64,000 bases of DNA from Nitzschia sp. pyKryTriq1 (taxonomy: Eukaryota; Bacillariophyta; Bacillariophyceae; Bacillariales; Bacillariaceae). Both the position numbers and the translations under genes were made by a program. The stretch spans positions 248,001-312,000 of the forward strand of contig OY101130.1 in assembly GCA_956465555.1 (NCBI GenBank). Direction: 5' to 3'. Below, piece by piece: positions 1 through 64,000 of the stretch (positions are counted from its first letter, which is position 1; the number at the start of each line of letters is the position of its first letter). The notes under the pieces are model-generated. The model saw nothing but the letters and a program-made list of their open reading frames with translations, did not search any database and had not been told where the DNA came from.

Positions 1-697
1 AGTAGTACAACTACTACTACGGCCATGATCCATCAGCAAGGTGGGCAAGAAGAACTACTACGACTACGACTACTTCCCTCCTCGTCAGCACGCCACTCCT
101 ATTCGCTAGTGTTTGGAATACTGCAAGAAACCAGTAGTCTTTGGGCTACGAACACTACGTAATACCCAACCACGTAATACCCCCCGCCACTGCCGCCGGT
201 ACGAAATAGTAGTCACCAAAAATTAGTATAGAGCTTCTCCTACTACGTCGAACGCACACAAGTCTTTCTACGCTATAGCAATGACCTAATGACCTCCTTT
301 ATTCTCTAGGATAGCGGGTGTCTTGGCATTGTTTATAGCGATGCAATTATAGCAGTGGCTACAACCGCAACCGGTACCGGTGGAAAAGATCAGCATTCCT
401 ATCCCCGATGCAGCGGAGGGGGGGGGTCTTCGGACCTTCTTGGCGTGCCTTTTTCTTCGCCACCACCACGAAGCTTGTGGAGTGGTAGAAATCGTTTTTT
501 TAAATGCTGATGGGCCACCAGTGAGTGCAAGACCACACGTGATCCTCATCGGCCGATGATTGAATCATTTTGCTTGAATACCACCTGACGAAAACTAGGA
601 TGTAGTATGTCCTGGTACCACAACAACGTTGATCGATCGTTTGCTTCATACAGCAGCAATAGTGCGCAGCAAGGTACTACTCCAATACTGTATTCAT
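1..697. other. intergenic, no supported gene
   Basis: Non-coding by my reading. It holds ACT/AGT trinucleotide runs near the left edge and an ACCGGTACCGGT-type palindrome near 370. Short ORFs here have low-complexity translations and no recognisable domain. Confidence 0.5.
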
Positions 698-1018
698 TCA
701 TTTGCCCCTTCTTGTCTTTTTCTTCTTTCGATGACCAGAGGAGGATGGTTGCCGATCTCCACCACCAGCACCACTTGACGTCGACGCATAGAGTTGATTG
801 TCTGCCGCGGCACCCCCGGCACCACCACCACCACGACCACCCATGTTATCAGCCCCACTAGCCCCACTAGCCCCACAACAACCACAACAATAAGATCGAC
901 AGTATCCATAAAAGCACATGAAGAAAAAGGGAACCAAGACCAATGCCCCCAATACCATCAACACGTAGTGCCACCATTCCAAATTATTACCACTACCACC
1001 ACCATCGTCCGAGGCCAT
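698..1018 (-). CDS. small single-pass membrane protein, Cys-rich juxtamembrane, unknown function
   Basis: A 106-residue ORF that I do not recognise. The start chosen is the ATG at 1018; the frame stays open for 23 codons upstream, but that part is low-value. Residues 1-14 are acidic and Gly-rich. One hydrophobic helix follows (about residues 18-37, from HYVLMVLGALVLVPFFFMCF). A cysteine cluster (YCRSYCCGCC) comes directly after it, as in palmitoylated juxtamembrane segments. The rest is Gly/Ala/Ser-rich and ends in a basic KKKKTRRGK tail. A short ectodomain and a basic cytosolic tail is the likely topology, but this is inference. Composition is biased, so a spurious ORF cannot be excluded. 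Confidence 0.45.
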   Translation of the reverse strand: MASDDGGGSGNNLEWWHYVLMVLGALVLVPFFFMCFYGYCRSYCCGCCGASGASGADNMGGRGGGGAGGAAADNQLYASTSSGAGGGDRQPSSSGHRKKKKTRRGK

Positions 1019-1897
1019 TTTCTGCAGAGGGTTTACACCTACTAGGAGATAGGATGTACTTGTCGCGAGATAATAAGAATATGTCACGAGCAGTCTCTTG
1101 CAAGAGATGCTACTGACTGTAAGTTGTTGTTATCAATGTAATGCATTCTCGTCTTAACTGATGGTCACTGGTGGTCACAACACTGACTTCATGATATTGC
1201 AGTATTTTCTTCCACGTCAAAGATCTTTTCGCTTTTCGTCAATAAAGAGTGACATCAGGTACCGGTACGATCGTCATAATCGTTAATGATATTATCGTCA
1301 TGTCAACACGATGGTGGCCGACTGGCCGGCGCGATCCAGCTCTATTTCGACGATAGTGGCACGAAGTGCTATGGGGCCCAACGGTAATGCTTTTGGCGAT
1401 TGTGCTCAATGAACGGAAAGGAGGTTCCGCCATTTTTGCAGTATCATAAATCCTTACTGTTCGCCTTTTCAATGGGTTCTAACTCGATTTATTTATAGAA
1501 CGTCCATCCAAAATGCGAATACTGTAGAGGTACTTTGGGGGGGGAAATTTTGTATGTGGTTAGGCATGCGTTGAATACATGTATACTTATTTAGCCATTC
1601 TATCCGATGATGTCGCCTAATTATTTTCCACGAATGCGTACATGTTTTGGACGATGTTGTGCCAAACAACAATAGTAGCACAACAACAAAGAAGTTACAG
1701 TACTAGTTATCAGATGCGAGCAGAAGGGTTAACCTACAACATCTTCATCATACAAACGATTATTCACTGTATGTGCTTTGTCTCTCGGAACAAATACGGT
1801 TTGTGTGTTTGGAGTGTTAGTTGCTTAGAGTATATTTTGGTTGGTTTGATTTGAGTGAAAGCATCAAGAAGAATATCATCAATCAATCATCGCAATC
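1019..1897. other. intergenic, no supported gene
   Basis: Upstream region of both the small membrane protein (-) and the SNARE-like gene (+). It contains an AGGTACCGGTAC palindrome near 1258. No convincing ORF, RNA gene or repeat was seen. Confidence 0.5.
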
Positions 1898-3572
1898 ATG
1901 TCCTTTCCAACCAGCGCTCCCAAGCGACGGCAGCATCCCATTTTTGATAACCACCGCCGATCCTCTGCGGCTGCAGAAGCTCCAGTAGCATCTGCACGAG
2001 TAGCAGCTCCATTAGCATCATCGTCGGGCCAGCATCAATCCCGGCATAATTCGAACGCAGCAGCGCCCACTATTTCCATTTCTTCGCAACGAATGGAAAA
2101 GGAATACAAACCCGTAGTATTACGAACAACAACAACAACAAGCAACAACAACTGCAACAACAAGAATCCTTTTGAGAGCCAGCAACAACAATATCATCAA
2201 GCTCCGTCATCTTCGTCCAGTATTAGCCACAGCCAAAAGAAGCAAAGTAGTACGAATACAATGAGCAGCGGCCCCAAGATTTCCATCTTTTCCAATCGCA
2301 TGGAAAAAGAGTTCTTTCCAGTGGAGAAGAACACAAGCAAGCAACAAAAGCAGGAAAAACAAAAGCAGAACATGCAGCAGCCACAACGACCACACAGAGG
2401 TGTCCGACCTCGATTGTCGACAACGTGTCCCGTCACTCAAAAACGCTTACTGGCAGTGGACGATCAAGAGAGTACCATGAGCATGGGCACACTCGAAACC
2501 ATGTCCTCGTCTCATGGAGAGATGTCTTCCATGATGACAGAGCAGGACAACAGTAACCCTGCGAAATCCCCTCCAGCGTCGCAATCCGTCTTTGCACACT
2601 TGACAAACTCGATTGTCAACTATCAGGTACGTACAGTAAAGTACCGTCCGTATTATTACGGACTGACTTGACAAGTTCACAAAACTCTAGTTTCTGCCTG
2701 TCACTGTTGATTGTAGTTCTCAACTTCTTTTCATCCTTATATCCCTCCATTCATCCATTCATCCATTCATTCATTCCTTGTTTCATTATGTATAGAAAAT
2801 GGTTGCCGAACTGGAACGGTTGGTACAGAATGCGGGCGCATCCCCGGAAACCCAATGGCGGACCCGTATTTTGATTCGATCGGTCCAAGATGCCGATCGC
2901 GACCTTCAAAATCGCTTGCATCAATTAGATGGAAAAAAGAACAATCCTAATGGATCATCCTCATCGGCGGCGCTTCGTAAATTGCACCGCGATTTTGGAC
3001 GGGTGCATCAAAGCATGTGTCAAGTCTTGGCGTTGTATCAACGACAACAGCAAGCCGAAGTGTCGTTTTTGAACAAGGCACACGAAAATGATGACCATCG
3101 CGATGAGCTGTTTTTTGATCGGGCCATGCGGGAACGAGAACAAGAAGTCGAACAAATTCACACCAAGATGAATCAAGTGAATACGATTTATCAAGATTTG
3201 GCAGCCTTGGTGGATGGCCAACAAGAACAGATTGATAAAATTGCAGAAGGGACGGAAGAGAGCAAGGCCAACACCAAACAGGGCTTGCATGCGGTCCGAC
3301 ATGGGTTTCTGGCTGGCATGTGCGTTCCTTTGAATCACAGTGATCAAGTCTTAGAAGAAAAGAAGGATGGGGAAGAACCACAGGATGGCGCCGGTTTTCG
3401 AGTCGACGAAGACTTTCGATGGTCCATGCCGTTTGAAACGCTTGGAGATGATATGCGGGCCGTCCAAGCGGATGTACTTCAATTTGGTCACGATTTCCTG
3501 GAGGATTTGCAAGATAGTGTGGCGCAAGGACGGTTATCGGGATGCAGCAGTGGTCAGGCCGTGGACGGATGA
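1898..3572 (+). CDS. Qa-SNARE (syntaxin)-like protein lacking a transmembrane anchor
   Basis: Two exons, 1898-2626 and 2796-3572, joined in phase 0 across a 169-bp intron (GTACGT...TATAG) that contains a CATT/CATC run. The protein is 501 residues. Residues 1-240 are disordered and Ser/Gln-rich with a duplicated motif, ISISSQRMEKEYKPV (59-73) and ISIFSNRMEKEFFPV (128-142). Residues ~236-330 resemble a syntaxin Habc bundle. Residues ~349-409 are a t-SNARE coiled coil, REREQEVEQIHTKMNQV followed by IYQDLAALVDGQQEQIDKI. The zero-layer glutamine (Q385) matches the Q of LVESQGEMID in syntaxin-1. In the family this coil is followed by a C-terminal membrane helix. Here it runs into about 90 hydrophilic residues, with only one cysteine nearby (HGFLAGMCVP). 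Expected role is endomembrane fusion; a regulatory soluble SNARE is possible. Confidence 0.8.
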
Positions 3573-3671
3573 TGCGCATATGGTGCCACTATATTACGGA
3601 GACGAAAGATTTTATACATTGCGCATAATTCAATACTAGCTACTGTCAGTTGGTAATATTATTGCATCTAC
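3570..3671 (+). repeat. direct repeat R1, copy 1 (3' flank of SNARE gene)
   Basis: About 102 bp that recur at 5111-5209 with a few substitutions and a 3-bp length difference (both copies start TGATGCGCATATGGTGCCAC and end TGCATCTAC). Copy 1 begins exactly at the TGA stop of the SNARE-like gene. Both copies are followed within ~60 bp by GGCAA pentanucleotide repeats, so the duplicated stretch is probably near 200 bp. Confidence 0.85.
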
Positions 3672-4060
3672 GACTATATATGGATAGTCTTGATGCAGCA
3701 GGGCTTTAGCACAAGTAGCGAGGCAAGCGGCAAGGCAAGGCGTACGAAACTCCTCGTCTGCATCGACGACAATTCATTCGAAGAAGTCGTATATTCTCCT
3801 TCGCGCCAAAAAAGATCTTCTTTTTGCCTCATCATCGACGAGAAGCCCGCGCCATAGAGCCTCCGTAGAAATTGTATGTAATCCTGGTACCAGCAGATCC
3901 GAGACGCATCGCGAATCGCGAACATTTGGGGAGCGCGAAGTAAAATAAATCATCGCATCAACACAACTCCAAACTCCACAAAACTTCCGTTTCTTTTGCA
4001 ATCTTGACCTTCCCGTACTTTACTTTCCTCATCGCAACTTTCCGTTGCTTTGTTTCCACC
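3573..4060. other. intergenic, repeat R1 and short GGCAA run
   Basis: It holds repeat R1, then a degenerate GGCAA run around 3719-3742, then the leader of the XPA-C-like gene. The reading frame of the next gene stays open upstream to 4004 but has no ATG there, only TTG. Confidence 0.6.
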
Positions 4061-4960
4061 ATGTCGTCCATTTCTGCTGGTAGCACCAAGGCTGCTCTTC
4101 AAGATGTGAGCAACCAGAGCAGCAATGCGGCTGTGGCGGCGGCCGCCGCCACCGCTAAGAACAAAACGAAGACCAATAACTCCGAGGTTACTGTCCCTCG
4201 CGACTTGTTGGATTCCTTTATCAAGTATGGCATGGGCGATGGAATCGTGTCCTCCAAAGAAGCCAAGCAAGAATATTTCTTGACGACGCAAGACTTGTGG
4301 AACGTCCGGTATCAAAGCATCGGCGGCGGCATTGGTTGCGGTGCGCCCATGAAAATCTACAAGCACGATGACTTGATCGAAGTCGCTCTTGCCACCCATG
4401 GCCGCAGCGGGCTGGAACAGAAACTTCAAGCGCGTTACAAACGCCAAGCCAAGAAAGAACAGCGCGAGCGAGAGGCAGACGCCAAGCTGGCAGCCCAAGA
4501 GCAAAATGCCGCCGCAGCGGCCGCGGCTAGTACTAGCAGTGCTGCTGCGACTGCTATTAGTTCTACTACCAATGCAGCACCACCAGAAGAGTCGAAGGAT
4601 CTGAAGAAACTGCGAGCTTCCTTGTTGAAATTCGCCAAGAAGAAAATGGGCTTTGAACGGTCCGGTAGTCCCAAAAGCTGGAGAGTGGAAATCCCCAATA
4701 CTTCGGCTGCCACTTTTGCTGCCCTGATGGGACGTCCCCAGGATGACCAGCTTGAAACCTTTTGCAAAAAGGGCGCCTACTATACAATGGAATACTACTC
4801 TACCCATTCCTTCTTTGGTGTCTCCCCGGATACTGATATTACCAAGTATTTCGGTCGGGAAGGTGTCTCTCAGCGCATCGCAGATACCATTACAGTCCGC
4901 TACAAACCCAGCGCCAATGAATTGTCCATTTCGGGATGGGCCGAAATGTGGCATGAGTAG
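4061..4960 (+). CDS. XPA C-terminal-domain-like protein
   Basis: A 299-residue single-exon protein; the ATG at 4061 sits in a good context (TTTCCACCATG). Residues 1-50 are Ala/Ser-rich. Residues ~55-140 resemble the C-terminal domain of nucleotide-excision-repair factor XPA: SSKEAKQEYFLTTQDLW (compare TKTEAKQEYLLKDCDLE in XPA), then an MKIYKHDDLIEVAL stretch, a short helix with HG-S-x-L, and a long basic helix rich in K, R, E and Q. The XPA zinc-finger cysteines are absent. An Ala-rich linker (~145-180) leads to a second domain of about 110 residues that contains EYYSTHSFFGVSPD and ends in AEMWHE; I do not recognise it. A DNA-binding or repair role is suggested by the XPA-C resemblance only. 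A decayed relative lies at 12363-12640. The gene converges on the photolyase gene. Confidence 0.65.
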   Translation: MSSISAGSTKAALQDVSNQSSNAAVAAAAATAKNKTKTNNSEVTVPRDLLDSFIKYGMGDGIVSSKEAKQEYFLTTQDLWNVRYQSIGGGIGCGAPMKIYKHDDLIEVALATHGRSGLEQKLQARYKRQAKKEQREREADAKLAAQEQNAAAAAAASTSSAAATAISSTTNAAPPEESKDLKKLRASLLKFAKKKMGFERSGSPKSWRVEIPNTSAATFAALMGRPQDDQLETFCKKGAYYTMEYYSTHSFFGVSPDTDITKYFGREGVSQRIADTITVRYKPSANELSISGWAEMWHE

Positions 4961-5110
4961 TGCTGAACACTCGAAAGCCACCAGGAGAATCATGACAGAT
5001 CCTATATCCGCCACGTCTTCGAGTACTACCGGTACCCATTCGTAGTCTATTACTAGTACAGACTCGTGCCACAGCAGTACTCTCTACTAGTCGAGAAAGC
5101 TTGTTTGGAC

Positions 5111-5209
5111 TGATGCGCATATGGTGCCACAATACGGAGACTAAAGATTGTCTACATTGCGCATAATTCAATACTAGCTACTGTCAGTTAGTAATAGTAT
5201 TGCATCTAC
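5111..5209 (+). repeat. direct repeat R1, copy 2 (3' flank of XPA-C-like gene)
   Basis: Second copy of the ~100-bp repeat at 3570-3671. It lies 150 bp downstream of the XPA-C-like stop codon and is followed by a longer GGCAA array. Confidence 0.85.
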
Positions 5210-5265
5210 TATCTTTGCGTTTACATCTATCGTGCCGTGTATTCCGTGTGCTCGCATAAATAATA

Positions 5266-5300
5266 GCGAGGCAAGGCAAGGCAAGGCAAGGCAAGGCAAC
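5266..5300. repeat. (GGCAA)n microsatellite
   Basis: About six perfect GGCAA units, just past the 3' end of the photolyase gene on the minus strand. A shorter, degenerate run follows repeat R1 copy 1 at ~3719-3742. Confidence 0.9.
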
Positions 5301-5325
5301 GTAACATATTCATTTTCAATGCCTA

Positions 5326-7363
5326 TTATTTGGACGGCACCTTGCGTTTCTTTTCACTTCGCTTTTGCTCGGAATGTTTGGCCTCGGCTTTAGCGGCATT
5401 CTCGGCAGCCCCCTTGTACTTGGCCACAAAGTCAGCTACTTTGAACTTGCGTTTGCAACCAGTATAGTTCATGTATCTGATACAGAAAAAACAAAAACAA
5501 AAAACGCATCAAGCACATGCTGATGAGAGACGCACATTCACTACAGTATACTCTCGGGGGAAAATCGATCGCTTGTCGACCATACACAATGGAATCATCA
5601 TCGAATATATATATATATTATATATATCCTGTAGTAACTTACCGAATCTTTCCAAAAATGGGCCGCTCCTTCCATCCCATATCATGAATGCCCATGATAC
5701 TCCAGCCGACTCCTACAAATCCATTGGGATCCCGTCCATCCAATGCGTACTTGTCATTGAAGTATTGTGCCGTATTCAACGCCACTTGAGGCGACTCGGT
5801 CCATTCCAAAATCTTTTTCGCCCAATACATTCGTAAAAAGCCATGCATGCCAGCCTCTTGTACCAGCTGGAGTTGGGCCGCATTCCACAAGTCGTCGTGT
5901 GTTTGGCCCTGCTCGAGCTCTTGAAGCGAATACAAGTATTCTCGTTCATCACTGGCATGGAGCTGCAAGGAATCTTGCGCCCATTCGGCAGCCCCCGTGA
6001 GCTTGTCATAATCGTCGGGAGTATAGTACAAAAAGTTATCCGATAGTTCCTTCCGAATGAGTCCCTCTTCAATGTACGAGGCGGATCCTTGCGAATGTCG
6101 GTTGAGTTTCTTGATGGCCATGACACATCGTTGAAAGGAAATATGACCATGATTCAGCCAAGGAGAAAGATTGGAACAAATTTTGGAATAGTTGGGATCA
6201 TTTCGGAGGGTATCAAATTTGGGCAATCCTGTCGTCGTAAAGGATTCAAATTGACGCTGGGCCGCTAGAGTGCCAGGCTGATGCATCATGACGAGCTTGG
6301 ATGACATTATGGCTGGAACGGTTGTATCCCAGTCCAGAAAGGTGGCGTGGGCGTCATAGTTGAAGTCTGACAATGCGGGAAGTTTCTTGGTATTAGTGAG
6401 GTGGGCATTGCCCTCGAATTTGGGAAATTTTTGTAAGAAATCATGGACCACTTTATGAATTTTGGGTCGCAAGGTTCGGGCCCCCACTTGACGCTTGTCG
6501 GCGGCAAACCACACGGGGACGACATTGTGCGTGTCGACTTGCCACATGGGAATGCGAGACGTTTCGAGGGATTCTTTCACTCCTATTTCCATCCATTGCC
6601 GATAATGTCGAATCGCGTGGAAATCACAAATGACGGCTGCCGGAGAGAGTTCTTGCATAATTTCCGTTTCAAACAAGGTTGGGACTAGCCGATGGGAAAG
6701 CGGTCGTAGCACATGGAGCGGGACAGCCTTTTCCTTGAGCTCCTCGTGCACCAACTGAAGCCCTCCCAACAGAAACTTGCCATGTCGCTCTGTCATTCCC
6801 AGGTTTTCCAAGGCGGGTGGAGGGAAGTTACTGGTACTGTCTTGCGAAGACGAGGCCACAGGCGGATTCAACACGTGCACCACATGAAGTGGCAGCTGGT
6901 TGGATTCGGCCAGGTGGGATGCCAGTAGTATAGCCCAATTATCCACTGTTCGGACATCCCGTTGCATCCAATACACAATCGACTTGCCGTCCTTGTGGAG
7001 GGATGTGAGGTTTTTGGAGGTCAACATGCGAGTCCGTTCGGGTTTCATCCATGCCGGCAAGTGATTGGGTGGAACTGGGTCACAGGTCGTCACGTAGCTG
7101 CTCATTCTTCTTGTTTGGAAGGCTTGATGGGCTGATCTTATTCTGTAACGCGGAAATCCGCCCTCTCTATTGTTATTGACAAAGGAACACGCCAACCTAA
7201 ACCGTCCGGGGGAAAGTATCAGCAGGGAGAAAATCGACGATGCAGCAGCTCGATAGGAGATCCGGCGAATACTACTACTACTAATACTACTACCACCACC
7301 ACTACAACTGCTGCTGCTATTACTGCCAATTTTACTGCGGCTGCGTGACGACCTCAAGAACAT
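5326..7363 (-). CDS. PHR2: class II CPD photolyase
   Basis: Light-driven, FAD-dependent repair of cyclobutane pyrimidine dimers. Two exons on the minus strand, 7363-5643 and 5476-5326. The intron is 166 bp (GTAAGT...TCAG) and splits the Arg codon of GKIR|YMNY. The product is 623 residues. The N-terminal Rossmann domain starts near residue 110 (SIVYWMQRDVRTVDNWAILL). The C-terminal FAD domain holds the class II signature blocks MHGFLRMYWAKKILEW, NDKYALDGRDPNGFVG, GWKERPIFGKIR and MNYTGCKRKF. The tail is basic (KRSEKKRKVPSK), which suggests nuclear import. The first ~85 residues are Ser/Arg-rich and may be an organelle presequence; an alternative start is the Met of MSSYVTTC (residue 86). No diatom plastid ASAFAP motif is seen. 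The class II assignment is very secure. Confidence 0.95.
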
Positions 7364-8197
7364 CCAACCAGAAAATCAAGTAATGGTTTTGATGATGATG
7401 ATGATGATGATGATTATTATGATTATGATACGAGTAAATATTATACTCTATTACTTGTACCCGTAATATGGTTCGGTGCATACCGGTATCGGTATACATA
7501 CAGTAGTATACGCGAGTAGAAATACGCAGTAGCAATGACGACGACTGACTGACTGACTCAAGTTGAGATTCCGTCTCACCCTACGACGTCCAGACCACGT
7601 TATCTCCTGTGTTTCTCCAATAGAAACTACGGGGTTCGCACCCGTATTAGCCGGCCAAGCTACTAACGTTCCTGCTCGTACAAAGTTGGATCCATTCAAT
7701 CCCTGCGGGCTCTCAGACGAGGTGATCAACCCTTGTCATAATAGCGTGCAGTCAATGCCTGGTCTTGGGGGTCTAGTTCGTAGTAGTATTCGTAGTTGGT
7801 GGTGTAACGAGAAACCTAGCTTAATGGCGTGGCTTCGTCGTGTTGGTAGTGTGCTTGAGGTGCTTTCTTTTCGATAATTTTCCTGTGGTTTTGTGAGTAT
7901 AAATATGCAATTGCTTCCGTGTGATCGTACCGTTCGTGTGTGTTGTGGTTGTGTGGTTGTTGTTGTTATTCCGTGTTAGTGTGCTTGTTGTTCCTCGTTG
8001 AATCCTCGGCGGCGATACCACTTAGCGGCTCTAGTGCCGTACTGGCTAGACTATCTAGGTAATCGTCATCCATTGTCGATGGCGGATTGTTGTGTTGGGT
8101 TGGACACAGATCATACTGCTCGACGGTCCATCCATCTCTGATGGCTGGTTGTCAAGATCCAAGTGACCCTGTCAAATGTCCTTATGACTACTTGGAT
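7364..8197. other. intergenic, no supported gene
   Basis: Upstream of the photolyase. It begins with a GAT trinucleotide run (~7387-7412). Near 7629-7645 an ACGGG...CCCGT hairpin with a GTTCGCA loop resembles a tRNA T-arm, but no tRNA can be completed around it. The remaining short ORFs are not convincing. Confidence 0.5.
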
Positions 8198-8548
8198 TCA
8201 GTACGACGGGCAGGCGTCTGGGTCGTCGGACACACATCCTTTACGGATGTGCTTCACAAAGTTGTAGTAGGCCTTCCAGCTTGCTTTTGAAAACAGGGGC
8301 TCCCCAGTTTTGTGATCCTTGATATCTGCACACAATCGGACCACAGCTGTAAAGCGAAATTCCACCAACCGTGGTTCTGGAATCGTTCGCTTGACGTCGT
8401 CTAGCACCTTTTTGCTTGGGCAAGACATTCGTCTCTCAGCTTCCTTGTACGCTTTTGCGTAGTCTCCAGTCCAAGGTTTCTCTTTCTCTACTTCAAGCTT
8501 GGAGGCCAGAGATTCGGTCTCCAGCCTTGATACCGATGCTGTATTCCC
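8198..8548 (-). pseudogene. uncharacterised coding-like fragment, possible gene relic
   Basis: An open minus-strand frame of 117 codons, bounded by stops and without an ATG near its upstream end; the first Met is at about residue 44 (MSCPSKKVLDDVKRTI). Its composition is protein-like rather than low-complexity: a helical, charged N-terminal part (ETESLASKLEVEKEKPWTGD), then KTGEPLFSKASWKAYYNFVK, then HIRKGCVSDDPDACPSY and a stop. I do not recognise it. It lies alone in gene-poor DNA, so a truncated gene, an orphan exon, or a transposon-derived fragment are all possible. Confidence 0.35.
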
Positions 8549-10202
8549 TTAGCTCTCCCCCGCCTTCCGGCCACACCCACCATTTTCGCTGGCCTTCTCC
8601 ATACGAGTAACACTACTCTCTGGTACTGTACCAGTGCAATAATGTAATCCTATCCCTGCAACAATAATTCACTTTGTTTGGCAATGACAATCAATATAAT
8701 GGGCAGTGCGGCTATTCCCTGTTGTTTGGTTGTGTTGGAGGCATTGGCGCGGTTTTGGATTTTACGCGCCTCGGAATCGTTCATTACTTGCTATTTTTGA
8801 TGATTGTATGTGTCGTTATCGTGATATTTCCATCCTTTCCGGGAAGCGCTTACTGTTTTATTTGAGTTTTGGAAGGGCGCTTACTGTTTTATTTGGATTT
8901 TCGAACGGTACAAAACGTGAAAAACAAGCGATTATGGGCAGAAAAGGCCTCTTTTCGTCAGAAGCTTACTGGACTGCTGACTACGTGGCCGGAGGGTCGC
9001 CGAATCCTTTGAGATGCGGCGCGCAGCATTCAGCATTGGCAGCAGAAACCAGTCCAGGCTGGAGCTAAATTTCTAGATTATGTTATTGACTTCACGTTTG
9101 ATGTCTTCTAAATATCTCTATTATGTTTTCTTCTCTATATATTTGTAGACTAGATTATGTTCCATCACAGCATGGAATGGTGAGAGGCGAAATGGCACTC
9201 CATACATACGGTAGACATTAGACACACAGCACAGGTTCCGGTGCTTGTACTTGTTGTACCGGTACATTCTACCGGTACTGTACAAGTACTGTAACGTAGT
9301 AAATTCGCCTTATGATCTGACGTGTCGATTGCCTGTTGAACAGTACTAACTTGAATGCATGAGGCTTGTATCTTCTGTTACGAATTACAAACGATTGATC
9401 ATGCCATTATTAGTAACTCGTACTCTGCCGGTACGGGTGGCGGTACAAGACGAACTGGCCGACCGGTTGGCGCGCGGTGAACGAGCGAGAAGAGGGTTCG
9501 CACACGGTGCCATAGCGCGAATCTACCAATGGGTTCGCCCCGACCGACCTACGTTTCTATGCCGCGGTTCATGCGGTGGTTCATGTATGATGTTTGCCCC
9601 ACCAAACAGCGTGAACTTGGTGCCGGAAGAAGCAAGAAGAAGCCAGAATAAAGAAGACTGGATGGGGGCAATAATAAATGCATTATTGGCAGCATACGAG
9701 TAAAAATAATAATGCCACCACGCGCGCACAGACGAAGCAGAAGTCGCAAGATTGGGTCGTGTTGGACCTGGTTTTAGAGGAGAATACAGGAACTTCGCGA
9801 GTGCAAGGGTTTCAATCATTCTTTACTGCTTAGCTAGTCTGCTTGATGCAAAAAAATGTTCTAAACACATGCGCGTGTTAGCGTATGTATTTTATGACAA
9901 TGATGAGGTCTTATCCCATGCGATGTGCGAATCATCTGCAAGATTCAGGATTCCAGGAAAGGAAATCCAGATAATTGAATGATGATAAACGAAACCTCTC
10001 CGCGCGCAGTCCCTGATGACTTGGGTATTTATGACTTCAACCAAGGAGACCTTGCTTCAACTTCCAACATTAAATGAGCATCCATAGGAATAGCAGAATC
10101 AAGAACCTGGCGACAGCATCGAAGTCGTCATAGTTCGTGCGAGAATGAAGTTCGCAATTCTCTGTCTTGGAGGATCGCGACGCGCGAAGGCGAATTATGA
10201 TG

Positions 10203-10215
10203 TTCTCGAAGGTTC
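10203..10215. promoter_or_regulatory. perfect three-unit heat-shock element match
   Basis: TTC-tc-GAA-gg-TTC, three alternating nTTCn/nGAAn units with 2-bp spacing, the canonical HSF binding pattern. It lies about 880 bp upstream of the HSF-type gene at 11097. Function is inferred from the match alone, and the distance is large for a diatom promoter. Confidence 0.35.
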
Positions 10216-10453
10216 CACAAAGCGAACTCGTCCAACAATGAGACCACGTCCAACCCCTCTATGCATCATCTGTCATCCAGCGATATGCCCGCGATAGGAT
10301 CCCGGCGATGAGAATTCCTTTCACCATCTTTCATCGCATATCGGTAGGAGGACCTGCGTCTCCGCGATGTCGTTGGAGGATAAAGAACATGAAAACCTTA
10401 TCCTTTTCAGAAGAAATTCCAGCCATAAGTGGGTTTGGTTTGATTTGTAGCGT

Positions 10454-10492
10454 GCTTCAACCAATATCGCTCTGCCACGTTGTTAGCGAAGT
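10454..10492 (+). repeat. direct repeat R2, copy 1
   Basis: The first 28 bases match 10926-10953 at 27 of 28 positions; both copies then end in GCGAAGTT after a variable spacer. Both lie upstream of the HSF gene. Origin unknown. Confidence 0.75.
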
Positions 10493-10925
10493 TTCAGTAG
10501 GGTCCCTACAGCACGGCGAAGAATATTGTGCGAAGCAGGACATTCATAAATCTACATACGCACGGGAAGTTACAATTTTAGAATTCTCAAGTTGCAGTGT
10601 TGGTCCATAATCGTTGCCTGATTCACTTGCTTCGCTCCGCCTCTTCGAAGCAAGGACGAGATAATAGCTTGAAATGCTCCAGGGAAACTTCCCGCTACTA
10701 CAAGGCGACACTCCTAATAGCTCTACTCAAATTCCTCCAAGCAAGGGCACGGTTTGTTCCGAATATTTCACAATTCTATTTAGTGTTCCATCAATTTGAG
10801 CTGCCTACTACCGTGTTACCGTAGCACTATCACGTGCAAAGGCGATGATTGTATGTTGTTGCGCTGTTTCGGAGTATTTTACGGCATTTCAATATCCCGA
10901 TCTTCAATACGAGTACTATGAGAAA

Positions 10926-10972
10926 GCTTCAACCAATTTCGCTCTGCCACGTTAGTTATTGTTTGCGAAGTT
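10926..10972 (+). repeat. direct repeat R2, copy 2
   Basis: Second copy of the GCTTCAACCAAT...GCGAAGTT repeat, about 125 bp before the HSF-gene start codon. Confidence 0.75.
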
Positions 10973-11096
10973 GTGATTGTGATACTCCTACTAAAAAAAT
11001 CACGTAGGCACGCGGTGGTTTCACAATTCACAATTTCCTTTCTCTCCGAATCTCATAAAACCCAGACGACTCGACGAAACACCATAATCAAACACC

Positions 11097-12084
11097 ATGT
11101 TATTCCCCACCAAGCTGCACTTCATTCTGGAAATTGTTTCCAAGGATCCAAAACTATCCGACATCGTTTCCTGGCTACCTTGCGGCCGAGCATTCAAGAT
11201 TCACGACCCCGTCGCATTCGCTAACATTGTGTTGCCCAAATATTTCGTTGGGATGCATTCGTTTCGATCGTTTCGTCGGCAACTCAACATCTATGGAATC
11301 AAAAAGCTGCTCAACAAGAGTCGCTGCCTTTCGTTGTTCTTGGACGGCAATGGTGATCCTAGCGAGGAAAGGACACTACCCGCCAAGAGCGCCCCCGACG
11401 GCTCAAAAGAGTACGAGGGGCAAGGTAAGCCAAGATCAGTGTATGCTGCTGTTTATCATCTCGAAACATTAATTCTCACGCTATCGACCTTCCCCTGATA
11501 TCGTATGTTTAGAAGAACTCCTTCTTGGTGCCTACTTCCATCCCCTTTTCCAACGAGGGAGAAAGGATCTGACCTCGAAGATGATTCGCTCCTTCACCAC
11601 GAAAGCATCTTCCAAAAGGTCTCGCCAGAGTAAGAAGAATGCACAACCCCTTAGAAACCACATGGAGTATCAACGATCGTCACTCAGCGATATTGAAGAG
11701 TTCGACTTGGTTCTTGATGGAATTGGTGAATCCGTTCTTTTCGACGACTCGTCTATCAGCACCACAACCGACTGTTCTTCTTGTTCACACCGTGACAATG
11801 TGATGCTGATGAAAGAGCTGGCATCGTGTGGTATTTTCAACTCGACAAAATGCAACGCATATCTCGCGACACGTCTTCGAGAAGCATCTTTCGAGCATCA
11901 TGTTGTCTCCTGCAATGAGTCGTCGTCCTCGTCGTTGTCATCCTCCGAAGACGACCATCATTTCATTTGTCAGCAATTGGTGACTGAAGGATCGCCACTC
12001 TCACCAGTCAAGGACAGCACTTACTATCACATTGACCACGAAGACATTCGAAGGGAAATCGTGAAAACATTCATGCATATGTAA
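11097..12084 (+). CDS. HSF-type DNA-binding transcription factor
   Basis: Two exons, 11097-11424 and 11513-12084, with an 88-bp phase-1 intron (GTAAGC...TTTAG); 299 residues. An in-frame TAA at 11085 supports the ATG at 11097. The HSF DNA-binding domain starts almost at the N-terminus (LFPTKLHFILEIVSKD), continues through DIVSWLPCGRAFKIHDP and VLPKYFVGMHSFRSF, and has a recognition-helix region ending RRQLNIYG. The wing then contains an unusual insertion of about 35 residues before the diatom-typical GAYFHPLFQRGRKDL, which is encoded after the intron. The C-terminal part is Ser-rich and acidic with no clear HR-A/B coiled coil, so trimerisation is uncertain. HSF-like genes are strongly expanded in diatoms and most are not proven heat-shock regulators. 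Confidence 0.85.
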
Positions 12085-12125
12085 ATCTAGCATAAGCTTC
12101 ATGCGTATGTAAATCCGGCATAAAG
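12072..12125 (+). repeat. short tandem duplication across HSF stop codon
   Basis: Two ~28-bp units, CATGCATATGTAAATCTAGC... and CATGCGTATGTAAATCCGGC..., about 85 percent alike. The TAA stop of the HSF gene lies in the first unit. Confidence 0.7.
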
Positions 12126-12362
12126 TAGAGTACATTTTTGCACTTTGACATGCACGTTGTCACCCGGCTCTCGTTCTGAAATCCTTGGATTCGTCTTGCT
12201 GGGCGGTCGAACTGTTCATGAACACTCTCCCCCTCCCATTTCTGCACTAGACCAAGCATCAGGGATATGTATTGTATCGTTTAACATTGTCATCCGATTG
12301 AAGACAAATCATACAGCCAGCAAGAAGACACTTTTCACTCACCACTCGCATCTCGCATCACA

Positions 12363-12640
12363 ATGACCCGCCAGATTGTACCGCGGCTCCAAGAAGTCAG
12401 GGAAGAATTCTCTCCCACCTCGGCTGATGCCGCCACCGCCATAGAACAAAAAGAAGATCAACTCCGAGATTTCTGTCCCTTGTTGGCATGGGCGGTGGAA
12501 TCGTGTCCGCCAAAGTGGCCAAACAAGAATATTACTGCACTGGTATACCGGAGGACACTACGTAATATACTTCGTACACACGTGCTGCAGTACTACTCTA
12601 TTAGAGAGCGTGTTTGTGCAAGTAGAGAACAAGACTAGCC
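12363..12640 (+). pseudogene. decayed copy of the XPA-C-like gene
   Basis: An ATG ORF runs from 12363, but homology to the gene at 4061-4960 is in another frame from about 12461. There the translation PRFLSLVGMGGGIVSAKVAK, followed by QEYYCTG, matches PRDLLDSFIKYGMGDGIVSS and KEAKQEYFLT of the intact gene. The same nucleotides (GGCATGGGC[GA][GA]TGGAATCGTGTCC) are visible in both. The match ends quickly. The downstream DNA (CGTGC...CAGTACT...AGAGAGC.TGTTT, ~12580-12640) again resembles the 3' flank of the intact gene (~5065-5105). This indicates a duplicate with a frameshift and a large internal deletion. No function expected. Confidence 0.65.
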
Positions 12641-12665
12641 AAGTACTGATGCTTCACCCTGTATC

Positions 12666-14350
12666 TCAAGAATGAAACATGGACTGGTCCAGTCGAGGGG
12701 ACAGCTGGGCCTTGCCCATACCGAAGCAGGAAGTAGCCGCGTCGTCGGCTACTGCTGGTACACCATCTAAACGGGGCCGCTTCGCGGCAACGATTCCATC
12801 CTCCGATAACGTTGTGTCGTTCTTGGGATTGTTGTTTTCTGGGATTCTCGACAGCATCCCACGAAAGCTTCCACCTACACGCCTCTCAATCTCTACTTCA
12901 TCCGTCTCTTCTTCAAACCAACCACCGGTTGTTTTGTTCAAAAATCGCCCTCCTCCCTCCCGGACCATGCTCACTAAGCGCTTGTTTAATTCCTGGCGCT
13001 CTCGCGACGTCGCCGCTCGATACTCTTCCAACAATGTAGACATCAAGGTTCTCATGTACACATTCCCGACATGTTGATGGGAGGCGCTTCCTCGTCCGAG
13101 ACAAATATCGCGACAGCCAGGCAAATCGAGGGCGTGGAATTCGGTATTGCTGTTCCGCAAGGCACTTTCCTTCTTTTTTCGTCGACTGACCCATCGGTGG
13201 TGAGCATTTAGTCGCAATTCTTCCCCATCTGAAGAATACGGTAAGCAATCCGAGGGGAATCCATACGTCATGAGATGATACCGTAACTCAGTGTAGGACC
13301 CCGGATGCAATCGCATTCGCATACGATTGGATTTGCTCCACGTGCTGAGAATGACGCGAACCATAGGATTGTCTTGAAAGGTTTTGGCCCAAATATGATT
13401 GGCCTTGACCCGGACGGGACACCACTTGGAAACATCCCCTCGCTTGACGCTGACACGAATGACCTCCAGGTCTTGAAAGGTAGGGATCCACGAAATCACT
13501 TGAAGGGAGATCAAACCCCGCTTTTGCGTTTCCTCATCCTCAGCAGCAACAGATAGAATATAAAAAGTACAATTGACCTGTATGGTTTGATTGGTTGGTA
13601 TCATTCATAATGGTCCAATAGAGAAGCAAACAAGCAAACAAACATAAAAGGACATGAAATAAAATGAGTGCCAGCACCATACCATTCGAGCAGCGATCGA
13701 TAATAGCCATCCAAGTATGATAGCTGGTTGGACATAAGACGACGACAGGAGGGACGTACCGCACCCATGGGGTCTTCTATGAGTAAATGTCTCGGGCGGT
13801 TGTCTTGGTGGATCGAATAAATGGCTCTGCCCGCACTGTCTCGCACTGGCAGCAGCTGGTGGATGCCCATGTCTACAATCATCTCTCTCGACTGAGGGCT
13901 TAAATCCTTCAATGTGAGACCTCTGGTTAACGCTTTCGGACCAAAACGCGACAGTTTCTCTTCCAGATAAATCATCATTCGTTGGGCTGCCAAGGGTGCA
14001 TTAAACGTTTCGGCTCGCAAGAACATGATCCGCAATTTCGGACCTTGCACGTAATCTTCGGACTGACTCTGAGCTAAACGATAGGCTTCCAGAGTGGTCT
14101 TCGTAACGCCCCCGTTATCACCACCACCGCCACCACCACCACCACCTGCACTGCTGCCGTTTCCCAGTAACCTATCCACTTCCGCTTGAAATTCAGCGAG
14201 TTTTTCTTCCATCATTTCCGGCGTTTCCTTAATGAAGTCATCGACGCCATGAATGCACTCCAACACTGCGTTTCGTTCTTGCAGGGAAAGCGAATTGAGC
14301 TCTCGCGCCAACAGGGCGTCCGGATTTATCTCCGCTTCTTCCATCACCAT
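12666..14350 (-). CDS. CRAL-TRIO-like / DUF6824 two-domain protein
   Basis: Two minus-strand exons, 14350-13760 and 13577-12666, joined in phase 0 over a 182-bp intron (GTACGT...TACAG); about 500 residues. The frame is open upstream of 14350 but without ATG, so a further 5' exon is possible. The N-terminal region is helical with a Gly8-10 stretch. The middle (~residues 105-330) looks like a Sec14/CRAL-TRIO lipid-binding domain: IMFLRAETFNAPLAAQRMM, then a GxHQLLPVRDSAGRAI block, EDEETQKRG and YGFPSDCLPYSSDGE. Residues ~350-425 are DUF6824: RDICLGRGSASHQHVGNVYM ... EGGGRFLNK. DUF6824 is abundant in diatoms and its function is unknown. The CRAL-TRIO call rests on pattern, not alignment scores. 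A cluster of CRE-type motifs lies 330-390 bp upstream. Confidence 0.8.
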
Positions 14351-14683
14351 GGTTGCTTCTTGAGTCACTGGATAATACTGATGTTGTCTGGATGAAATGA
14401 AAGAGTATTATTTTCAAATATATTATGCTTGCTTTTATTGCTATCAACTAAAAGGCGAGGGTTTTAATAGCAACTATTAGCAACTTGATCAATAAGGTAA
14501 AAGGTAAACCAACACATGCGCGTAATACAAAAAGAGAAAAGCGATAATAAAAGCAGTACATACCTGGAGGACCGCGCGTGCAGTATTTTTTATTGTCGCA
14601 AGACTATGACTGTCTGCACCTAGCATAATAAAAGCGAGGAGGCTTTTTTACCCGAATGAAACGGTCGGTGCAGTGTCCTGTCG

Positions 14684-14740
14684 ACGTCATCAGTCTGTCC
14701 TTCCATCCTGTCGACGTCAGCCTGACGCTGCGTGACGTCA
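14684..14740. promoter_or_regulatory. cluster of CCRE-type motifs (ACGTCA, TGACGC, TGACGT)
   Basis: Five hexamer matches in 57 bp: ACGTCA at 14684 and 14714, TGACGC at 14723, and TGACGT/ACGTCA overlapping at 14733-14740 as a perfect palindromic CRE (TGACGTCA). These are the three sequence variants described as CO2/cAMP-responsive elements in the Phaeodactylum PtCA1 promoter, where bZIP proteins act. They lie ~330-390 bp upstream of the minus-strand gene at 14350 and ~910 bp from the plus-strand gene at 15652. Activity is inference. Confidence 0.45.
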
Positions 14741-15584
14741 TAACGTTCCAACTAGTCGTGACACCGCTGTCAAGACTAATGCATTTCATCTACTAGAAGC
14801 GATCCTTACTTCACAGGACATCCAAGATCGCCATCACCTCTACATTTATGATAAGTCGTTCGTGCCTCTGACACTTCACGACTACAAAAGATTCATCTCT
14901 CAAAACACCCCAGAAAAATAGTCTCACTTCTTCTAAAATCATTTACATTTAATCAGGAATTGAATCCAGTATCCACGAGTCGTTGCATTCTGATCAGAAG
15001 TTCGACAAGAATGGGCTCCAAGAAAAGCTTGCTGAGCAAGCTACATTAATAAGATGTAACAATTATGCATGACAATGAATGATCGATGATGATGATGATA
15101 ATAGATATTTCCCGTGATTTCTTCGCGCATCATTGCACCTTTTCTTTTTCCAGGTCCCATTTCCTTATTCTTAATTCTTTTTCCTTTTTCCTATTTCTTC
15201 TCCCTACAAACCCAAAAAATGCCCCTGAGCGGGCCGGCGTGCATGACGGCGAAGAAGTCACTTCAATCATGGCGTCTTACTTTTTTTTTGCGGGCGAAGA
15301 AAAAACAAATCTTCTCGCGGGATCGACCGCATATGAGCCATCATGAGGAGGATGACCGCTACGAGTACCAGCTGTGTTCACTATGAGTGTAGTACTGAAA
15401 CCTCTCTCGATTTCCTGTTTCATACAAGTACTGCACAACCCATCGCGTCCTCCGCTGCGCTCTGCATTCAAGGAGTTGTCAAAAGCAGGAGTGGGGAGAT
15501 TGCAGAGTGATTCGCCCATTCTTGTTGTCATCCCGTTGTAGTAGTCTTCCGCTGGAGAAGTGCAAGAAGCAGCAAGCCAAACCC

Positions 15585-15611
15585 ATCCATCCATCCATCC
15601 ATCCATCCATC
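15585..15611. repeat. (CCAT)n microsatellite
   Basis: Seven near-perfect CCAT units, about 40 bp before the ATG of the Trp-repeat gene, probably in its 5' leader. Confidence 0.9.
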
Positions 15612-15651
15612 TATCCTCCCTCTTTTTCTAAGGAGCATAATATATTAAATC

Positions 15652-17925
15652 ATGCCAGATGTGGACGAGGTTCCAGTGATTGGGGAACAATATCAGGGTG
15701 CTGGGATTGTCACAGATATTGACGAGTCGGTTCAAGAGACACCCACCAGTGCTATGATATGGAACCGAAAAGTCATTACTACCGATAAAGGTGCCATTTT
15801 TACTTTGGATCACTACATCGAAAAACAGCAAACTACTAAGAATCATCAGGACTCTCCGGCGACTCCGAAAAAGTCACCGTGGAGTGAGAAAAAGACGGCG
15901 GCGGCGAATATTCCTATTGCTGCTGCTGCTGCTGCTGCTGCCAACAGTGTCGACAATTCCTCCGTTCCCTTGACAATCACGGTGTACTCAAAGAATGATC
16001 CTGACTTGCCACCACCGCCGCCACCTGGATCTCTCGAACCAGAACCGGTACGAGGGATCTGGACCTTTGGCGACGGCTCGTCTGGTGATAGCAAGGACGA
16101 TGATGACGGCAACGCCGGGGACGAAGAAGAGGATGCCTTGTTCTGGAAACCACAACAAGTTCTGCTGTACCGTCCCGGGCTTGCAACAATACCGGAAGAA
16201 GTGAGTTTGCCTTCGGGAGTCTGGGGATATGCCGAAGATCAAGATCCAAACTTCAACAACAGCAACAGTTTCAGTTCCCTACGAGCCGCAGATTTTATGA
16301 ATAATGACGATCCCGAAGGCTGGCATCCGAAGGGATGCGCCTTGGTGGTACCACCTGAATTCAAGGTTCCCGACAATTTTGTGGCGGCTGGACGGTATAC
16401 GTACAAACCAGATTCGGTCAGTGCTATTACTGCTACTTCTAGTACTGCTACTTCTACTACCGACTCCTGGCCTCCACCCATTGATACTATCAAAAAGCGA
16501 CTGCATGGTGTCGGCAAATTGAAAATTCCTAAATGTTTTGAAGAAAATGATGGGAAGCTCCCCATCAAAGTCTTTCCCAGAAGCAAGGCCAAGTTAATAC
16601 CGGCAATGTTGCAGGAACACGCCCGCAATGATTCTCAGCCCACCATGCCCAAACGAAGTGTCACTTTTGCTTCATCGCCACCGCCGGTCGGGGAGTGGTC
16701 CTATCCAGAAGGCCAAGAAGAAAATGACGATCACTTCATGCCTGTGGATGTGGATCTGTATTGGGGGAACGACAAACCTGCGGCCAGCGTTTCTGGTGCA
16801 ATGTCGGACGAAGGATCGATTGTCAGCTGGGGAGTATGGGGCTCACAGGGGTCTGTGGATCTGGATGACCCCGAATGGGAACCAGAAATGTCGATGGTCT
16901 TTCCACCAGGCATGGAACCAGATCCCGAGATTGCCATTCAGGGACGATGGGCATACCGAATGAATCAAAACGTCAAAATTGAATGGCCTCCGACTGTGAC
17001 AAAAACAGCTATGGTCTATCCCCCGAAAGACGCTCCCGATGTCGTGAGAGGAATGTCGCAAGGAGTCTGGGAGTTCCCGCAAGGCGCCAACGATGCCGAC
17101 GAGCAGGATTGGGCGCCTCTAGAGGTGGAAATAGTGGGAGAAGACGATTCTCTAGGCGGAGAAGAGGACGAGATCGATGGCGATGACAGCAACAGTACGC
17201 GACCCAATGGAGTTTGGGGAATCAGGCAAGGGGCGGAACCTGATCGAAACTGGGATTGGCTGCCCAGCGATGTTCTTTTCTTTCCGCCCAAGGTGAAACC
17301 AAGTGATACCACTTGGGTGCAGGGGAGGTGGGCAGCGAAGAGAAGTGTGGGGAAATTAAAAACTCCGTGGCCACCGGGTAGTGCATCTGTCAAAGCAAAT
17401 CCTACCGTGGGAAGATTGAGATCGTTCCAGTGGCCGAAACAGGCATGGGTGTACCCAACTCAGAGCGTGCCGCCACTAAAAGAGGGCAAGACTCTGGGTG
17501 TTTGGAAATTTTCTGGAGGCGTCGAGCCAGAAGATGCAGCTTCTTGGAAACCTCAGCAGGTTGATCTGTACGGTCCCACGGATAAATTGGATGGGACTAA
17601 ACCAAGCGGTTCCTGGGGGGTCAATATCGATGCCTCGGGTACTACTACTGATTCTCATTTTGAGCCTGAAGACGTGTGGTTTTACCCTCCTGGCCAAGTC
17701 CCGGGAAGCCGTTGCTCTGTCCAAGGCAAATGGGCCTTTCAAAGAAGCAAGTTGGAACTTGCCTGGCCTCCTCCAAAAGTCAGTCCAGCTGTCCAAACTC
17801 GAAAGTCGGTTGGGAAGCTGAAGATTCCTGGAGCCTTTGAAAGCGAGGCGTCGCCCAAAGTGGGCCCTCGCAGGCTGACGGCAGGGGATGCCAAGCTTCC
17901 ATCACTATTCAGCAATCATATCTAA
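15652..17925 (+). CDS. Trp-rich tandem-repeat protein, 4 x 3 repeat architecture, unknown function
   Basis: A 757-residue single-exon protein that matches no family I know. Residues 1-130 include poly-Ala and poly-Pro stretches. From ~134 it is built of four super-repeats, each of three units. Unit a: G-x-W-x-F, an acidic insert, then W-x-P-x-x-V-x-L-Y (RGIWTF 134, GEWSYP 347, GVWEFP 471, GVWKFS 616). Unit b: G-x-W-G, then x-P-x-x-V-x-F-x-P-P (GVWGYA 189, GVWGSQ 394, GVWGIR 520, GSWGVN 653). Unit c: Q-G-[RK]-W-A, basic, then WPP and V-G-[KR]-L-[KR] (GRYTYK 247, GRWAYR 431, GRWAAK 558, GKWAFQ 692). No signal peptide or membrane helix is visible, so it is probably intracellular. Regular Trp/Pro spacing suggests short beta-strand modules that form a scaffold; this is inference. 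Confidence 0.85.
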   Translation: MPDVDEVPVIGEQYQGAGIVTDIDESVQETPTSAMIWNRKVITTDKGAIFTLDHYIEKQQTTKNHQDSPATPKKSPWSEKKTAAANIPIAAAAAAAANSVDNSSVPLTITVYSKNDPDLPPPPPPGSLEPEPVRGIWTFGDGSSGDSKDDDDGNAGDEEEDALFWKPQQVLLYRPGLATIPEEVSLPSGVWGYAEDQDPNFNNSNSFSSLRAADFMNNDDPEGWHPKGCALVVPPEFKVPDNFVAAGRYTYKPDSVSAITATSSTATSTTDSWPPPIDTIKKRLHGVGKLKIPKCFEENDGKLPIKVFPRSKAKLIPAMLQEHARNDSQPTMPKRSVTFASSPPPVGEWSYPEGQEENDDHFMPVDVDLYWGNDKPAASVSGAMSDEGSIVSWGVWGSQGSVDLDDPEWEPEMSMVFPPGMEPDPEIAIQGRWAYRMNQNVKIEWPPTVTKTAMVYPPKDAPDVVRGMSQGVWEFPQGANDADEQDWAPLEVEIVGEDDSLGGEEDEIDGDDSNSTRPNGVWGIRQGAEPDRNWDWLPSDVLFFPPKVKPSDTTWVQGRWAAKRSVGKLKTPWPPGSASVKANPTVGRLRSFQWPKQAWVYPTQSVPPLKEGKTLGVWKFSGGVEPEDAASWKPQQVDLYGPTDKLDGTKPSGSWGVNIDASGTTTDSHFEPEDVWFYPPGQVPGSRCSVQGKWAFQRSKLELAWPPPKVSPAVQTRKSVGKLKIPGAFESEASPKVGPRRLTAGDAKLPSLFSNHI

Positions 17926-19005
17926 CTTTAAAAGTAACGTGAAAAGAGTCCACTGAGTCAATCATTGGACTGTCTACGTCTAGTACAACTATCGTTCCGG
18001 CGTGAGCGAGACCACTCGCCTCACGACTGTCAAGGTAATTGTTAATTTATACAGTGCACTTTTACGCCGCTTTAGCTTAGCTTACTAGACAAACTAGTCG
18101 GACTAATAATAATAGGTACTACTACTAGAGAGCATAGTACTGTAGCGAAAAAATCAAAGTGAAAAGTGTGAGATGACGACTGCGCATTTTTGTGCCGGGC
18201 GGCGGGCGGGCGGGGGAGAGATTGCACCAGTCATGTCTCAGAGCATGATGAAGAAGGAATCAATCATCATCCTCGTCATCGACGGTCATGCATTCTTGTC
18301 CTTCTTCTTTGCGCGTGGAGGAACACAAACGTATGCGTTATTCTGTTCTGACCAGACTTTCTGGTTCTCCCGAGCCTATGCCCACTTCAAGCGACGAAAT
18401 ACTATTGGTGACAACACAGCTGTTTTGTGTCGCCAAAACCTTATTTCAGCGACCACGTCAGAGGTCTTCTCATCTCAAGTCACCATCAAATTGTCTTTTC
18501 TACGCATTCTCCTAAACAGATATGGTAAGAGCATGTCCACTTAACACATTATCAAACGGAGTGGTACACGTAGTGCTTCGGTCTTGTTCTTCAATAAAAT
18601 GATGATGCATGTTCAAGTACACTCCACTACATGCCGCAGCATTCTGGACGAAAATGTCCTTATTTCCATTCAATCTACAGTACTGCAGAAATGCGTGCCG
18701 TGGTAGAGAATAATCAATAGGCCCGCCCATCACTCAATCCACGCACCCTCGCCCGTGGGTGGCTCTTTTCGTTCGCTGGACCGTTGGCCGTGGTGCTGTA
18801 CTTGCGTGCAGTACCGGTACTACTCTATTTTCGATTCTTCTCAATCCAGCGCATCGTCTGCAAACTCTGTCATCACCCCATTCGCACAAAACCAATACAG
18901 CAACGTCGATCGCAACCACCTCTTTTGTTATTAATTGAGAGGAGAACAATCAACACAAACAAGCCAAGTACTTGAAGCACTAATACTAACCACAATTGTT
19001 ATACC
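17926..19005. other. intergenic, no supported gene
   Basis: Upstream of the bZIP gene. It contains a GTACCGGTACTAC palindrome near 18810. A 123-codon ORF at 18173-18544 has no family resemblance and atypical composition, so I do not call it. Confidence 0.5.
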
Positions 19006-19929
19006 ATGTCGAGCGCCACAGAGACGATGAACCCTGAAGACAGAGCTGCCGCAGCCAAATACCACAAGGAGGACGAAACAAACGAGGTTTCTTCCTCCGA
19101 CGAAGGTGGCTCCCAGAAGAAGGCGGGAAAGAAGCGATCCAATCCCTCATCGGGTGAGGAGGACGATAAGAAATCAGAGCGCAGGGCTGCGAATCGTCGC
19201 TCCGCCTTTCAATCAAGACAACGCAGGAAGATATTGATCGAAGACCTGCAGCGGACGGTCACCGCCCTTTCCAACGACAACGGAGACTTGCGCAAAACGA
19301 ACGACGAACTCAGGGTGCAACTTGAAGCCGTCCTACTCGAGAATCACCAGTTTCGAGTGCAGCAGCAGCTTTCTGGTCAGCCGGGGGCTGGTCTTATGGG
19401 CGCCGCATCGCTGCAGACGGCACAGACTCAAGCTCTTCTTCAAGGAGGAGGTCAATCGGCTTTGTCTCAGCTCTTGGCGGCCCGCGGAGCCGCGGCGCAA
19501 GCTCGAGGTGGAGACAAAATGGGTCAAACCCAAGCGTCTACTGAAGCTCAAAAGGCGAATGCTTCCCCTGTAACTTCTTCCAAGCAATCGGACCATGGCA
19601 TCCAAGGTATTCTTAACGCTTCTGCCTTAACTGGAGCTGGAGGTGCGGCTGGCTTATCTGGCCTCCACAGTCTCCTCCAAAACGCTGGACGCAGCACTCA
19701 GCTAACCGGTCTTCAAGGTCTTTTGGGTGCTCAAGCCGGGGGCTTCCCGGGCTATGGCGCAGCGGGAGGGGCTCCACTAATGGGATTTCTTGAACAGCTA
19801 AGAGGTGGTGTTCCTGGAGGAGCAGGCCTCTCCGATATTCAGAGAGTCCTCGCTCAACAACAAGTATCCGGTGACAGCCAGAATAACGTTTCTGACGCCC
19901 TTCGAGCTCTTCTACAAAAAAACAAATAA
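19006..19929 (+). CDS. bZIP transcription factor
   Basis: A 307-residue single-exon protein. The acidic, Ser-rich N-terminus (1-56) contains a basic patch (KKAGKKRSNP). The basic region is residues 57-76, with the invariant N-x7-R (N63...R71) in AANRRSAFQSRQRRK. The leucine zipper begins exactly ten residues after R71: L81, L88, L95, L102, then V109 and F116 at heptad spacing. The C-terminal 180 residues are rich in Gly, Ala, Gln and Leu with repeated LLQ/GLQGLL-type motifs, possibly an activation region. Expected role is sequence-specific DNA binding in the nucleus, as a homo- or heterodimer. Diatom bZIPs bind TGACGT-type sites, and several such sites occur in this window, but a link to this protein is not shown. 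Confidence 0.9.
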   Translation: MSSATETMNPEDRAAAAKYHKEDETNEVSSSDEGGSQKKAGKKRSNPSSGEEDDKKSERRAANRRSAFQSRQRRKILIEDLQRTVTALSNDNGDLRKTNDELRVQLEAVLLENHQFRVQQQLSGQPGAGLMGAASLQTAQTQALLQGGGQSALSQLLAARGAAAQARGGDKMGQTQASTEAQKANASPVTSSKQSDHGIQGILNASALTGAGGAAGLSGLHSLLQNAGRSTQLTGLQGLLGAQAGGFPGYGAAGGAPLMGFLEQLRGGVPGGAGLSDIQRVLAQQQVSGDSQNNVSDALRALLQKNK

Positions 19930-22919
19930 GCAAGCAACTGCTTGTCCAAGTGCATCATCCTCAAGCAAACCTCGCAGACTGTCTCCTTTGCACATATGAT
20001 GTTTCCTGCTGCGACTTCTTTACACATTACGAATTGAAGCTTATGCACAATGCTTCGGCTTGACGGGGGATTAAAAAGAGTATTAACCATTTATTATCTA
20101 CGAAGTATTATTATCTACTAAGACTACATTAAAGATTGTTTGTTCACAGTGATTGTTTTCTGGTGCCTGGCGCTGCCGCTTGCCGCTTCAATCTCGTCAT
20201 CATCGTTGCCACTCGGTTGAAAAGCCAGAGATGATGCATTGCACGAGAGCCTTTTTTGCTGACCGAACGAGAACATTCAGTCTAAACGCACCCTAGGGTG
20301 CGTGATGTTGTAATGCATGCGGCGACACACCATGAGTCATAGATTTTCTCTCCTTATTTGCAAAACACTGACGTCGCCCTCTTTCTTATTGATTCTGACC
20401 TTCAAGACTTCAAATTCGGATTTGGTGTAATCGTCTCCGGGTTCTTCAGACCGAATTCACACGTGTCATCCGAAACATGCTGACGCACGAGCCGTTAAAA
20501 ATTAAAAATAATGTACTGGTGCGTACAGTAATTGGTAATGGGTCACCCCCTAGTCCGTCGAGAGTACGTGCGTCATCTCCGTTCTTTTACAATATTTGGC
20601 GAGTGCGCTGCGCGTTGTGACATTGGGTGAGACACAACTCAGATTCCGCCTTACTTAATGGGGATACCTGAACTCTACTCTCTCCCAAAGTTCGAGGTGC
20701 GCTCAACTCCCGACAGCAATTACATCTTTTTTCCATCATCGCAACTGCGCGATTTTCCGTTGTCATTATCACTTTCCAACATCTCAACATGTCCTCCCGG
20801 CCTCAATACTCACTCTCGCCGGCTGCTTCCTCCTCTCTCCCGTCGCGGAATGTCTACGATGTCGAGCCATACCCTTGGCAGGCTCAATTCGGTCGTATAT
20901 CTGGTTGTAGCTGGTACAGTCAAGTAGCTTGTGCAAATTGAAAAAAGAAACAAGTAGCTGGCGCCCGACGCCGTAATTATATTCCAAAGCTACGGTAGTA
21001 ACAATCTAAGACAACTATTGTAACAGAATTGAAACAGATTTGGTTTTCTGATAATTGTGAGCCTATTTTTATTGTCTATTTTGCTACTCTTGATTTTCCA
21101 GAAAAACTTCCAGTAGTAATTGCAATTGCATTTCCCAGTAGTAAATCCACAGGATTCTACTGTTTTTCATCTTGCCACATCGTTGGCACTGACTCAGGAT
21201 GTGCATCTCTTTGTTCCTGGGAGGTAATCGAAGTGCTCATTTATATCGCGGCGGATAGTAGGAGTAGGAGTAGGAGTGGTAGTAGTAGGATGGATACACG
21301 TAGTTTTACGTAGGACACACTCTGTTGCGGACAAGCGCTAAGTAGCGGTTATCGGACGCGAACAAAGGGAAGAAAGAACAGCGAATCGGCAGCGGCCAGT
21401 AAAAGCTGAAGCACGCTGGATTCCTCGAGACCCCGGTTCCACTAAGTGTGCGGTAGCGAATCCACACTCAGTAGCTGTGTATTAGTTAATGTCTGGTATC
21501 AGCTAACCTTGACTGCCTGGTTCTAACAGGACTTGTGTGTGCTATCGCTGGTCCTTCCACCAAAAGTTGGGGATCACTCGCACTCTCCTACCACTGTTTT
21601 TCACTGTGTGATACGCCAGTCGTCATCAAACCTTGTCGAACATATACGGACGTACACAACATCGTACGTCATTACTATTATACAACATGTAACGGTTGAA
21701 CAGTACGTACTTCTACTATTCTGTTCTAATAACAACATTCTTCACCGCAATTGAATTGCGGTTCGAATCGTCGTCAGATGCTTGTTTGGCCGATCCAACA
21801 TAGTAAAAATTCATGCAAAATGAAATGCTGCTATTGAAGAACAAAAGACTTACTTTCAGACTCCTTGCGCCTCATCATACTCGACTTTCCACTCCTTAGT
21901 GGTGGGGGGAAAAGTCGTCGGAAGAAAATTCCAAGCGGCGTCTTCGTAAACTTTCGAATATTCCGCATTGGATGATGTGATTGGTTTAGAGATGACTATT
22001 TTTGATTGGTGGCTAGCTATGTGCGTATAGACTGATGTGAATCAGGGTCTGATTCACATCCCATAAAGAGATAATGTCACATGTAATTTGTATATTTGAT
22101 TCATCCGATCTGAAGGTGTAAAATAATGTTCTCCAACACTGTGTATGGCAGCTCATCGCGACTATTACTTCTACGACGACGTTGAAACATTCCTGACAAC
22201 AGCGACCACGAGGCAAATGCGACAATACATATGGAACTATGAGAAATCTATCCGAGAAAGCAAGAAAGAAGCCAAGCAAACTGACAAGACCCGAGCGCTA
22301 TTCCAATTCACAGGTTTCCTACGACTTAACCAACAAAGACGACAGAATCCAACCAGACAAAACACAACCCATGAGAACGACGAGGCTCCAGCAGTTCACA
22401 GAAAAACAGACTCGAATCGAATTGCTTCGTACGTCCAGCAAGGACTCGCTCACGTTATCACCCAATTCACCAACACCAACAAAACCAACCCTTGAGGGCC
22501 TCACCTCCTTGACTCAGTCGTAACGAACCCTTGTGGCTCAGAATCAGTTGTCCTTACCTCCGGTACGGCGATTAGATAGACCACGGTAAAAAGATATAGA
22601 TATTGCTATTGCTAGTATTATCAATCACAGTGCCATACCTCTACAAGTAGATAGGATCGAACGTTTCAGTCTGGCCTTGCCTATTTAAGTGTACACGTCC
22701 CACAAGTTTATTAAGAGCACGTAGGACGTTTCGTCCAGGGAATAAACGACTGTAATGTATACTCGTAGTTAGGGAAAGCCAAACGGAGCTGAAATAAATG
22801 GTTCCCCCTAGTAGACGTGAAGTAGGGAGCCAGAATATCACTCCGCTTTCAGATATATTATAATATTGAATGCGGCAAACTCATGACCCAGAAACAATAA
22901 CCTCATGATCTCAAGTATT
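19930..22919. other. long gene-poor interval with two weak ORFs
   Basis: No gene is firmly supported. A 50-residue ORF at 20789-20941 (MSSRPQYSLSPAASSSLPSR...) starts in a gene-like context but ends early, and could be a truncated N-terminus. A 116-residue ORF at 22145-22495 has a helical, charged composition (YIWNYEKSIRESKKEAKQTD) and may be a gag-like relic. About 650 bp before it, the TGGTATCAGC at 21493 resembles a tRNA-Met primer site, but I found no paired LTRs. An AGT-rich run is near 21260-21290. Confidence 0.4.
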
Positions 22920-23451
22920 TTACCACCCATCAAACTTGGCGGGATTCTTCCAGTTCGGATGAAGTTGACCCAAGTCCTTCTTCTTGATCAGATTGTAATA
23001 TTTTTCCGCAACATCATGGCAGTTTTCGTAATGATTGACACCTTCCTTGCGGTAACACTCAATTACATCTTCGCGTAGAAGTCGTACCGTCTCGTAAGCT
23101 ACCTGACGTTCACGTGCCCGTTGCTCGGTAGCCAACAGATACTTGACGGGGTCCTTGGCCCGGCCAACCTGTACGATGAAGGAAATCAAATAAAAATAAT
23201 AGAAGACATTGGGAGACGGGTGTGAGTGAGTCAAATAATTATGAGCATGCATGCATCTTCACTCAAGATCAATAAAGGACAGAAGCACCACATGCATCAT
23301 CTCCTCGTAGGCCAATACTCGAACTCCGGAGTGCATACAACACTTCATTTCGTCTACTCACATCTGACGCTGGATTCAACTCCTCGTGGGGATAAGCTTT
23401 CAGTGTTCCCTCGTGGAATTTAGGTTTTTCCGCTGCACCTGAAGACGCCAT
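22920..23451 (-). CDS. NDUFB10: NDUFB10-like subunit of mitochondrial complex I
   Basis: Two minus-strand exons, 23451-23362 and 23168-22920, joined in phase 0 over a 193-bp intron (GTGAGT...TACAG); 112 residues. The start is the ATG at 23451 (MASSGAAEKPKFHEG); an in-frame upstream ATG exists but gives a poor leader. The diagnostic block is in exon 2: helical ATEQRARERQVAYETVRLLR, then EDVIECYRKEGVNHYENC with two cysteines (C67 and C80), as in the plant and animal PDSW subunit (CYR-x-EGVNHY-x-x-C). No membrane helix is present, as in the family. It is an accessory subunit on the intermembrane-space side of complex I. Length is similar to plant homologues. Confidence 0.85.
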
Positions 23452-24124
23452 CGTGATATTATAGTCAGTCGAAAAGAAGAGAAGTAAGGATGACTTGGTC
23501 AATATCGACTATGTAACATAGAGCAAGAGGAGCGCCGCGGCCTGTTGCCCCGCCGCGCCTGCATATCTACTCGTACACAACATCATCATAACGCTCTTCG
23601 CCCGATCGGCCATCGTCGATCGCCCACGCTGTTTTGCAGCCGGGCAGCGACCAGCGGCGTTCATTTTTTGGGGGGGGAGAAAAGTTTTAGGGGGGACGAC
23701 TTTAGCGACTGGCTTCTCCTCGCTCAAGCCCAAAGATGGAACGATCATCCCCCCCCCCAATCATGTTTACCCGTCGCTACACACAGTCCAGCGAGGCGCG
23801 CCGGCCAGAATAGATGTACGTAGATAGGTACGCTGCATACTTTTATCATATCTACTCAAACACATATGTAGGTTCTGAAACTAACTAAACATGCGTTGTG
23901 CGGTCTGCCAGTCTGTACCGTACCGGTAGCTATGACGCATGAGCGACGAGCGACACGCACCATACTACTAGATCTTGTTCGAGCAAGGTTCGAGACCCAC
24001 AAAAATTATTTCCATCAATAATGCATCACCTGTTTTCTAACCCATGATGTTATGTATTATCCTTTCATGCCTAATAATGATTCCCCGTGTGGTTATCCCC
24101 TGTTAAACTTGTCTTCTCAAACTA
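23452..24124. other. intergenic, no supported gene
   Basis: Between the NDUFB10-like 5' end and the 3' end of the cyclase-PDE gene. G/C homopolymers (~23673, ~23750) and a GTACCGTACCGGTAG palindrome near 23920 are the only features seen. Confidence 0.5.
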
Positions 24125-27100
24125 CTATGGCTCCGCATCAAGCTCCAACTCATCCAGCTGTTGGTTCGAGCCGCGGAAAAATTGCTCCACCATTGCTTTC
24201 ACGATGGATTCCCCCTTTCGTTCCCATTCCTTGCGATTTTGCAAGGCATACGAAAGATATTCATCGCTCGAGACCCCAAATACTCCGCATTCCTTCAATT
24301 TCTTGGACAAGGGAATGACATAGTTATCAAAGAACCAGAGCTCTCCCTTGTACCAGCCCAAGGAAGGGTCGTTCTCACTTCTTCCGTCATGAAAGGCCTG
24401 GTACATTTCATTGAAGAGACGTTGGTTCCATCGTTGATAGATATGCCAGTGCTGCATTGTGTGAGCGACATCTGAAGCTTGAATCACATGCTCAATAACA
24501 ATAGTGGCCTTGCGATTGACATCCAACTCATCGATCTGCTGCTGCTGCTGATCAGCATTGTTCGTCTGAACAGCAATTGTCTGAACAGCAAATGCTTTCT
24601 CCCATCGCGACTTGCGCAATTGACCAAGTTCCTTGTCAAAAATATCCGTCGCCATGACTGAATTTACCACGAGCTTGCGGAACAAATCCTGGTCGGCCTG
24701 GGTGGAAAAGACACACCGGCGCAAGTTCTTGTAACCGTCCTCCATGAGTAGATCCCAGGCAATTTCCACCGAATGTTGTTCGGCAAGACTTTGATTCCGG
24801 TACCTGGCAGCAATCTCGGGACTTTCTTTGGCCAGTATGGCATTGGGGACGCCTGTATGGCCAACATCGTGAATCAACGCGGAAAAGACGCAGGCAAATT
24901 GCGTCATGGGATCCGATGTAATGCCATAGGTTTGATCGTAAATGGAGCGGGCGATTCTCTCTCTCTGTTCGGCGGCGCTGTTCGACGAGGTGCTTGGCAT
25001 AGTATTCAACGCCGAAGAAACGTCGGGCGATACAATGCGACCTAGAAGCTTGGTGACAGACATGGTCACATGGGAACAGTGCTCGAAATTGTGGAACGAG
25101 TTGGGCAAATAGGAAGCCGCGATACTGAGCACCAAGTCTCGAAGTTCGCCCATGACGACAGGGTCCAACTGAATAGAGTCGGGATCCACAGTAACTCGGT
25201 GTGCCGATGGGTCAAAGGCGGGAAGCTCGATCACTTCCTGAACTTCATCTATGGCAATGTGGTTGCTTTTACCACTGTTGAAGCGCTTCGACAGATGACG
25301 AGTCATCTTGTTGTTTTGTTGCTTGCCGCTGCTCCTGTTGGCGGCGGTGGTCGCTGCTTGGCGTCTTGCCATGATCTGACGGATCATGCGTGCAAGAATA
25401 TCAGTATTCCATTCAATGAGTCGCTCGGTGCGTTCGTCCAAGTAATCGACACCTGCATCTCCAACTGATGTATCGCCACCAGACGAGCAAGAAAAACCGC
25501 TGGCGACGGACCCAGCATTACGACCTCGAGGTTCGATCCAGTAGGTTTGCATCTCACCCTTTCCTTTGGCTGTCACCTTATCTTTGCGTGATCGGACCCA
25601 AGCAGTCTTTCCAGCCACGAGCAGAAAGTCAACAGTGGATTGAGACGCTTGGATACGACCGGCTACTCCATTGGACTCCATACGACTTGCAGTGTTAACG
25701 GTGTCTCCGAACAATTGGAATCGACTCTTTTGTCCTCGGAGCACCCCAGCGGTGACTGGGCCGGAGTTGAGACCAAAACGCATCATCAGATCGGCAGTAT
25801 CAGGACCCAATTCCTTCTCGAGCTGTCGAGTCAACAAGTTGAATTTCTCGCGACAATCCCTTGCGAATTTGCACATGACAAGGGCGTGGTTGGGCCTTGG
25901 CTCGGGTAAACCGCAAGCTGCCACGTACGAGTCGCCAATTGTCTCAACCTTGAAGACCTTGCGCCTATCCGCAAGGATATCGAACGCTCCATAAACAGCC
26001 TCTAGCAGACAAAAGACTTGCTGGGGATCTCTTGTGGACGACCAAGCCGTAAAACCAGCAATATCGGCAAACATGACCGTCTAGTTCGCAGCAAAGGCGC
26101 AGAGAAAAAATGTTGGCGGTGAGCACTATTCGAGTTCATACTGTTTCGAAAGCATCTTCCCAACAAAACTTACCGCTTCGGGAAACAAATCTGCAATGGC
26201 TGGTCCTCTGTGATTGGCCGCGCCCGAAGATGGCATTATTTGTCCACCCTCGTCTCCTCCGCCGTAGGCTTTCATGGCCGAAGAAACTTGGTTGGCGCGA
26301 AAGACTCCTTTTTTGGAAATTTTGGGCGAATTACTTTCTTCGTCAAACAAGCGATCGCGAACGTTGGAAGGAAAGAGCGAACTGACGATAGCGGTCGACT
26401 TCTTCGCAGCGCCGTACACCTTTCTCTGTCGACGCTCCACAAGCACATCGTACACCAAAAAGATGATTGCCGTAAAAACAAAGATCATGACTGAGACGGC
26501 AGTGAAGATTACTGCATTGTTGGTAATGTAGTCATCTTCCATTGTAGTCGAAGGGAAGACTCGTATATAGAACGGACAATATTCCTCGTCGAGCGGGACT
26601 CCTGTATACGTAGCACTGTCAGCCTTGTGCTGGCTCCGATCAGTGAGCCAGGCAGCCACCTCAAGGTAGTCAAAGCGAGGGTTGTGGTGGTCTCCTCGTC
26701 CGAGAAAGACCACGTCTGGTCCGTTGATTTGAAAGGTGAAGGTAGGATTGCATTCGTTTTCAAAAACAACGACGACTCCATCTGCTCCGGGAGGCAAAAT
26801 CTAGTAGGACAGGCATAAAAGATGGAGGAGGTTGAGAGATATCCGTGCCAATTTTTGTACATATATGCATTTTGTACCCCATCACTGAAATAACACTCAC
26901 GTTTTCGATCATATCTCTCCAGTAGAATGAAATGGCAACGAGAGCCACGACTTTCCCCTTCTTATTATACGTTTCCACTTGGTCAGCGGCAATGTCGTAT
27001 ACTGGATAGTTAATGTCAGAGACTGGCTCGGAAGGATCCTGATCAGCGGCAACGTAGTCCGAAAACCACTCGATATCCCATTCGTTTTCCTCCACCCACT

Positions 27101-28061
27101 TGGGATCGTTGAGGTCTGGCAGGTGGTACGCTTCGTTCAATACCACTTTGCCCTCGACCAAAGTTCTTTCAAGGGACCAGCTGTCAGTGATCCCGAGGAC
27201 ATCCCAATTGTAGATGGGGCAGCCGTAGCTACATGGGATGACGGGATAGTTTTGCCACATTGGCAAGAGGGAAGTTCGATTGTACGGCATGTCACCCCAA
27301 TCGTTGTGAATGATGTTATGCTCAACCCAACTGTAGTTGACTTCGTTATGGTAGGTGGAGTCAAACTCTTGCGACTCGATTGTCTGGTTGACCCAGTAAT
27401 TGTTTTCCCCAGTGTAAACTTCCCAGGCATCTCTGGTCTCGTTTGTAATTGCGGGGTAAATGGCCATCCAGACGCCGCTCGAAAGGCTTTGTATCTTTTT
27501 GGCTTTTACTCCAAAATCAGGAACCGTGACAAAAGGCCAGGTCGAATTGGATATCTCGGCATAACTCGCCAGGCCAACCACAAACGAGTCTAGAGCTCCA
27601 AGGGTGAGATCCACCTTGGAACCCAGTGAGACAATGATCTTGTTGGCATCAGCAACAAAGCTTTCTTCAAAGTCAGTATTCTCTTGGTTGTCAATGTAAT
27701 CGTAGACCAAAAAGGCGACGGCGACGGTCGAGACTACCAGCACCAAAACGACGAGCAGGCGAATCCGAAAAACTTGGCGGTTCAATTCGTTGCCGAGAAT
27801 CTTGTCCTCTTGCGCTCGCTCCTTTTGATTATGCTGCTGCTGCTTCGATCCCCCTCTCGACGTGGAACCCGCGCTCGTTCCAGCACTTGACTTGGACGAG
27901 TTTTCTTCGCCATCTTCTGTTTCTGCTTCGTCTTCTTCTTCGTTGTCGTCGCCGTGGTCCTCTGGCGTCCCCTCGGAACAAGAGACCTTGTCGTGGGTGT
28001 CGCCGTCCATGCTGGCGACTGAGCCTTCTTCTTTCTCGATCGAAGTTCGAGTCAGTGCCAT
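24125..28061 (-). CDS. receptor-type class III nucleotide cyclase fused to 3',5'-cyclic nucleotide phosphodiesterase
   Basis: Three minus-strand exons, 28061-26901, 26800-26174 and 26080-24125, both introns phase 0 (100 and 93 bp); 1247 residues. The frame is open to an ATG at 28319 (+86 residues), but that part is low-value. An acidic cytosolic N-terminus leads to TM1 (~101-122), then a ~360-residue ectodomain (CHASE-like by position) and TM2 (~483-505). The cyclase domain is ~597-780: metal Asp in MFADIAGFTAW (D602), KVETIGDSYV (E642, D646), and LFGDTVNTASRMES (D722, N725, R729). E642 is guanylate-type, but the paired Cys position is Gln, so substrate is uncertain. The class I PDE domain (~820-1230) has HNFEHCSH and HDVGHTGVPN, the HD-x2-H-x4-N metal motif. 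One polypeptide thus makes and degrades cyclic nucleotide at the membrane. Confidence 0.9.
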
Positions 28062-29100
28062 TTGGCTACTTACTGGCTTAGTGTTGATGGGTTTGGTATT
28101 GTTTTTTCTTTCCTGCAAGAGTTTGGGAAACGACGGGGCGGGGGGGGGTCCTCGTTCCTCGTCATCATCCGCTACGGGATCGACTAACGATGCAAATAAT
28201 ATACATACCGGTACCAAAAAATATATTATCCAGGGAGAAATAGTTGCACGTTCGCTTCCCCGCAGAGGAGATACGAGTACCGGTATATGTAGATGTTGTA
28301 CGGTACCGGTACCGTCCATCTTTCCATCATATATTATATGTTATGTCCATGGGCATGACGTCACTGCATGTGATGTGCCTGATGCTGAAGGTTGCTGCTT
28401 CTCAGCAGGTCGGTCGGTAGCAAGAGAGAATGGAGAATGGAGAACAACATCGAGTTCCTGGTACCAAGGTATGTACCTGGTAAGGTACCGAGTACTCTGT
28501 ACCGGTTCATGGTAAAAGTCACAATCCAAAACAACAGCTGATGTTCTACCTTGGTTCTCGCCGCTCTATAAGTACCAACTGTCATATGTGTTTGATTATT
28601 TATCATGCCGAATTATGTCCACAGCCATGACCACGCTTAAATGTTCACTCCGATCCCGCCGGACGAGAGGAGAAAAGTTTGGTCTTTTATCTACGTACTA
28701 AACTAAGAATACCTGTAATGATCGATCTGCATGTTCCTGTCGGTATCAATAGCCCCCACATATGCCCCAAGTGTTAATGGCAACGAATTTTAGTTGCATC
28801 CGCCTCCGATAGTTGTTTCTGAAAAGTTCAAAACCGCCATCATCGTCTGCGCATGCCGGTATTGCTTTGAGCGTCTTTTCTCTACTCTAATAATAAATAA
28901 TACCGGGTACTGTATAATGCGTCTGCAAATACAGTAAAAGCGCTGCTATTACTCAAAACAACACAATAAAAATCATAATAGAGGTCGACAAAACAGCAGC
29001 AGCATCAGCAGCATCAGCATCATCAGCAGCAACAACAGCCACACACATAAAAGCTACGACGAAACGATACCAAACGCACATCCATATTGCATTCTTTATC
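28062..29100. other. intergenic, CRE and GTAC palindromes
   Basis: Divergent upstream region of the cyclase-PDE gene (-) and the secreted protein gene (+). It has several GGTACCGGTACC-type palindromes (28207, 28300, 28470-28505) and the perfect CRE at 28356. The cyclase frame remains open to 28319. Confidence 0.55.
28356..28363. promoter_or_regulatory. perfect CRE palindrome TGACGTCA
   Basis: An exact cAMP-response-element octamer, 295 bp upstream of the chosen start of the cyclase-PDE gene (37 bp upstream of the alternative ATG at 28319). Suggestive of feedback control, but one octamer is weak evidence. Confidence 0.35.
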
Positions 29101-31510
29101 ATGACAAGAATGTTAACTGGTACNNNNNNNNNNNNNNNNNNNNNNNNNNNNNNNNNNNNNNNNNNNNNNNNNNNNNNNNNNNNNNNNNNNNNNNNNNNNN
29201 NNNNNNNNNNNNNNNNNNNNNNNNNNNNNNNNNNNNNNNNNNNNNNNNNNNNNNNNNNNNNNNNNNNNNNNNNNNNNNNNNNNNNNNNNNNNNNNNNNNN
29301 NNNNNNNNNNNNNNNNNNNNNNNCTCTTGGCGCTGACTTGTTCACACTAGTCTTTCAGCTGAAAGGGGAATGCTCCGGTTGCCCTGGTCAGACACCCCTG
29401 TTTAATGACAATACCAACAACCGATTCCTCACCAGCCGTGACGAGGATCAATTCCCGTTCGCTGCTGATACTATGAGCCAATTGCCGACTCCTCGTCGTC
29501 TCAATAATAACGATGGATTCTCCTGCTATTGTAAGAAGGGCGCCATTCTTGGAAGACTGTCCCGAGAAGCGTTTAACGATCCCTTCAATTTGGCAGTCAC
29601 CAATTCTTCCGATATCCCCTCGGATGCTATCATGAGAGTTGCAGTGCCAACGGCGTCTCCGACAGCATCCATGAAACCGAGTGCCTCTCCCTCTCGAACT
29701 CCATTATCGAATTCATTGTCCGCTGTAAGTTCCCTGAACAAAACTACCCCACTGTACACATCTTTATTCCATTTCTGTACTGGTACTCACTTTTATTTCT
29801 TATCATCAGCCAAGCAACTTTCCATCTCAATTCCCATCTCAATTCCCATCGGGAGCGCCCAGCTTTGAAGATAATTGCGTGGCAGAGTCCGTCTGTAGAA
29901 CACGTGAACCAAACGGCGTTTTCAGGTACAGCGGCGGCACTCAGGACCTGAATATCATCAATACGGGAACTAGTAACCTTCTGACATTGTCTTTAAACAC
30001 AAATGACGTATCCGTGGGTGCGGCGGATTGTGGATTTCCAGATACAATCGCTGTCAATACCGACCCTCAAGTAGTATACAAGATTACTGCCGCCATCGAT
30101 CCAAAATCTCTAGACGTGCTTCTGACGAGATGTCTGACGGACGGGCAGCTTGTTCTTTTCCGAGTCTACGCTGACGATTGTGCCACAGACGACCAGCGTT
30201 GCATTTGCCTTGGTGCGAGTGAGCAACTCGGATTGTGTGCGAACGGGCCTGCCGGAAATACCGCCAGTGGATTCCCTAGCCGACAGTTTCAGCTTTCTTT
30301 TACTATGGAAGACAAAAAGTCTTATTTTGTGGAAGAATACCAGGTGGACTTTCCCTCCGAGTACGTCAAGAAATGTTTTTTGGAGGCGACCGATGCGGCA
30401 AAGAATGATATTTTTTCGGTAAATCAAGCTTGTAGATCTGATATTCCCCCGGTCGAAAAATGCCAAAAAAGCGAAACGGTAAACTCGGGCAGAGGAACTT
30501 TCTTTCGATTCGAGGACAGTACTGCCAAGGAGGGAATTCACTATTTTGCCTGCCTCAAAGCAGGCTATATCAACATATACTCGGGCTCGTGCTTGGACCC
30601 AACATGTGAAGCGTCTTTCCTCTGCGGAGCGGGAGTGCCCGGGTTCTATTTTGAGTTTGATGCTGCCATTCAGGACTATTGGATCTACTTTGAAACAAGG
30701 ACCTCGGATCCAGTAGCTGATGCCTGTAAAAGCGTAACAACTGTGGCAGATCCGACAGTTGTTCTTCCATCTGAGTCGGTGTTCGTCTCGTTCTGGGCAC
30801 CTGCAGGAACGAGCACGAAGGGCGAGACGTCAAGTACTACCGGCTGCTCCTCGATCTTTGACGATGATGAAGAAAGCACTTTCCTGAAAGTATCGAATGT
30901 CGACAACGAGTTAACCGTTGGTTGCTACGGGGAAAATACCAAAGTGGAAATCTTTGGTACCCAAGACCCACAAGATTGCGATTTTCGCACCTGCGTTTAT
31001 ACCGCCGAAGGGTGTCCCAACAACTTCGTCGCAGGCGAAATTTCCTTCACCCTCAAAGACCAATCTTTCGACACATATTGGATCCGATATTCTTCGGACT
31101 CTAAGAACGAGCCTTTCCCACCGGATTGTCCAGTGGACACTTCCGTCACCGCTGCCATGGAATTATCTACTGAGAAATTCGATGGTATATCATTGAATCT
31201 CGTTGATTCATGTCCAGAGAGGACTAAGATTGGTTTTCTCCAGACGATAACGTCCCCAAATGCAATATTCAAGTGCGCCTACGGCGATACCAGTCAAATT
31301 ATTCTGTTTTATTTGGACGAGGATGCAAAACTTTGCAATGGGCTTGAGCCTACCTGCTTGGCTTTGACCGAAACGAGCTGTGACCCCGATGAGGACGATT
31401 TACAAATTTCAGACCGAACCGATCTTGCAAACATCGATTTGACAGGAAATAAGTTTTATGTTTGGTATGGGTTTGATGAGAGTAATGGGGGAACGCCGCC
31501 GTCTCGATAG
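29101..31510 (+). CDS. secreted Cys-rich protein, unknown function (interrupted by assembly gap)
   Basis: Starts at ATG 29101 (MTRMLTG), enters the 200-N gap and resumes at 29324. Exon ends at 29724, intron 29725-29809 (GTAAGT...ATCAG, phase 0), last exon 29810-31510. I do not recognise the family. A signal peptide probably lies in the gap. After it comes a Cys-containing segment, then a Ser/Pro/Thr linker typical of diatom wall or surface proteins (TASPTASMKPSASPS ... SNFPSQFPSQFPSGAPS), then ~550 residues with regularly placed cysteines. These look like several ~130-residue beta-rich modules (e.g. INIYSGSCLDPTCEASFLC, VEIFGTQDPQDCDFRTC). The module pattern, a strand ending in 'IY/IF' then two or three cysteines, recalls the protein at 44481. 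Location outside the cell or in the wall is inference. Confidence 0.7.
29124..29323. other. assembly gap (200 N)
   Basis: Exactly 200 N. It removes the 5' coding part of the secreted Cys-rich protein, so its true size and frame across the gap are unknown. Confidence 1.
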
Positions 31511-32065
31511 AAAAGATTTCTGGCAGATACATAGGATGATTCATTTCATTCATGCATGATGCTCATGAAGTCGAATACTATTCATTCATTCATTCATTGA
31601 TTCAATGTGAAAATCTTGTTTGCAAAATATTTTTGGAATGTGACACTGTGACAATAATAATAATATTATACATAGAAGTACTTGTAGTGTGTACTTGTAT
31701 ATTCTACTGAATGAATGAATGAATGCATGAATACGCAATGCATGCATGCATGAATCATCATCATCCATCTCTTCAAATAGAATAACTATACCGTACGTGT
31801 ACGGTAGCATCAGCAGCTAGCCACTTGACGGCGGGAGACCACACAGATCGCAATGCAAAGCTGCGGGCCATCGGTGGAGGTGAATGGATTGTGTGTGTGC
31901 GCTCTGCTGATGCGGAGATTTCTGGATGAGGATGAAACATAGATCCATAATAGTCCCCTGTGATGGTTGTATATATGATCGATGACCACCCCAAGTGACC
32001 CAAGAGATCGGGAAGGAAATAGTGGTGCGTTCCACATATGAGCTCCGCGGTACCGGTATTATGTT
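31511..32065. other. intergenic, CATT and GCAT repeats
   Basis: Holds ATTC tetranucleotide runs (31543-31600, 31705-31750) and ATGCATGCATGC palindromes, in the interval between two convergent genes. No coding evidence. Confidence 0.6.
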
Positions 32066-32371
32066 TCAAGCGTTCTTGATGGGAATTTTCGACTTGTTGC
32101 TGTTGTTGCTGTTGTTGTTGTTGCGCTTTTTCGGATTCCCCGATTTCTTGCCACCGGTCACTCCTTCTTGGGTAATATTAGTATCTTCATGTTGTTGTTG
32201 TTGCTGAGTGAATAGTAGATTGGAGATTTGCGTCACTACGGTACACGCCAGGCCAAAGGCCGCCAGTGGCGTCCATTCCAAGTACGACACCAACAAGGTA
32301 GCCCCGGCCCACGAACCTCCAATCAAGACTAGTAAATGTAGAATGCGGGAGGCATCCACAGTGACTTTCAT
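32066..32371 (-). CDS. small two-helix membrane protein, unknown
   Basis: A 101-residue ORF starting at the ATG 32371. Two hydrophobic helices (~11-31, ILHLLVLIGGSWAGATLLVS; ~36-54, LAAFGLACTVVTQISNLLF) form a hairpin, followed by a hydrophilic Gln/Asn/Lys-rich tail ending SKIPIKNA. No motif identifies it. The ordered helices and a defined start make it a likely real gene, but the tail is low-complexity. Confidence 0.5.
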   Translation of the reverse strand: MKVTVDASRILHLLVLIGGSWAGATLLVSYLEWTPLAAFGLACTVVTQISNLLFTQQQQQHEDTNITQEGVTGGKKSGNPKKRNNNNSNNSNKSKIPIKNA

Positions 32372-32926
32372 CTTCTTCTGTCTGTCTTTTAAAATAAAAA
32401 AGAAAGTGTGCAGTCGCAGGAGTTCAAAATGGGGGGTATACTGTATTACTGTAGCTTGCGGCCTCTACGAGTAGAGAAATACGAGCAATATTTGAACGAG
32501 AAAATGCACGACATGATGGTACATGTGTTAAAATCTTTGAGTTCTAGGCGCGGTGGCTAGCGGCTCAGGGATTCGGGCTAAAGGACTAATTTGACTGGGC
32601 CCCTCAATCAAAAAACTGAAAAATTTCCGGCCAATAAAAAACGCGCTTTTCGCGCTACAGCGGATCATGCTCTGTTCGTACCCGTACGTGTACCGTACAC
32701 GCATGTACCGGTACGTATCCCGGTACGTTGGTCCGACCGCGCACACCCAACGCATATCATCAGATCACGGATCTGATGATGGATCTACCAACCGCATCAT
32801 GCATGACATCATGACACACCGCATGATCATCCATTCTCATATCGCATCGGCATTCCTACGTTCGTACTACGTAGACACTCTATTATTACCCTGCTCATAC
32901 AACCAAAACCACAAGGAATAAATCAC
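32372..32926. other. intergenic, GTAC-rich
   Basis: Divergent upstream region. Dense GTAC palindromes occur at 32679-32725 (CGTACACGCATGTACCGGTACG and neighbours). No gene seen. Confidence 0.55.
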
Positions 32927-33802
32927 ATGGACAAACAAGAAGAAACAACCACTGGTGGTCCCCGTCCGAGAAATTGTCGGCGGGGCCAAGAATCTTCCAG
33001 CAGAATCCAAACGAGTTATTTTCGGGTCATGCTCGGTGGATTTTGGCTATTCGTAATGGTCATCAGTTGTTCTTCGTGGGTGCCGCCGCTGACACCATCG
33101 TTTCATGTCCAAGCGTTTGCGGCCAAGAAAAAATCAGGGGGAGGAAAAAGTGGAAGCAGCAGTACCAACAAGGGATTTGGAGCTCCCCCACCGTCCTTGG
33201 AGAGTATCTTGGCGAAATTCCCGACCCGCATTCCACAGAATGTGATGGATCCTGCGACATTGGATTGTCCATGCGGAAATCGAAATCCCACTACTGGATT
33301 AGCATTGACATACGGAGAATGTTGCGGTCCACTGCATGAAAAGAAAAGAGAATGTACGACCATGACGGATGTGTTACGATCCAGGTACTCGGCCTTTTGT
33401 TGGCGCAATATTCGTCATGTGATGGATACGACCCATGAATCCTGTAGCGATTGGAGGGTAGATCGTATCGCGTGGGCCAAGGATTTGAATAAAGATGGAA
33501 TGTTTGATTCCTTTGAATTTGTCAATTTACAAATCCTGGGCCCCGAAGAGCTGTCGGATGATCATGAAACTACTAATGAAGGGTTTTTGGAATTTCAAGT
33601 CACCATTAGAGGTCGAGCCGAGGACGACATACTTCGGGGAGGCACCACCAGAAGGAGTGCGGCGGCTGTTGCTGGATTAGAGACGATGGTCAAGGAACGA
33701 TCCAAGTTCTTGAGAGATCCCGAGACTGGTGTATGGTCCTACGCGAGTGGAGATGTCACATCGCAAGTCGCTGGACTCGAGGATACGAAACTGAACAACT
33801 AG
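32927..33802 (+). CDS. YchJ/UPF0225-like protein, predicted plastid-targeted
   Basis: A 291-residue single-exon protein. An N-terminal hydrophobic segment (MLGGFWLFVMVISCSSW, from Met35 at 33029, which may be the real start) is followed by FHVQ-A|F-AAKKK. Phe directly after a predicted signal-peptidase site is the diatom plastid (ASAFAP-type) rule. The mature part begins with the Cys pair CPCGN...YGECCGPLH (SEC-C-like) and then TMTDVLRSRYSAFCWRN ... DTTHESC, the signature of bacterial YchJ (NTF2-like fold). An acidic DLNKDGMFDSFEF loop (EF-hand-like spacing) and a conserved FLEFQVTIRG strand follow. YchJ function is poorly known. Stromal location is inferred from the presequence. Confidence 0.8.
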   Translation: MDKQEETTTGGPRPRNCRRGQESSSRIQTSYFRVMLGGFWLFVMVISCSSWVPPLTPSFHVQAFAAKKKSGGGKSGSSSTNKGFGAPPPSLESILAKFPTRIPQNVMDPATLDCPCGNRNPTTGLALTYGECCGPLHEKKRECTTMTDVLRSRYSAFCWRNIRHVMDTTHESCSDWRVDRIAWAKDLNKDGMFDSFEFVNLQILGPEELSDDHETTNEGFLEFQVTIRGRAEDDILRGGTTRRSAAAVAGLETMVKERSKFLRDPETGVWSYASGDVTSQVAGLEDTKLNN

Positions 33803-34470
33803 CTACAGTGGTATGTGGGCGGAGAAGCAGCAGTCTACAGCATGATGATGGAGATGATGAAGAATCATACCGGTAGAATGTTAAAAACGAAGAGAACCCT
33901 GCCTGGAGAACCAGCACCACTCCGCCTTTTCGCAATATATTTTCTCTGCTACAGGTACTATAATAGCATCTGGATGATTTCGCTCTGATTCTTCACGCAT
34001 CATGAACACCAAAGCCGCGCGGTGCAACTCGACGAGGCTTTGGTGTTTAACGATTCTCAATGCGCGACCACGCGGAGTTCTCCCTACCGGTACGTGATGA
34101 GCTCGTGCAAACCACATTCGTAGGTACCTACTACCACTACTTCTACCATATCGTAAAGCAGCGAAAAAGTAGAGCATCAGAGCACGACATGGAATTACTA
34201 CACTACGGTACAAGTACCAGCAACACTACGCGAGCTAGTCAAACCTTCTTGTTCGCTCGTCTATTATTACGTAATAGAACCCACCAGCATCAGCTCCAGA
34301 ACCGTACCAGTACCTGTTGTAAGAGTACAGAGTACACACATTTGTCCACAACTCTTGCTTCTCATCCTCATCATCCCTCGAGCCGTGCTGGGACAACAAA
34401 AGGAACAAGAGATACAGCAGGCATCACACAAGAAGAAGAACACCTGACATCAACAGACGACGACGACAGA
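33803..34470. other. intergenic, no supported gene
   Basis: The frame of the next gene is open back to 34060, but the translation there is low-value and the Met at 34471 gives a better start. ACCGGTACGTGATG and GGTACC-type sites are present near 34085-34130. Confidence 0.5.
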
Positions 34471-36001
34471 ATGATTGCAAACGACGAGCCACCGAAGGCA
34501 GCATCTGCTGCTGGTTCTGCAAGTGGAGGAGTGCCACCGAACCACCGAGATCACGAAGACCGCGCGACAGGAGATTTGATCTCTCAAACTGCTCGTCGCG
34601 ACAACGACGTCCTGCTAGGAAGAGGTGAGAAGACGAATCATCATCGATCGGTCATCCAGGTGTTTTTCGATCAACAATAGGATTGTTTTTGTTCTGTCCT
34701 CACCATCAGTATCTTGTTCCCCACGTCTTGTTGTTGTCGCTCAATGCTGGGTTCTTCTGTCGTCCTCGAACCACCTCCACAATTCACCAACAATCATTCC
34801 ACCACCACCACGTATACTACCAGGCACCGGTGTCAACGAATTCATTGGCAACGTTCGCTATCGCCTTGTTGTTCGGCAAGTCTTGAACAAGTTTGCAAAG
34901 GATGGTGGGTGGACGACGGGGTGGACGACCGTGGTGGGCAAGTCCTCATCCCAAATAAATCTCCGTTTGGCGAATGAGATTGTGCAAAAGGTCAAATCTC
35001 GAGGTGGGAGGTTCCTTGAACGAACCGTCAAGCCTGCTGTCAACGCCGCCCCTGCTCAAGATGAACAAGAAGGAGAAGCTCGTCCTCGGCCTCCTACCAT
35101 GTCGCCTCCGGTCTACTATCGCGAGGTGGACTATCTTAGGGCTATCGACAAAACCAGACAGAGCTTTCGCCACCAAATGATGAAGTTTTTGGAGGAACCG
35201 GATGCGAGACGACGAGGAGGGCCCCAACAGGAGGAGGAGGCCGCAGTTTCGTCATCCGAAACGAAGAAGCGGAAGGAGCGCCAAGACACTAGCAGCAGCA
35301 CCATCGATGGCCCTCCTTGTTCGAGCAAACCCAGACGGCTCGTTCTAACAGACGAAAACAATATTTCAACCGGTATCAGCCGTCTCTCCTCAACCAGCTT
35401 GGCTCATCCCTGTACGGTCAGCAGAATGGTCTCCGCTTCTTCCAAGAGCAGAGGAGTACCACCAGGCTTGTTGGTGGAACAACAAATGCCTTTCGATGAT
35501 ATTGCAAGCCGCGCCGCGCTATTGTACGGCAACCCTGCGCTTGCTTCTCCCTCCTCCCACCTGTTTGGGCCAGCTTCTTCTTGGCTCCTCCATCGAGATT
35601 TGTCACTGAGTGGACAAGTACTACATTCTTCTAGTTCGTTCTTGTTACCGCCACCAGCAGGAACATCAACAACTTCGTCTTTCTTGTTGGATCCTCTTCG
35701 AGGAAGATTCCCCCCGTTCCACACTTCGTCTTCTTTACTGGCAGCGCATCACTATCATGCGCATCACGACCAACAACGTCTTCAAGAGATGTTGTTGCGG
35801 GAAAGGTACTATGCTGAAATTTTGCGAAGCGCCCCTCCACTGCCAGAGACAAGAACCGCGACGTATCATCCAACCGCGACAGCGGCAGCATCACTTCTTC
35901 TCCGATCGCCGCTTCCCATCACCACCAGTATGGTGGACCCGGAGACAGCAGTACTCCTGGCTATCGAACGACAAAGACGGAACCGTCGCTGTGAGGAGTA
36001 A
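34471..36001 (+). CDS. DUF6824-domain protein
   Basis: Two exons, 34471-34624 and 34824-36001, with a 199-bp phase-1 intron (GTGAGA...ACCAG) that falls inside the DUF6824 signature: NDVLLGR-G | TGVNEFIGNVRYRLVVRQV. The product is 443 residues. The DUF6824 domain spans ~45-130 and ends in VKSRGGRFLER. It carries an uncommon insertion, GGWTTGWTTVVGKSSS, between its helices. The rest is disordered: a KKRKERQ basic patch (possible nuclear signal), Ser-, Pro- and His-rich stretches, and a C-terminal ERQRRNRRCEE. DUF6824 proteins are a large diatom family without assigned activity. A regulatory or nuclear role is a guess. Confidence 0.8.
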
Positions 36002-37349
36002 TTGTAGTACTATCCCCGTCACCATCTTTCTGCTGGATGATCAACAACAACAAGTTTTTCAACGTTATCATCAGGACTACCCTCCTCCGCACAGCAGACC
36101 ATACCAGCACCTTTCTTTGTAAGACCGAGAGGTCGGCGTTGTATTTGACGCCTACTCCTCCACTCCGACTCGATGATGGTATGCCCAAAACCCGCACTGT
36201 TTTCAGAATACGAGAAAAATGAACTTATGAACAACTTGCGTAACATACAAACATACATAATACTATAATGGTCGACAACAAACGCATCGCCTCTGGTGCT
36301 CGCCAAGTCACGCTACAAGTATTGTTGTTTGGATGATAGTGTAATAGGAAGGTCAACTAAATATCCCTCAAAGGCGGGCGAGAGCTTTTGATGCGCTATG
36401 TTGGTTATGTTGAATACTCGTAATAGTAAAAGACGGCGGGCTCCTCAATTTAGGTTCTTTTGTCGAATACCTCTCGTGACTCGTCACGTGTCTCAACTTG
36501 ATATCTCCGCTTAGATATACTTTCACTTGTTACTAATACTGTGTGATCAAGTACAGTAGGCACAATCCAGAATACGCTCGTCAGTATATCCCTTTTCGAA
36601 TTGTGAGCTAAAATAAAGATTAAACTATTCATCTTCTTGTTGTTCATTTTCACTTCACGAATAGATCCAGATCATCCAACAAGACTAACCTGTCATAGAT
36701 CTTTCTTTCACTTTATCTTTCCGCTCTTATATTTTTCCAAGATATAACGTCCATCTGATCTTACTTTGTTTCGTTCCTGGTCTTACTTTTACATTTCAAG
36801 ATCAGATCTGTACCTCCACATACATAATAGTATCGTCCGAGTTGATTATAGAAAATAGATTCAAGTCCCGAATGAATCTTCTGCACAGGATACGACTCAT
36901 GTGATGCGCCCGGTCGGGTGCCGTCCGATCTCGCTTATTATCCAATCATACATCAATCCGACTCGCGTTAGGACCAATCAACATTTATGTGAGTGCGCGA
37001 GTGCAGTCCGTCATACTTCAAGTTTGTGGTGCGGTGGATCCGTCATACTACTTCAAGTCAGAGGCATGTTTCCGTTGTCGAACCATTGCGCTTCGTCTGC
37101 ACTTCATCCGTCCGGTCTTTCCGTATTCGACTCTTCCGACAGAAGCGCGCATCTTCGACATCCCGCGCCTCCAATCATTCTTTTTCTCTCACAAAAGAAA
37201 AATTGAAATCTATTACACTTCTTGTTTCTTGCGCTGTGTCATCATAATACTGTATAATCATCTTCACTCATCCATAGCTCCCAGCCGAAGCATATTTGTA
37301 CTGTATCATATCCTCCCACAAGAAAGCTCCAACAACAACAACAATCAGA
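36002..37349. other. intergenic, no supported gene
   Basis: An AT-rich interval with several short ORFs of no family resemblance. The frame of the next gene is open from 37296, but the first ATG with a sensible protein is at 37350. Confidence 0.5.
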
Positions 37350-39665
37350 ATGGAACCTGACATTCCAAACAATGATCATGATCATGATCATGGTCCCGAT
37401 CGTGATGATGATGATGATGATGATGATGACATCCCTGCTGCTTTAGAGGAAGGTATCCAGGCACTGGTGAACGAGTTTGGTGAAGAGCTGTTCCAAAAGG
37501 TGGTCAAGAAACGAAGAAGCACAAACGGCAGCCATCATCATACAGCGGGTGCTACGAATGATACTGGCGATGGTGATGGTGATGATGATGATGATGATGA
37601 CTCTTCCTGTTCTTCATCGTCAACGTCATCGTCGACATCATCAGAGGATAATGATAATGACAAAAACAGCAGCAGAGCTCGTCGTTCACGTTCACGTTCA
37701 CGTTCACGTTCACGTTCACGTTCACGTACTCGACATACTGGATTTCTACCATTTTCGATTCACTGCGATCAACCGTTTGAAAGCAACGGGACGACAACCC
37801 TTCAATATTTATCGCTGTTGCGGGCGGGAAATTTAAAAGGCCACGTTTCCAACTTTGTCGTACAATCGGTGGGGGACGAGGAAATGCTGGCTTCTATCAT
37901 CGAAACCTTTGATCACTACAACAAGCTGCGATTAAAAAGGTTATCAAAGAAGAAGAAGAAGAAAAAGAAAAATGGTACGCAAAAATCATCCAAAAATAAT
38001 GACAACGCCGACGATGATGATGTTGATGATGAGGACGACGACGAAAATCATAGCGGGAAATGGGATCGACTGATCATCATGGAGAACGATGTGCATCGAA
38101 TATTAGACCATCCATCGATGGAATTGTTTCGGGGAGTCGACATTTGCTTCATGGACGTCTACGAAGATTACGATGCGGAGCATGTCCATTTCAATGCTCC
38201 CTTCTATCTTCCCGTATTTACCTTTCACGAAAGTGCCGATCATGATCATGATCAGCCTAGTTCACTCATTTCCGACGATTTAATGGCAAGTCTCAAAGAT
38301 CTGTTCCTCCGACTTTCCATGGAAAGTCTCGGGCTTCGATACGTCTCGGCGCTTCCACGGCACACGGAAATTCTCAAAGAGTTACTCGAAAAGAAGCGAA
38401 TTCCCAATCTATGTCTCGACCACTTTTTATGTTTGGAACACATTGTATCGACAGGACACTTGGTTTCGGCAATACGGCATCAATGCTTATTACAAGAAGG
38501 AGAAGAGGCCGAGGAAGTAGCAGAAATCAGGATGAACGACGATAATCCATCATGTTTCTTAGAAAACTTGAGCTTGAGAATTATGCCTCATATGGCGGCG
38601 GCCATCATTCGTGCCACAATGGGTCTCTCTCATCTGAAAACGCTACAAGTTCGAGAGACGACCAGGTCCTCGGCTACTACCCGTGCTTTGGCTCTCATCT
38701 TGCCACACCCTGCATGTGCCATCCGGACCTTAACGTTGACACACGAGGATGTAGTCTCGACAGAAGCTCCCGATCCTTTGGAAGGAGCCGCCTTTCGATT
38801 TGATAATGTCATTGGTGCCTTGCAACAAAATCGGAGCGTACAAGATCTCTCATTGGTGTGTGACGATGGGTCCTACATGGACAATGATGATCTTCGTGGA
38901 CTGTTTCACCTGATTCAAACACCCGGAAACCAAATTCGTCATCTGCAACTTTCTACCATCAGCGAGGATGGTGGCGACGAAGACGAACAAGAAGCAGGAG
39001 TAGCAGTGGCAGCAGCAGTGGAAATGACATCCCTGAATTATCGGGACCTGGCCCAAATTGTGGGCTACGACCCAGAGCAGCGGCAGGGAGGCGAGGACGA
39101 CGCTGCAACCATGGCGTTGGCACACCGTTGCCAAATACGATCGTTTGATTTCGGCCATTGTATCGATTGCATTTTAATCGATAATGACCTTGATCAAAGC
39201 TACGGGAATGTCCAGACGCTCATTTGGTTGCTTTCAAAGCGGCTGCCTTATCTCTACTACATTGGCATTTATGGATGTGATGATGAAATGCTCGAGCAAA
39301 AGTTTGGTTCCTTGGAGAGATGCACCGAACTTATTCAGGAAATTCGACAAGTCGGAGTGTGGCTAGGCCGTAACTTTGCCGGAAGAGCATTGTTGCATCC
39401 ATCCGTAGCTGCATCGGTACCGCTCGGGTTGTGGCCCGTCGTACTGGAGAAAGCCAGCAACGACACACTATTCGACGATGACGACGACCAGGAAGGGGCT
39501 GCTCAATTGGATGGATTGTATTACATGGTCCAAGGCTTGTTTTTGGACGGACCCTTGGCTCTAAGATACAGGACTCCACCAGCGATAGAAATGGCTACCA
39601 GTCCAGGCATAGGGGGTGACGACCAGAACGAAAAAAACAAAGGTCGAAAAAGGCAGCGAGTGTAG
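37350..39665 (+). CDS. large acidic protein with RS-dipeptide repeat and LRR-like region
   Basis: A 771-residue single-exon protein, family not recognised. The N-terminus is His/Asp-rich (NDHDHDHGPDRDDDDDDDDD), then a short helical segment and a second acidic run. Residues ~107-127 are an Arg-Ser dipeptide repeat encoded by a perfect (CGTTCA)n hexanucleotide array (~37685-37727). A Lys-rich stretch (KKKKKKKKNGTQ) and another acidic run follow. From ~240 onward it is ordered and Leu-rich, with LRR-like strands such as LSHLKTLQVRE, IRTLTLTHEDV, VQDLSLVCDD and IRHLQLST at irregular spacing. It ends in KGRKRQRV, a nuclear-signal-like tail. Diatoms have many such irregular LRR-like proteins. Confidence 0.75.
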   Translation: MEPDIPNNDHDHDHGPDRDDDDDDDDDIPAALEEGIQALVNEFGEELFQKVVKKRRSTNGSHHHTAGATNDTGDGDGDDDDDDDSSCSSSSTSSSTSSEDNDNDKNSSRARRSRSRSRSRSRSRSRTRHTGFLPFSIHCDQPFESNGTTTLQYLSLLRAGNLKGHVSNFVVQSVGDEEMLASIIETFDHYNKLRLKRLSKKKKKKKKNGTQKSSKNNDNADDDDVDDEDDDENHSGKWDRLIIMENDVHRILDHPSMELFRGVDICFMDVYEDYDAEHVHFNAPFYLPVFTFHESADHDHDQPSSLISDDLMASLKDLFLRLSMESLGLRYVSALPRHTEILKELLEKKRIPNLCLDHFLCLEHIVSTGHLVSAIRHQCLLQEGEEAEEVAEIRMNDDNPSCFLENLSLRIMPHMAAAIIRATMGLSHLKTLQVRETTRSSATTRALALILPHPACAIRTLTLTHEDVVSTEAPDPLEGAAFRFDNVIGALQQNRSVQDLSLVCDDGSYMDNDDLRGLFHLIQTPGNQIRHLQLSTISEDGGDEDEQEAGVAVAAAVEMTSLNYRDLAQIVGYDPEQRQGGEDDAATMALAHRCQIRSFDFGHCIDCILIDNDLDQSYGNVQTLIWLLSKRLPYLYYIGIYGCDDEMLEQKFGSLERCTELIQEIRQVGVWLGRNFAGRALLHPSVAASVPLGLWPVVLEKASNDTLFDDDDDQEGAAQLDGLYYMVQGLFLDGPLALRYRTPPAIEMATSPGIGGDDQNEKNKGRKRQRV

Positions 39666-40115
39666 CCTTTTCTTGTGACCATTGGTACTTTCTTGAGATT
39701 TACTTTTACCAAATGCAAATAGTAGAGGACGACCCTACTCTAGCTTGCAAGTTACGGCTTGATCATACTGGAGATCTCCAGCGCTATTATAGGAGACGGA
39801 AACGGAGATTCTACTCGAAACGCGAGGAGGATGGTACCGTTGTGCGTCCAATAGATATTTGGTCCTGTCGTTTATTCCATATCTGTAGGCCCACTGTTTG
39901 GTCCGGAGCTACCGGTACCCGGTATTGTAGCTGAGCAAGGGCCCCGCGCGGGCGTCTGTTGACTACCGATCCATATTCGACCCCACACGATCAAAGATAC
40001 CGCGACTGGAAAAGAGAGAGAACTGATTTCCATCTATCGTTTCTAGATTTTTATCTTTAACGTAAGTCAAGAGTGAACGGATACGTAACTTCTATTTGGA
40101 CGACTATTTCTTTTA
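39666..40115. other. intergenic between convergent genes
   Basis: Contains an ACCGGTACCCGGTA palindrome near 39912. No gene seen. Confidence 0.55.
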
Positions 40116-42443
40116 CTAGACTGTTTGGGTGGACGGGGCGACGGCGGCGGCTGGTAGTGTCACCGAAGCGGCCGAGGAAGATCCACCGCCATACATCATG
40201 GTTCGTCCTGCCCGAGAGATGGGCCGACAAAAGGCCCTACAGTACCGGCGATTCCTGGATAATACATCCCCAGCCCCAATCATGCCCCATCCTAAGATTA
40301 ACATGAGGGCACCAAAGGCGGGATCAAACCCGCGGCGCCCTAAAAAGGGAGCCAGGATCAAATGGAATACACCCATACCACACGTCGCATAGCCCATGAT
40401 GTGAGGAATAGGATGGTTCAGAATGATACCCGAGATTCCAAACGCAATGGACGACCAAAGAATGCCGTCTGACATGCCAAAGAAGAAATCCATCAAGAAA
40501 AAGGACAAGATCCAACTGTACAAGGCCCAGATATACATGTCGCGCCCGATCCAGGCGGGTAGATGACAAACACGCCCATCCCCACAGCAAAGAATACCAT
40601 GAAAGAATATGCTCCCCGCCCATAACAACAAGGCTGTCACACCATCGTCGTATCTCCCGACAAAGGATCGGATCAATCCGACTAGCGCCAAGGCCAGGGG
40701 AGCGACACCTGCCGGAACCCCTTCGCGGAGTATTAACCAGAGCCCACACAAGACCAACACTACCAAGGCGGCAATAGCGCTTGGCACTTGTACATGATCT
40801 TGAATACATTTGGTATTTTCGTGACCACGAGACCCCCAACCAAAGTCATCGTAAATAATGTCCTCTTGTCTCAAAGTATTGTGATAGACAGACTTTTTCG
40901 TCATACCTGAGGGATTCAGACTTATCACCTCTTGATAAGTATACCGATCATCCATGCCCACATGCGCAACCAAAATGTCTCCATTTGACGAGGATGCGGC
41001 GGTGACTTGCGGTCCTTGGCGGCTCTTATCCTTCCAAGCAAGGAGAGTCGATTGAATATCAAATGTAGAACCACTCGTGGTGACTATACAATACATGGGA
41101 GTGGTCCGAATGATCATATCCCACGATCGTCTCTTCTTGCCACGTTCCGCAGCATCCTTCGCGGCAGTGAAACAATATTGACTGGCCGTCCAATGCCCTT
41201 TGCCGTCTTTCTGTATAGTAGTCTTGACGGGAAGGAACATGCGGGGATTCACAATATCCAGATGATACTTGGCGGGTCCACCGTTTCCGGGACTTTCCAC
41301 TAGCACCAAATGATCACTCATCTTGTAGTCAGAGGTAGTAGGATCATCGTCATCAACTGCCTCGGCTGCTATGGGTAACAAGCCCGCGAAGAAGATAGTG
41401 CCATCGTTCATGGTAGCAAAGGTCCCCAAATTGTTCGCGTTACCATTGGGAAATTCAGATACAACGTCCGTACCATCGGGCTGTCCAAAGTAGTCGTCGT
41501 CGCCAAGGTTCAACTGCATGGAATTCCCCCAGGGATCTTTCTGCGCTTTGATCCAATCTTGGACTTCTTGAGAATATTTTTGAATGTTGGAGAAATCGTT
41601 CTTATTGTTGGTAGAGTTGCCATCGGGGAGGCTACCCTTGTTGCTGCAAATCTTCATGTAGTGCGTTGTGCTCATTACATTTCCAGTGCCCAAGTAGACT
41701 GCGGCAGCAAAAAAGACGGACCAAAAGGCAAAACTCAAATTCACCAAACTACTCGTTCCTTCTGGAGGAGGGCCCACTTCTCCTCCTGTTGCCGATTTGC
41801 GGGTAAAGGCCGTATCGATCCGCCGAGAGACTTGTCCGTAAATATGCTCGTAGTCGGGGATGAAGGAGGAGGAGGAGCCATCGACAGTGGTATTATTATT
41901 GTCTTCAGACAGATTACCTTGTTGATATTGAGCCATATGATCGACAATTTGCACATCTCGCTCCACCACTTTGGCGCAAAGATAGAGCCAGACGGCTGTC
42001 CCCATCCAAACACCGGCCAACAAGCCTCCCATCCATGCATCGAAGGGCAAAAATGCATTGTAGTCAAAGTAGCCCCCCTTGACACAAATCCCATAGGCAA
42101 TCAGATTGCATAGGATTGCCAGTAGAATCCACTTTCCAAATACGCAGCCATAGCGAACGTAGGAGCAGTAAGATACCAAGGGAGGAAGGGGCGGAAGATC
42201 TTCCTCGGCATCCTCTTCAGCAGCAGTGTAAGATTGCACTACTTGACCAGCGGCATCAGTGGTGGTCAAGTGTAAATCGTAGCCGTCAACTATAGGAGGA
42301 CGAATGCTATGCGCTGATGGGGGAACTGCCGCGGATGAGGAGGAGGGTGGGGCGTAGGCTCCCATTCGAGGGCCCGTTGGTCCTGCTTCGTCCCTCAAAA
42401 GAGGCTCCAGATTACGTCGCGGACTGTTGTTTCCTTCCATCAT
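40116..42443 (-). CDS. multipass membrane protein with large lumenal/extracellular domain, unknown
   Basis: A 775-residue single-exon protein I do not recognise. Residues 1-90 are cytosolic-like and Pro/Ser-rich, with an acidic patch (AAEEDAEEDLPPLPPL). A Cys/Tyr block (VSYCSYVRYGCVFG) precedes helices at ~102-118 and ~133-155, and another lies at ~237-255. A hydrophilic region of about 290 residues follows with several Asn-X-Ser/Thr sites (e.g. NST) and cysteines. About seven more helices fill residues ~545-720, including a Cys-rich FFHGILCCGDGRVCHLP loop. The tail is Arg-rich then Ser/Ala-rich. The two-part helix layout around a large soluble domain suggests a channel, transporter or receptor. 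No motif decides. Confidence 0.75.
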   Translation of the reverse strand: MMEGNNSPRRNLEPLLRDEAGPTGPRMGAYAPPSSSSAAVPPSAHSIRPPIVDGYDLHLTTTDAAGQVVQSYTAAEEDAEEDLPPLPPLVSYCSYVRYGCVFGKWILLAILCNLIAYGICVKGGYFDYNAFLPFDAWMGGLLAGVWMGTAVWLYLCAKVVERDVQIVDHMAQYQQGNLSEDNNNTTVDGSSSSFIPDYEHIYGQVSRRIDTAFTRKSATGGEVGPPPEGTSSLVNLSFAFWSVFFAAAVYLGTGNVMSTTHYMKICSNKGSLPDGNSTNNKNDFSNIQKYSQEVQDWIKAQKDPWGNSMQLNLGDDDYFGQPDGTDVVSEFPNGNANNLGTFATMNDGTIFFAGLLPIAAEAVDDDDPTTSDYKMSDHLVLVESPGNGGPAKYHLDIVNPRMFLPVKTTIQKDGKGHWTASQYCFTAAKDAAERGKKRRSWDMIIRTTPMYCIVTTSGSTFDIQSTLLAWKDKSRQGPQVTAASSSNGDILVAHVGMDDRYTYQEVISLNPSGMTKKSVYHNTLRQEDIIYDDFGWGSRGHENTKCIQDHVQVPSAIAALVVLVLCGLWLILREGVPAGVAPLALALVGLIRSFVGRYDDGVTALLLWAGSIFFHGILCCGDGRVCHLPAWIGRDMYIWALYSWILSFFLMDFFFGMSDGILWSSIAFGISGIILNHPIPHIMGYATCGMGVFHLILAPFLGRRGFDPAFGALMLILGWGMIGAGDVLSRNRRYCRAFCRPISRAGRTMMYGGGSSSAASVTLPAAAVAPSTQTV

Positions 42444-43178
42444 GGCCTCTTTTTATGTTCTACTGTATTTGATCAAGAGGAAAGACACAAAGTAAGTCCA
42501 TCGGCTGTGTTATTGGTTACGTGTCTCTTTTGTCGACACTGCAGTAGACATGCGGGCACGTCTCCCACCTTCCTCCTTTCTGTGGTTTGTGGTACGACCC
42601 ATCATCACGTAATATCTCGCGGTCATGACCCAAAAGATACGTGCACACACGCGCTGGCAAATCCAGAAATCTGGATCGTGTCTTTTTTGCTTCTCGATTT
42701 TGGTCATGACCCAAAAGATACTTGCACACACGCGCTGGCAAATCCAGAAATCTGGATCGTGTCTTTTTTGTTTCTCGATTTTTTCTTAGTCGCAGTTCCA
42801 CGTGGCAAACATCTGACTTGTTCATGATCAAAGCATTGTGATGTGTTATTTTTTGACGATGATTCCGGATGCCGGATTCCGGATTCGAATTGCATTCGAG
42901 GATGTCGATATTCGAGCCAAGTTCGAGCCTCGCCCGTCCAACGGACCAACGCGATGACGATCATAATAATAATCTTGTGATAGATTGATGAGAAGACGGC
43001 GCTCACTTTTTCCCGATAATAGCGCACCTCTCACTCAACTGGTAGCGACAATTGCGAACTCAATGCTGTTTTTATTTTAGAGTAGTTGTTCTATTATGGC
43101 GAGTGAAAGATTATATCGTTCCAAAGAAGGTTCCAACGTTTCAAAATAACGTTCTTGGGGAAGAGAAGCGAATTTAGG
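42444..43178. other. intergenic with 81-bp tandem repeat
   Basis: Holds the 42622-42783 tandem duplication and a GGATTCCGGATTCGAATTGC stretch near 42875. ORFs here derive from the repeat and are not convincing. Confidence 0.55.
42622..42783 (+). repeat. 81-bp tandem duplication, two units
   Basis: Units 42622-42702 and 42703-42783 begin GGTCATGACCCAAAAGATAC and are nearly identical (differences such as ACGTGC/ACTTGC and GCTTCTCG/GTTTCTCG). 81 is a multiple of 3, so several frames stay open through both units, but no domain results. Confidence 0.9.
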
Positions 43179-43353
43179 GAGCCCCTCAATGCCACCTTTT
43201 TGTAGCCGGCCCGGTCCTGTTCAAACCAACTCGTCCTGGCCTACTCCGACTAAACAGTGGTACTCCGACCGTCCGGCACACTCACCAATCAGGAATTAGG
43301 AATCAGAAAATTCAATAGAAAAATCGAATTTTTCCCTTGTCAGCAGAGGGAGC
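43179..43353 (+). repeat. left terminal inverted repeat (175 bp)
   Basis: Reverse complement of 43995-44169 with no mismatch found by eye. It contains the last codons and stop (43312) of the SWIM-domain remnant. Confidence 0.9.
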
Positions 43354-43964
43354 TGCTGTTGGTGCACGCGCTAGGATGCAATAAATGTGCCGACATATTG
43401 TACCCAAACGTTGTTGCATCCCACAATCACACGAGAGTGTTGCCATTCCTGATCTTGGCTTTCCCACGGAGACTTTCCTAGTGTGCCAATACTTTGGGTG
43501 GTAATTGTTTGGGTCGAGCAACGGAGGCTCCACCATTTTCACATAGTACACTGACTCAGACTTGAAAAAGTGATATGCATCTGCACTGTCGTGCTCACCT
43601 TAAAATTCGAATTAGAGAATTCGAATTAGAATTCGACTTAGAATTAGAATTCGAATTCAGACATTGTATTTTGAATGCACACACACTTACGCTGGATTAT
43701 TTCGATGGACTCATGAACCAGTGTTTTGGATAGGGAATTCAAAGTTTCTTGCAGCAAGGTGTCCGTGTCTCTTGACACCAGCTCTTGTGATAGGGAGTTC
43801 ATGGCATCCCTTTGAAGACTATTGATACGGCGCTGTGTGTGCTTGATAATCCGTGACTGCGCAGTATCAATACCGTCATTTTGATGTATTTTTTTGGAAG
43901 GGGCTCGAAGTTCGACCTGGACATGTTGTTCCGGCGATGTGATGGGAAATTGTGTGCCCTTTTT
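43312..43964 (-). pseudogene. MULE transposase C-terminal remnant with SWIM zinc finger
   Basis: Two coding-like minus-strand segments, 43964-43691 and 43598-43312, join in phase 1 across a 92-bp intron (GTAAGT...TTTAAG); the intron is mostly an AATTCGAATTA simple repeat. The first segment (~91 codons, open after a TAA, no initiator near its start) is helical (SLQRDAMNSLSQELVSRDTD). The second has LSCDCGMQQRLGTICRHIYC, a SWIM finger C-x-C-x9-C-x-H, and ends in ADKGKIRFFY inside the left TIR. The catalytic DDE part is missing, so this is the 3' end of a transposase gene kept after internal deletion. The intact splice sites argue for recent loss. Confidence 0.7.
43599..43690. repeat. AATTCGAATTA-type simple repeat (intron of the MULE remnant)
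   Basis: Alternating GAATTC/GAATTAGA units around 43607-43660 that form several overlapping palindromes. Confidence 0.75.
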
Positions 43965-43994
43965 TTATTGTTGTGGAGTGAGTGAGCGCCACCT

Positions 43995-44169
43995 GCTCCC
44001 TCTGCTGACAAGGGAAAAATTCGATTTTTCTATTGAATTTTCTGATTCCTAATTCCTGATTGGTGAGTGTGCCGGACGGTCGGAGTACCACTGTTTAGTC
44101 GGAGTAGGCCAGGACGAGTTGGTTTGAACAGGACCGGGCCGGCTACAAAAAGGTGGCATTGAGGGGCTC
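43995..44169 (-). repeat. right terminal inverted repeat (175 bp)
   Basis: Inverted partner of 43179-43353. The ORFs at both ends that begin MVLRPSGTLTNQELG are the same TIR sequence and not genes. Confidence 0.9.
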
Positions 44170-44480
44170 TCCAATATTATAACCGGTACAAGATACTGTC
44201 GCGTCTAACCGATGTCGGGGGGCTTCTTCAGACATTGGACACATGGAAATGAGAGCGCACCTCCCATAAACACTTCTAGGTGGGATCCATCCTCGCCACA
44301 AATTTCGATCCTGGTCTAGACTTTCTAGAAACTCGTTCTTCAGAAACCTGGCGATTATTTGAAATATCGCATTATCTCTCACAACATAAAACGCAATCAC
44401 AACAATCGCTAAAGAAAACTCTTCATTTCAAAAGAATACTTACTTACAGACAAACATCTATCCAAAGACCACAAACGACG
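44170..44480. other. intergenic, leader of secreted repeat protein
   Basis: The frame is open from 44280, but the Met at 44481 is followed by a signal peptide and is the better start. Confidence 0.6.
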
Positions 44481-47441
44481 ATGCGCCTTCATTCAGTGGC
44501 CTTTAATCTCGCTGCACTAGTGATAGTATCCAGCTCCTGGAATCATCATCAAGAATCTTCCATTTTTGTCGGTGCTTCCGAGTTGTCGTTTGAAGAGACA
44601 ACCAACGAGCAGATTATTTCGCAACGAATCCTCCGGGCAGGTATCCGACGAATTCGAGGATCTGTCCCAGTCGAACTGGTGCAGGAAGAAGTTGAACTTC
44701 CCGAAGAAGAAGAAGAAATCATTCGACGCTTGACTGCCAAGGGCTGTGCACAAAAACTTTCAGGAAGTCGTGGCGGTGCTGGTGGGGTAGCCAAATGTTC
44801 GGAGACCGACATTAGCAGCACTGGTCCGCAAATTGCTACTCGATGTACCCAGGTGTCGGCTTGGAATCGATTGTCGGGCAATGGTGTTGTCAAAGAGGCG
44901 AATAACTATGATGGAGACATCATCGATCCTCCCTGTGATCGGAACTTCTTTGGACGAGGCACATGGTGGTCCTACATTGGCACTGGAGAACGGGTGGTAG
45001 TTTCCACTTGCCACTCCTCCACCAACATTTCTACAGCTCTCTTCCTCTATCAATCCTCCGATCTGTCATGCGATTCTCTTAGTTGCTTCGCTCGATCGAA
45101 TATTAATCAATGTGGAGCAGGGGGATTGGACTCTTTCTTTGCCAAAAAGAGTACCGTCTACTACCTCTCTGTTCTCGGAGACAACGGCAACAATCGAAAC
45201 GTTGAAGGACCCGAGGGCTTGATGGCAATCAGTATGACACGTCAAGCCAATGGATGTAATAGCTATGTACCTAAATTGGATAGCAGAGGAAAAGTGATTG
45301 ATGCCACTATTGACGAAAGGAGTCCTTGGTTGGGCCCTCAGTGTACTTCCAACCTGAACGGCCGTGGGCTATGGTATCAGTTTGAAGGAACGGGTGAAAG
45401 CATGTTGATCTCTACTTGCCACAATACAACAAACATTCCGACCGCCATTTCGGTCTACGGAACGGAACAAGGTACTGTCAACACTTGCGCTGGTTTAACC
45501 TGCCACCAGTTTGTTCCGACCTCCCAGGACTGTGTTGATGCCAACGGACAGTCCAAAGGAAGCATGACACGCCTCAAGGTACCCGAGGGACTCAAATATT
45601 ATGTTTCGATTGTCGGAGACAACGAAAACAACAATAACATCTATCCACAGGGCCCCCAAGGCGACGTTGGTGTGAGTTTGCTACGAGAATTCAATGCTTG
45701 CGACCGGGACATTGCTCCTCTTCTAACAGACGATGGGTCCGTGGTGACAGCCTCAAACATGGAAGCCAAGGGAGCTCCTTTATTGGGACCGCAGTGCGGC
45801 CAGAATTTCCACGGTCGCGGCCGATGGTATCAGTTCTGGGGCAAGGGAGAGCCAGTCCTCATTTCGACATGCCACAGCAGTACTACCATTCCAACGACTC
45901 TTTCTGTCTACGAAGCTGTAGATGACGAGGCATCGTGTGAGCAATCGACCTGTCAGGCCTTTGAGGATGCCAACCAATGTGAAGATGGTAATGGGAGTAT
46001 CATACTCTTGTCTAACGCCACCAAAGACAAGACTCACTACTTTAGTGTTCTTGGAAGCAATGGAAACCTGTTGTATCCACCGGGTCCCGAAGGCGAGATT
46101 GGTATCCATGTTGTGACTCGTTCGAATGGATGCGATCAAGCGACGCCTATGTTTGATGACGGACGACTGGACATTATGAATACTGCTGATGGAGCCTCGT
46201 TGGGACCCCAATGTGATATGCAATACAATGGCAGAGGCTACTGGTATACGTTCCTTGGGGAAGGACGAGAGGTAGTGGCATCGACTTGCCATCCCCAAAC
46301 CAACATCTCTACCGTGATTTCTGTTTACAAGTCATCCAAAGGAGGATGCGGGGATGACCTGTCTTGTGTCGCCGTATCTACCAGCTCCGATGAATGTACC
46401 AGTGGAAAGGGTAGTCTCGTTAAATTCCTTGCAGAGGATGGTGTCATCTACAAGATATCAGTGATAGGTGACAATGGAAACTCTTTGCTTCCCGCGTCAG
46501 ATGGTGAGATCGCCTTCAACATCGCCACCTATGTAGATTGTCCTTGCTGGTCGGCTTCGGAGCTTGCCACAGTGACTCCAGAAACGATGGACGGTGGATA
46601 CATTGCGCAATCATGCAACACCAAAATCACGGGAGACTTGAAAAGTCCCGCTTTCCCTCCCTACAGTGCGACCATCCAGCTTGTCAACGACCTCGGCCTC
46701 GGGGCGAAAATGACTAGATTTGGTTGGGGGGAGGACAGAATCGAATGTTCCATAACAGGTAGTATCGGCAAAACTCTTGGAGATCTCGAAGATGAAGATC
46801 AAATTAATCTTTGTCTAGACTTGCTCTACAATCGATGCACCGAGATCTCAAGCTCGGATGTAGCGGTGGAGCTGTCAGCCGTTGACACCCTGGATGTTTC
46901 GTTTGCCGAGAAATGTACGCGAAATGACTTTGTGAACACCATCCTCATATCCGAAGTCGGTGCCTACTATGACGATTGTTTGAAAGTCGCTACTGAGCCG
47001 CCATTGGAAAGCCCGACCATCTCTTGCCCTTGCTGGACAGCGGAGGAACTTGAATCGGTCACTCCAACTTCCTTGCAATACACCGACAACTCGTGCAATA
47101 CTGAAATCACAGGTGATTTATCCGTTCCCTCCAACCCAGTCAATCGTGCGAGCATCCGAGTCGTAGATGAGACTGGCTTGGGAGCTCGCATTGTCCGACT
47201 CGGTGCCGACGAGGACCGAACCATTTGCACCATGGCGGGGTCCCAAATAAGGAGCATCATATCCCTCACCGCCGAAGAAGTCGACGCATGTTTGATCCTA
47301 CTCCACGATCGATGCGAAGAATTGTCTGCATCCGGAAGAGTGACTTCAGGATTCAGCTCCAAGTGCTCGATCTTGGACTTTTCGGACACCATCATCACGT
47401 CCGTGGATGGTTCCGAGTATGACAACTGTTTGCAGCTTTAG
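44481..47441 (+). CDS. secreted Cys-rich protein with four beta-type repeats and two CPCW domains
   Basis: A 986-residue single-exon protein. A signal peptide (MRLHSVAFNLAALVIVSSSW ...) is followed by an acidic/Arg-rich propeptide-like segment (~40-95). Four repeats of ~140 residues start near 120, 258, 406 and 550. Their shared core is GPQC-x-x-x-x-x-GRG-x-WY-x-F-x-G-x-GE, then STCH-x-x-T-x-I-x-T-x-[IL]-x-VY, two cysteines, and YY-x-S-[VI]-[LVI]-GDN-x-N. Two C-terminal domains of ~150 residues start CPCW[ST]A-[SE]-E-L (686 and 848) and contain NSCNT-[KE]-ITGDL and an eight-or-so cysteine pattern. No membrane anchor is visible. I do not know the family by name. The repeat resembles prokaryotic pre-peptidase (PPC-like) beta-sandwiches in outline only. 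An extracellular or cell-wall role is inferred. Confidence 0.8.
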   Translation: MRLHSVAFNLAALVIVSSSWNHHQESSIFVGASELSFEETTNEQIISQRILRAGIRRIRGSVPVELVQEEVELPEEEEEIIRRLTAKGCAQKLSGSRGGAGGVAKCSETDISSTGPQIATRCTQVSAWNRLSGNGVVKEANNYDGDIIDPPCDRNFFGRGTWWSYIGTGERVVVSTCHSSTNISTALFLYQSSDLSCDSLSCFARSNINQCGAGGLDSFFAKKSTVYYLSVLGDNGNNRNVEGPEGLMAISMTRQANGCNSYVPKLDSRGKVIDATIDERSPWLGPQCTSNLNGRGLWYQFEGTGESMLISTCHNTTNIPTAISVYGTEQGTVNTCAGLTCHQFVPTSQDCVDANGQSKGSMTRLKVPEGLKYYVSIVGDNENNNNIYPQGPQGDVGVSLLREFNACDRDIAPLLTDDGSVVTASNMEAKGAPLLGPQCGQNFHGRGRWYQFWGKGEPVLISTCHSSTTIPTTLSVYEAVDDEASCEQSTCQAFEDANQCEDGNGSIILLSNATKDKTHYFSVLGSNGNLLYPPGPEGEIGIHVVTRSNGCDQATPMFDDGRLDIMNTADGASLGPQCDMQYNGRGYWYTFLGEGREVVASTCHPQTNISTVISVYKSSKGGCGDDLSCVAVSTSSDECTSGKGSLVKFLAEDGVIYKISVIGDNGNSLLPASDGEIAFNIATYVDCPCWSASELATVTPETMDGGYIAQSCNTKITGDLKSPAFPPYSATIQLVNDLGLGAKMTRFGWGEDRIECSITGSIGKTLGDLEDEDQINLCLDLLYNRCTEISSSDVAVELSAVDTLDVSFAEKCTRNDFVNTILISEVGAYYDDCLKVATEPPLESPTISCPCWTAEELESVTPTSLQYTDNSCNTEITGDLSVPSNPVNRASIRVVDETGLGARIVRLGADEDRTICTMAGSQIRSIISLTAEEVDACLILLHDRCEELSASGRVTSGFSSKCSILDFSDTIITSVDGSEYDNCLQL

Positions 47442-47628
47442 ACTGAGAGAAAAACTGCACCCACTGACTGTGTATGTATGTATGGATGTAATCAATCAAG
47501 TTTATATTATTAGCTAATCAGAAATGTGTACATTGAATGAAATCAGCCTCGTTTATCATACATAATTCTATTGCGTCTTGATAAAAAACGTACGAACTAC
47601 TCGTCCGTATTTTTAGCTACTAAGTAGC

Positions 47629-49459
47629 TTAGCTCAAAGAATCAATGCCCCAGTTCAGATAGGCTCTTAAATAGCGCCCGGATGCTAGCGGCAGATCCCT
47701 GGGACATCCGATACGATCTCGAAGGTAGGCCAAAGAGGACACCACTCCTGATGCTTGACCGGACGGAACAACCTCCTTGATCATTTGGACAAAACTTGGG
47801 TCGGGAATCTCTTGATCTATCTCTTTCATGGCTAGACAAATAACTCGCAGAGCGTCATCTACCGTCGCCAAGACCGCCCCATCCGATTCGGCATAGGGAT
47901 CGGCCAGTTCGGCACCAAAGGATTTGCGAGGATTCTTGGCTCCCGCGGGACCCCCGCGAGCGGCAAACTTGGCGACATTGACGCCGTTTCCGGCCAATTT
48001 CCACGCGGCCATGAGACGACAGGTCTGGGCCATGAGTTTGGGATCGGCAGATTGATACGATCCATCGGCATCGGGAAGGATTCCAGCCTCTTTTAGCACG
48101 CACAGAGGAAGGGGAGGTCCTCGGTACAGCGGTTGAAGAGGATCGTCATGGGACAGTGGAAGGTGCCATGATCCATCCTACGTGGTAGTATAGAGAAAGA
48201 ACAAGATAGAAACAACATCAATGAGGAATTGTCGCGCTTTGGAGAAATATAATATGCATACAAGTAGAATTGTTTGGATGTACACGTATGCGTTTGACGG
48301 GCGTTTGACGAACCTTTCCTTCGATACACTTGGAGAATTTCTTTCGGTCTTGTTCAAAGCCGCCCGTATATCCCGGCCCATACTGAGGAGGGATATCCTT
48401 GACATGAGTATAGTAGTCACTTTTGAAGGCCAAGTAATGTTCCCGCTTTTCAAAGGCATCCAACCAAGCATTGATTCCATCCAGTCCCCACCTAGGATCT
48501 CGAAGATCCAACCCCTTCCAGTAGGCACAACTGGCCAACATTCGTTCGACATGGGACACATAGACAAAATCAATCATGGTAGGAAAGTCATTATCATCAA
48601 AGAACCAAGGTCCTTTGGTCTTTTTGAGTTCCGAATCGACCTTTTTCATACAATCCATGAACCCTTGCATCGAGCCTGACATGGCGCTGCTGCTGCTGCC
48701 ACCACCACCTATGAGTTTGCTCAATGGATTTCCTCCTCCACCACCACCAAATCCTGGAAGCTCGGGTCGAAACAACAGAGTACACCACCAGCTGAACAAT
48801 TCTCGTTCCAGTCGGGCAAGGTTTTGGAATCGTTGTCTTCCCGCCTCATCGGTTTCAGATGGCATCATGGGTTTGTATCCATCTTCGGGAGGATGCCATT
48901 CATCCAAGAGTTCCATAATGACACTGGATTCGGTAATAATTTGACCACTTTTCACAATCTCAATCGCTGGCAACAATCCACCGGGAACTTTGCGCATAAA
49001 TTCTTGTGGTTTGTCTCCATAACTTCTCATGGGTACGAGTTCAATTTGAATCGGAACCTGTTTTTCTTCAATCAATAACATGGTCTTTTCGCAGTACGGA
49101 CACCACCCGGCATGATCCCGATACAACTTGATGGGTGGCAGCTTATTGTTATTGGACGACTCGAAGAGTCGGAGGGTGTTTTGAACATGAGCCGATCCCT
49201 TTCCTTGCTTGCGAAGTTCCATTTCGTCATTCAATGATTTTCCCACGGGTGTTTCTGCCACTAGGGATTGAAGGTCGGTCCAGGAAGGAATGACCTTGCT
49301 GCTACTGCTACTGCTGCTGCTGCTGGTGGTCGACATTTGGAGTGTGGTTGGAGAAAAAGAAAAAGGACGGGCTGTTGTTGTTGTTGTTGTTGTTGTTGTA
49401 CTCGAGAAGCTTCGGCCGGATGCAAACAGTGAAGCAAAGAGGGCGACTGGGAACCTCAT
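47629..49459 (-). CDS. glutathione S-transferase-like protein with CPYC motif and C-terminal extension
   Basis: Two minus-strand exons, 49459-48314 and 48177-47629, phase-0 intron of 136 bp (GTTCGT...CGTAG); 564 residues. The frame is open upstream to 49573, but Met 49459 begins a targeting-like N-terminus (MRFPVALFASLFASGRSFSS) and is preferred. The thioredoxin-fold domain (~105-190) has LYRDHAGWCPYCEKTMLLIE, then GLLPAIEI and ITESSVIMELLDE, as in omega/lambda or DHAR-like GSTs. The helical GST-C domain (~205-380) has ARLERELFSWWCTLLF and FFDDNDFPTMIDF with a Gly/Ser-rich insertion. The last ~180 residues (from DGSWHLPLS) are beyond the GST fold and unknown to me. Likely glutathione-dependent redox activity in an organelle. 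Confidence 0.85.
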
Positions 49460-50025
49460 TGTTTGGATCTTGATAGAGTACTGTAAACTGTTGTGGAGAC
49501 TTTCTACGTAGAGACTCAAGAGAGTAATAGAGGAGAGCAGGGCGACGAGGGCGGGGTCGACTTCATCAACCACCTGCTCCGCGCGAGATTATTTTAGAAA
49601 GACCGCCATGGTCGATCTGCTCGCGTGATGTCGAGAAAAAAATCCAAAAAATGCGAGAAGATCAAGGCCTGACGTCATTTCGTTTTCTTCGAGCGAGCGA
49701 GCAAGCAATCCAATCTTGCGAGTCCCGGGTGACCAATCCCGCCCGTTCCGATTTATTCGACAAGCTTTCTTTTAGTAGACCTCTCCTGCCTGTCTATGAT
49801 AATATGGTACAAAATGGATACCTCTCTCTTCTAACGAGTACCCGAGTAGTACGGTAGAGCTACTGGACGGAGCCTAGAATAGAGTAAGAGTACTGTAGAG
49901 ATACGACTACTCTTTCTTCCGGTTCCGTGATGGGTTGTTCGACGAATGGCTTTGTGGTTCCGTGATTGGATGATGATTCTACTAGCTAGTATACTAGAAC
50001 AACAACAACTACTACTGCTATTTTA
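49460..50025. other. intergenic, one CRE
   Basis: Upstream of the GST-like gene. It holds the CRE at 49670 and ACTACT runs near 50000. Confidence 0.55.
49670..49677. promoter_or_regulatory. perfect CRE palindrome TGACGTCA
   Basis: Exact octamer 211 bp upstream of the GST-like start codon. It is the third perfect CRE in the window (also 14733 and 28356); about one is expected by chance in 64 kb. Confidence 0.3.
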
Positions 50026-51669
50026 TTATAATAAGCAAACGTTCGACTGATCGTTCCGGAGGGTGTTGATAAATTTCGAAAAGGTAGACCTGCGGGTTCC
50101 CGCAAAGCCAATAGTGGCACAGGCTGCCACTTGTTGATCCAAAAAGATTCCTGGCGCATTCTTCGAATTACGAAAGGGAAGGGGGATAGTACTACTACTA
50201 GTAGTAGTACGAGTACTACCGGCCGAGTCCTCCTCCTCCTCCTCGTTGTTCTTGAATAATATTATTTCTTCAAGGCCCCGAGTCAAGTCGCTGCTAAACA
50301 AAAGCACCAATGTAGCATTGAACTCGGTTTCAAGATTCTTTCGTAAGTCCCTGGTCTTTTGGCGAAAGATGCGATACTGCTGTGGTAGTCTTGGTATATC
50401 TGTGGCCACAAAGAGCCCAACGGTTCTTCTTGTTGTTGTTGCTGCTGCTGCTGTTGATGACGGTAAAGAGGTATTTCGGGGGCGCGAGGAGGGCGAGAAC
50501 GAAAGCAACGCCCAAGCACGGATAGTCTTGGAAATCTCGTCCAAAGAACTCGAAATAGCATTTAATATTTTTTCCGGTTTTTCAAAGTTGCCATCGGATC
50601 CACGGATATGGACCGACGCATATGCTGGCATGGTGGACTTGTCCCAGCCATTTTGGTCAAGAATTTGACGGGCCATTTGGCGAATCCAATACGCAAAGCG
50701 AGGTTTGGGGGTCGTCATGATGGTGCTGCTGCTGGTGGTGGTGGTAGTATTAGTACTTTTGAAGGATCCTTCGGCATAGAAGGAATCTAAAAAGGTCCAA
50801 ACCGAATAATTGGACATGGCTCTTCCGACAGTGTCCACGTCTCGAGCTACCAGCGAGGTGTTGTGATATTGAATGCTTTCTTCTTTCGTGTCGGCTGGTG
50901 CTTCATTCCAAATACTTGCACCTTCTCGCTCGTCTGCTGGTTGCTGCCGATACGTCCAAAATGTGTTGAGATGGGAAAAGTTGCTCTCCACAACCCATGT
51001 AGTAGTACTTGTACCAGTACTACTACTACTACTAGAGCCAGGAGCATGATTATTTCTTGCCTCCAATGCAGGATATATTTGCTCGTAAAACTCTTTGAAA
51101 TCAATAGTCCTCGACACGCCGAGATTGGGAAGGGAATATTCAATGTCTAGAACCTGGTCGAGCCGTACATAGGATGATTCTTCGTCTACTACTAGGCCCA
51201 GAAACGCTCGTTGGAGGTCGTAGTCGAGTAGAAACTGTTTCGTCTCTGTGTCGTCAAATATATGGCCAAAGTGTAAAAGAAAATGTGGGGTGACCGGGGA
51301 TAAAATAAGAGTCCGATTGGTGGCCCATGCCATGAAATAGGCCGAATAGACACAACGGATTTGATTGCTCCAACCACCATGGACGAAGTACTGAAGATAT
51401 TTTGTCTCCTCTTTGGGCTGCTCCTCGGTGTACTCGTACTCGTACTTGTCATTCAAAATCGAAAGTACTACATCCTGTTGTTTCACCACAGTGGAGTTAT
51501 TCCTCATAGTACTAGACGATGAGGAGGAAGACGAATAATAATAGGATTTCATTTCGTCCATTTGATGATACACGACCACCAACACCGTGAAACAAACGCT
51601 CAGGATTCCCACAAGGATTGTCTTTCGACTAATATAATTACTCCGCGCCATTACTCCTCCCGTGGTCAT
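50026..51669 (-). CDS. O-fucosyltransferase-like type II membrane protein
   Basis: A 547-residue single-exon protein with type II topology: a short basic cytosolic N-terminus, a signal anchor (~18-36, TILVGILSVCFTVLVVVYH), then a Ser-rich stem and a lumenal domain. Motifs fit the GDP-fucose O-fucosyltransferase superfamily: YFVHGGWSNQIRCVYSAYFM (GG-x-x-NQ near the start of the fold), TNRTLILSPVTPH, YASVHIRGSDG (counterpart of HxR in the family) and DQQVAACATIGFAGTRRSTF near the C-terminus. Several Asn-X-Ser/Thr sites occur. Ser/Thr-rich insertions encoded by simple repeats interrupt the domain. It probably acts in the Golgi or ER to fucosylate proteins or glycans. The acceptor is unknown. Confidence 0.75.
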   Translation of the reverse strand: MTTGGVMARSNYISRKTILVGILSVCFTVLVVVYHQMDEMKSYYYSSSSSSSSTMRNNSTVVKQQDVVLSILNDKYEYEYTEEQPKEETKYLQYFVHGGWSNQIRCVYSAYFMAWATNRTLILSPVTPHFLLHFGHIFDDTETKQFLLDYDLQRAFLGLVVDEESSYVRLDQVLDIEYSLPNLGVSRTIDFKEFYEQIYPALEARNNHAPGSSSSSSTGTSTTTWVVESNFSHLNTFWTYRQQPADEREGASIWNEAPADTKEESIQYHNTSLVARDVDTVGRAMSNYSVWTFLDSFYAEGSFKSTNTTTTTSSSTIMTTPKPRFAYWIRQMARQILDQNGWDKSTMPAYASVHIRGSDGNFEKPEKILNAISSSLDEISKTIRAWALLSFSPSSRPRNTSLPSSTAAAATTTRRTVGLFVATDIPRLPQQYRIFRQKTRDLRKNLETEFNATLVLLFSSDLTRGLEEIILFKNNEEEEEDSAGSTRTTTSSSTIPLPFRNSKNAPGIFLDQQVAACATIGFAGTRRSTFSKFINTLRNDQSNVCLL

Positions 51670-52657
51670 CTTCTGAGTAGTCTATCTGGCTAGACTACTC
51701 GTACGGGGACGACTCACTCCGCTGGCAGCTTCCGACGAAAACTAACTGCAGGGCCTAATCTTTCTTTCCCTCTGTCATTGGAATTGTACTTTCCTTGTCA
51801 TCGCTCTGTGCTCTGTACGAGTAGACTACCTGGGTACAAGGTACTCTACCGGTATAGTAGACGAGAGAGAGAGAGACGAGTAGGATTGCAATCAGTACTG
51901 TAGCTCATCTCCCCGTTCCGAATGTGGGTGTTAGATGTTGGGTGTTGGATCAGGGGTCCACATATTCCACATGCGGTACTTGTACCTGTACGGACACAAG
52001 AGCTTGTGTTGGATTGATCGGAGAATGTTGCTGTATGTGTTGAATTTTTTTGAAATCTGTCATCTTCGACTAAAGCGACTGATTGACTTTTCAGTCGTCG
52101 TTGTCGTTCATACGTTTCGCTGTCTCTCGGGTCACGTTTAACAAGTCATAATCTATGTCCAGGTTTCATACAAACAAAAATGAGTGGGAACGTTCTTTTG
52201 AAAATAATAGCGACTGAACGGCCTTTCTAGCGAGCCGGTCGGTCTCCTTCTCCCATAATGTAAGCATTTGGATCTCCTAGATTCAACCGTTCTCGCGCCG
52301 GATCGTCTATTTTTGTCGAAGGCCGCCATTTTTTGTCGGAGTTTGATTTAATCTTTGGATGATTGAGCCTCCCCGCCGAAAAACAAAAACGGTTCTTCTC
52401 CTCTAATACTATCGGCACCTGGTAGGAGAGACGAAAGAGCGTGACCTTTTTCGTCGAGCAAAGCATGCATGCATTGATTCCATTCATTCATCTGGATTAG
52501 ATATTATGTGTGTAGTTGTCCATCCTTGAGAACCCTACAAATCATTACAGTTCACATTCGAAGAATCCTTTCCCAGTCCAGTGTCCACCAGTCCACCAGT
52601 CCAGTCCTCCATAACATTTGAATTTCGTCAATAATTCATTTCTCCATCGTTTGCATC
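51670..52657. other. intergenic, no supported gene
   Basis: Divergent upstream region of the fucosyltransferase-like (-) and rhodanese (+) genes. Short GA and GTAC repeats near 51840-51880. An 86-codon minus ORF at 52227-52487 shows no family resemblance. Confidence 0.5.
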
Positions 52658-53671
52658 ATGGCGGTTGTTTCCCATCGGCCCCGTCCTCGTCGGCAGTCTT
52701 TCGTCGTCCCTCCCTCGTCCGGACTAATGCTTTTGCTGTCTTTGGGCGGGGCTTCCCTCAGTTCATTATCGGTAGTATGTTCCGCTCAAGAGATGTTGAC
52801 GGCCCAGTCGCTCTATCAAGGCATGCAAGACGGACTTTATGATGCTGTGATTGACGTGAGGAGTCAGGTGGAATGGGACGCGGGCCATATTGAAAATGCC
52901 ACTCTGGTCGCCGATATGTTGTCGACGGCTAGTCGGAATGAAAGTATTCCCAGCGTTTTGGATGGATGCCAAGAAGAGTGCACTTTGGTCGTCACTTGTC
53001 GATCGGGAGCAAGGGCCGCCGAGGCCATTCTGCTTTTGCAAAGCCAGTACAACTTTACGGGAACATTGTACAACGGGCGGGGTACCACGCAGTGGACCAT
53101 GGCAGGGTATGAATTGGTCAACACGGAATCGGTAGTGCCGCCCTGTAATAGCAATGCCGCCAATCCAGGCCAGGTTTGTGGTCGTCAAAGTCAACCAGGC
53201 GAAGAGGCACCCTCAACGGGTCCTCGATATTCCTTGACCGCGGCACCCGGTACCGGTACCCCTACGGAGGCGCCATCGTCGTCGTCGTCCTCTGCCATGC
53301 CTTCGGATATGCCTTCCTTGGCGCCATCTTCTGCGCCATCGACGTCGACTCCTACGGCCACACCTTCTCTCCGGCCGCCGTCGACGTTGTCGTTCTCCTT
53401 GTCGGCACCTCCAGTAGCCGCGACGACGACGACATCCCCGTCGAGCTCGTCCCAGGAGGTCGTACAATTACTGCCTCCGACGTCGGCGGTCGTACAAGTA
53501 CTACCTGGTGCGACGGCGTCGGCGGTACAAGAGCAGGACCCTAGTAAAACCGGTGCGGCATCATCTGCCCAAAAGTCTCAGTCATCGTCGGCCGGCGCGG
53601 GGATGTCTACCACCACCACTGTCTCCTACTGGATGTCCTCATTGTTGCTATTTCTTTTAGCAGTATTCTAG
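52658..53671 (+). CDS. secreted, probably GPI-anchored rhodanese-domain protein
   Basis: A 337-residue single-exon protein. A basic N-terminus and hydrophobic segment (~22-43, LMLLLSLGGASLSSLSVVCSA) form a signal peptide. The rhodanese domain is ~48-155: AVIDVRSQVEWDAGHIENA (the CH2A-type D-[VL]-R ... GHI-x-[GN]-A) and an active loop TCRSGARAAEA with C114. It ends in GG/TMAGYELVN-like sequence. A long Ser/Thr/Pro linker (~180-315) contains PSDMPSLAPSSAPS motifs typical of diatom surface proteins. The last ~15 residues are hydrophobic (WMSSLLLFLLAVF) right after a Ser/Thr/Ala stretch, the layout of a GPI attachment signal. A sulfurtransferase at the cell surface is unusual; most rhodaneses are intracellular. 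The catalytic Cys is present. Confidence 0.85.
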   Translation: MAVVSHRPRPRRQSFVVPPSSGLMLLLSLGGASLSSLSVVCSAQEMLTAQSLYQGMQDGLYDAVIDVRSQVEWDAGHIENATLVADMLSTASRNESIPSVLDGCQEECTLVVTCRSGARAAEAILLLQSQYNFTGTLYNGRGTTQWTMAGYELVNTESVVPPCNSNAANPGQVCGRQSQPGEEAPSTGPRYSLTAAPGTGTPTEAPSSSSSSAMPSDMPSLAPSSAPSTSTPTATPSLRPPSTLSFSLSAPPVAATTTTSPSSSSQEVVQLLPPTSAVVQVLPGATASAVQEQDPSKTGAASSAQKSQSSSAGAGMSTTTTVSYWMSSLLLFLLAVF

Positions 53672-54689
53672 TCTAGCGGCATGAGGAGGGGGGGGGGGAC
53701 AGGGGAGGATCATTATGATATACTTTCTTCACACATCATAAAATGTACAAAGCTGGTTTTTAGAAACAAGGTAAACTGTACTGTAGTCGTGGTCTACTAC
53801 TAATTGAGTGTTCTACCTACTTGTTGTAGAAAGTACAGTACGCGTATATTATAACGTTGTAATGCTGGAAAAGCGACCAGGCGGTTCCCTCGAGCCACCG
53901 GTCTGAGTACCAAGTACTATGCATCACTGCTGCTAGAAGGGGACTACTGTATGAGTACTTGCACTGTACCGCCGGTATGCTTGACTTCAAGTGCGCTGTT
54001 CTTCTCTGCTGCTGCTGCATCACGAGTGCATTCTAGCATACTCGTACGTGCAGGGATATGTTGTATCCCCCGCCCTGCTGTGGTGTATCTGGTCTTTCCT
54101 ATGTTGTACTATGTATGTGTTTTTAATTCTACATATTTTTTCGAAACCTTCCTCCCCATCACGACACCGCGCATACCGGGAAAAAAGAAGAGACTGACTC
54201 ATTCGTTTGGCATCGCATACAGTATGCGAAAAGAGAATGAGCGCGGTACAGGAGATAGGGATATTCTAAGTCGAGTGAGTCAGACGCAAATTTCAACAAC
54301 AACAACAACGTGACGTTTGAAACCTGAACAACATCAATGGCCTTCACTTTCAATGTTGTGTCTCTCTGCGCTGTGCGCTGCGCTTCCAAACTGCACGATA
54401 AATCTCAGAGATCAAGAAATCGGAGGAAAGAAAACTATGCCATCGTACTACTCTAATAAGATACCGGTATAGTAACAACCAAGACCCAGGGATCAACGGC
54501 GTACGAAATTGTAGTAGTGAAGTGAAAGCCGAGCGAAAAGTTGTTGGTGTGTTGGTGTGTGTCTTGTAAATCATGTTGTTCGTTCTTGCTTTACTTATTT
54601 CAAAAAGTTGTAGTAATTGTTGTTGTTGTAGCAGCCCAAAAATGGTAGTCCCCCTCCTGTACTCGAAGCTTAAACAGTCTAGCAGTAGA
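53672..54689. other. intergenic, left flank of the tandem array
   Basis: Contains a poly-G run (~53690), ACT/AGT and CAA runs. At 54541-54650 is a diverged relative of the array boundary (GGTGTGTGTCTTGTAAAT ... CCCAAAAATGG), which suggests an older duplication. No gene seen. Confidence 0.5.
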
Positions 54690-54854
54690 GTAAAGGCTAA
54701 GGGTGTGGGTGTGTCTTGTAAATTCGTATAGGCGTATTATGCTGCTTTAGCGATAGCAATAGTGATTTTGTTTCTTCTTCTACTCGTCCTGTAAGTTGTA
54801 TTTATTGTAAGCCCCAAAAATGATAAATCCGCGTGTCTTTGCTCTAGACTGACA

Positions 54855-55211
54855 TTATCGTCGGAACAAGATGCCTCGAAGGCCACCTTTTCGTCCTTGG
54901 CTGCTACTAGCATCGGAGACCACGGACGACTGGTCTGAGGACGCGCCAGAGTCGACGTAGTCCGAAAGGGACGCGGACCCAGCGGGAATCTTGACGGCCT
55001 CGAGATCCCAGTTCAGTCTTCGCATGGCCTCTTGCTCGTCTTGGGCCTTGGCTTGAAAGATTCGGATAGCTTCATTTCGAACCTCGTAGACTTGATCCTT
55101 GGAGGGGTAGCCCTCAATGCCGAGAGTGACTCGGGCCTCTGCGGCGATGCTTCGGGCATCAATGAAGCGAAGGTCAAGTTCGCGGGTGAGGAGGCTTTCG
55201 ACGGATGGCAT
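54855..55211 (-). CDS. array gene A, copy 1 (small protein, unknown family)
   Basis: A 118-residue protein. The N-terminal ~72 residues form one ordered domain: SVESLLTRELDLRFIDARSI, then AAEARVTLGIEGYPSK and a helix ending MRRLNWDLEAVK. A Ser/Asp-rich linker and a basic tail (RKGGLRGILFRR) follow. In copy 1 the frame is open upstream to 55448, but a one-base difference in a T-run closes this extension in copies 2 and 3, so the start is the ATG at 55211. It is paralogous to gene B (about 45 of 72 residues identical, no gaps, counted by hand). Starts of A1 and B1 face away from each other across ~980 bp. I do not know this family. No signal peptide or membrane helix. Confidence 0.75.
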   Translation of the reverse strand: MPSVESLLTRELDLRFIDARSIAAEARVTLGIEGYPSKDQVYEVRNEAIRIFQAKAQDEQEAMRRLNWDLEAVKIPAGSASLSDYVDSGASSDQSSVVSDASSSQGRKGGLRGILFRR

Positions 55212-56189
55212 GGTGGTGAGTGTTTTTTGTGATTGTGAGCGTTGCGCTTGTTGGCTTGCCGATTGAGTGGAAGATGAAATTGTGAGGAGAGTTTGATCGG
55301 CAGTTTTTGAGGGTGTCACTCCGTTTTGAGGTTGCTGAACGATGACGAGGGGGCGCTCAGCCTCCGATCCCGTCATTAGATAGAGTCTGTTGTTGGGTGA
55401 TAGAATAGTTTCACCGAGTACAATTTCGTATATGCCTTGACAGCGCAAAAATATTCTGCCGTTTCTTTCTACTCCCGAAAAGACTTTTCAATAAGTAAGT
55501 CGAGTAACTTTTATGCCACTGATATTCCGTTCTACAGAAGTGTTGAAAGTCCCAACAAGCACTACGGTCTAACTAATAAGTCTATTCGAAAGAAGCCGAA
55601 GAATCATTCCATGCATGCTCGTACAATAGTACCGTACGGTAATATGCAGTTCCGTCGCCTTCGTATGTTGATGGAAAAGATACCTTTATCGTATTTTAGT
55701 AGTAGGGGCCGATTTACACTACGGACTCCCGGAATAACGGATGTGCCTTTCTCATTTACTATGCTTGGGTGTTATTGATACTATCTACATAATGATCTAC
55801 GATCGCTTCTGGAGGATAAAACGTCCGAGGCATCATCGGAACCTCAATACAATCGTGCTCCTACTAGGCATTTAGTATTGACACTACTATGACTTATTTG
55901 CTCCTATGACAAAAACTTTCTCCTACTAGTACAAAAGGATATTTCGGACCTTTCGATGTGCATCTTTGCTTGGACCTCTTTGCTTCCGCCTCTTCTATCA
56001 CCATCCGTTTGAAATCTTAAAACATGCTCTGCTATTAATAGTACTACTAGTGGTAATGTATTTTTTTACATCCTCGCTTCTTCTTTCTTCGTCTCATAAT
56101 TTCAGCAGATTCCACAGAATCGTCAAGAACATCTTCTTCATCACTTCTTTGTTCTTCATCACAACAACAACAACAACAACAATATCATC

Positions 56190-56585
56190 ATGATGTCATC
56201 AACAAGCGTTGAAGGATACTTGACTCGCGAGCTTGACATTCGTTTCATCGACGCTCGATCAATTGCCAATGAAGCCAAGATTTTCCTCGGAATCTCAGGC
56301 TACCCAAGCAAGGAGGAATACCAGCTCGTTCGACTCCAAGCTACTCGCATTTTTCACCAACGACCCGAGAGCGAAAGGGCGACCATGCGACGAATGAATT
56401 CCGACTTGGAAGCTGTCAAAGCAGTTCACAACGTACGCACCAGCGGCACCTCTCTGGATGGATACAGCACTGACGGCGCCGGCGGCTCATCTGTCGAAGA
56501 ATCATCATCAACGACGAGCAGCAGTAAAAGATCAACAAAACGAGGCTGGCTTCAGCGAACCTTTTCTTCTGGTGGTGACCAATAG
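56190..56585 (+). CDS. array gene B, copy 1 (paralogue of A)
   Basis: A 131-residue protein with the same domain as gene A: SVEGYLTRELDIRFIDARSI, then ANEAKIFLGISGYPSK and MRRMNSDLEAVK. A Ser/Thr/Gly-rich linker and a basic, aromatic tail (KRSTKRGWLQRTFSSGG) replace the A-type tail. The start may be either of two adjacent ATGs (56190 or 56193). The leader has a CAA run. Protein sequence is identical in copy 2. A shared conserved core with different linkers but similar basic ends suggests the tail binds nucleic acid, membrane or a partner; this is inference. Confidence 0.75.
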   Translation: MMSSTSVEGYLTRELDIRFIDARSIANEAKIFLGISGYPSKEEYQLVRLQATRIFHQRPESERATMRRMNSDLEAVKAVHNVRTSGTSLDGYSTDGAGGSSVEESSSTTSSSKRSTKRGWLQRTFSSGGDQ

Positions 56586-57366
56586 AAAAAGAAGCCGTCT
56601 CTCCGCCCTCCACCACCAGCAGCAGCAGGACCAAGACCATCAGGATGATCTTGACGGGCACCATGATGATGGGATACAGTAAGTTACTAAATATATTTGA
56701 ATACTCGAATCGGTACAGCAGCAGCAGCAGCACAAAGTAGTACTACCACCATGATCTACTACTAGTACTACCTGTCGTCCCCACTAGACTAGTATTGTTA
56801 ACGCAGGCCGGTCGCGAAAGAAGAAGCGCAGCAGCCGCCGCACCACCAGCCAAGACTACTATCATGCCGTATTTGTACTGTACTACTACTACTACTACTA
56901 CTAGTCGTTCTTGTTCTTCCGCCTTCTCCAAGAAGACTGCGGCTAGTAGTAGTAGTAGTGGTACTTCGAAGCAAGAAGCCTCTCTAATAGTAGAGGAGTA
57001 GTAGTAAGGAGAACCTGGTAGTCTCTGTGGTCAAGCAGTGCTGCGTCCTACTACTACTACAAACAATATCATCAGCAGTATTGTACCGTAGTAGTACTGG
57101 CTCCTGCGATAAAAAGTCTCGGTAGACATGATGGTAAAGGTAGTACTAGAGTAAGGGCTAAAGGTGTGGGTGTGTCTTGTAAATTCGTATAGGCGTATTA
57201 TGTAAAGGCTATATATGTGGGTGTGTCTTGTAAATTCGTTTAGACGTATTATGCTGCTTTAGCGATAGCAATACTGATTTTGTTTCTTCTTCTACTCGTC
57301 CTGTAAGTTGTATTTATTGTAAGCCCCAAAAATGATAAATCCGCGTGTCTTTGCTCTAGACTGACA

Positions 57367-57723
57367 TTATCGTCGGAACAAGATGCCTCGAAGGCCACCT
57401 TTTCGTCCTTGGCTGCTACTAGCATCGGAGACCACGGACGACTGGTCTGAGGACGCGCCAGAGTCGACGTAGTCCGAAAGGGACGCGGACCCAGCGGGAA
57501 TCTTGACGGCCTCGAGATCCCAGTTCAGTCTTCGCATGGCCTCTTGCTCGTCTTGGGCCTTGGCTTGAAAGATTCGGATAGCTTCATTTCGAACCTCGTA
57601 GACTTGATCCTTGGAGGGGTAGCCCTCAATGCCGAGAGTGACTCGGGCCTCTGCGGCGATGCTTCGGGCATCAATGAAGCGAAGGTCAAGTTCGCGGGTG
57701 AGGAGGCTTTCGACGGATGGCAT
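57367..57723 (-). CDS. array gene A, copy 2
   Basis: 118 residues, identical to A1 at protein level. The seven-T run just upstream of the ATG breaks the open frame that A1 has there, which confirms MPSVESLL as the start. It converges with B1 (stop at 56585); ~780 bp between them hold trinucleotide repeats. Confidence 0.75.
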   Translation of the reverse strand: MPSVESLLTRELDLRFIDARSIAAEARVTLGIEGYPSKDQVYEVRNEAIRIFQAKAQDEQEAMRRLNWDLEAVKIPAGSASLSDYVDSGASSDQSSVVSDASSSQGRKGGLRGILFRR

Positions 57724-58704
57724 GGTGGTGAGTGTTTTTTTGTGATTGTGAGCGTTGCGCTTGTTGGCTTGCCGATTGAGTGGAAGATGAAATTGTGAGG
57801 AGAGTTTGATCGGCAGTTTTTGAGGGTGTCACTCCGTTTTGAGGTTGCTGAACGATGACGAGGGGGCGCTCAGCCTCCGATCCCGTCATTAGATAGAGTC
57901 TGTTGTTGGGTGGTATAGAATAGTTTCACCGAGTACAATTTCGTATATGCCTTGACAGCGCAAAAATATTCTGCCGTTTCTTTCTACTCCCGAAAAGATT
58001 TTTCAATAAGTAAGTCGAGTAACTTTTATGCCACTGATATTCCGTTCTACAGAAGTGTTGAAAGTCCCAACAAGCACTACGGTCTAACTAATAAGTCTAT
58101 TCGAAAGAAGCCGAAGAATCATTCCATGCATGCTCGTACAATAGTACCGTACGGTAATATGCAGTTCCGTCGCCTTCGTATGTTGATGGAAAAGATACCT
58201 TTATCGTATTTTAGTAGTAGGGGCCGATTTACACTACGGACTCCCGGAATAACGGATGTGCCTTTCTCATTTACTATGCTTGGGTGTTATTGATACTATC
58301 TACATAATGATCTACGATCGCTTCTGGAGGATAAAACGTCCGAGGCATCATCGGAACCTCAATACAATCGTGCTCCTACTAGGCATTTAGTATTGACACT
58401 ACTATGACTTATTTGCTCCTATGACAAAAACTTTCTCCTACTAGTACAAAAGGATATTTCGGACCTTTCGATGTGCATCTTTGCTTGGACCTCTTTGCTT
58501 CCGCCTCTTCTATCACCATCCGTTTGAAATCTTAAAACATGCTCTGCTATTAATAGTACTACTAGTGGTAATGTATTTTTTTACATCCTCGCTTCTTCTT
58601 TCTTCGTCTCATAATTTCAGCAGATTCCACAGAATCGTCAAGAACATCTTCTTCATCACTTCTTTGTTCTTCATCACAACAACAACAACAACAACAATAT
58701 CATC

Positions 58705-59100
58705 ATGATGTCATCAACAAGCGTTGAAGGATACTTGACTCGCGAGCTTGACATTCGTTTCATCGACGCTCGATCAATTGCCAATGAAGCCAAGATTTTC
58801 CTCGGAATCTCAGGCTACCCAAGCAAGGAGGAATACCAGCTCGTTCGACTCCAAGCTACTCGCATTTTTCACCAACGACCCGAGAGCGAAAGGGCGACCA
58901 TGCGACGAATGAATTCCGACTTGGAAGCTGTCAAAGCAGTTCACAACGTACGCACCAGCGGCACCTCTCTGGATGGATACAGCACTGACGGCGCCGGCGG
59001 CTCATCTGTCGAAGAATCATCATCAACGACGAGCAGCAGTAAAAGATCAACAAAACGAGGCTGGCTTCAGCGAACCTTTTCTTCTGGTGGTGACCAATAG
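58705..59100 (+). CDS. array gene B, copy 2
   Basis: 131 residues, identical to B1. It sits 981 bp from the A2 start, head to head, in the same arrangement as copy 1. A 67-codon ORF follows at 59299 and corresponds to one of 68 codons at 56795. It is mostly trinucleotide-repeat encoded and I do not call it. Confidence 0.75.
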   Translation: MMSSTSVEGYLTRELDIRFIDARSIANEAKIFLGISGYPSKEEYQLVRLQATRIFHQRPESERATMRRMNSDLEAVKAVHNVRTSGTSLDGYSTDGAGGSSVEESSSTTSSSKRSTKRGWLQRTFSSGGDQ

Positions 59101-59867
59101 AAAAAGAAGCCGTCTCTCCGCCCTCCACCACCAGCAGCAGCAGGACCAAGACCATCAGGATGATCTTGACGGGCACCATGATGATGGGATACAGTAAGTT
59201 ACTAAATATATTTGAATACTCGAATCAGCAGCAGCACAAAGTAGTACTACCACCATGATCTACTACTAGTACTACCTGTCGTCCCCACTAGACTAGTATT
59301 GTTATCGCAGGCCGGTCGCGAAAGAAGAAGCGCAGCAGCCGCCGCACCACCAGCCAAGACTACTATCATGCCGTATTTGTACTGTACTACTACTACTACT
59401 ACTACTCGTTCTTGTTCTTCCGCCTTCTCCAAGAAGACTGCGGCTAGTAGTAGTAGTAGTGGTACTTCGAAGCAAGAAGCCTCTCTAATAGTAGAGGAGT
59501 AGTAGTAAGGAGAACCTGGTAGTCTCTGTGGTCAAGCAGTGCTGCGTCCTACTACTACTACAAACAATATCATCAGCAGTATTGTACCGTAGTAGTACTG
59601 GCTCCTGCGATAAAAAGTCTCGGTAGACATGATGGTAAAGGTAGTACTAGAGTAAGGGCTAAAGGTGTGGGTGTGTCTTGTAAATTCGTATAGGCGTATT
59701 ATGTAAAGGCTATATATGTGGGTGTGTCTTGTAAATTCGTTTAGACGTATTATGCTGCTTTAGCGATAGCAATACTGATTTTGTTTCTTCTTCTACTCGT
59801 CCTGTAAGTTGTATTTATTGTAAGCCCCAAAAATGATAAATCCGCGTGTCTTTGCTCTAGACTGACA

Positions 59868-60224
59868 TTATCGTCGGAACAAGATGCCTCGAAGGCCACC
59901 TTTTCGTCCTTGGCTGCTACTAGCATCGGAGACCACGGACGACTGGTCTGAGGACGCGCCAGAGTCGACGTAGTCCGAAAGGGACGCGGACCCAGCGGGA
60001 ATCTTGACGGCCTCGAGATCCCAGTTCAGTCTTCGCATGGCCTCTTGCTCGTCTTGGGCCTTGGCTTGAAAGATTCGGATAGCTTCATTTCGAACCTCGT
60101 AGACTTGATCCTTGGAGGGGTAGCCCTCAATGCCGAGAGTGACTCGGGCCTCTGCGGCGATGCTTCGGGCATCAATGAAGCGAAGGTCAAGTTCGCGGGT
60201 GAGGAGGCTTTCGACGGATGGCAT
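59868..60224 (-). CDS. array gene A, copy 3
   Basis: 118 residues, identical to A1 and A2. The repeat unit continues only ~330 bp past its start before the inserted element at 60552, so its head-to-head B partner is missing. Confidence 0.75.
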   Translation of the reverse strand: MPSVESLLTRELDLRFIDARSIAAEARVTLGIEGYPSKDQVYEVRNEAIRIFQAKAQDEQEAMRRLNWDLEAVKIPAGSASLSDYVDSGASSDQSSVVSDASSSQGRKGGLRGILFRR

Positions 60225-60551
60225 GGTGGTGAGTGTTTTTTTGTGATTGTGAGCGTTGCGCTTGTTGGCTTGCCGATTGAGTGGAAGATGAAATTGTGAG
60301 GAGAGTTTGATCGGCAGTTTTTGAGGGTGTCACTCCGTTTTGAGGTTGCTGAACGATGACGAGGGGGCGCTCAGCCTCCGATCCCGTCATTAGATAGAGT
60401 CTGTTGTTGGGTGATAGAATAGTTTCACCGAGTACAATTTCGTATATGCCTTGACAGCGCAAAAATATTCTGCCGTTTCTTTCTACTCCCGAAAAGACTT
60501 TTCAATAAGTAAGTCGAGTAACTTTTATGCCACTGATATTCCGTGCCACAG

Positions 60552-61540
60552 GTGGAAGTACAGTCAGTTCTCGTTGAGAGTTGCAGGTGGTATCTGGAGC
60601 TACCGTGTAACTCTTACTGAGAATGTAACTCTTATTGCCGACGGACAGACTCCACACTTCATCACGAAACACGTTTGCGCGTGCGCCATAAGGTGCAGTA
60701 GGTACTGTACGTCCTGTATACGGTACCGGTACACCGGACAGTCTACCAGTAGGAACAGTACAGTACTGAACCACTACTCTACAGTACAGTGCTGTACTGT
60801 ACTGTACGGTGGGTTTGTCATTGGAATCATCATCTTCCGTACCCGTAAACCCAAAACATTACATTCTCCCTCCAATGTTGGACTGCATCATACTTTTTGC
60901 AGCAAGATGTCCGAAACAGTTAAAAAGAAAAAGGGTGGGATTCCAGCTGGGACAAGGCTCGAACGCAAAGCCAGTTCCTTTTGGCTGGCATCCGCAAGTT
61001 TGCCTTGAAGAATGGCTACTCGGAGGGAGTAGCAACTGCTGTTGGCATCCTTGCCCATTGGATGCGTGTAGAGCGGAACAGCAAGCGGGCAGCAACCGGA
61101 TCCCTCCTTGGGATGGGTTTTACTCGTACGAAGAAGAAGAAAAATAAAAAGAGTGGGGAGGATGATGATGATTCTTCCGTGTCCGGGCTTGATGCAGAAT
61201 AATTACTACTGTAGAAGCGTACATGTTCACAACAGTACAGTACAGTTCAGTTCTTGTATCGCATTATGCAGTTGGTACAGTACTGTTCGTACGGTACACT
61301 TTGTGTTGTTTCGCGAAAACGCGGGTTTTTTACGCGTTGTGATTGGTTGAGTGATGATGATTCCGATCAAGTGACAAGTTCCCTCTGATTGACACCACGT
61401 GTTCTTTTTCATCTGGCCGCCGCTCCTTTGGAGCTCGAGGTCACATGGAGAGGTCTGGGTGGTGTCGGGGCATGTTGTGTAACTCTCCTTAGGAGTGTAA
61501 CTCTCTCGTTGTAACTCTCAGCGAGAACTGGCTGTACTAC
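60552..61540. mobile_element. inverted-repeat element inserted in array copy 3
   Basis: Imperfect terminal inverted repeats at 60557-60586 and 61507-61538 (AGTACAG[TC]CAGTTCTCG[TC]... and its complement; 26 of 29 bases match). The motif TGTAACTCT recurs twice inside the left end and three times inside the right end, as subterminal repeats of DNA transposons do. Array sequence stops at ACAG (60551) and a diverged continuation (TGTTGAAAGTCC ... AACTAATAAGTCT ... AAAGAAGCC) resumes at 61541. It carries one frameshifted ORF and GTAC-palindrome clusters. No superfamily is assigned; no clear target-site duplication. Confidence 0.65.
60907..61202 (+). pseudogene. small basic/acidic-tailed ORF with one frameshift, inside the element
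   Basis: ATG at 60907 opens MSETVKKKKGGIPAGTRLER ... KASSF. The frame then breaks within a T4 run at 60979-60982. The coding signal continues in another frame from 60981: LAGIRKFALKNGYSEGVATA, then AHWMRVERNSKRAATGSLLG, a Lys cluster, and an acidic DDDDSSVSGLDAE end with a stop. A one-base loss in the T run explains it (pseudogene or sequencing error). Roughly 99 residues in all. Not a known transposase; function unknown. Confidence 0.5.
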
Positions 61541-62158
61541 TGTTGAAAGTCCAGACAAGTAGAGATAGATGAGATGAATACTCGTTTCTTGCATGCTCTC
61601 GGTCCAACTAATAAGTCTTTTCCAAAGAAGCCAGTAGTAGAGGAAGTTTTCACAACAAGGGAGTAATTTTTTGCCGCGGAATTGACTTGGCGCGAAGATT
61701 TCGGAGGGAGTCGTCTGGCCGGATGATAGGGAAGAAAAGGTGGCAACAGGTCATGGGCCTAGCGCAAGTACCACGCGCAGTACTCCTTGCTTCCTGGCGA
61801 AAATTTATTAAAGGGCGTGCACCGTCTACCGGTGTCTGGCCGATGTAGGTTTTCCCGCCAGTTCTATGATGAGTTCCGACCACCGCGCTGTCTTTCAGCG
61901 CGAGAGCATTTTATAGTAATAGCCAACCAACATGCATCATCGATAGAACTCTCCTCTTTCCTGCCTCTCTTCTTTCGACCTTCGACCGCATCCTGGATGG
62001 GGGTTGGTGATGATGGTCGGTGCGATGAACAATTCAATCTTTATTTTCCCTCCTTACGAATCATTCATCTGTTGAATCATCATCATCATCATCATCATCT
62101 ACACCTAATACAAGAGCAAAATACTACGCTCAGGAGAAAAATCTCCAATAATATAATC
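61541..62158. other. intergenic; diverged array remnant at left end
   Basis: The first ~100 bp resemble the array downstream of 55540 (see element). The remainder is leader of the BUD22-like gene, with a CAT run near 62075-62098. Its frame is open from 61787, but without an ATG until 62159 that gives a sensible protein. Confidence 0.5.
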
Positions 62159-63637
62159 ATGAGTGCTGATGCTGATGCTGATGCTGATGCTGATGCTGAT
62201 TCCACCGCCAGCAGCGTCGACGACGACCAGCAGTCCTCCCCTACTACGGATGATGATGGTGATGATGATGAGGAGGAGGAGGAGGAGGAAGTTTCCAGGA
62301 AGATCAAGAGTGACGCTGACCACGGCGTTCTCGAACCCAAAACACCACCACTCGAGGACTCAGCGGAATCATCGTCCAAAGCGTCCAATGTTGGTGGCAG
62401 TGGTATTAGTAACAAGAATGAAAATCACAAGGAAGAAACTGGTGTTAGTGCTACTGGTACGACCAACACAAAGAACAAGAAGAACAAAATCCCCTCGCGC
62501 AAAACCAAGAAACGCAGTCGCAAAGACTTTGCCATGGATGCCCTGGACCAACAGTTGGCATTGAAACAAGATCGATATGACAAGTTATTGTATATTGCCA
62601 AAAAGCAACTGGCCAAACAAGCCAAGCAGGTCCGAACCTTTATGGTGCAGCGCAACATTCGAAAGCTCAAGAATGATAGCAACAACAACAACAACAACAA
62701 CAACAGCAGCAGCAGCAGCAGCAAAGGCGACGACAAGAACGACGAGGAGGAAGAACAGGAGCAGCAGCAGCAGCAGCGACTGCTCCAGCCGCTCAAAGAT
62801 TTGCCAATCGATTTGGTAGTTGAACAAGCGATTCGTCAATTGGGTTTGATTCATGCCAATCCCAATCCAGAAACGACCTTTACTCCCCCAGTGGCAGTGC
62901 CCATGGAACAATCCAAACTCATTTCGTCCGTTTTGGATCACAAACGATTCCAGTCGGCCCTGGAAGAATGGAACGAAAAGGTTGCCGACTTTCGACGGTT
63001 TTGCTTAATGATGGACGATAGCAATAACAACAAATTTACTCCGTCCAGTGATGCGATCCCTACGACGAAACGAGGTAAAAAAGGCAACAAGAAGCGACAA
63101 CAGACCACCACTTCCCTACGACCACAGCAAAGTGATCAGCAGCAGCAACAACAACAACAGGAGCAACCCACATCGTTCTTTATCAGAAGCTTGAATAATA
63201 ATAATGATCAAGAAGCATTGCAAGAAATCCAGGAGGAGACTGAAAACAATGCCATGCTCGCGTATGGTCCCGCGGCTACCATGGCGGAAGGGGAGTTTGC
63301 TAAACCCAAGAATCGACAAGGACAACGGGCTCGCAAAGCCAAAGCTCTAGCGATTCAATCCAAAAAGGAAGGCCGACAATACCAATCCTTGAATTGGAGA
63401 GAAGAAAAGACGACGGCACAGAAAAACGATGATGAATCTAAATCCAACAACAACAACAACAAAAAGTCGTCGTCGAAGCAGCATGGCGAAACCAAGTCCA
63501 AGGCTGTCGCTGCTGTCAAGAAGCACCAGCCGCCATCAGCAGAGGATGCCGCATCCCAACATCCATCTTGGGTCGCCAAACAACAGCAAAAATCTGGTAT
63601 CGTGGCCTTTCAAGGGAAGAAGATTACCTTTGACTAG
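62159..63637 (+). CDS. BUD22: BUD22/SRFBP1-family ribosome biogenesis protein
   Basis: A 492-residue single-exon protein. It begins with an Ala-Asp repeat encoded by (GATGCT)n (62163-62200), then acidic Asp/Glu runs and a basic patch (KIPSRKTKKRSRKDF). A coiled-coil region (~120-165, LDQQLALKQDRYDKLLYIAK) and ordered segment with DLPIDLVVEQAIRQLGL follow. Asn, Ser, Gln and Lys-rich spacers separate short conserved blocks such as RQGQRARKAKALA. The C-terminus, HPSWVAKQQQKSGIVAFQGK then KITFD, is the conserved end of yeast Bud22 and human SRFBP1 (HPSW-x-A ... FQGKKI-x-FD). Yeast Bud22 acts in 18S rRNA processing in the nucleolus. Length is close to the family. Confidence 0.85.
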   Translation: MSADADADADADADSTASSVDDDQQSSPTTDDDGDDDEEEEEEEVSRKIKSDADHGVLEPKTPPLEDSAESSSKASNVGGSGISNKNENHKEETGVSATGTTNTKNKKNKIPSRKTKKRSRKDFAMDALDQQLALKQDRYDKLLYIAKKQLAKQAKQVRTFMVQRNIRKLKNDSNNNNNNNNSSSSSSKGDDKNDEEEEQEQQQQQRLLQPLKDLPIDLVVEQAIRQLGLIHANPNPETTFTPPVAVPMEQSKLISSVLDHKRFQSALEEWNEKVADFRRFCLMMDDSNNNKFTPSSDAIPTTKRGKKGNKKRQQTTTSLRPQQSDQQQQQQQQEQPTSFFIRSLNNNNDQEALQEIQEETENNAMLAYGPAATMAEGEFAKPKNRQGQRARKAKALAIQSKKEGRQYQSLNWREEKTTAQKNDDESKSNNNNNKKSSSKQHGETKSKAVAAVKKHQPPSAEDAASQHPSWVAKQQQKSGIVAFQGKKITFD

Positions 63638-63927
63638 TAGTAGTATTAGACCAGAATTGGTATGGTGGACCTGTGAGGCGTCTTCTCGAAGTCCATGTGC
63701 ACCACTCTACATGTAGCTAGTAGAATCTTCTAAGATGATGCGTTATTAACCTCTTTCGAGTAGTCTGGATCACTTTACGTACGTACTTGTACTACTAAAC
63801 GTACGCTACAAAAGGGCAGTCGCTACTCAACTAGACTAATATTAGAGAGAGTGCGTTGTATTTCTTGTGCTACTACTAGACTACTATTAGGCTTGCTGCA
63901 AGGTGTCTAAAAAAGCCCGGGACCGGA
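63638..63927. other. intergenic, no supported gene
   Basis: A GTACGTACTTGTACTACTAAACGTACG palindrome-rich stretch lies at 63777-63810 (described here by its GTAC repeats). Confidence 0.5.
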
Positions 63928-64000
63928 TCAATATTTCGCTCGCCGTCCTACCACCATTCCACGCGCCAACAAGTTTTCACCCACCTGGATGCGCATGTTG
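63928..64000 (-). CDS. 3' end of a minus-strand gene (partial)
   Basis: The minus strand from the window edge is open for 23 codons and ends at a TGA (63930-63928): NMRIQVGENLLARGMVVGRR then AKY. Balanced composition suggests a real C-terminus, but it is too short to identify. Confidence 0.3.
   Translation of the reverse strand, partial: NMRIQVGENLLARGMVVGRRAKY

Follow-up and report, generated by a model that had tools for sequence, protein, structure and literature searches.

Probable recent tandem amplification of a divergent pair of paralogous small-protein genes in a Nitzschia genome

The window (the whole stretch of DNA analysed, 64,000 nucleotides) includes a 2.50-2.51-kb unit that is repeated 2.3 times (54690-60545) and holds three A genes and two B genes. 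The array is best read, with reasonable though not high confidence, as the recent tandem amplification of a divergent pair of paralogs from a small-protein family outside the libraries searched; the genomic part of this explanation is well supported. As a genome feature the array is ordinary: a divergent pair duplicated recently in tandem. New beyond the array itself are two further loci of the family (on contigs C6 and C10), a conserved head-to-head spacer, junction repeats and an element with terminal inverted repeats (TIRs) beside unit 3. The constrained domain, the two protein types, the genome-unique spacer words and the change in copy number make function and dosage effects directly testable.

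Layout, junctions and copy identity of the array

Unit 1 (54690..57201; genes A1 and B1) and unit 2 (57202..59702; A2 and B2) are delimited by BLAST of the region against itself and by direct repeats; unit 3 (59703..60545; A3 only) is partial, near-identity stopping at 60545-60551. The A genes are open reading frames of 118 aa on the minus strand (A1, 54855..55211; A2, 57367..57723; A3, 59868..60224), and the B genes are open reading frames of 131 aa on the plus strand (B1, 56190..56585; B2, 58705..59100). The self-comparison gives 99.1% identity between 54690-58052 and 57202-60551, and 98.8% between 54690-55537 and 59703-60551. Together with direct-repeat spacings of 2512 and 2501, these identities bear out the 2.3 copies of a unit of about 2.5 kb given in the preliminary description. 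The copies are adjacent, in the same orientation and highly identical, as in a tandem duplicate array, and the recent local gain of copy number proposed earlier is supported.

The frame of A1 is open further upstream, to 173 aa. In units 2 and 3 an additional T (at 57735 and 60236) interrupts this extension; the likely start is therefore that of the 118-aa frame.

Repeats of about 50 bp mark the places where units join. The left-edge repeat R (54686..54741, plus strand) is 96% identical to 57147-57202 and 59648-59703. The junction of units 1 and 2 (57147..57253, plus strand) consists of R and, behind it, a second, diverged R (88% over 52 nt); unit alignment places the same succession at the junction of units 2 and 3 (59648..59754, plus strand). 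These repeats can explain the duplication: unequal crossing-over between the flanking copies of about 50 bp would generate the tandem array, which would in turn raise the dose of A and B.

A TIR element (60557..61538; 29-nt TIRs, 90% complementary) adjoins unit 3, starting a few bases past the end of its identity (60545-60551). It is multi-copy: pieces of it recur on other contigs. Beyond it, an older copy of part of the A/B spacer survives in diverged form (61592..61632, plus strand; score 52, against 29 for the best of 300 shuffles). No remnant is claimed for the left flank before 54690, where the local score of 32 compares with at most 28 in shuffles and the sequence is GT-rich.

The extra units are quite unlikely to be an assembly artefact in which alleles or reads were stacked head to tail at a locus with one true A/B pair. 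Units about 99% identical do resemble alleles, but the two junctions show no break at base level and have one and the same two-copy repeat, two haplotypes could not account for three A copies, the third copy adjoins its own TIR element, and the units have private differences. In the unit alignment, unit 2 has a GT and a C>T of its own, and segments of 11 bp and 3 bp present in unit 1 are missing from it.

The three A proteins, and likewise the two B proteins, are identical, and no coding base of A or B differs in this alignment. The contrast between identical proteins and flanking indels, to which the preliminary description drew attention, is true as a description and weak as an argument. If changes were spread evenly over 2440 bp, coding sequences without any change would be expected by chance with a probability of 0.33 (3 substitutions) or 0.08 (7 events). 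Seven more differing bases, six of them in the left-edge repeat and one where unit 3 ends, are outside this count. Copy identity is thus not supported as a sign of selection, the chance of unchanged coding sequences being 8-33%.

It is a real possibility, a little short of even, that the array is neutral, i.e. an ordinary tandem duplication without dosage benefit. So young a duplication could have unchanged coding sequences by chance. According to a study of Seminavis robusta (PMC7335047), some diatoms have many tandem duplicates, and those of S. robusta are less constrained than dispersed ones. All copies here have intact frames, which speaks against neutrality; this is hardly informative since the copies are too young. 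The neutral reading overlaps the recent amplification preferred here, from which only the dosage step would drop. The array resembles those described for S. robusta in being a lineage-specific tandem duplication within a gene family, and differs in that what was duplicated is two different paralogs in divergent arrangement, from a small-protein family without a library match.

Spacer words and the other loci of the family

Eight gene copies were found at three loci in the genome: the array (five), an inverted B-like pair on C6 and a single A-like gene on C10. All four protein queries return these same eight places. A and B have 47% identity, with hardly a gap in the core, and lie on opposite strands, in agreement with the earlier view of them as divergent paralogs. 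The locus on C6 has two divergent genes of B type and none of A type; the gene of A type on C10 stands alone.

The A/B spacer of unit 1 (55212..56189; 978 bp), a putative divergent promoter, has blocks in common with the C6 spacer that are collinear in the two; the spacer of unit 2 (57724..58704) was placed by unit alignment. All three blocks are on the plus strand. Block 1, ATGCCACTGATATT (55513..55526; also 58028-58041 and 60527-60540), lies 301 bp from the A start and, with one base different, 295 bp from the left start on C6; it is weak evidence by itself since it is found at 10 places genome-wide. Block 2, TGATGGAAAAGATAC (55669..55683; also 58184-58198), has four exact places in 40.65 Mb: units 1 and 2, the C6 spacer and an unrelated one on C1, which forms the first codons of another kind of gene and is taken as a coincidence. 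Block 3, ATGACAAAAACTTTC (55906..55920; also 58421-58435), has only three exact places in the same 40.65 Mb (units 1 and 2 and the C6 spacer). Two 15-bp words of the C6 spacer thus recur in the array spacer with order and orientation unchanged. Only 1 of 3000 dinucleotide shuffles had even one 15-bp word in common, and when the two spacers were compared in opposite orientation the longest common word was 12 bp. A 30-base match on C5 corresponds to a CAA repeat preceding B.

C6 retains both the layout and the collinear words, so the head-to-head layout and the probable common control region are older than the split between C6 and the array contig (C16). The spacer would then act as a common control region driving both genes together. 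This resembles a bidirectional-promoter gene pair: the genes are on opposite strands, their start codons are 978 bp apart, and the spacer has conserved elements, namely the two collinear 15-bp words that are unique or near-unique genome-wide. It differs in that the partners are themselves paralogs, that two-way control is postulated and that the spacer at C6 is longer. Transcription starts of such pairs are separated by at most about 1 kb; the distances here are between start codons, 978 bp in the C16 array and 1397 bp at C6. No spacer word was found in the 920 bp or so upstream of the A-like gene on C10, which stands alone, so divergent pairing is not obligatory.

A single heteromer with A and B as its subunits, for which selection would have kept the genes adjacent and divergent and multiplied them together, is unlikely. 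Each full unit does hold both types and the divergent layout is conserved at C6; against this, C6 has two B-type genes and no A, C10 has the A type alone, and unit 3 has an A without a B. Besides the amplification favoured here, a broader scheme is offered tentatively: the library-absent diatom domain would constitute a two-type A/B system whose genes form a divergent unit with conserved control words specific to it. Two loci would retain this unit; inverted copies would undergo gene conversion at one of them, and the whole unit would be amplified in tandem at the other.

Constraint is seen through the distant paralogs, in place of the identity of array copies. Between B and the plus-strand copy on C6, Nei-Gojobori estimates are dN 0.069 and dS 0.99 for the core (dN/dS about 0.07), and dN 0.15 and dS 1.02 for the whole protein. 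Judged by this divergence, the core domain of the family is under strong purifying selection. The case for selection on A is thin, since the synonymous distance between A and C10 is saturated and the dS between A and B is 2.1-3.1.

The A and B proteins and their possible relatives

The common N-terminal domain of the family comprises 74-77 residues (motif LTRELDxRFIDAR...LGIxGYPS...DLEAVK). Behind it come a linker rich in Ser and Thr (about 24-34 residues) and a tail of basic composition, the last 20 residues having a net charge of +3 to +4.

Many diatom genes have no known relative. No Pfam family reaches its cut-off for the A and B proteins, in line with the earlier suggestion that the family may be undescribed. 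The sub-cut-off Pfam matches listed are Gta3 (PF20978; E 0.013) and two others (0.077 and 0.12). Gta3 was rejected: its likeness is a weak 30-residue match in B, found in one of five members, at 15.8 bits for a cut-off of 27. NCBIfam and PHROGs gave no match at E<=0.001 (matches listed: E 0.02 and 0.054 for NCBIfam, E 0.11-0.19 for PHROGs). PDB sequences gave none at E<=0.2; the best match of the family profile was a HEAT-repeat protein (E 0.25), and the best E with B was 1. No relatives were found in viral contigs (family profile; A alone), GTDB genomes (family profile) or phages and plasmids (B protein as query). These collections consist of viruses, prokaryotes and their plasmids, and their negatives therefore say little on other diatoms. 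Rfam gave nothing at gathering score over 53000-62000. Among the papers listed by literature searches none on the A/B protein family was seen, and four pieces of its protein sequence matched no paper.

Five further genome matches to the family have E values of 0.03-3.2. The three of them that were examined have local alignments scoring 89, 79 and 77, against at most 62, 47 and 55 in 300 shuffles of the same stretch, an excess that may arise when matches are picked from a whole genome. They were rejected as paralogs: the GYPS and RFIDAR motifs are missing. The match that scores 89 rests partly on a Ser-rich run. The match on C9 sits in a DOT1 protein and that on C8 in a DUF383/DUF384 protein (both over cut-off), the matched stretch of the latter overlapping DUF384; the protein on C14 has no family over cut-off. 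A very distant kinship of the family to these three proteins may exist, and the DUF384 and HEAT-repeat matches offer a weak lead.

The mechanism proposed for the proteins is doubtful. A and B would be small non-secreted adaptors: a compact, probably mostly helical domain would bind a partner, the Ser/Thr-rich linker would be flexible and possibly phosphorylated, and the basic tail would dock on an acidic surface, e.g. a membrane or nucleic acid. Helicity draws no support from the best 18-residue helical moment of the core, since shuffles do as well (168-484 of 500 reach that value).

It is highly improbable that the domain is a degenerate J-domain, J-like without HPD, through which the proteins would modulate Hsp70. 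Such J-like proteins exist, e.g. Pam16. By eye, LGI..(P)S..E....A.RIFH stands in register with LGV..(A)T..E....LALKYH of J domains, and MRRMNSDLEAV alongside FKEINEAYEVL. This loose pattern is the only likeness to J-domain proteins (DnaJ, PF00226), from which the family differs in profile and in HPD: the tripeptide is missing from all five distinct members. With an HMM built from 40 J domains of the same genome, out of 84 J-domain places found, all five members score -1.3 to -1.9 bits, values reached by 567-881 of 2000 shuffles, and profile-profile comparison with J domains (hhalign) gives a probability of 0.5%. The candidate was rejected on these profile scores, which are within the shuffle range. 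A search for Pam16 gave one partial match.

The diatom host named in the preliminary description is borne out by the silicon transporter family, found at eight places in the genome.

Layout and age of the array

The array lies on contig C16 (window, 248001-312000) of a 40.65-Mb genome in 20 contigs. Matches to the silicon transporter family (PF03842) occur at eight places in this genome, all eight above the cut-off; the genome is therefore a diatom's. The tandem A/B array claimed in the preliminary description is real, and is a recent tandem duplication of the ordinary kind. Units 1 (54690-57201) and 2 (57202-59702) each carry a minus-strand gene A (118 aa) and a plus-strand gene B (131 aa), both pointing away from the intervening spacer, which is 978 bp long in unit 1; the partial unit 3 (59703-60545) holds gene A only. 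A longer A frame of 173 aa is open in unit 1 and is disrupted by one extra T in units 2 and 3, so this extension is probably untranslated. The left neighbour (52658-53671) encodes a protein that has a Rhodanese domain and is hydrophobic at its C-terminal end, and the right neighbour (62159-63637) a BUD22-like protein (38.6 bits; Pfam cut-off, 37).

A repeat of ~50 bp at the left edge (54686-54741) is present again at both junctions, followed there by a diverged second copy (57147-57253 and 59648-59754). The structure of the array is what unequal crossing-over between flanking repeats of this kind would produce.

The proteins were described as identical despite indels in the flanking DNA, and this holds: coding DNA shows no difference among units, which differ by indels (11 bp, 3 bp, GT and T). 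Unit 1 departs from the others at six positions in the left-edge repeat, at a single base 72 bp in and by the T. In the B half, units 1 and 2 differ by the 11 bp, the 3 bp and one base; GT and a C>T change are found only in unit 2; unit 3 has one differing base, at its very end. Assuming an even spread over 2440 bp, the probability of unchanged coding DNA is 0.33 (3 substitutions) or 0.08 (7 events); neither count includes the six differing bases at the left edge or the one at the end of unit 3. The identity of the copies is thus explained by youth alone.

Right end of the array

The near-identity of unit 3 stops at 60545-60551. It is followed at 60557-61538 by an element whose 29-nt terminal inverted repeats (TIRs) are 90% complementary; the ends of this element are found again on many contigs. 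With 60546-61540 as query, 33 matching pieces were found in the genome, itself included; many are its ends and several come from one copy. This multi-copy element is probably a non-autonomous DNA transposon. It contains a 90-aa ORF. On its far side, an older remnant of the unit spacer lies at 61592-61632 (score 52, versus 29 for the best of 300 shuffles), so an earlier, more diverged unit copy probably stood there.

Protein family

The duplicated genes belong to an uncatalogued, constrained small-protein family, any biochemical role being a matter of inference. At E<0.02 the same eight genome places, and no others, came back for each of four protein queries (A, B, the C6 plus copy and the C10 gene): the three A and two B copies of the array, a B-like pair in inverted arrangement on contig C6 and a single A-like gene on contig C10. 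Three of five weaker matches were read; two fall inside proteins that belong to different known families, and for the third no family scores above cut-off. Relatives were not found in viral, GTDB, phage and plasmid collections, which are not designed to include nuclear genes of diatoms. A likeness to the J-domain, seen by eye only, failed when tested, and a match to Gta3 was under its cut-off.

Among the five distinct proteins, LTRELD-RFIDAR, LGI-GYPS and DLEAVK are invariant in the core. The linker after it is 33-59% Ser/Thr, and the tail has a net charge of +3 to +4 over the last 20 residues. No hydrophobic N-terminal leader was seen on direct reading, so the proteins are probably not secreted. 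Between B and the C6 plus copy, dN is 0.069 and dS 0.99 in the core (0.15 and 1.02 overall), showing strong constraint; synonymous distance is saturated for A-C10 and 2.1-3.1 for A-B, so this measure says little on A. A retrotransposon reverse transcriptase ORF (RVT_2; L026, the C10 stretch, 1487-3511) lies upstream of the lone A-like gene.

Conserved spacer and the inverted pair on C6

The one unexpected result is the conserved, promoter-like spacer of the divergent pair. Once the C6 spacer is oriented to put its minus-strand gene in B's place, the two spacers have two 15-bp words in common, in the same order and orientation. Word 2 (55669-55683), TGATGGAAAAGATAC, occurs exactly in unit 1, unit 2, C6 and one coding start on contig C1, genome-wide; word 3 (55906-55920), ATGACAAAAACTTTC, has three exact genome places (unit 1, unit 2 and C6). 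When the array spacer was trimmed by 130 bp per end and dinucleotide-shuffled, a 15-bp match to the C6 spacer arose in 1 of 3000 shuffles; the real spacers, set in the opposite orientation, match over no more than 12 bp. A weaker third block (55513-55526) stands at 301 bp from the start of A, and at 295 bp from the equivalent start on C6; its pattern has 10 genome places. None of these words occurs in the ~920 bp inspected upstream of the gene on C10. That the C6 and C16 loci share them places the head-to-head layout before the C6/C16 split (B-C6 dS about 1) and makes them candidate control elements. Ahead of B (56093-56140) and of the C6 plus gene, CTCATAATTTCAG and TCAAGAACATCTTCTTCA are conserved, possibly as a transcription start or 5′ UTR element.

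As the C6 gene in the A position is of B type, A may have been overwritten there by conversion, or the order may have been the reverse. The C6 genes (L025, the C6 stretch, 3580-4113 and 5318-5857) diverge across 1397 bp and differ by one amino acid. They match at all 234 columns of the core coding stretch and differ at 5 of 138 in the tail. The flanks have diverged: 10 mismatches and 3 gap columns in the 100 bp upstream, 27 mismatches and 3 gaps in the 75 columns past the stop, and, farther out, unalike sides (mismatches in 73 of 156 and 77 of 209 columns, plus gaps). Since synonymous sites of the core are without any difference, gene conversion between the inverted copies would fit better than protein selection; it looks confined to the gene bodies. 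Adjoining the pair, a short-chain dehydrogenase fragment lies beside a full-length gene (L025 6029-6237 versus 7838-8027, 83% identical).
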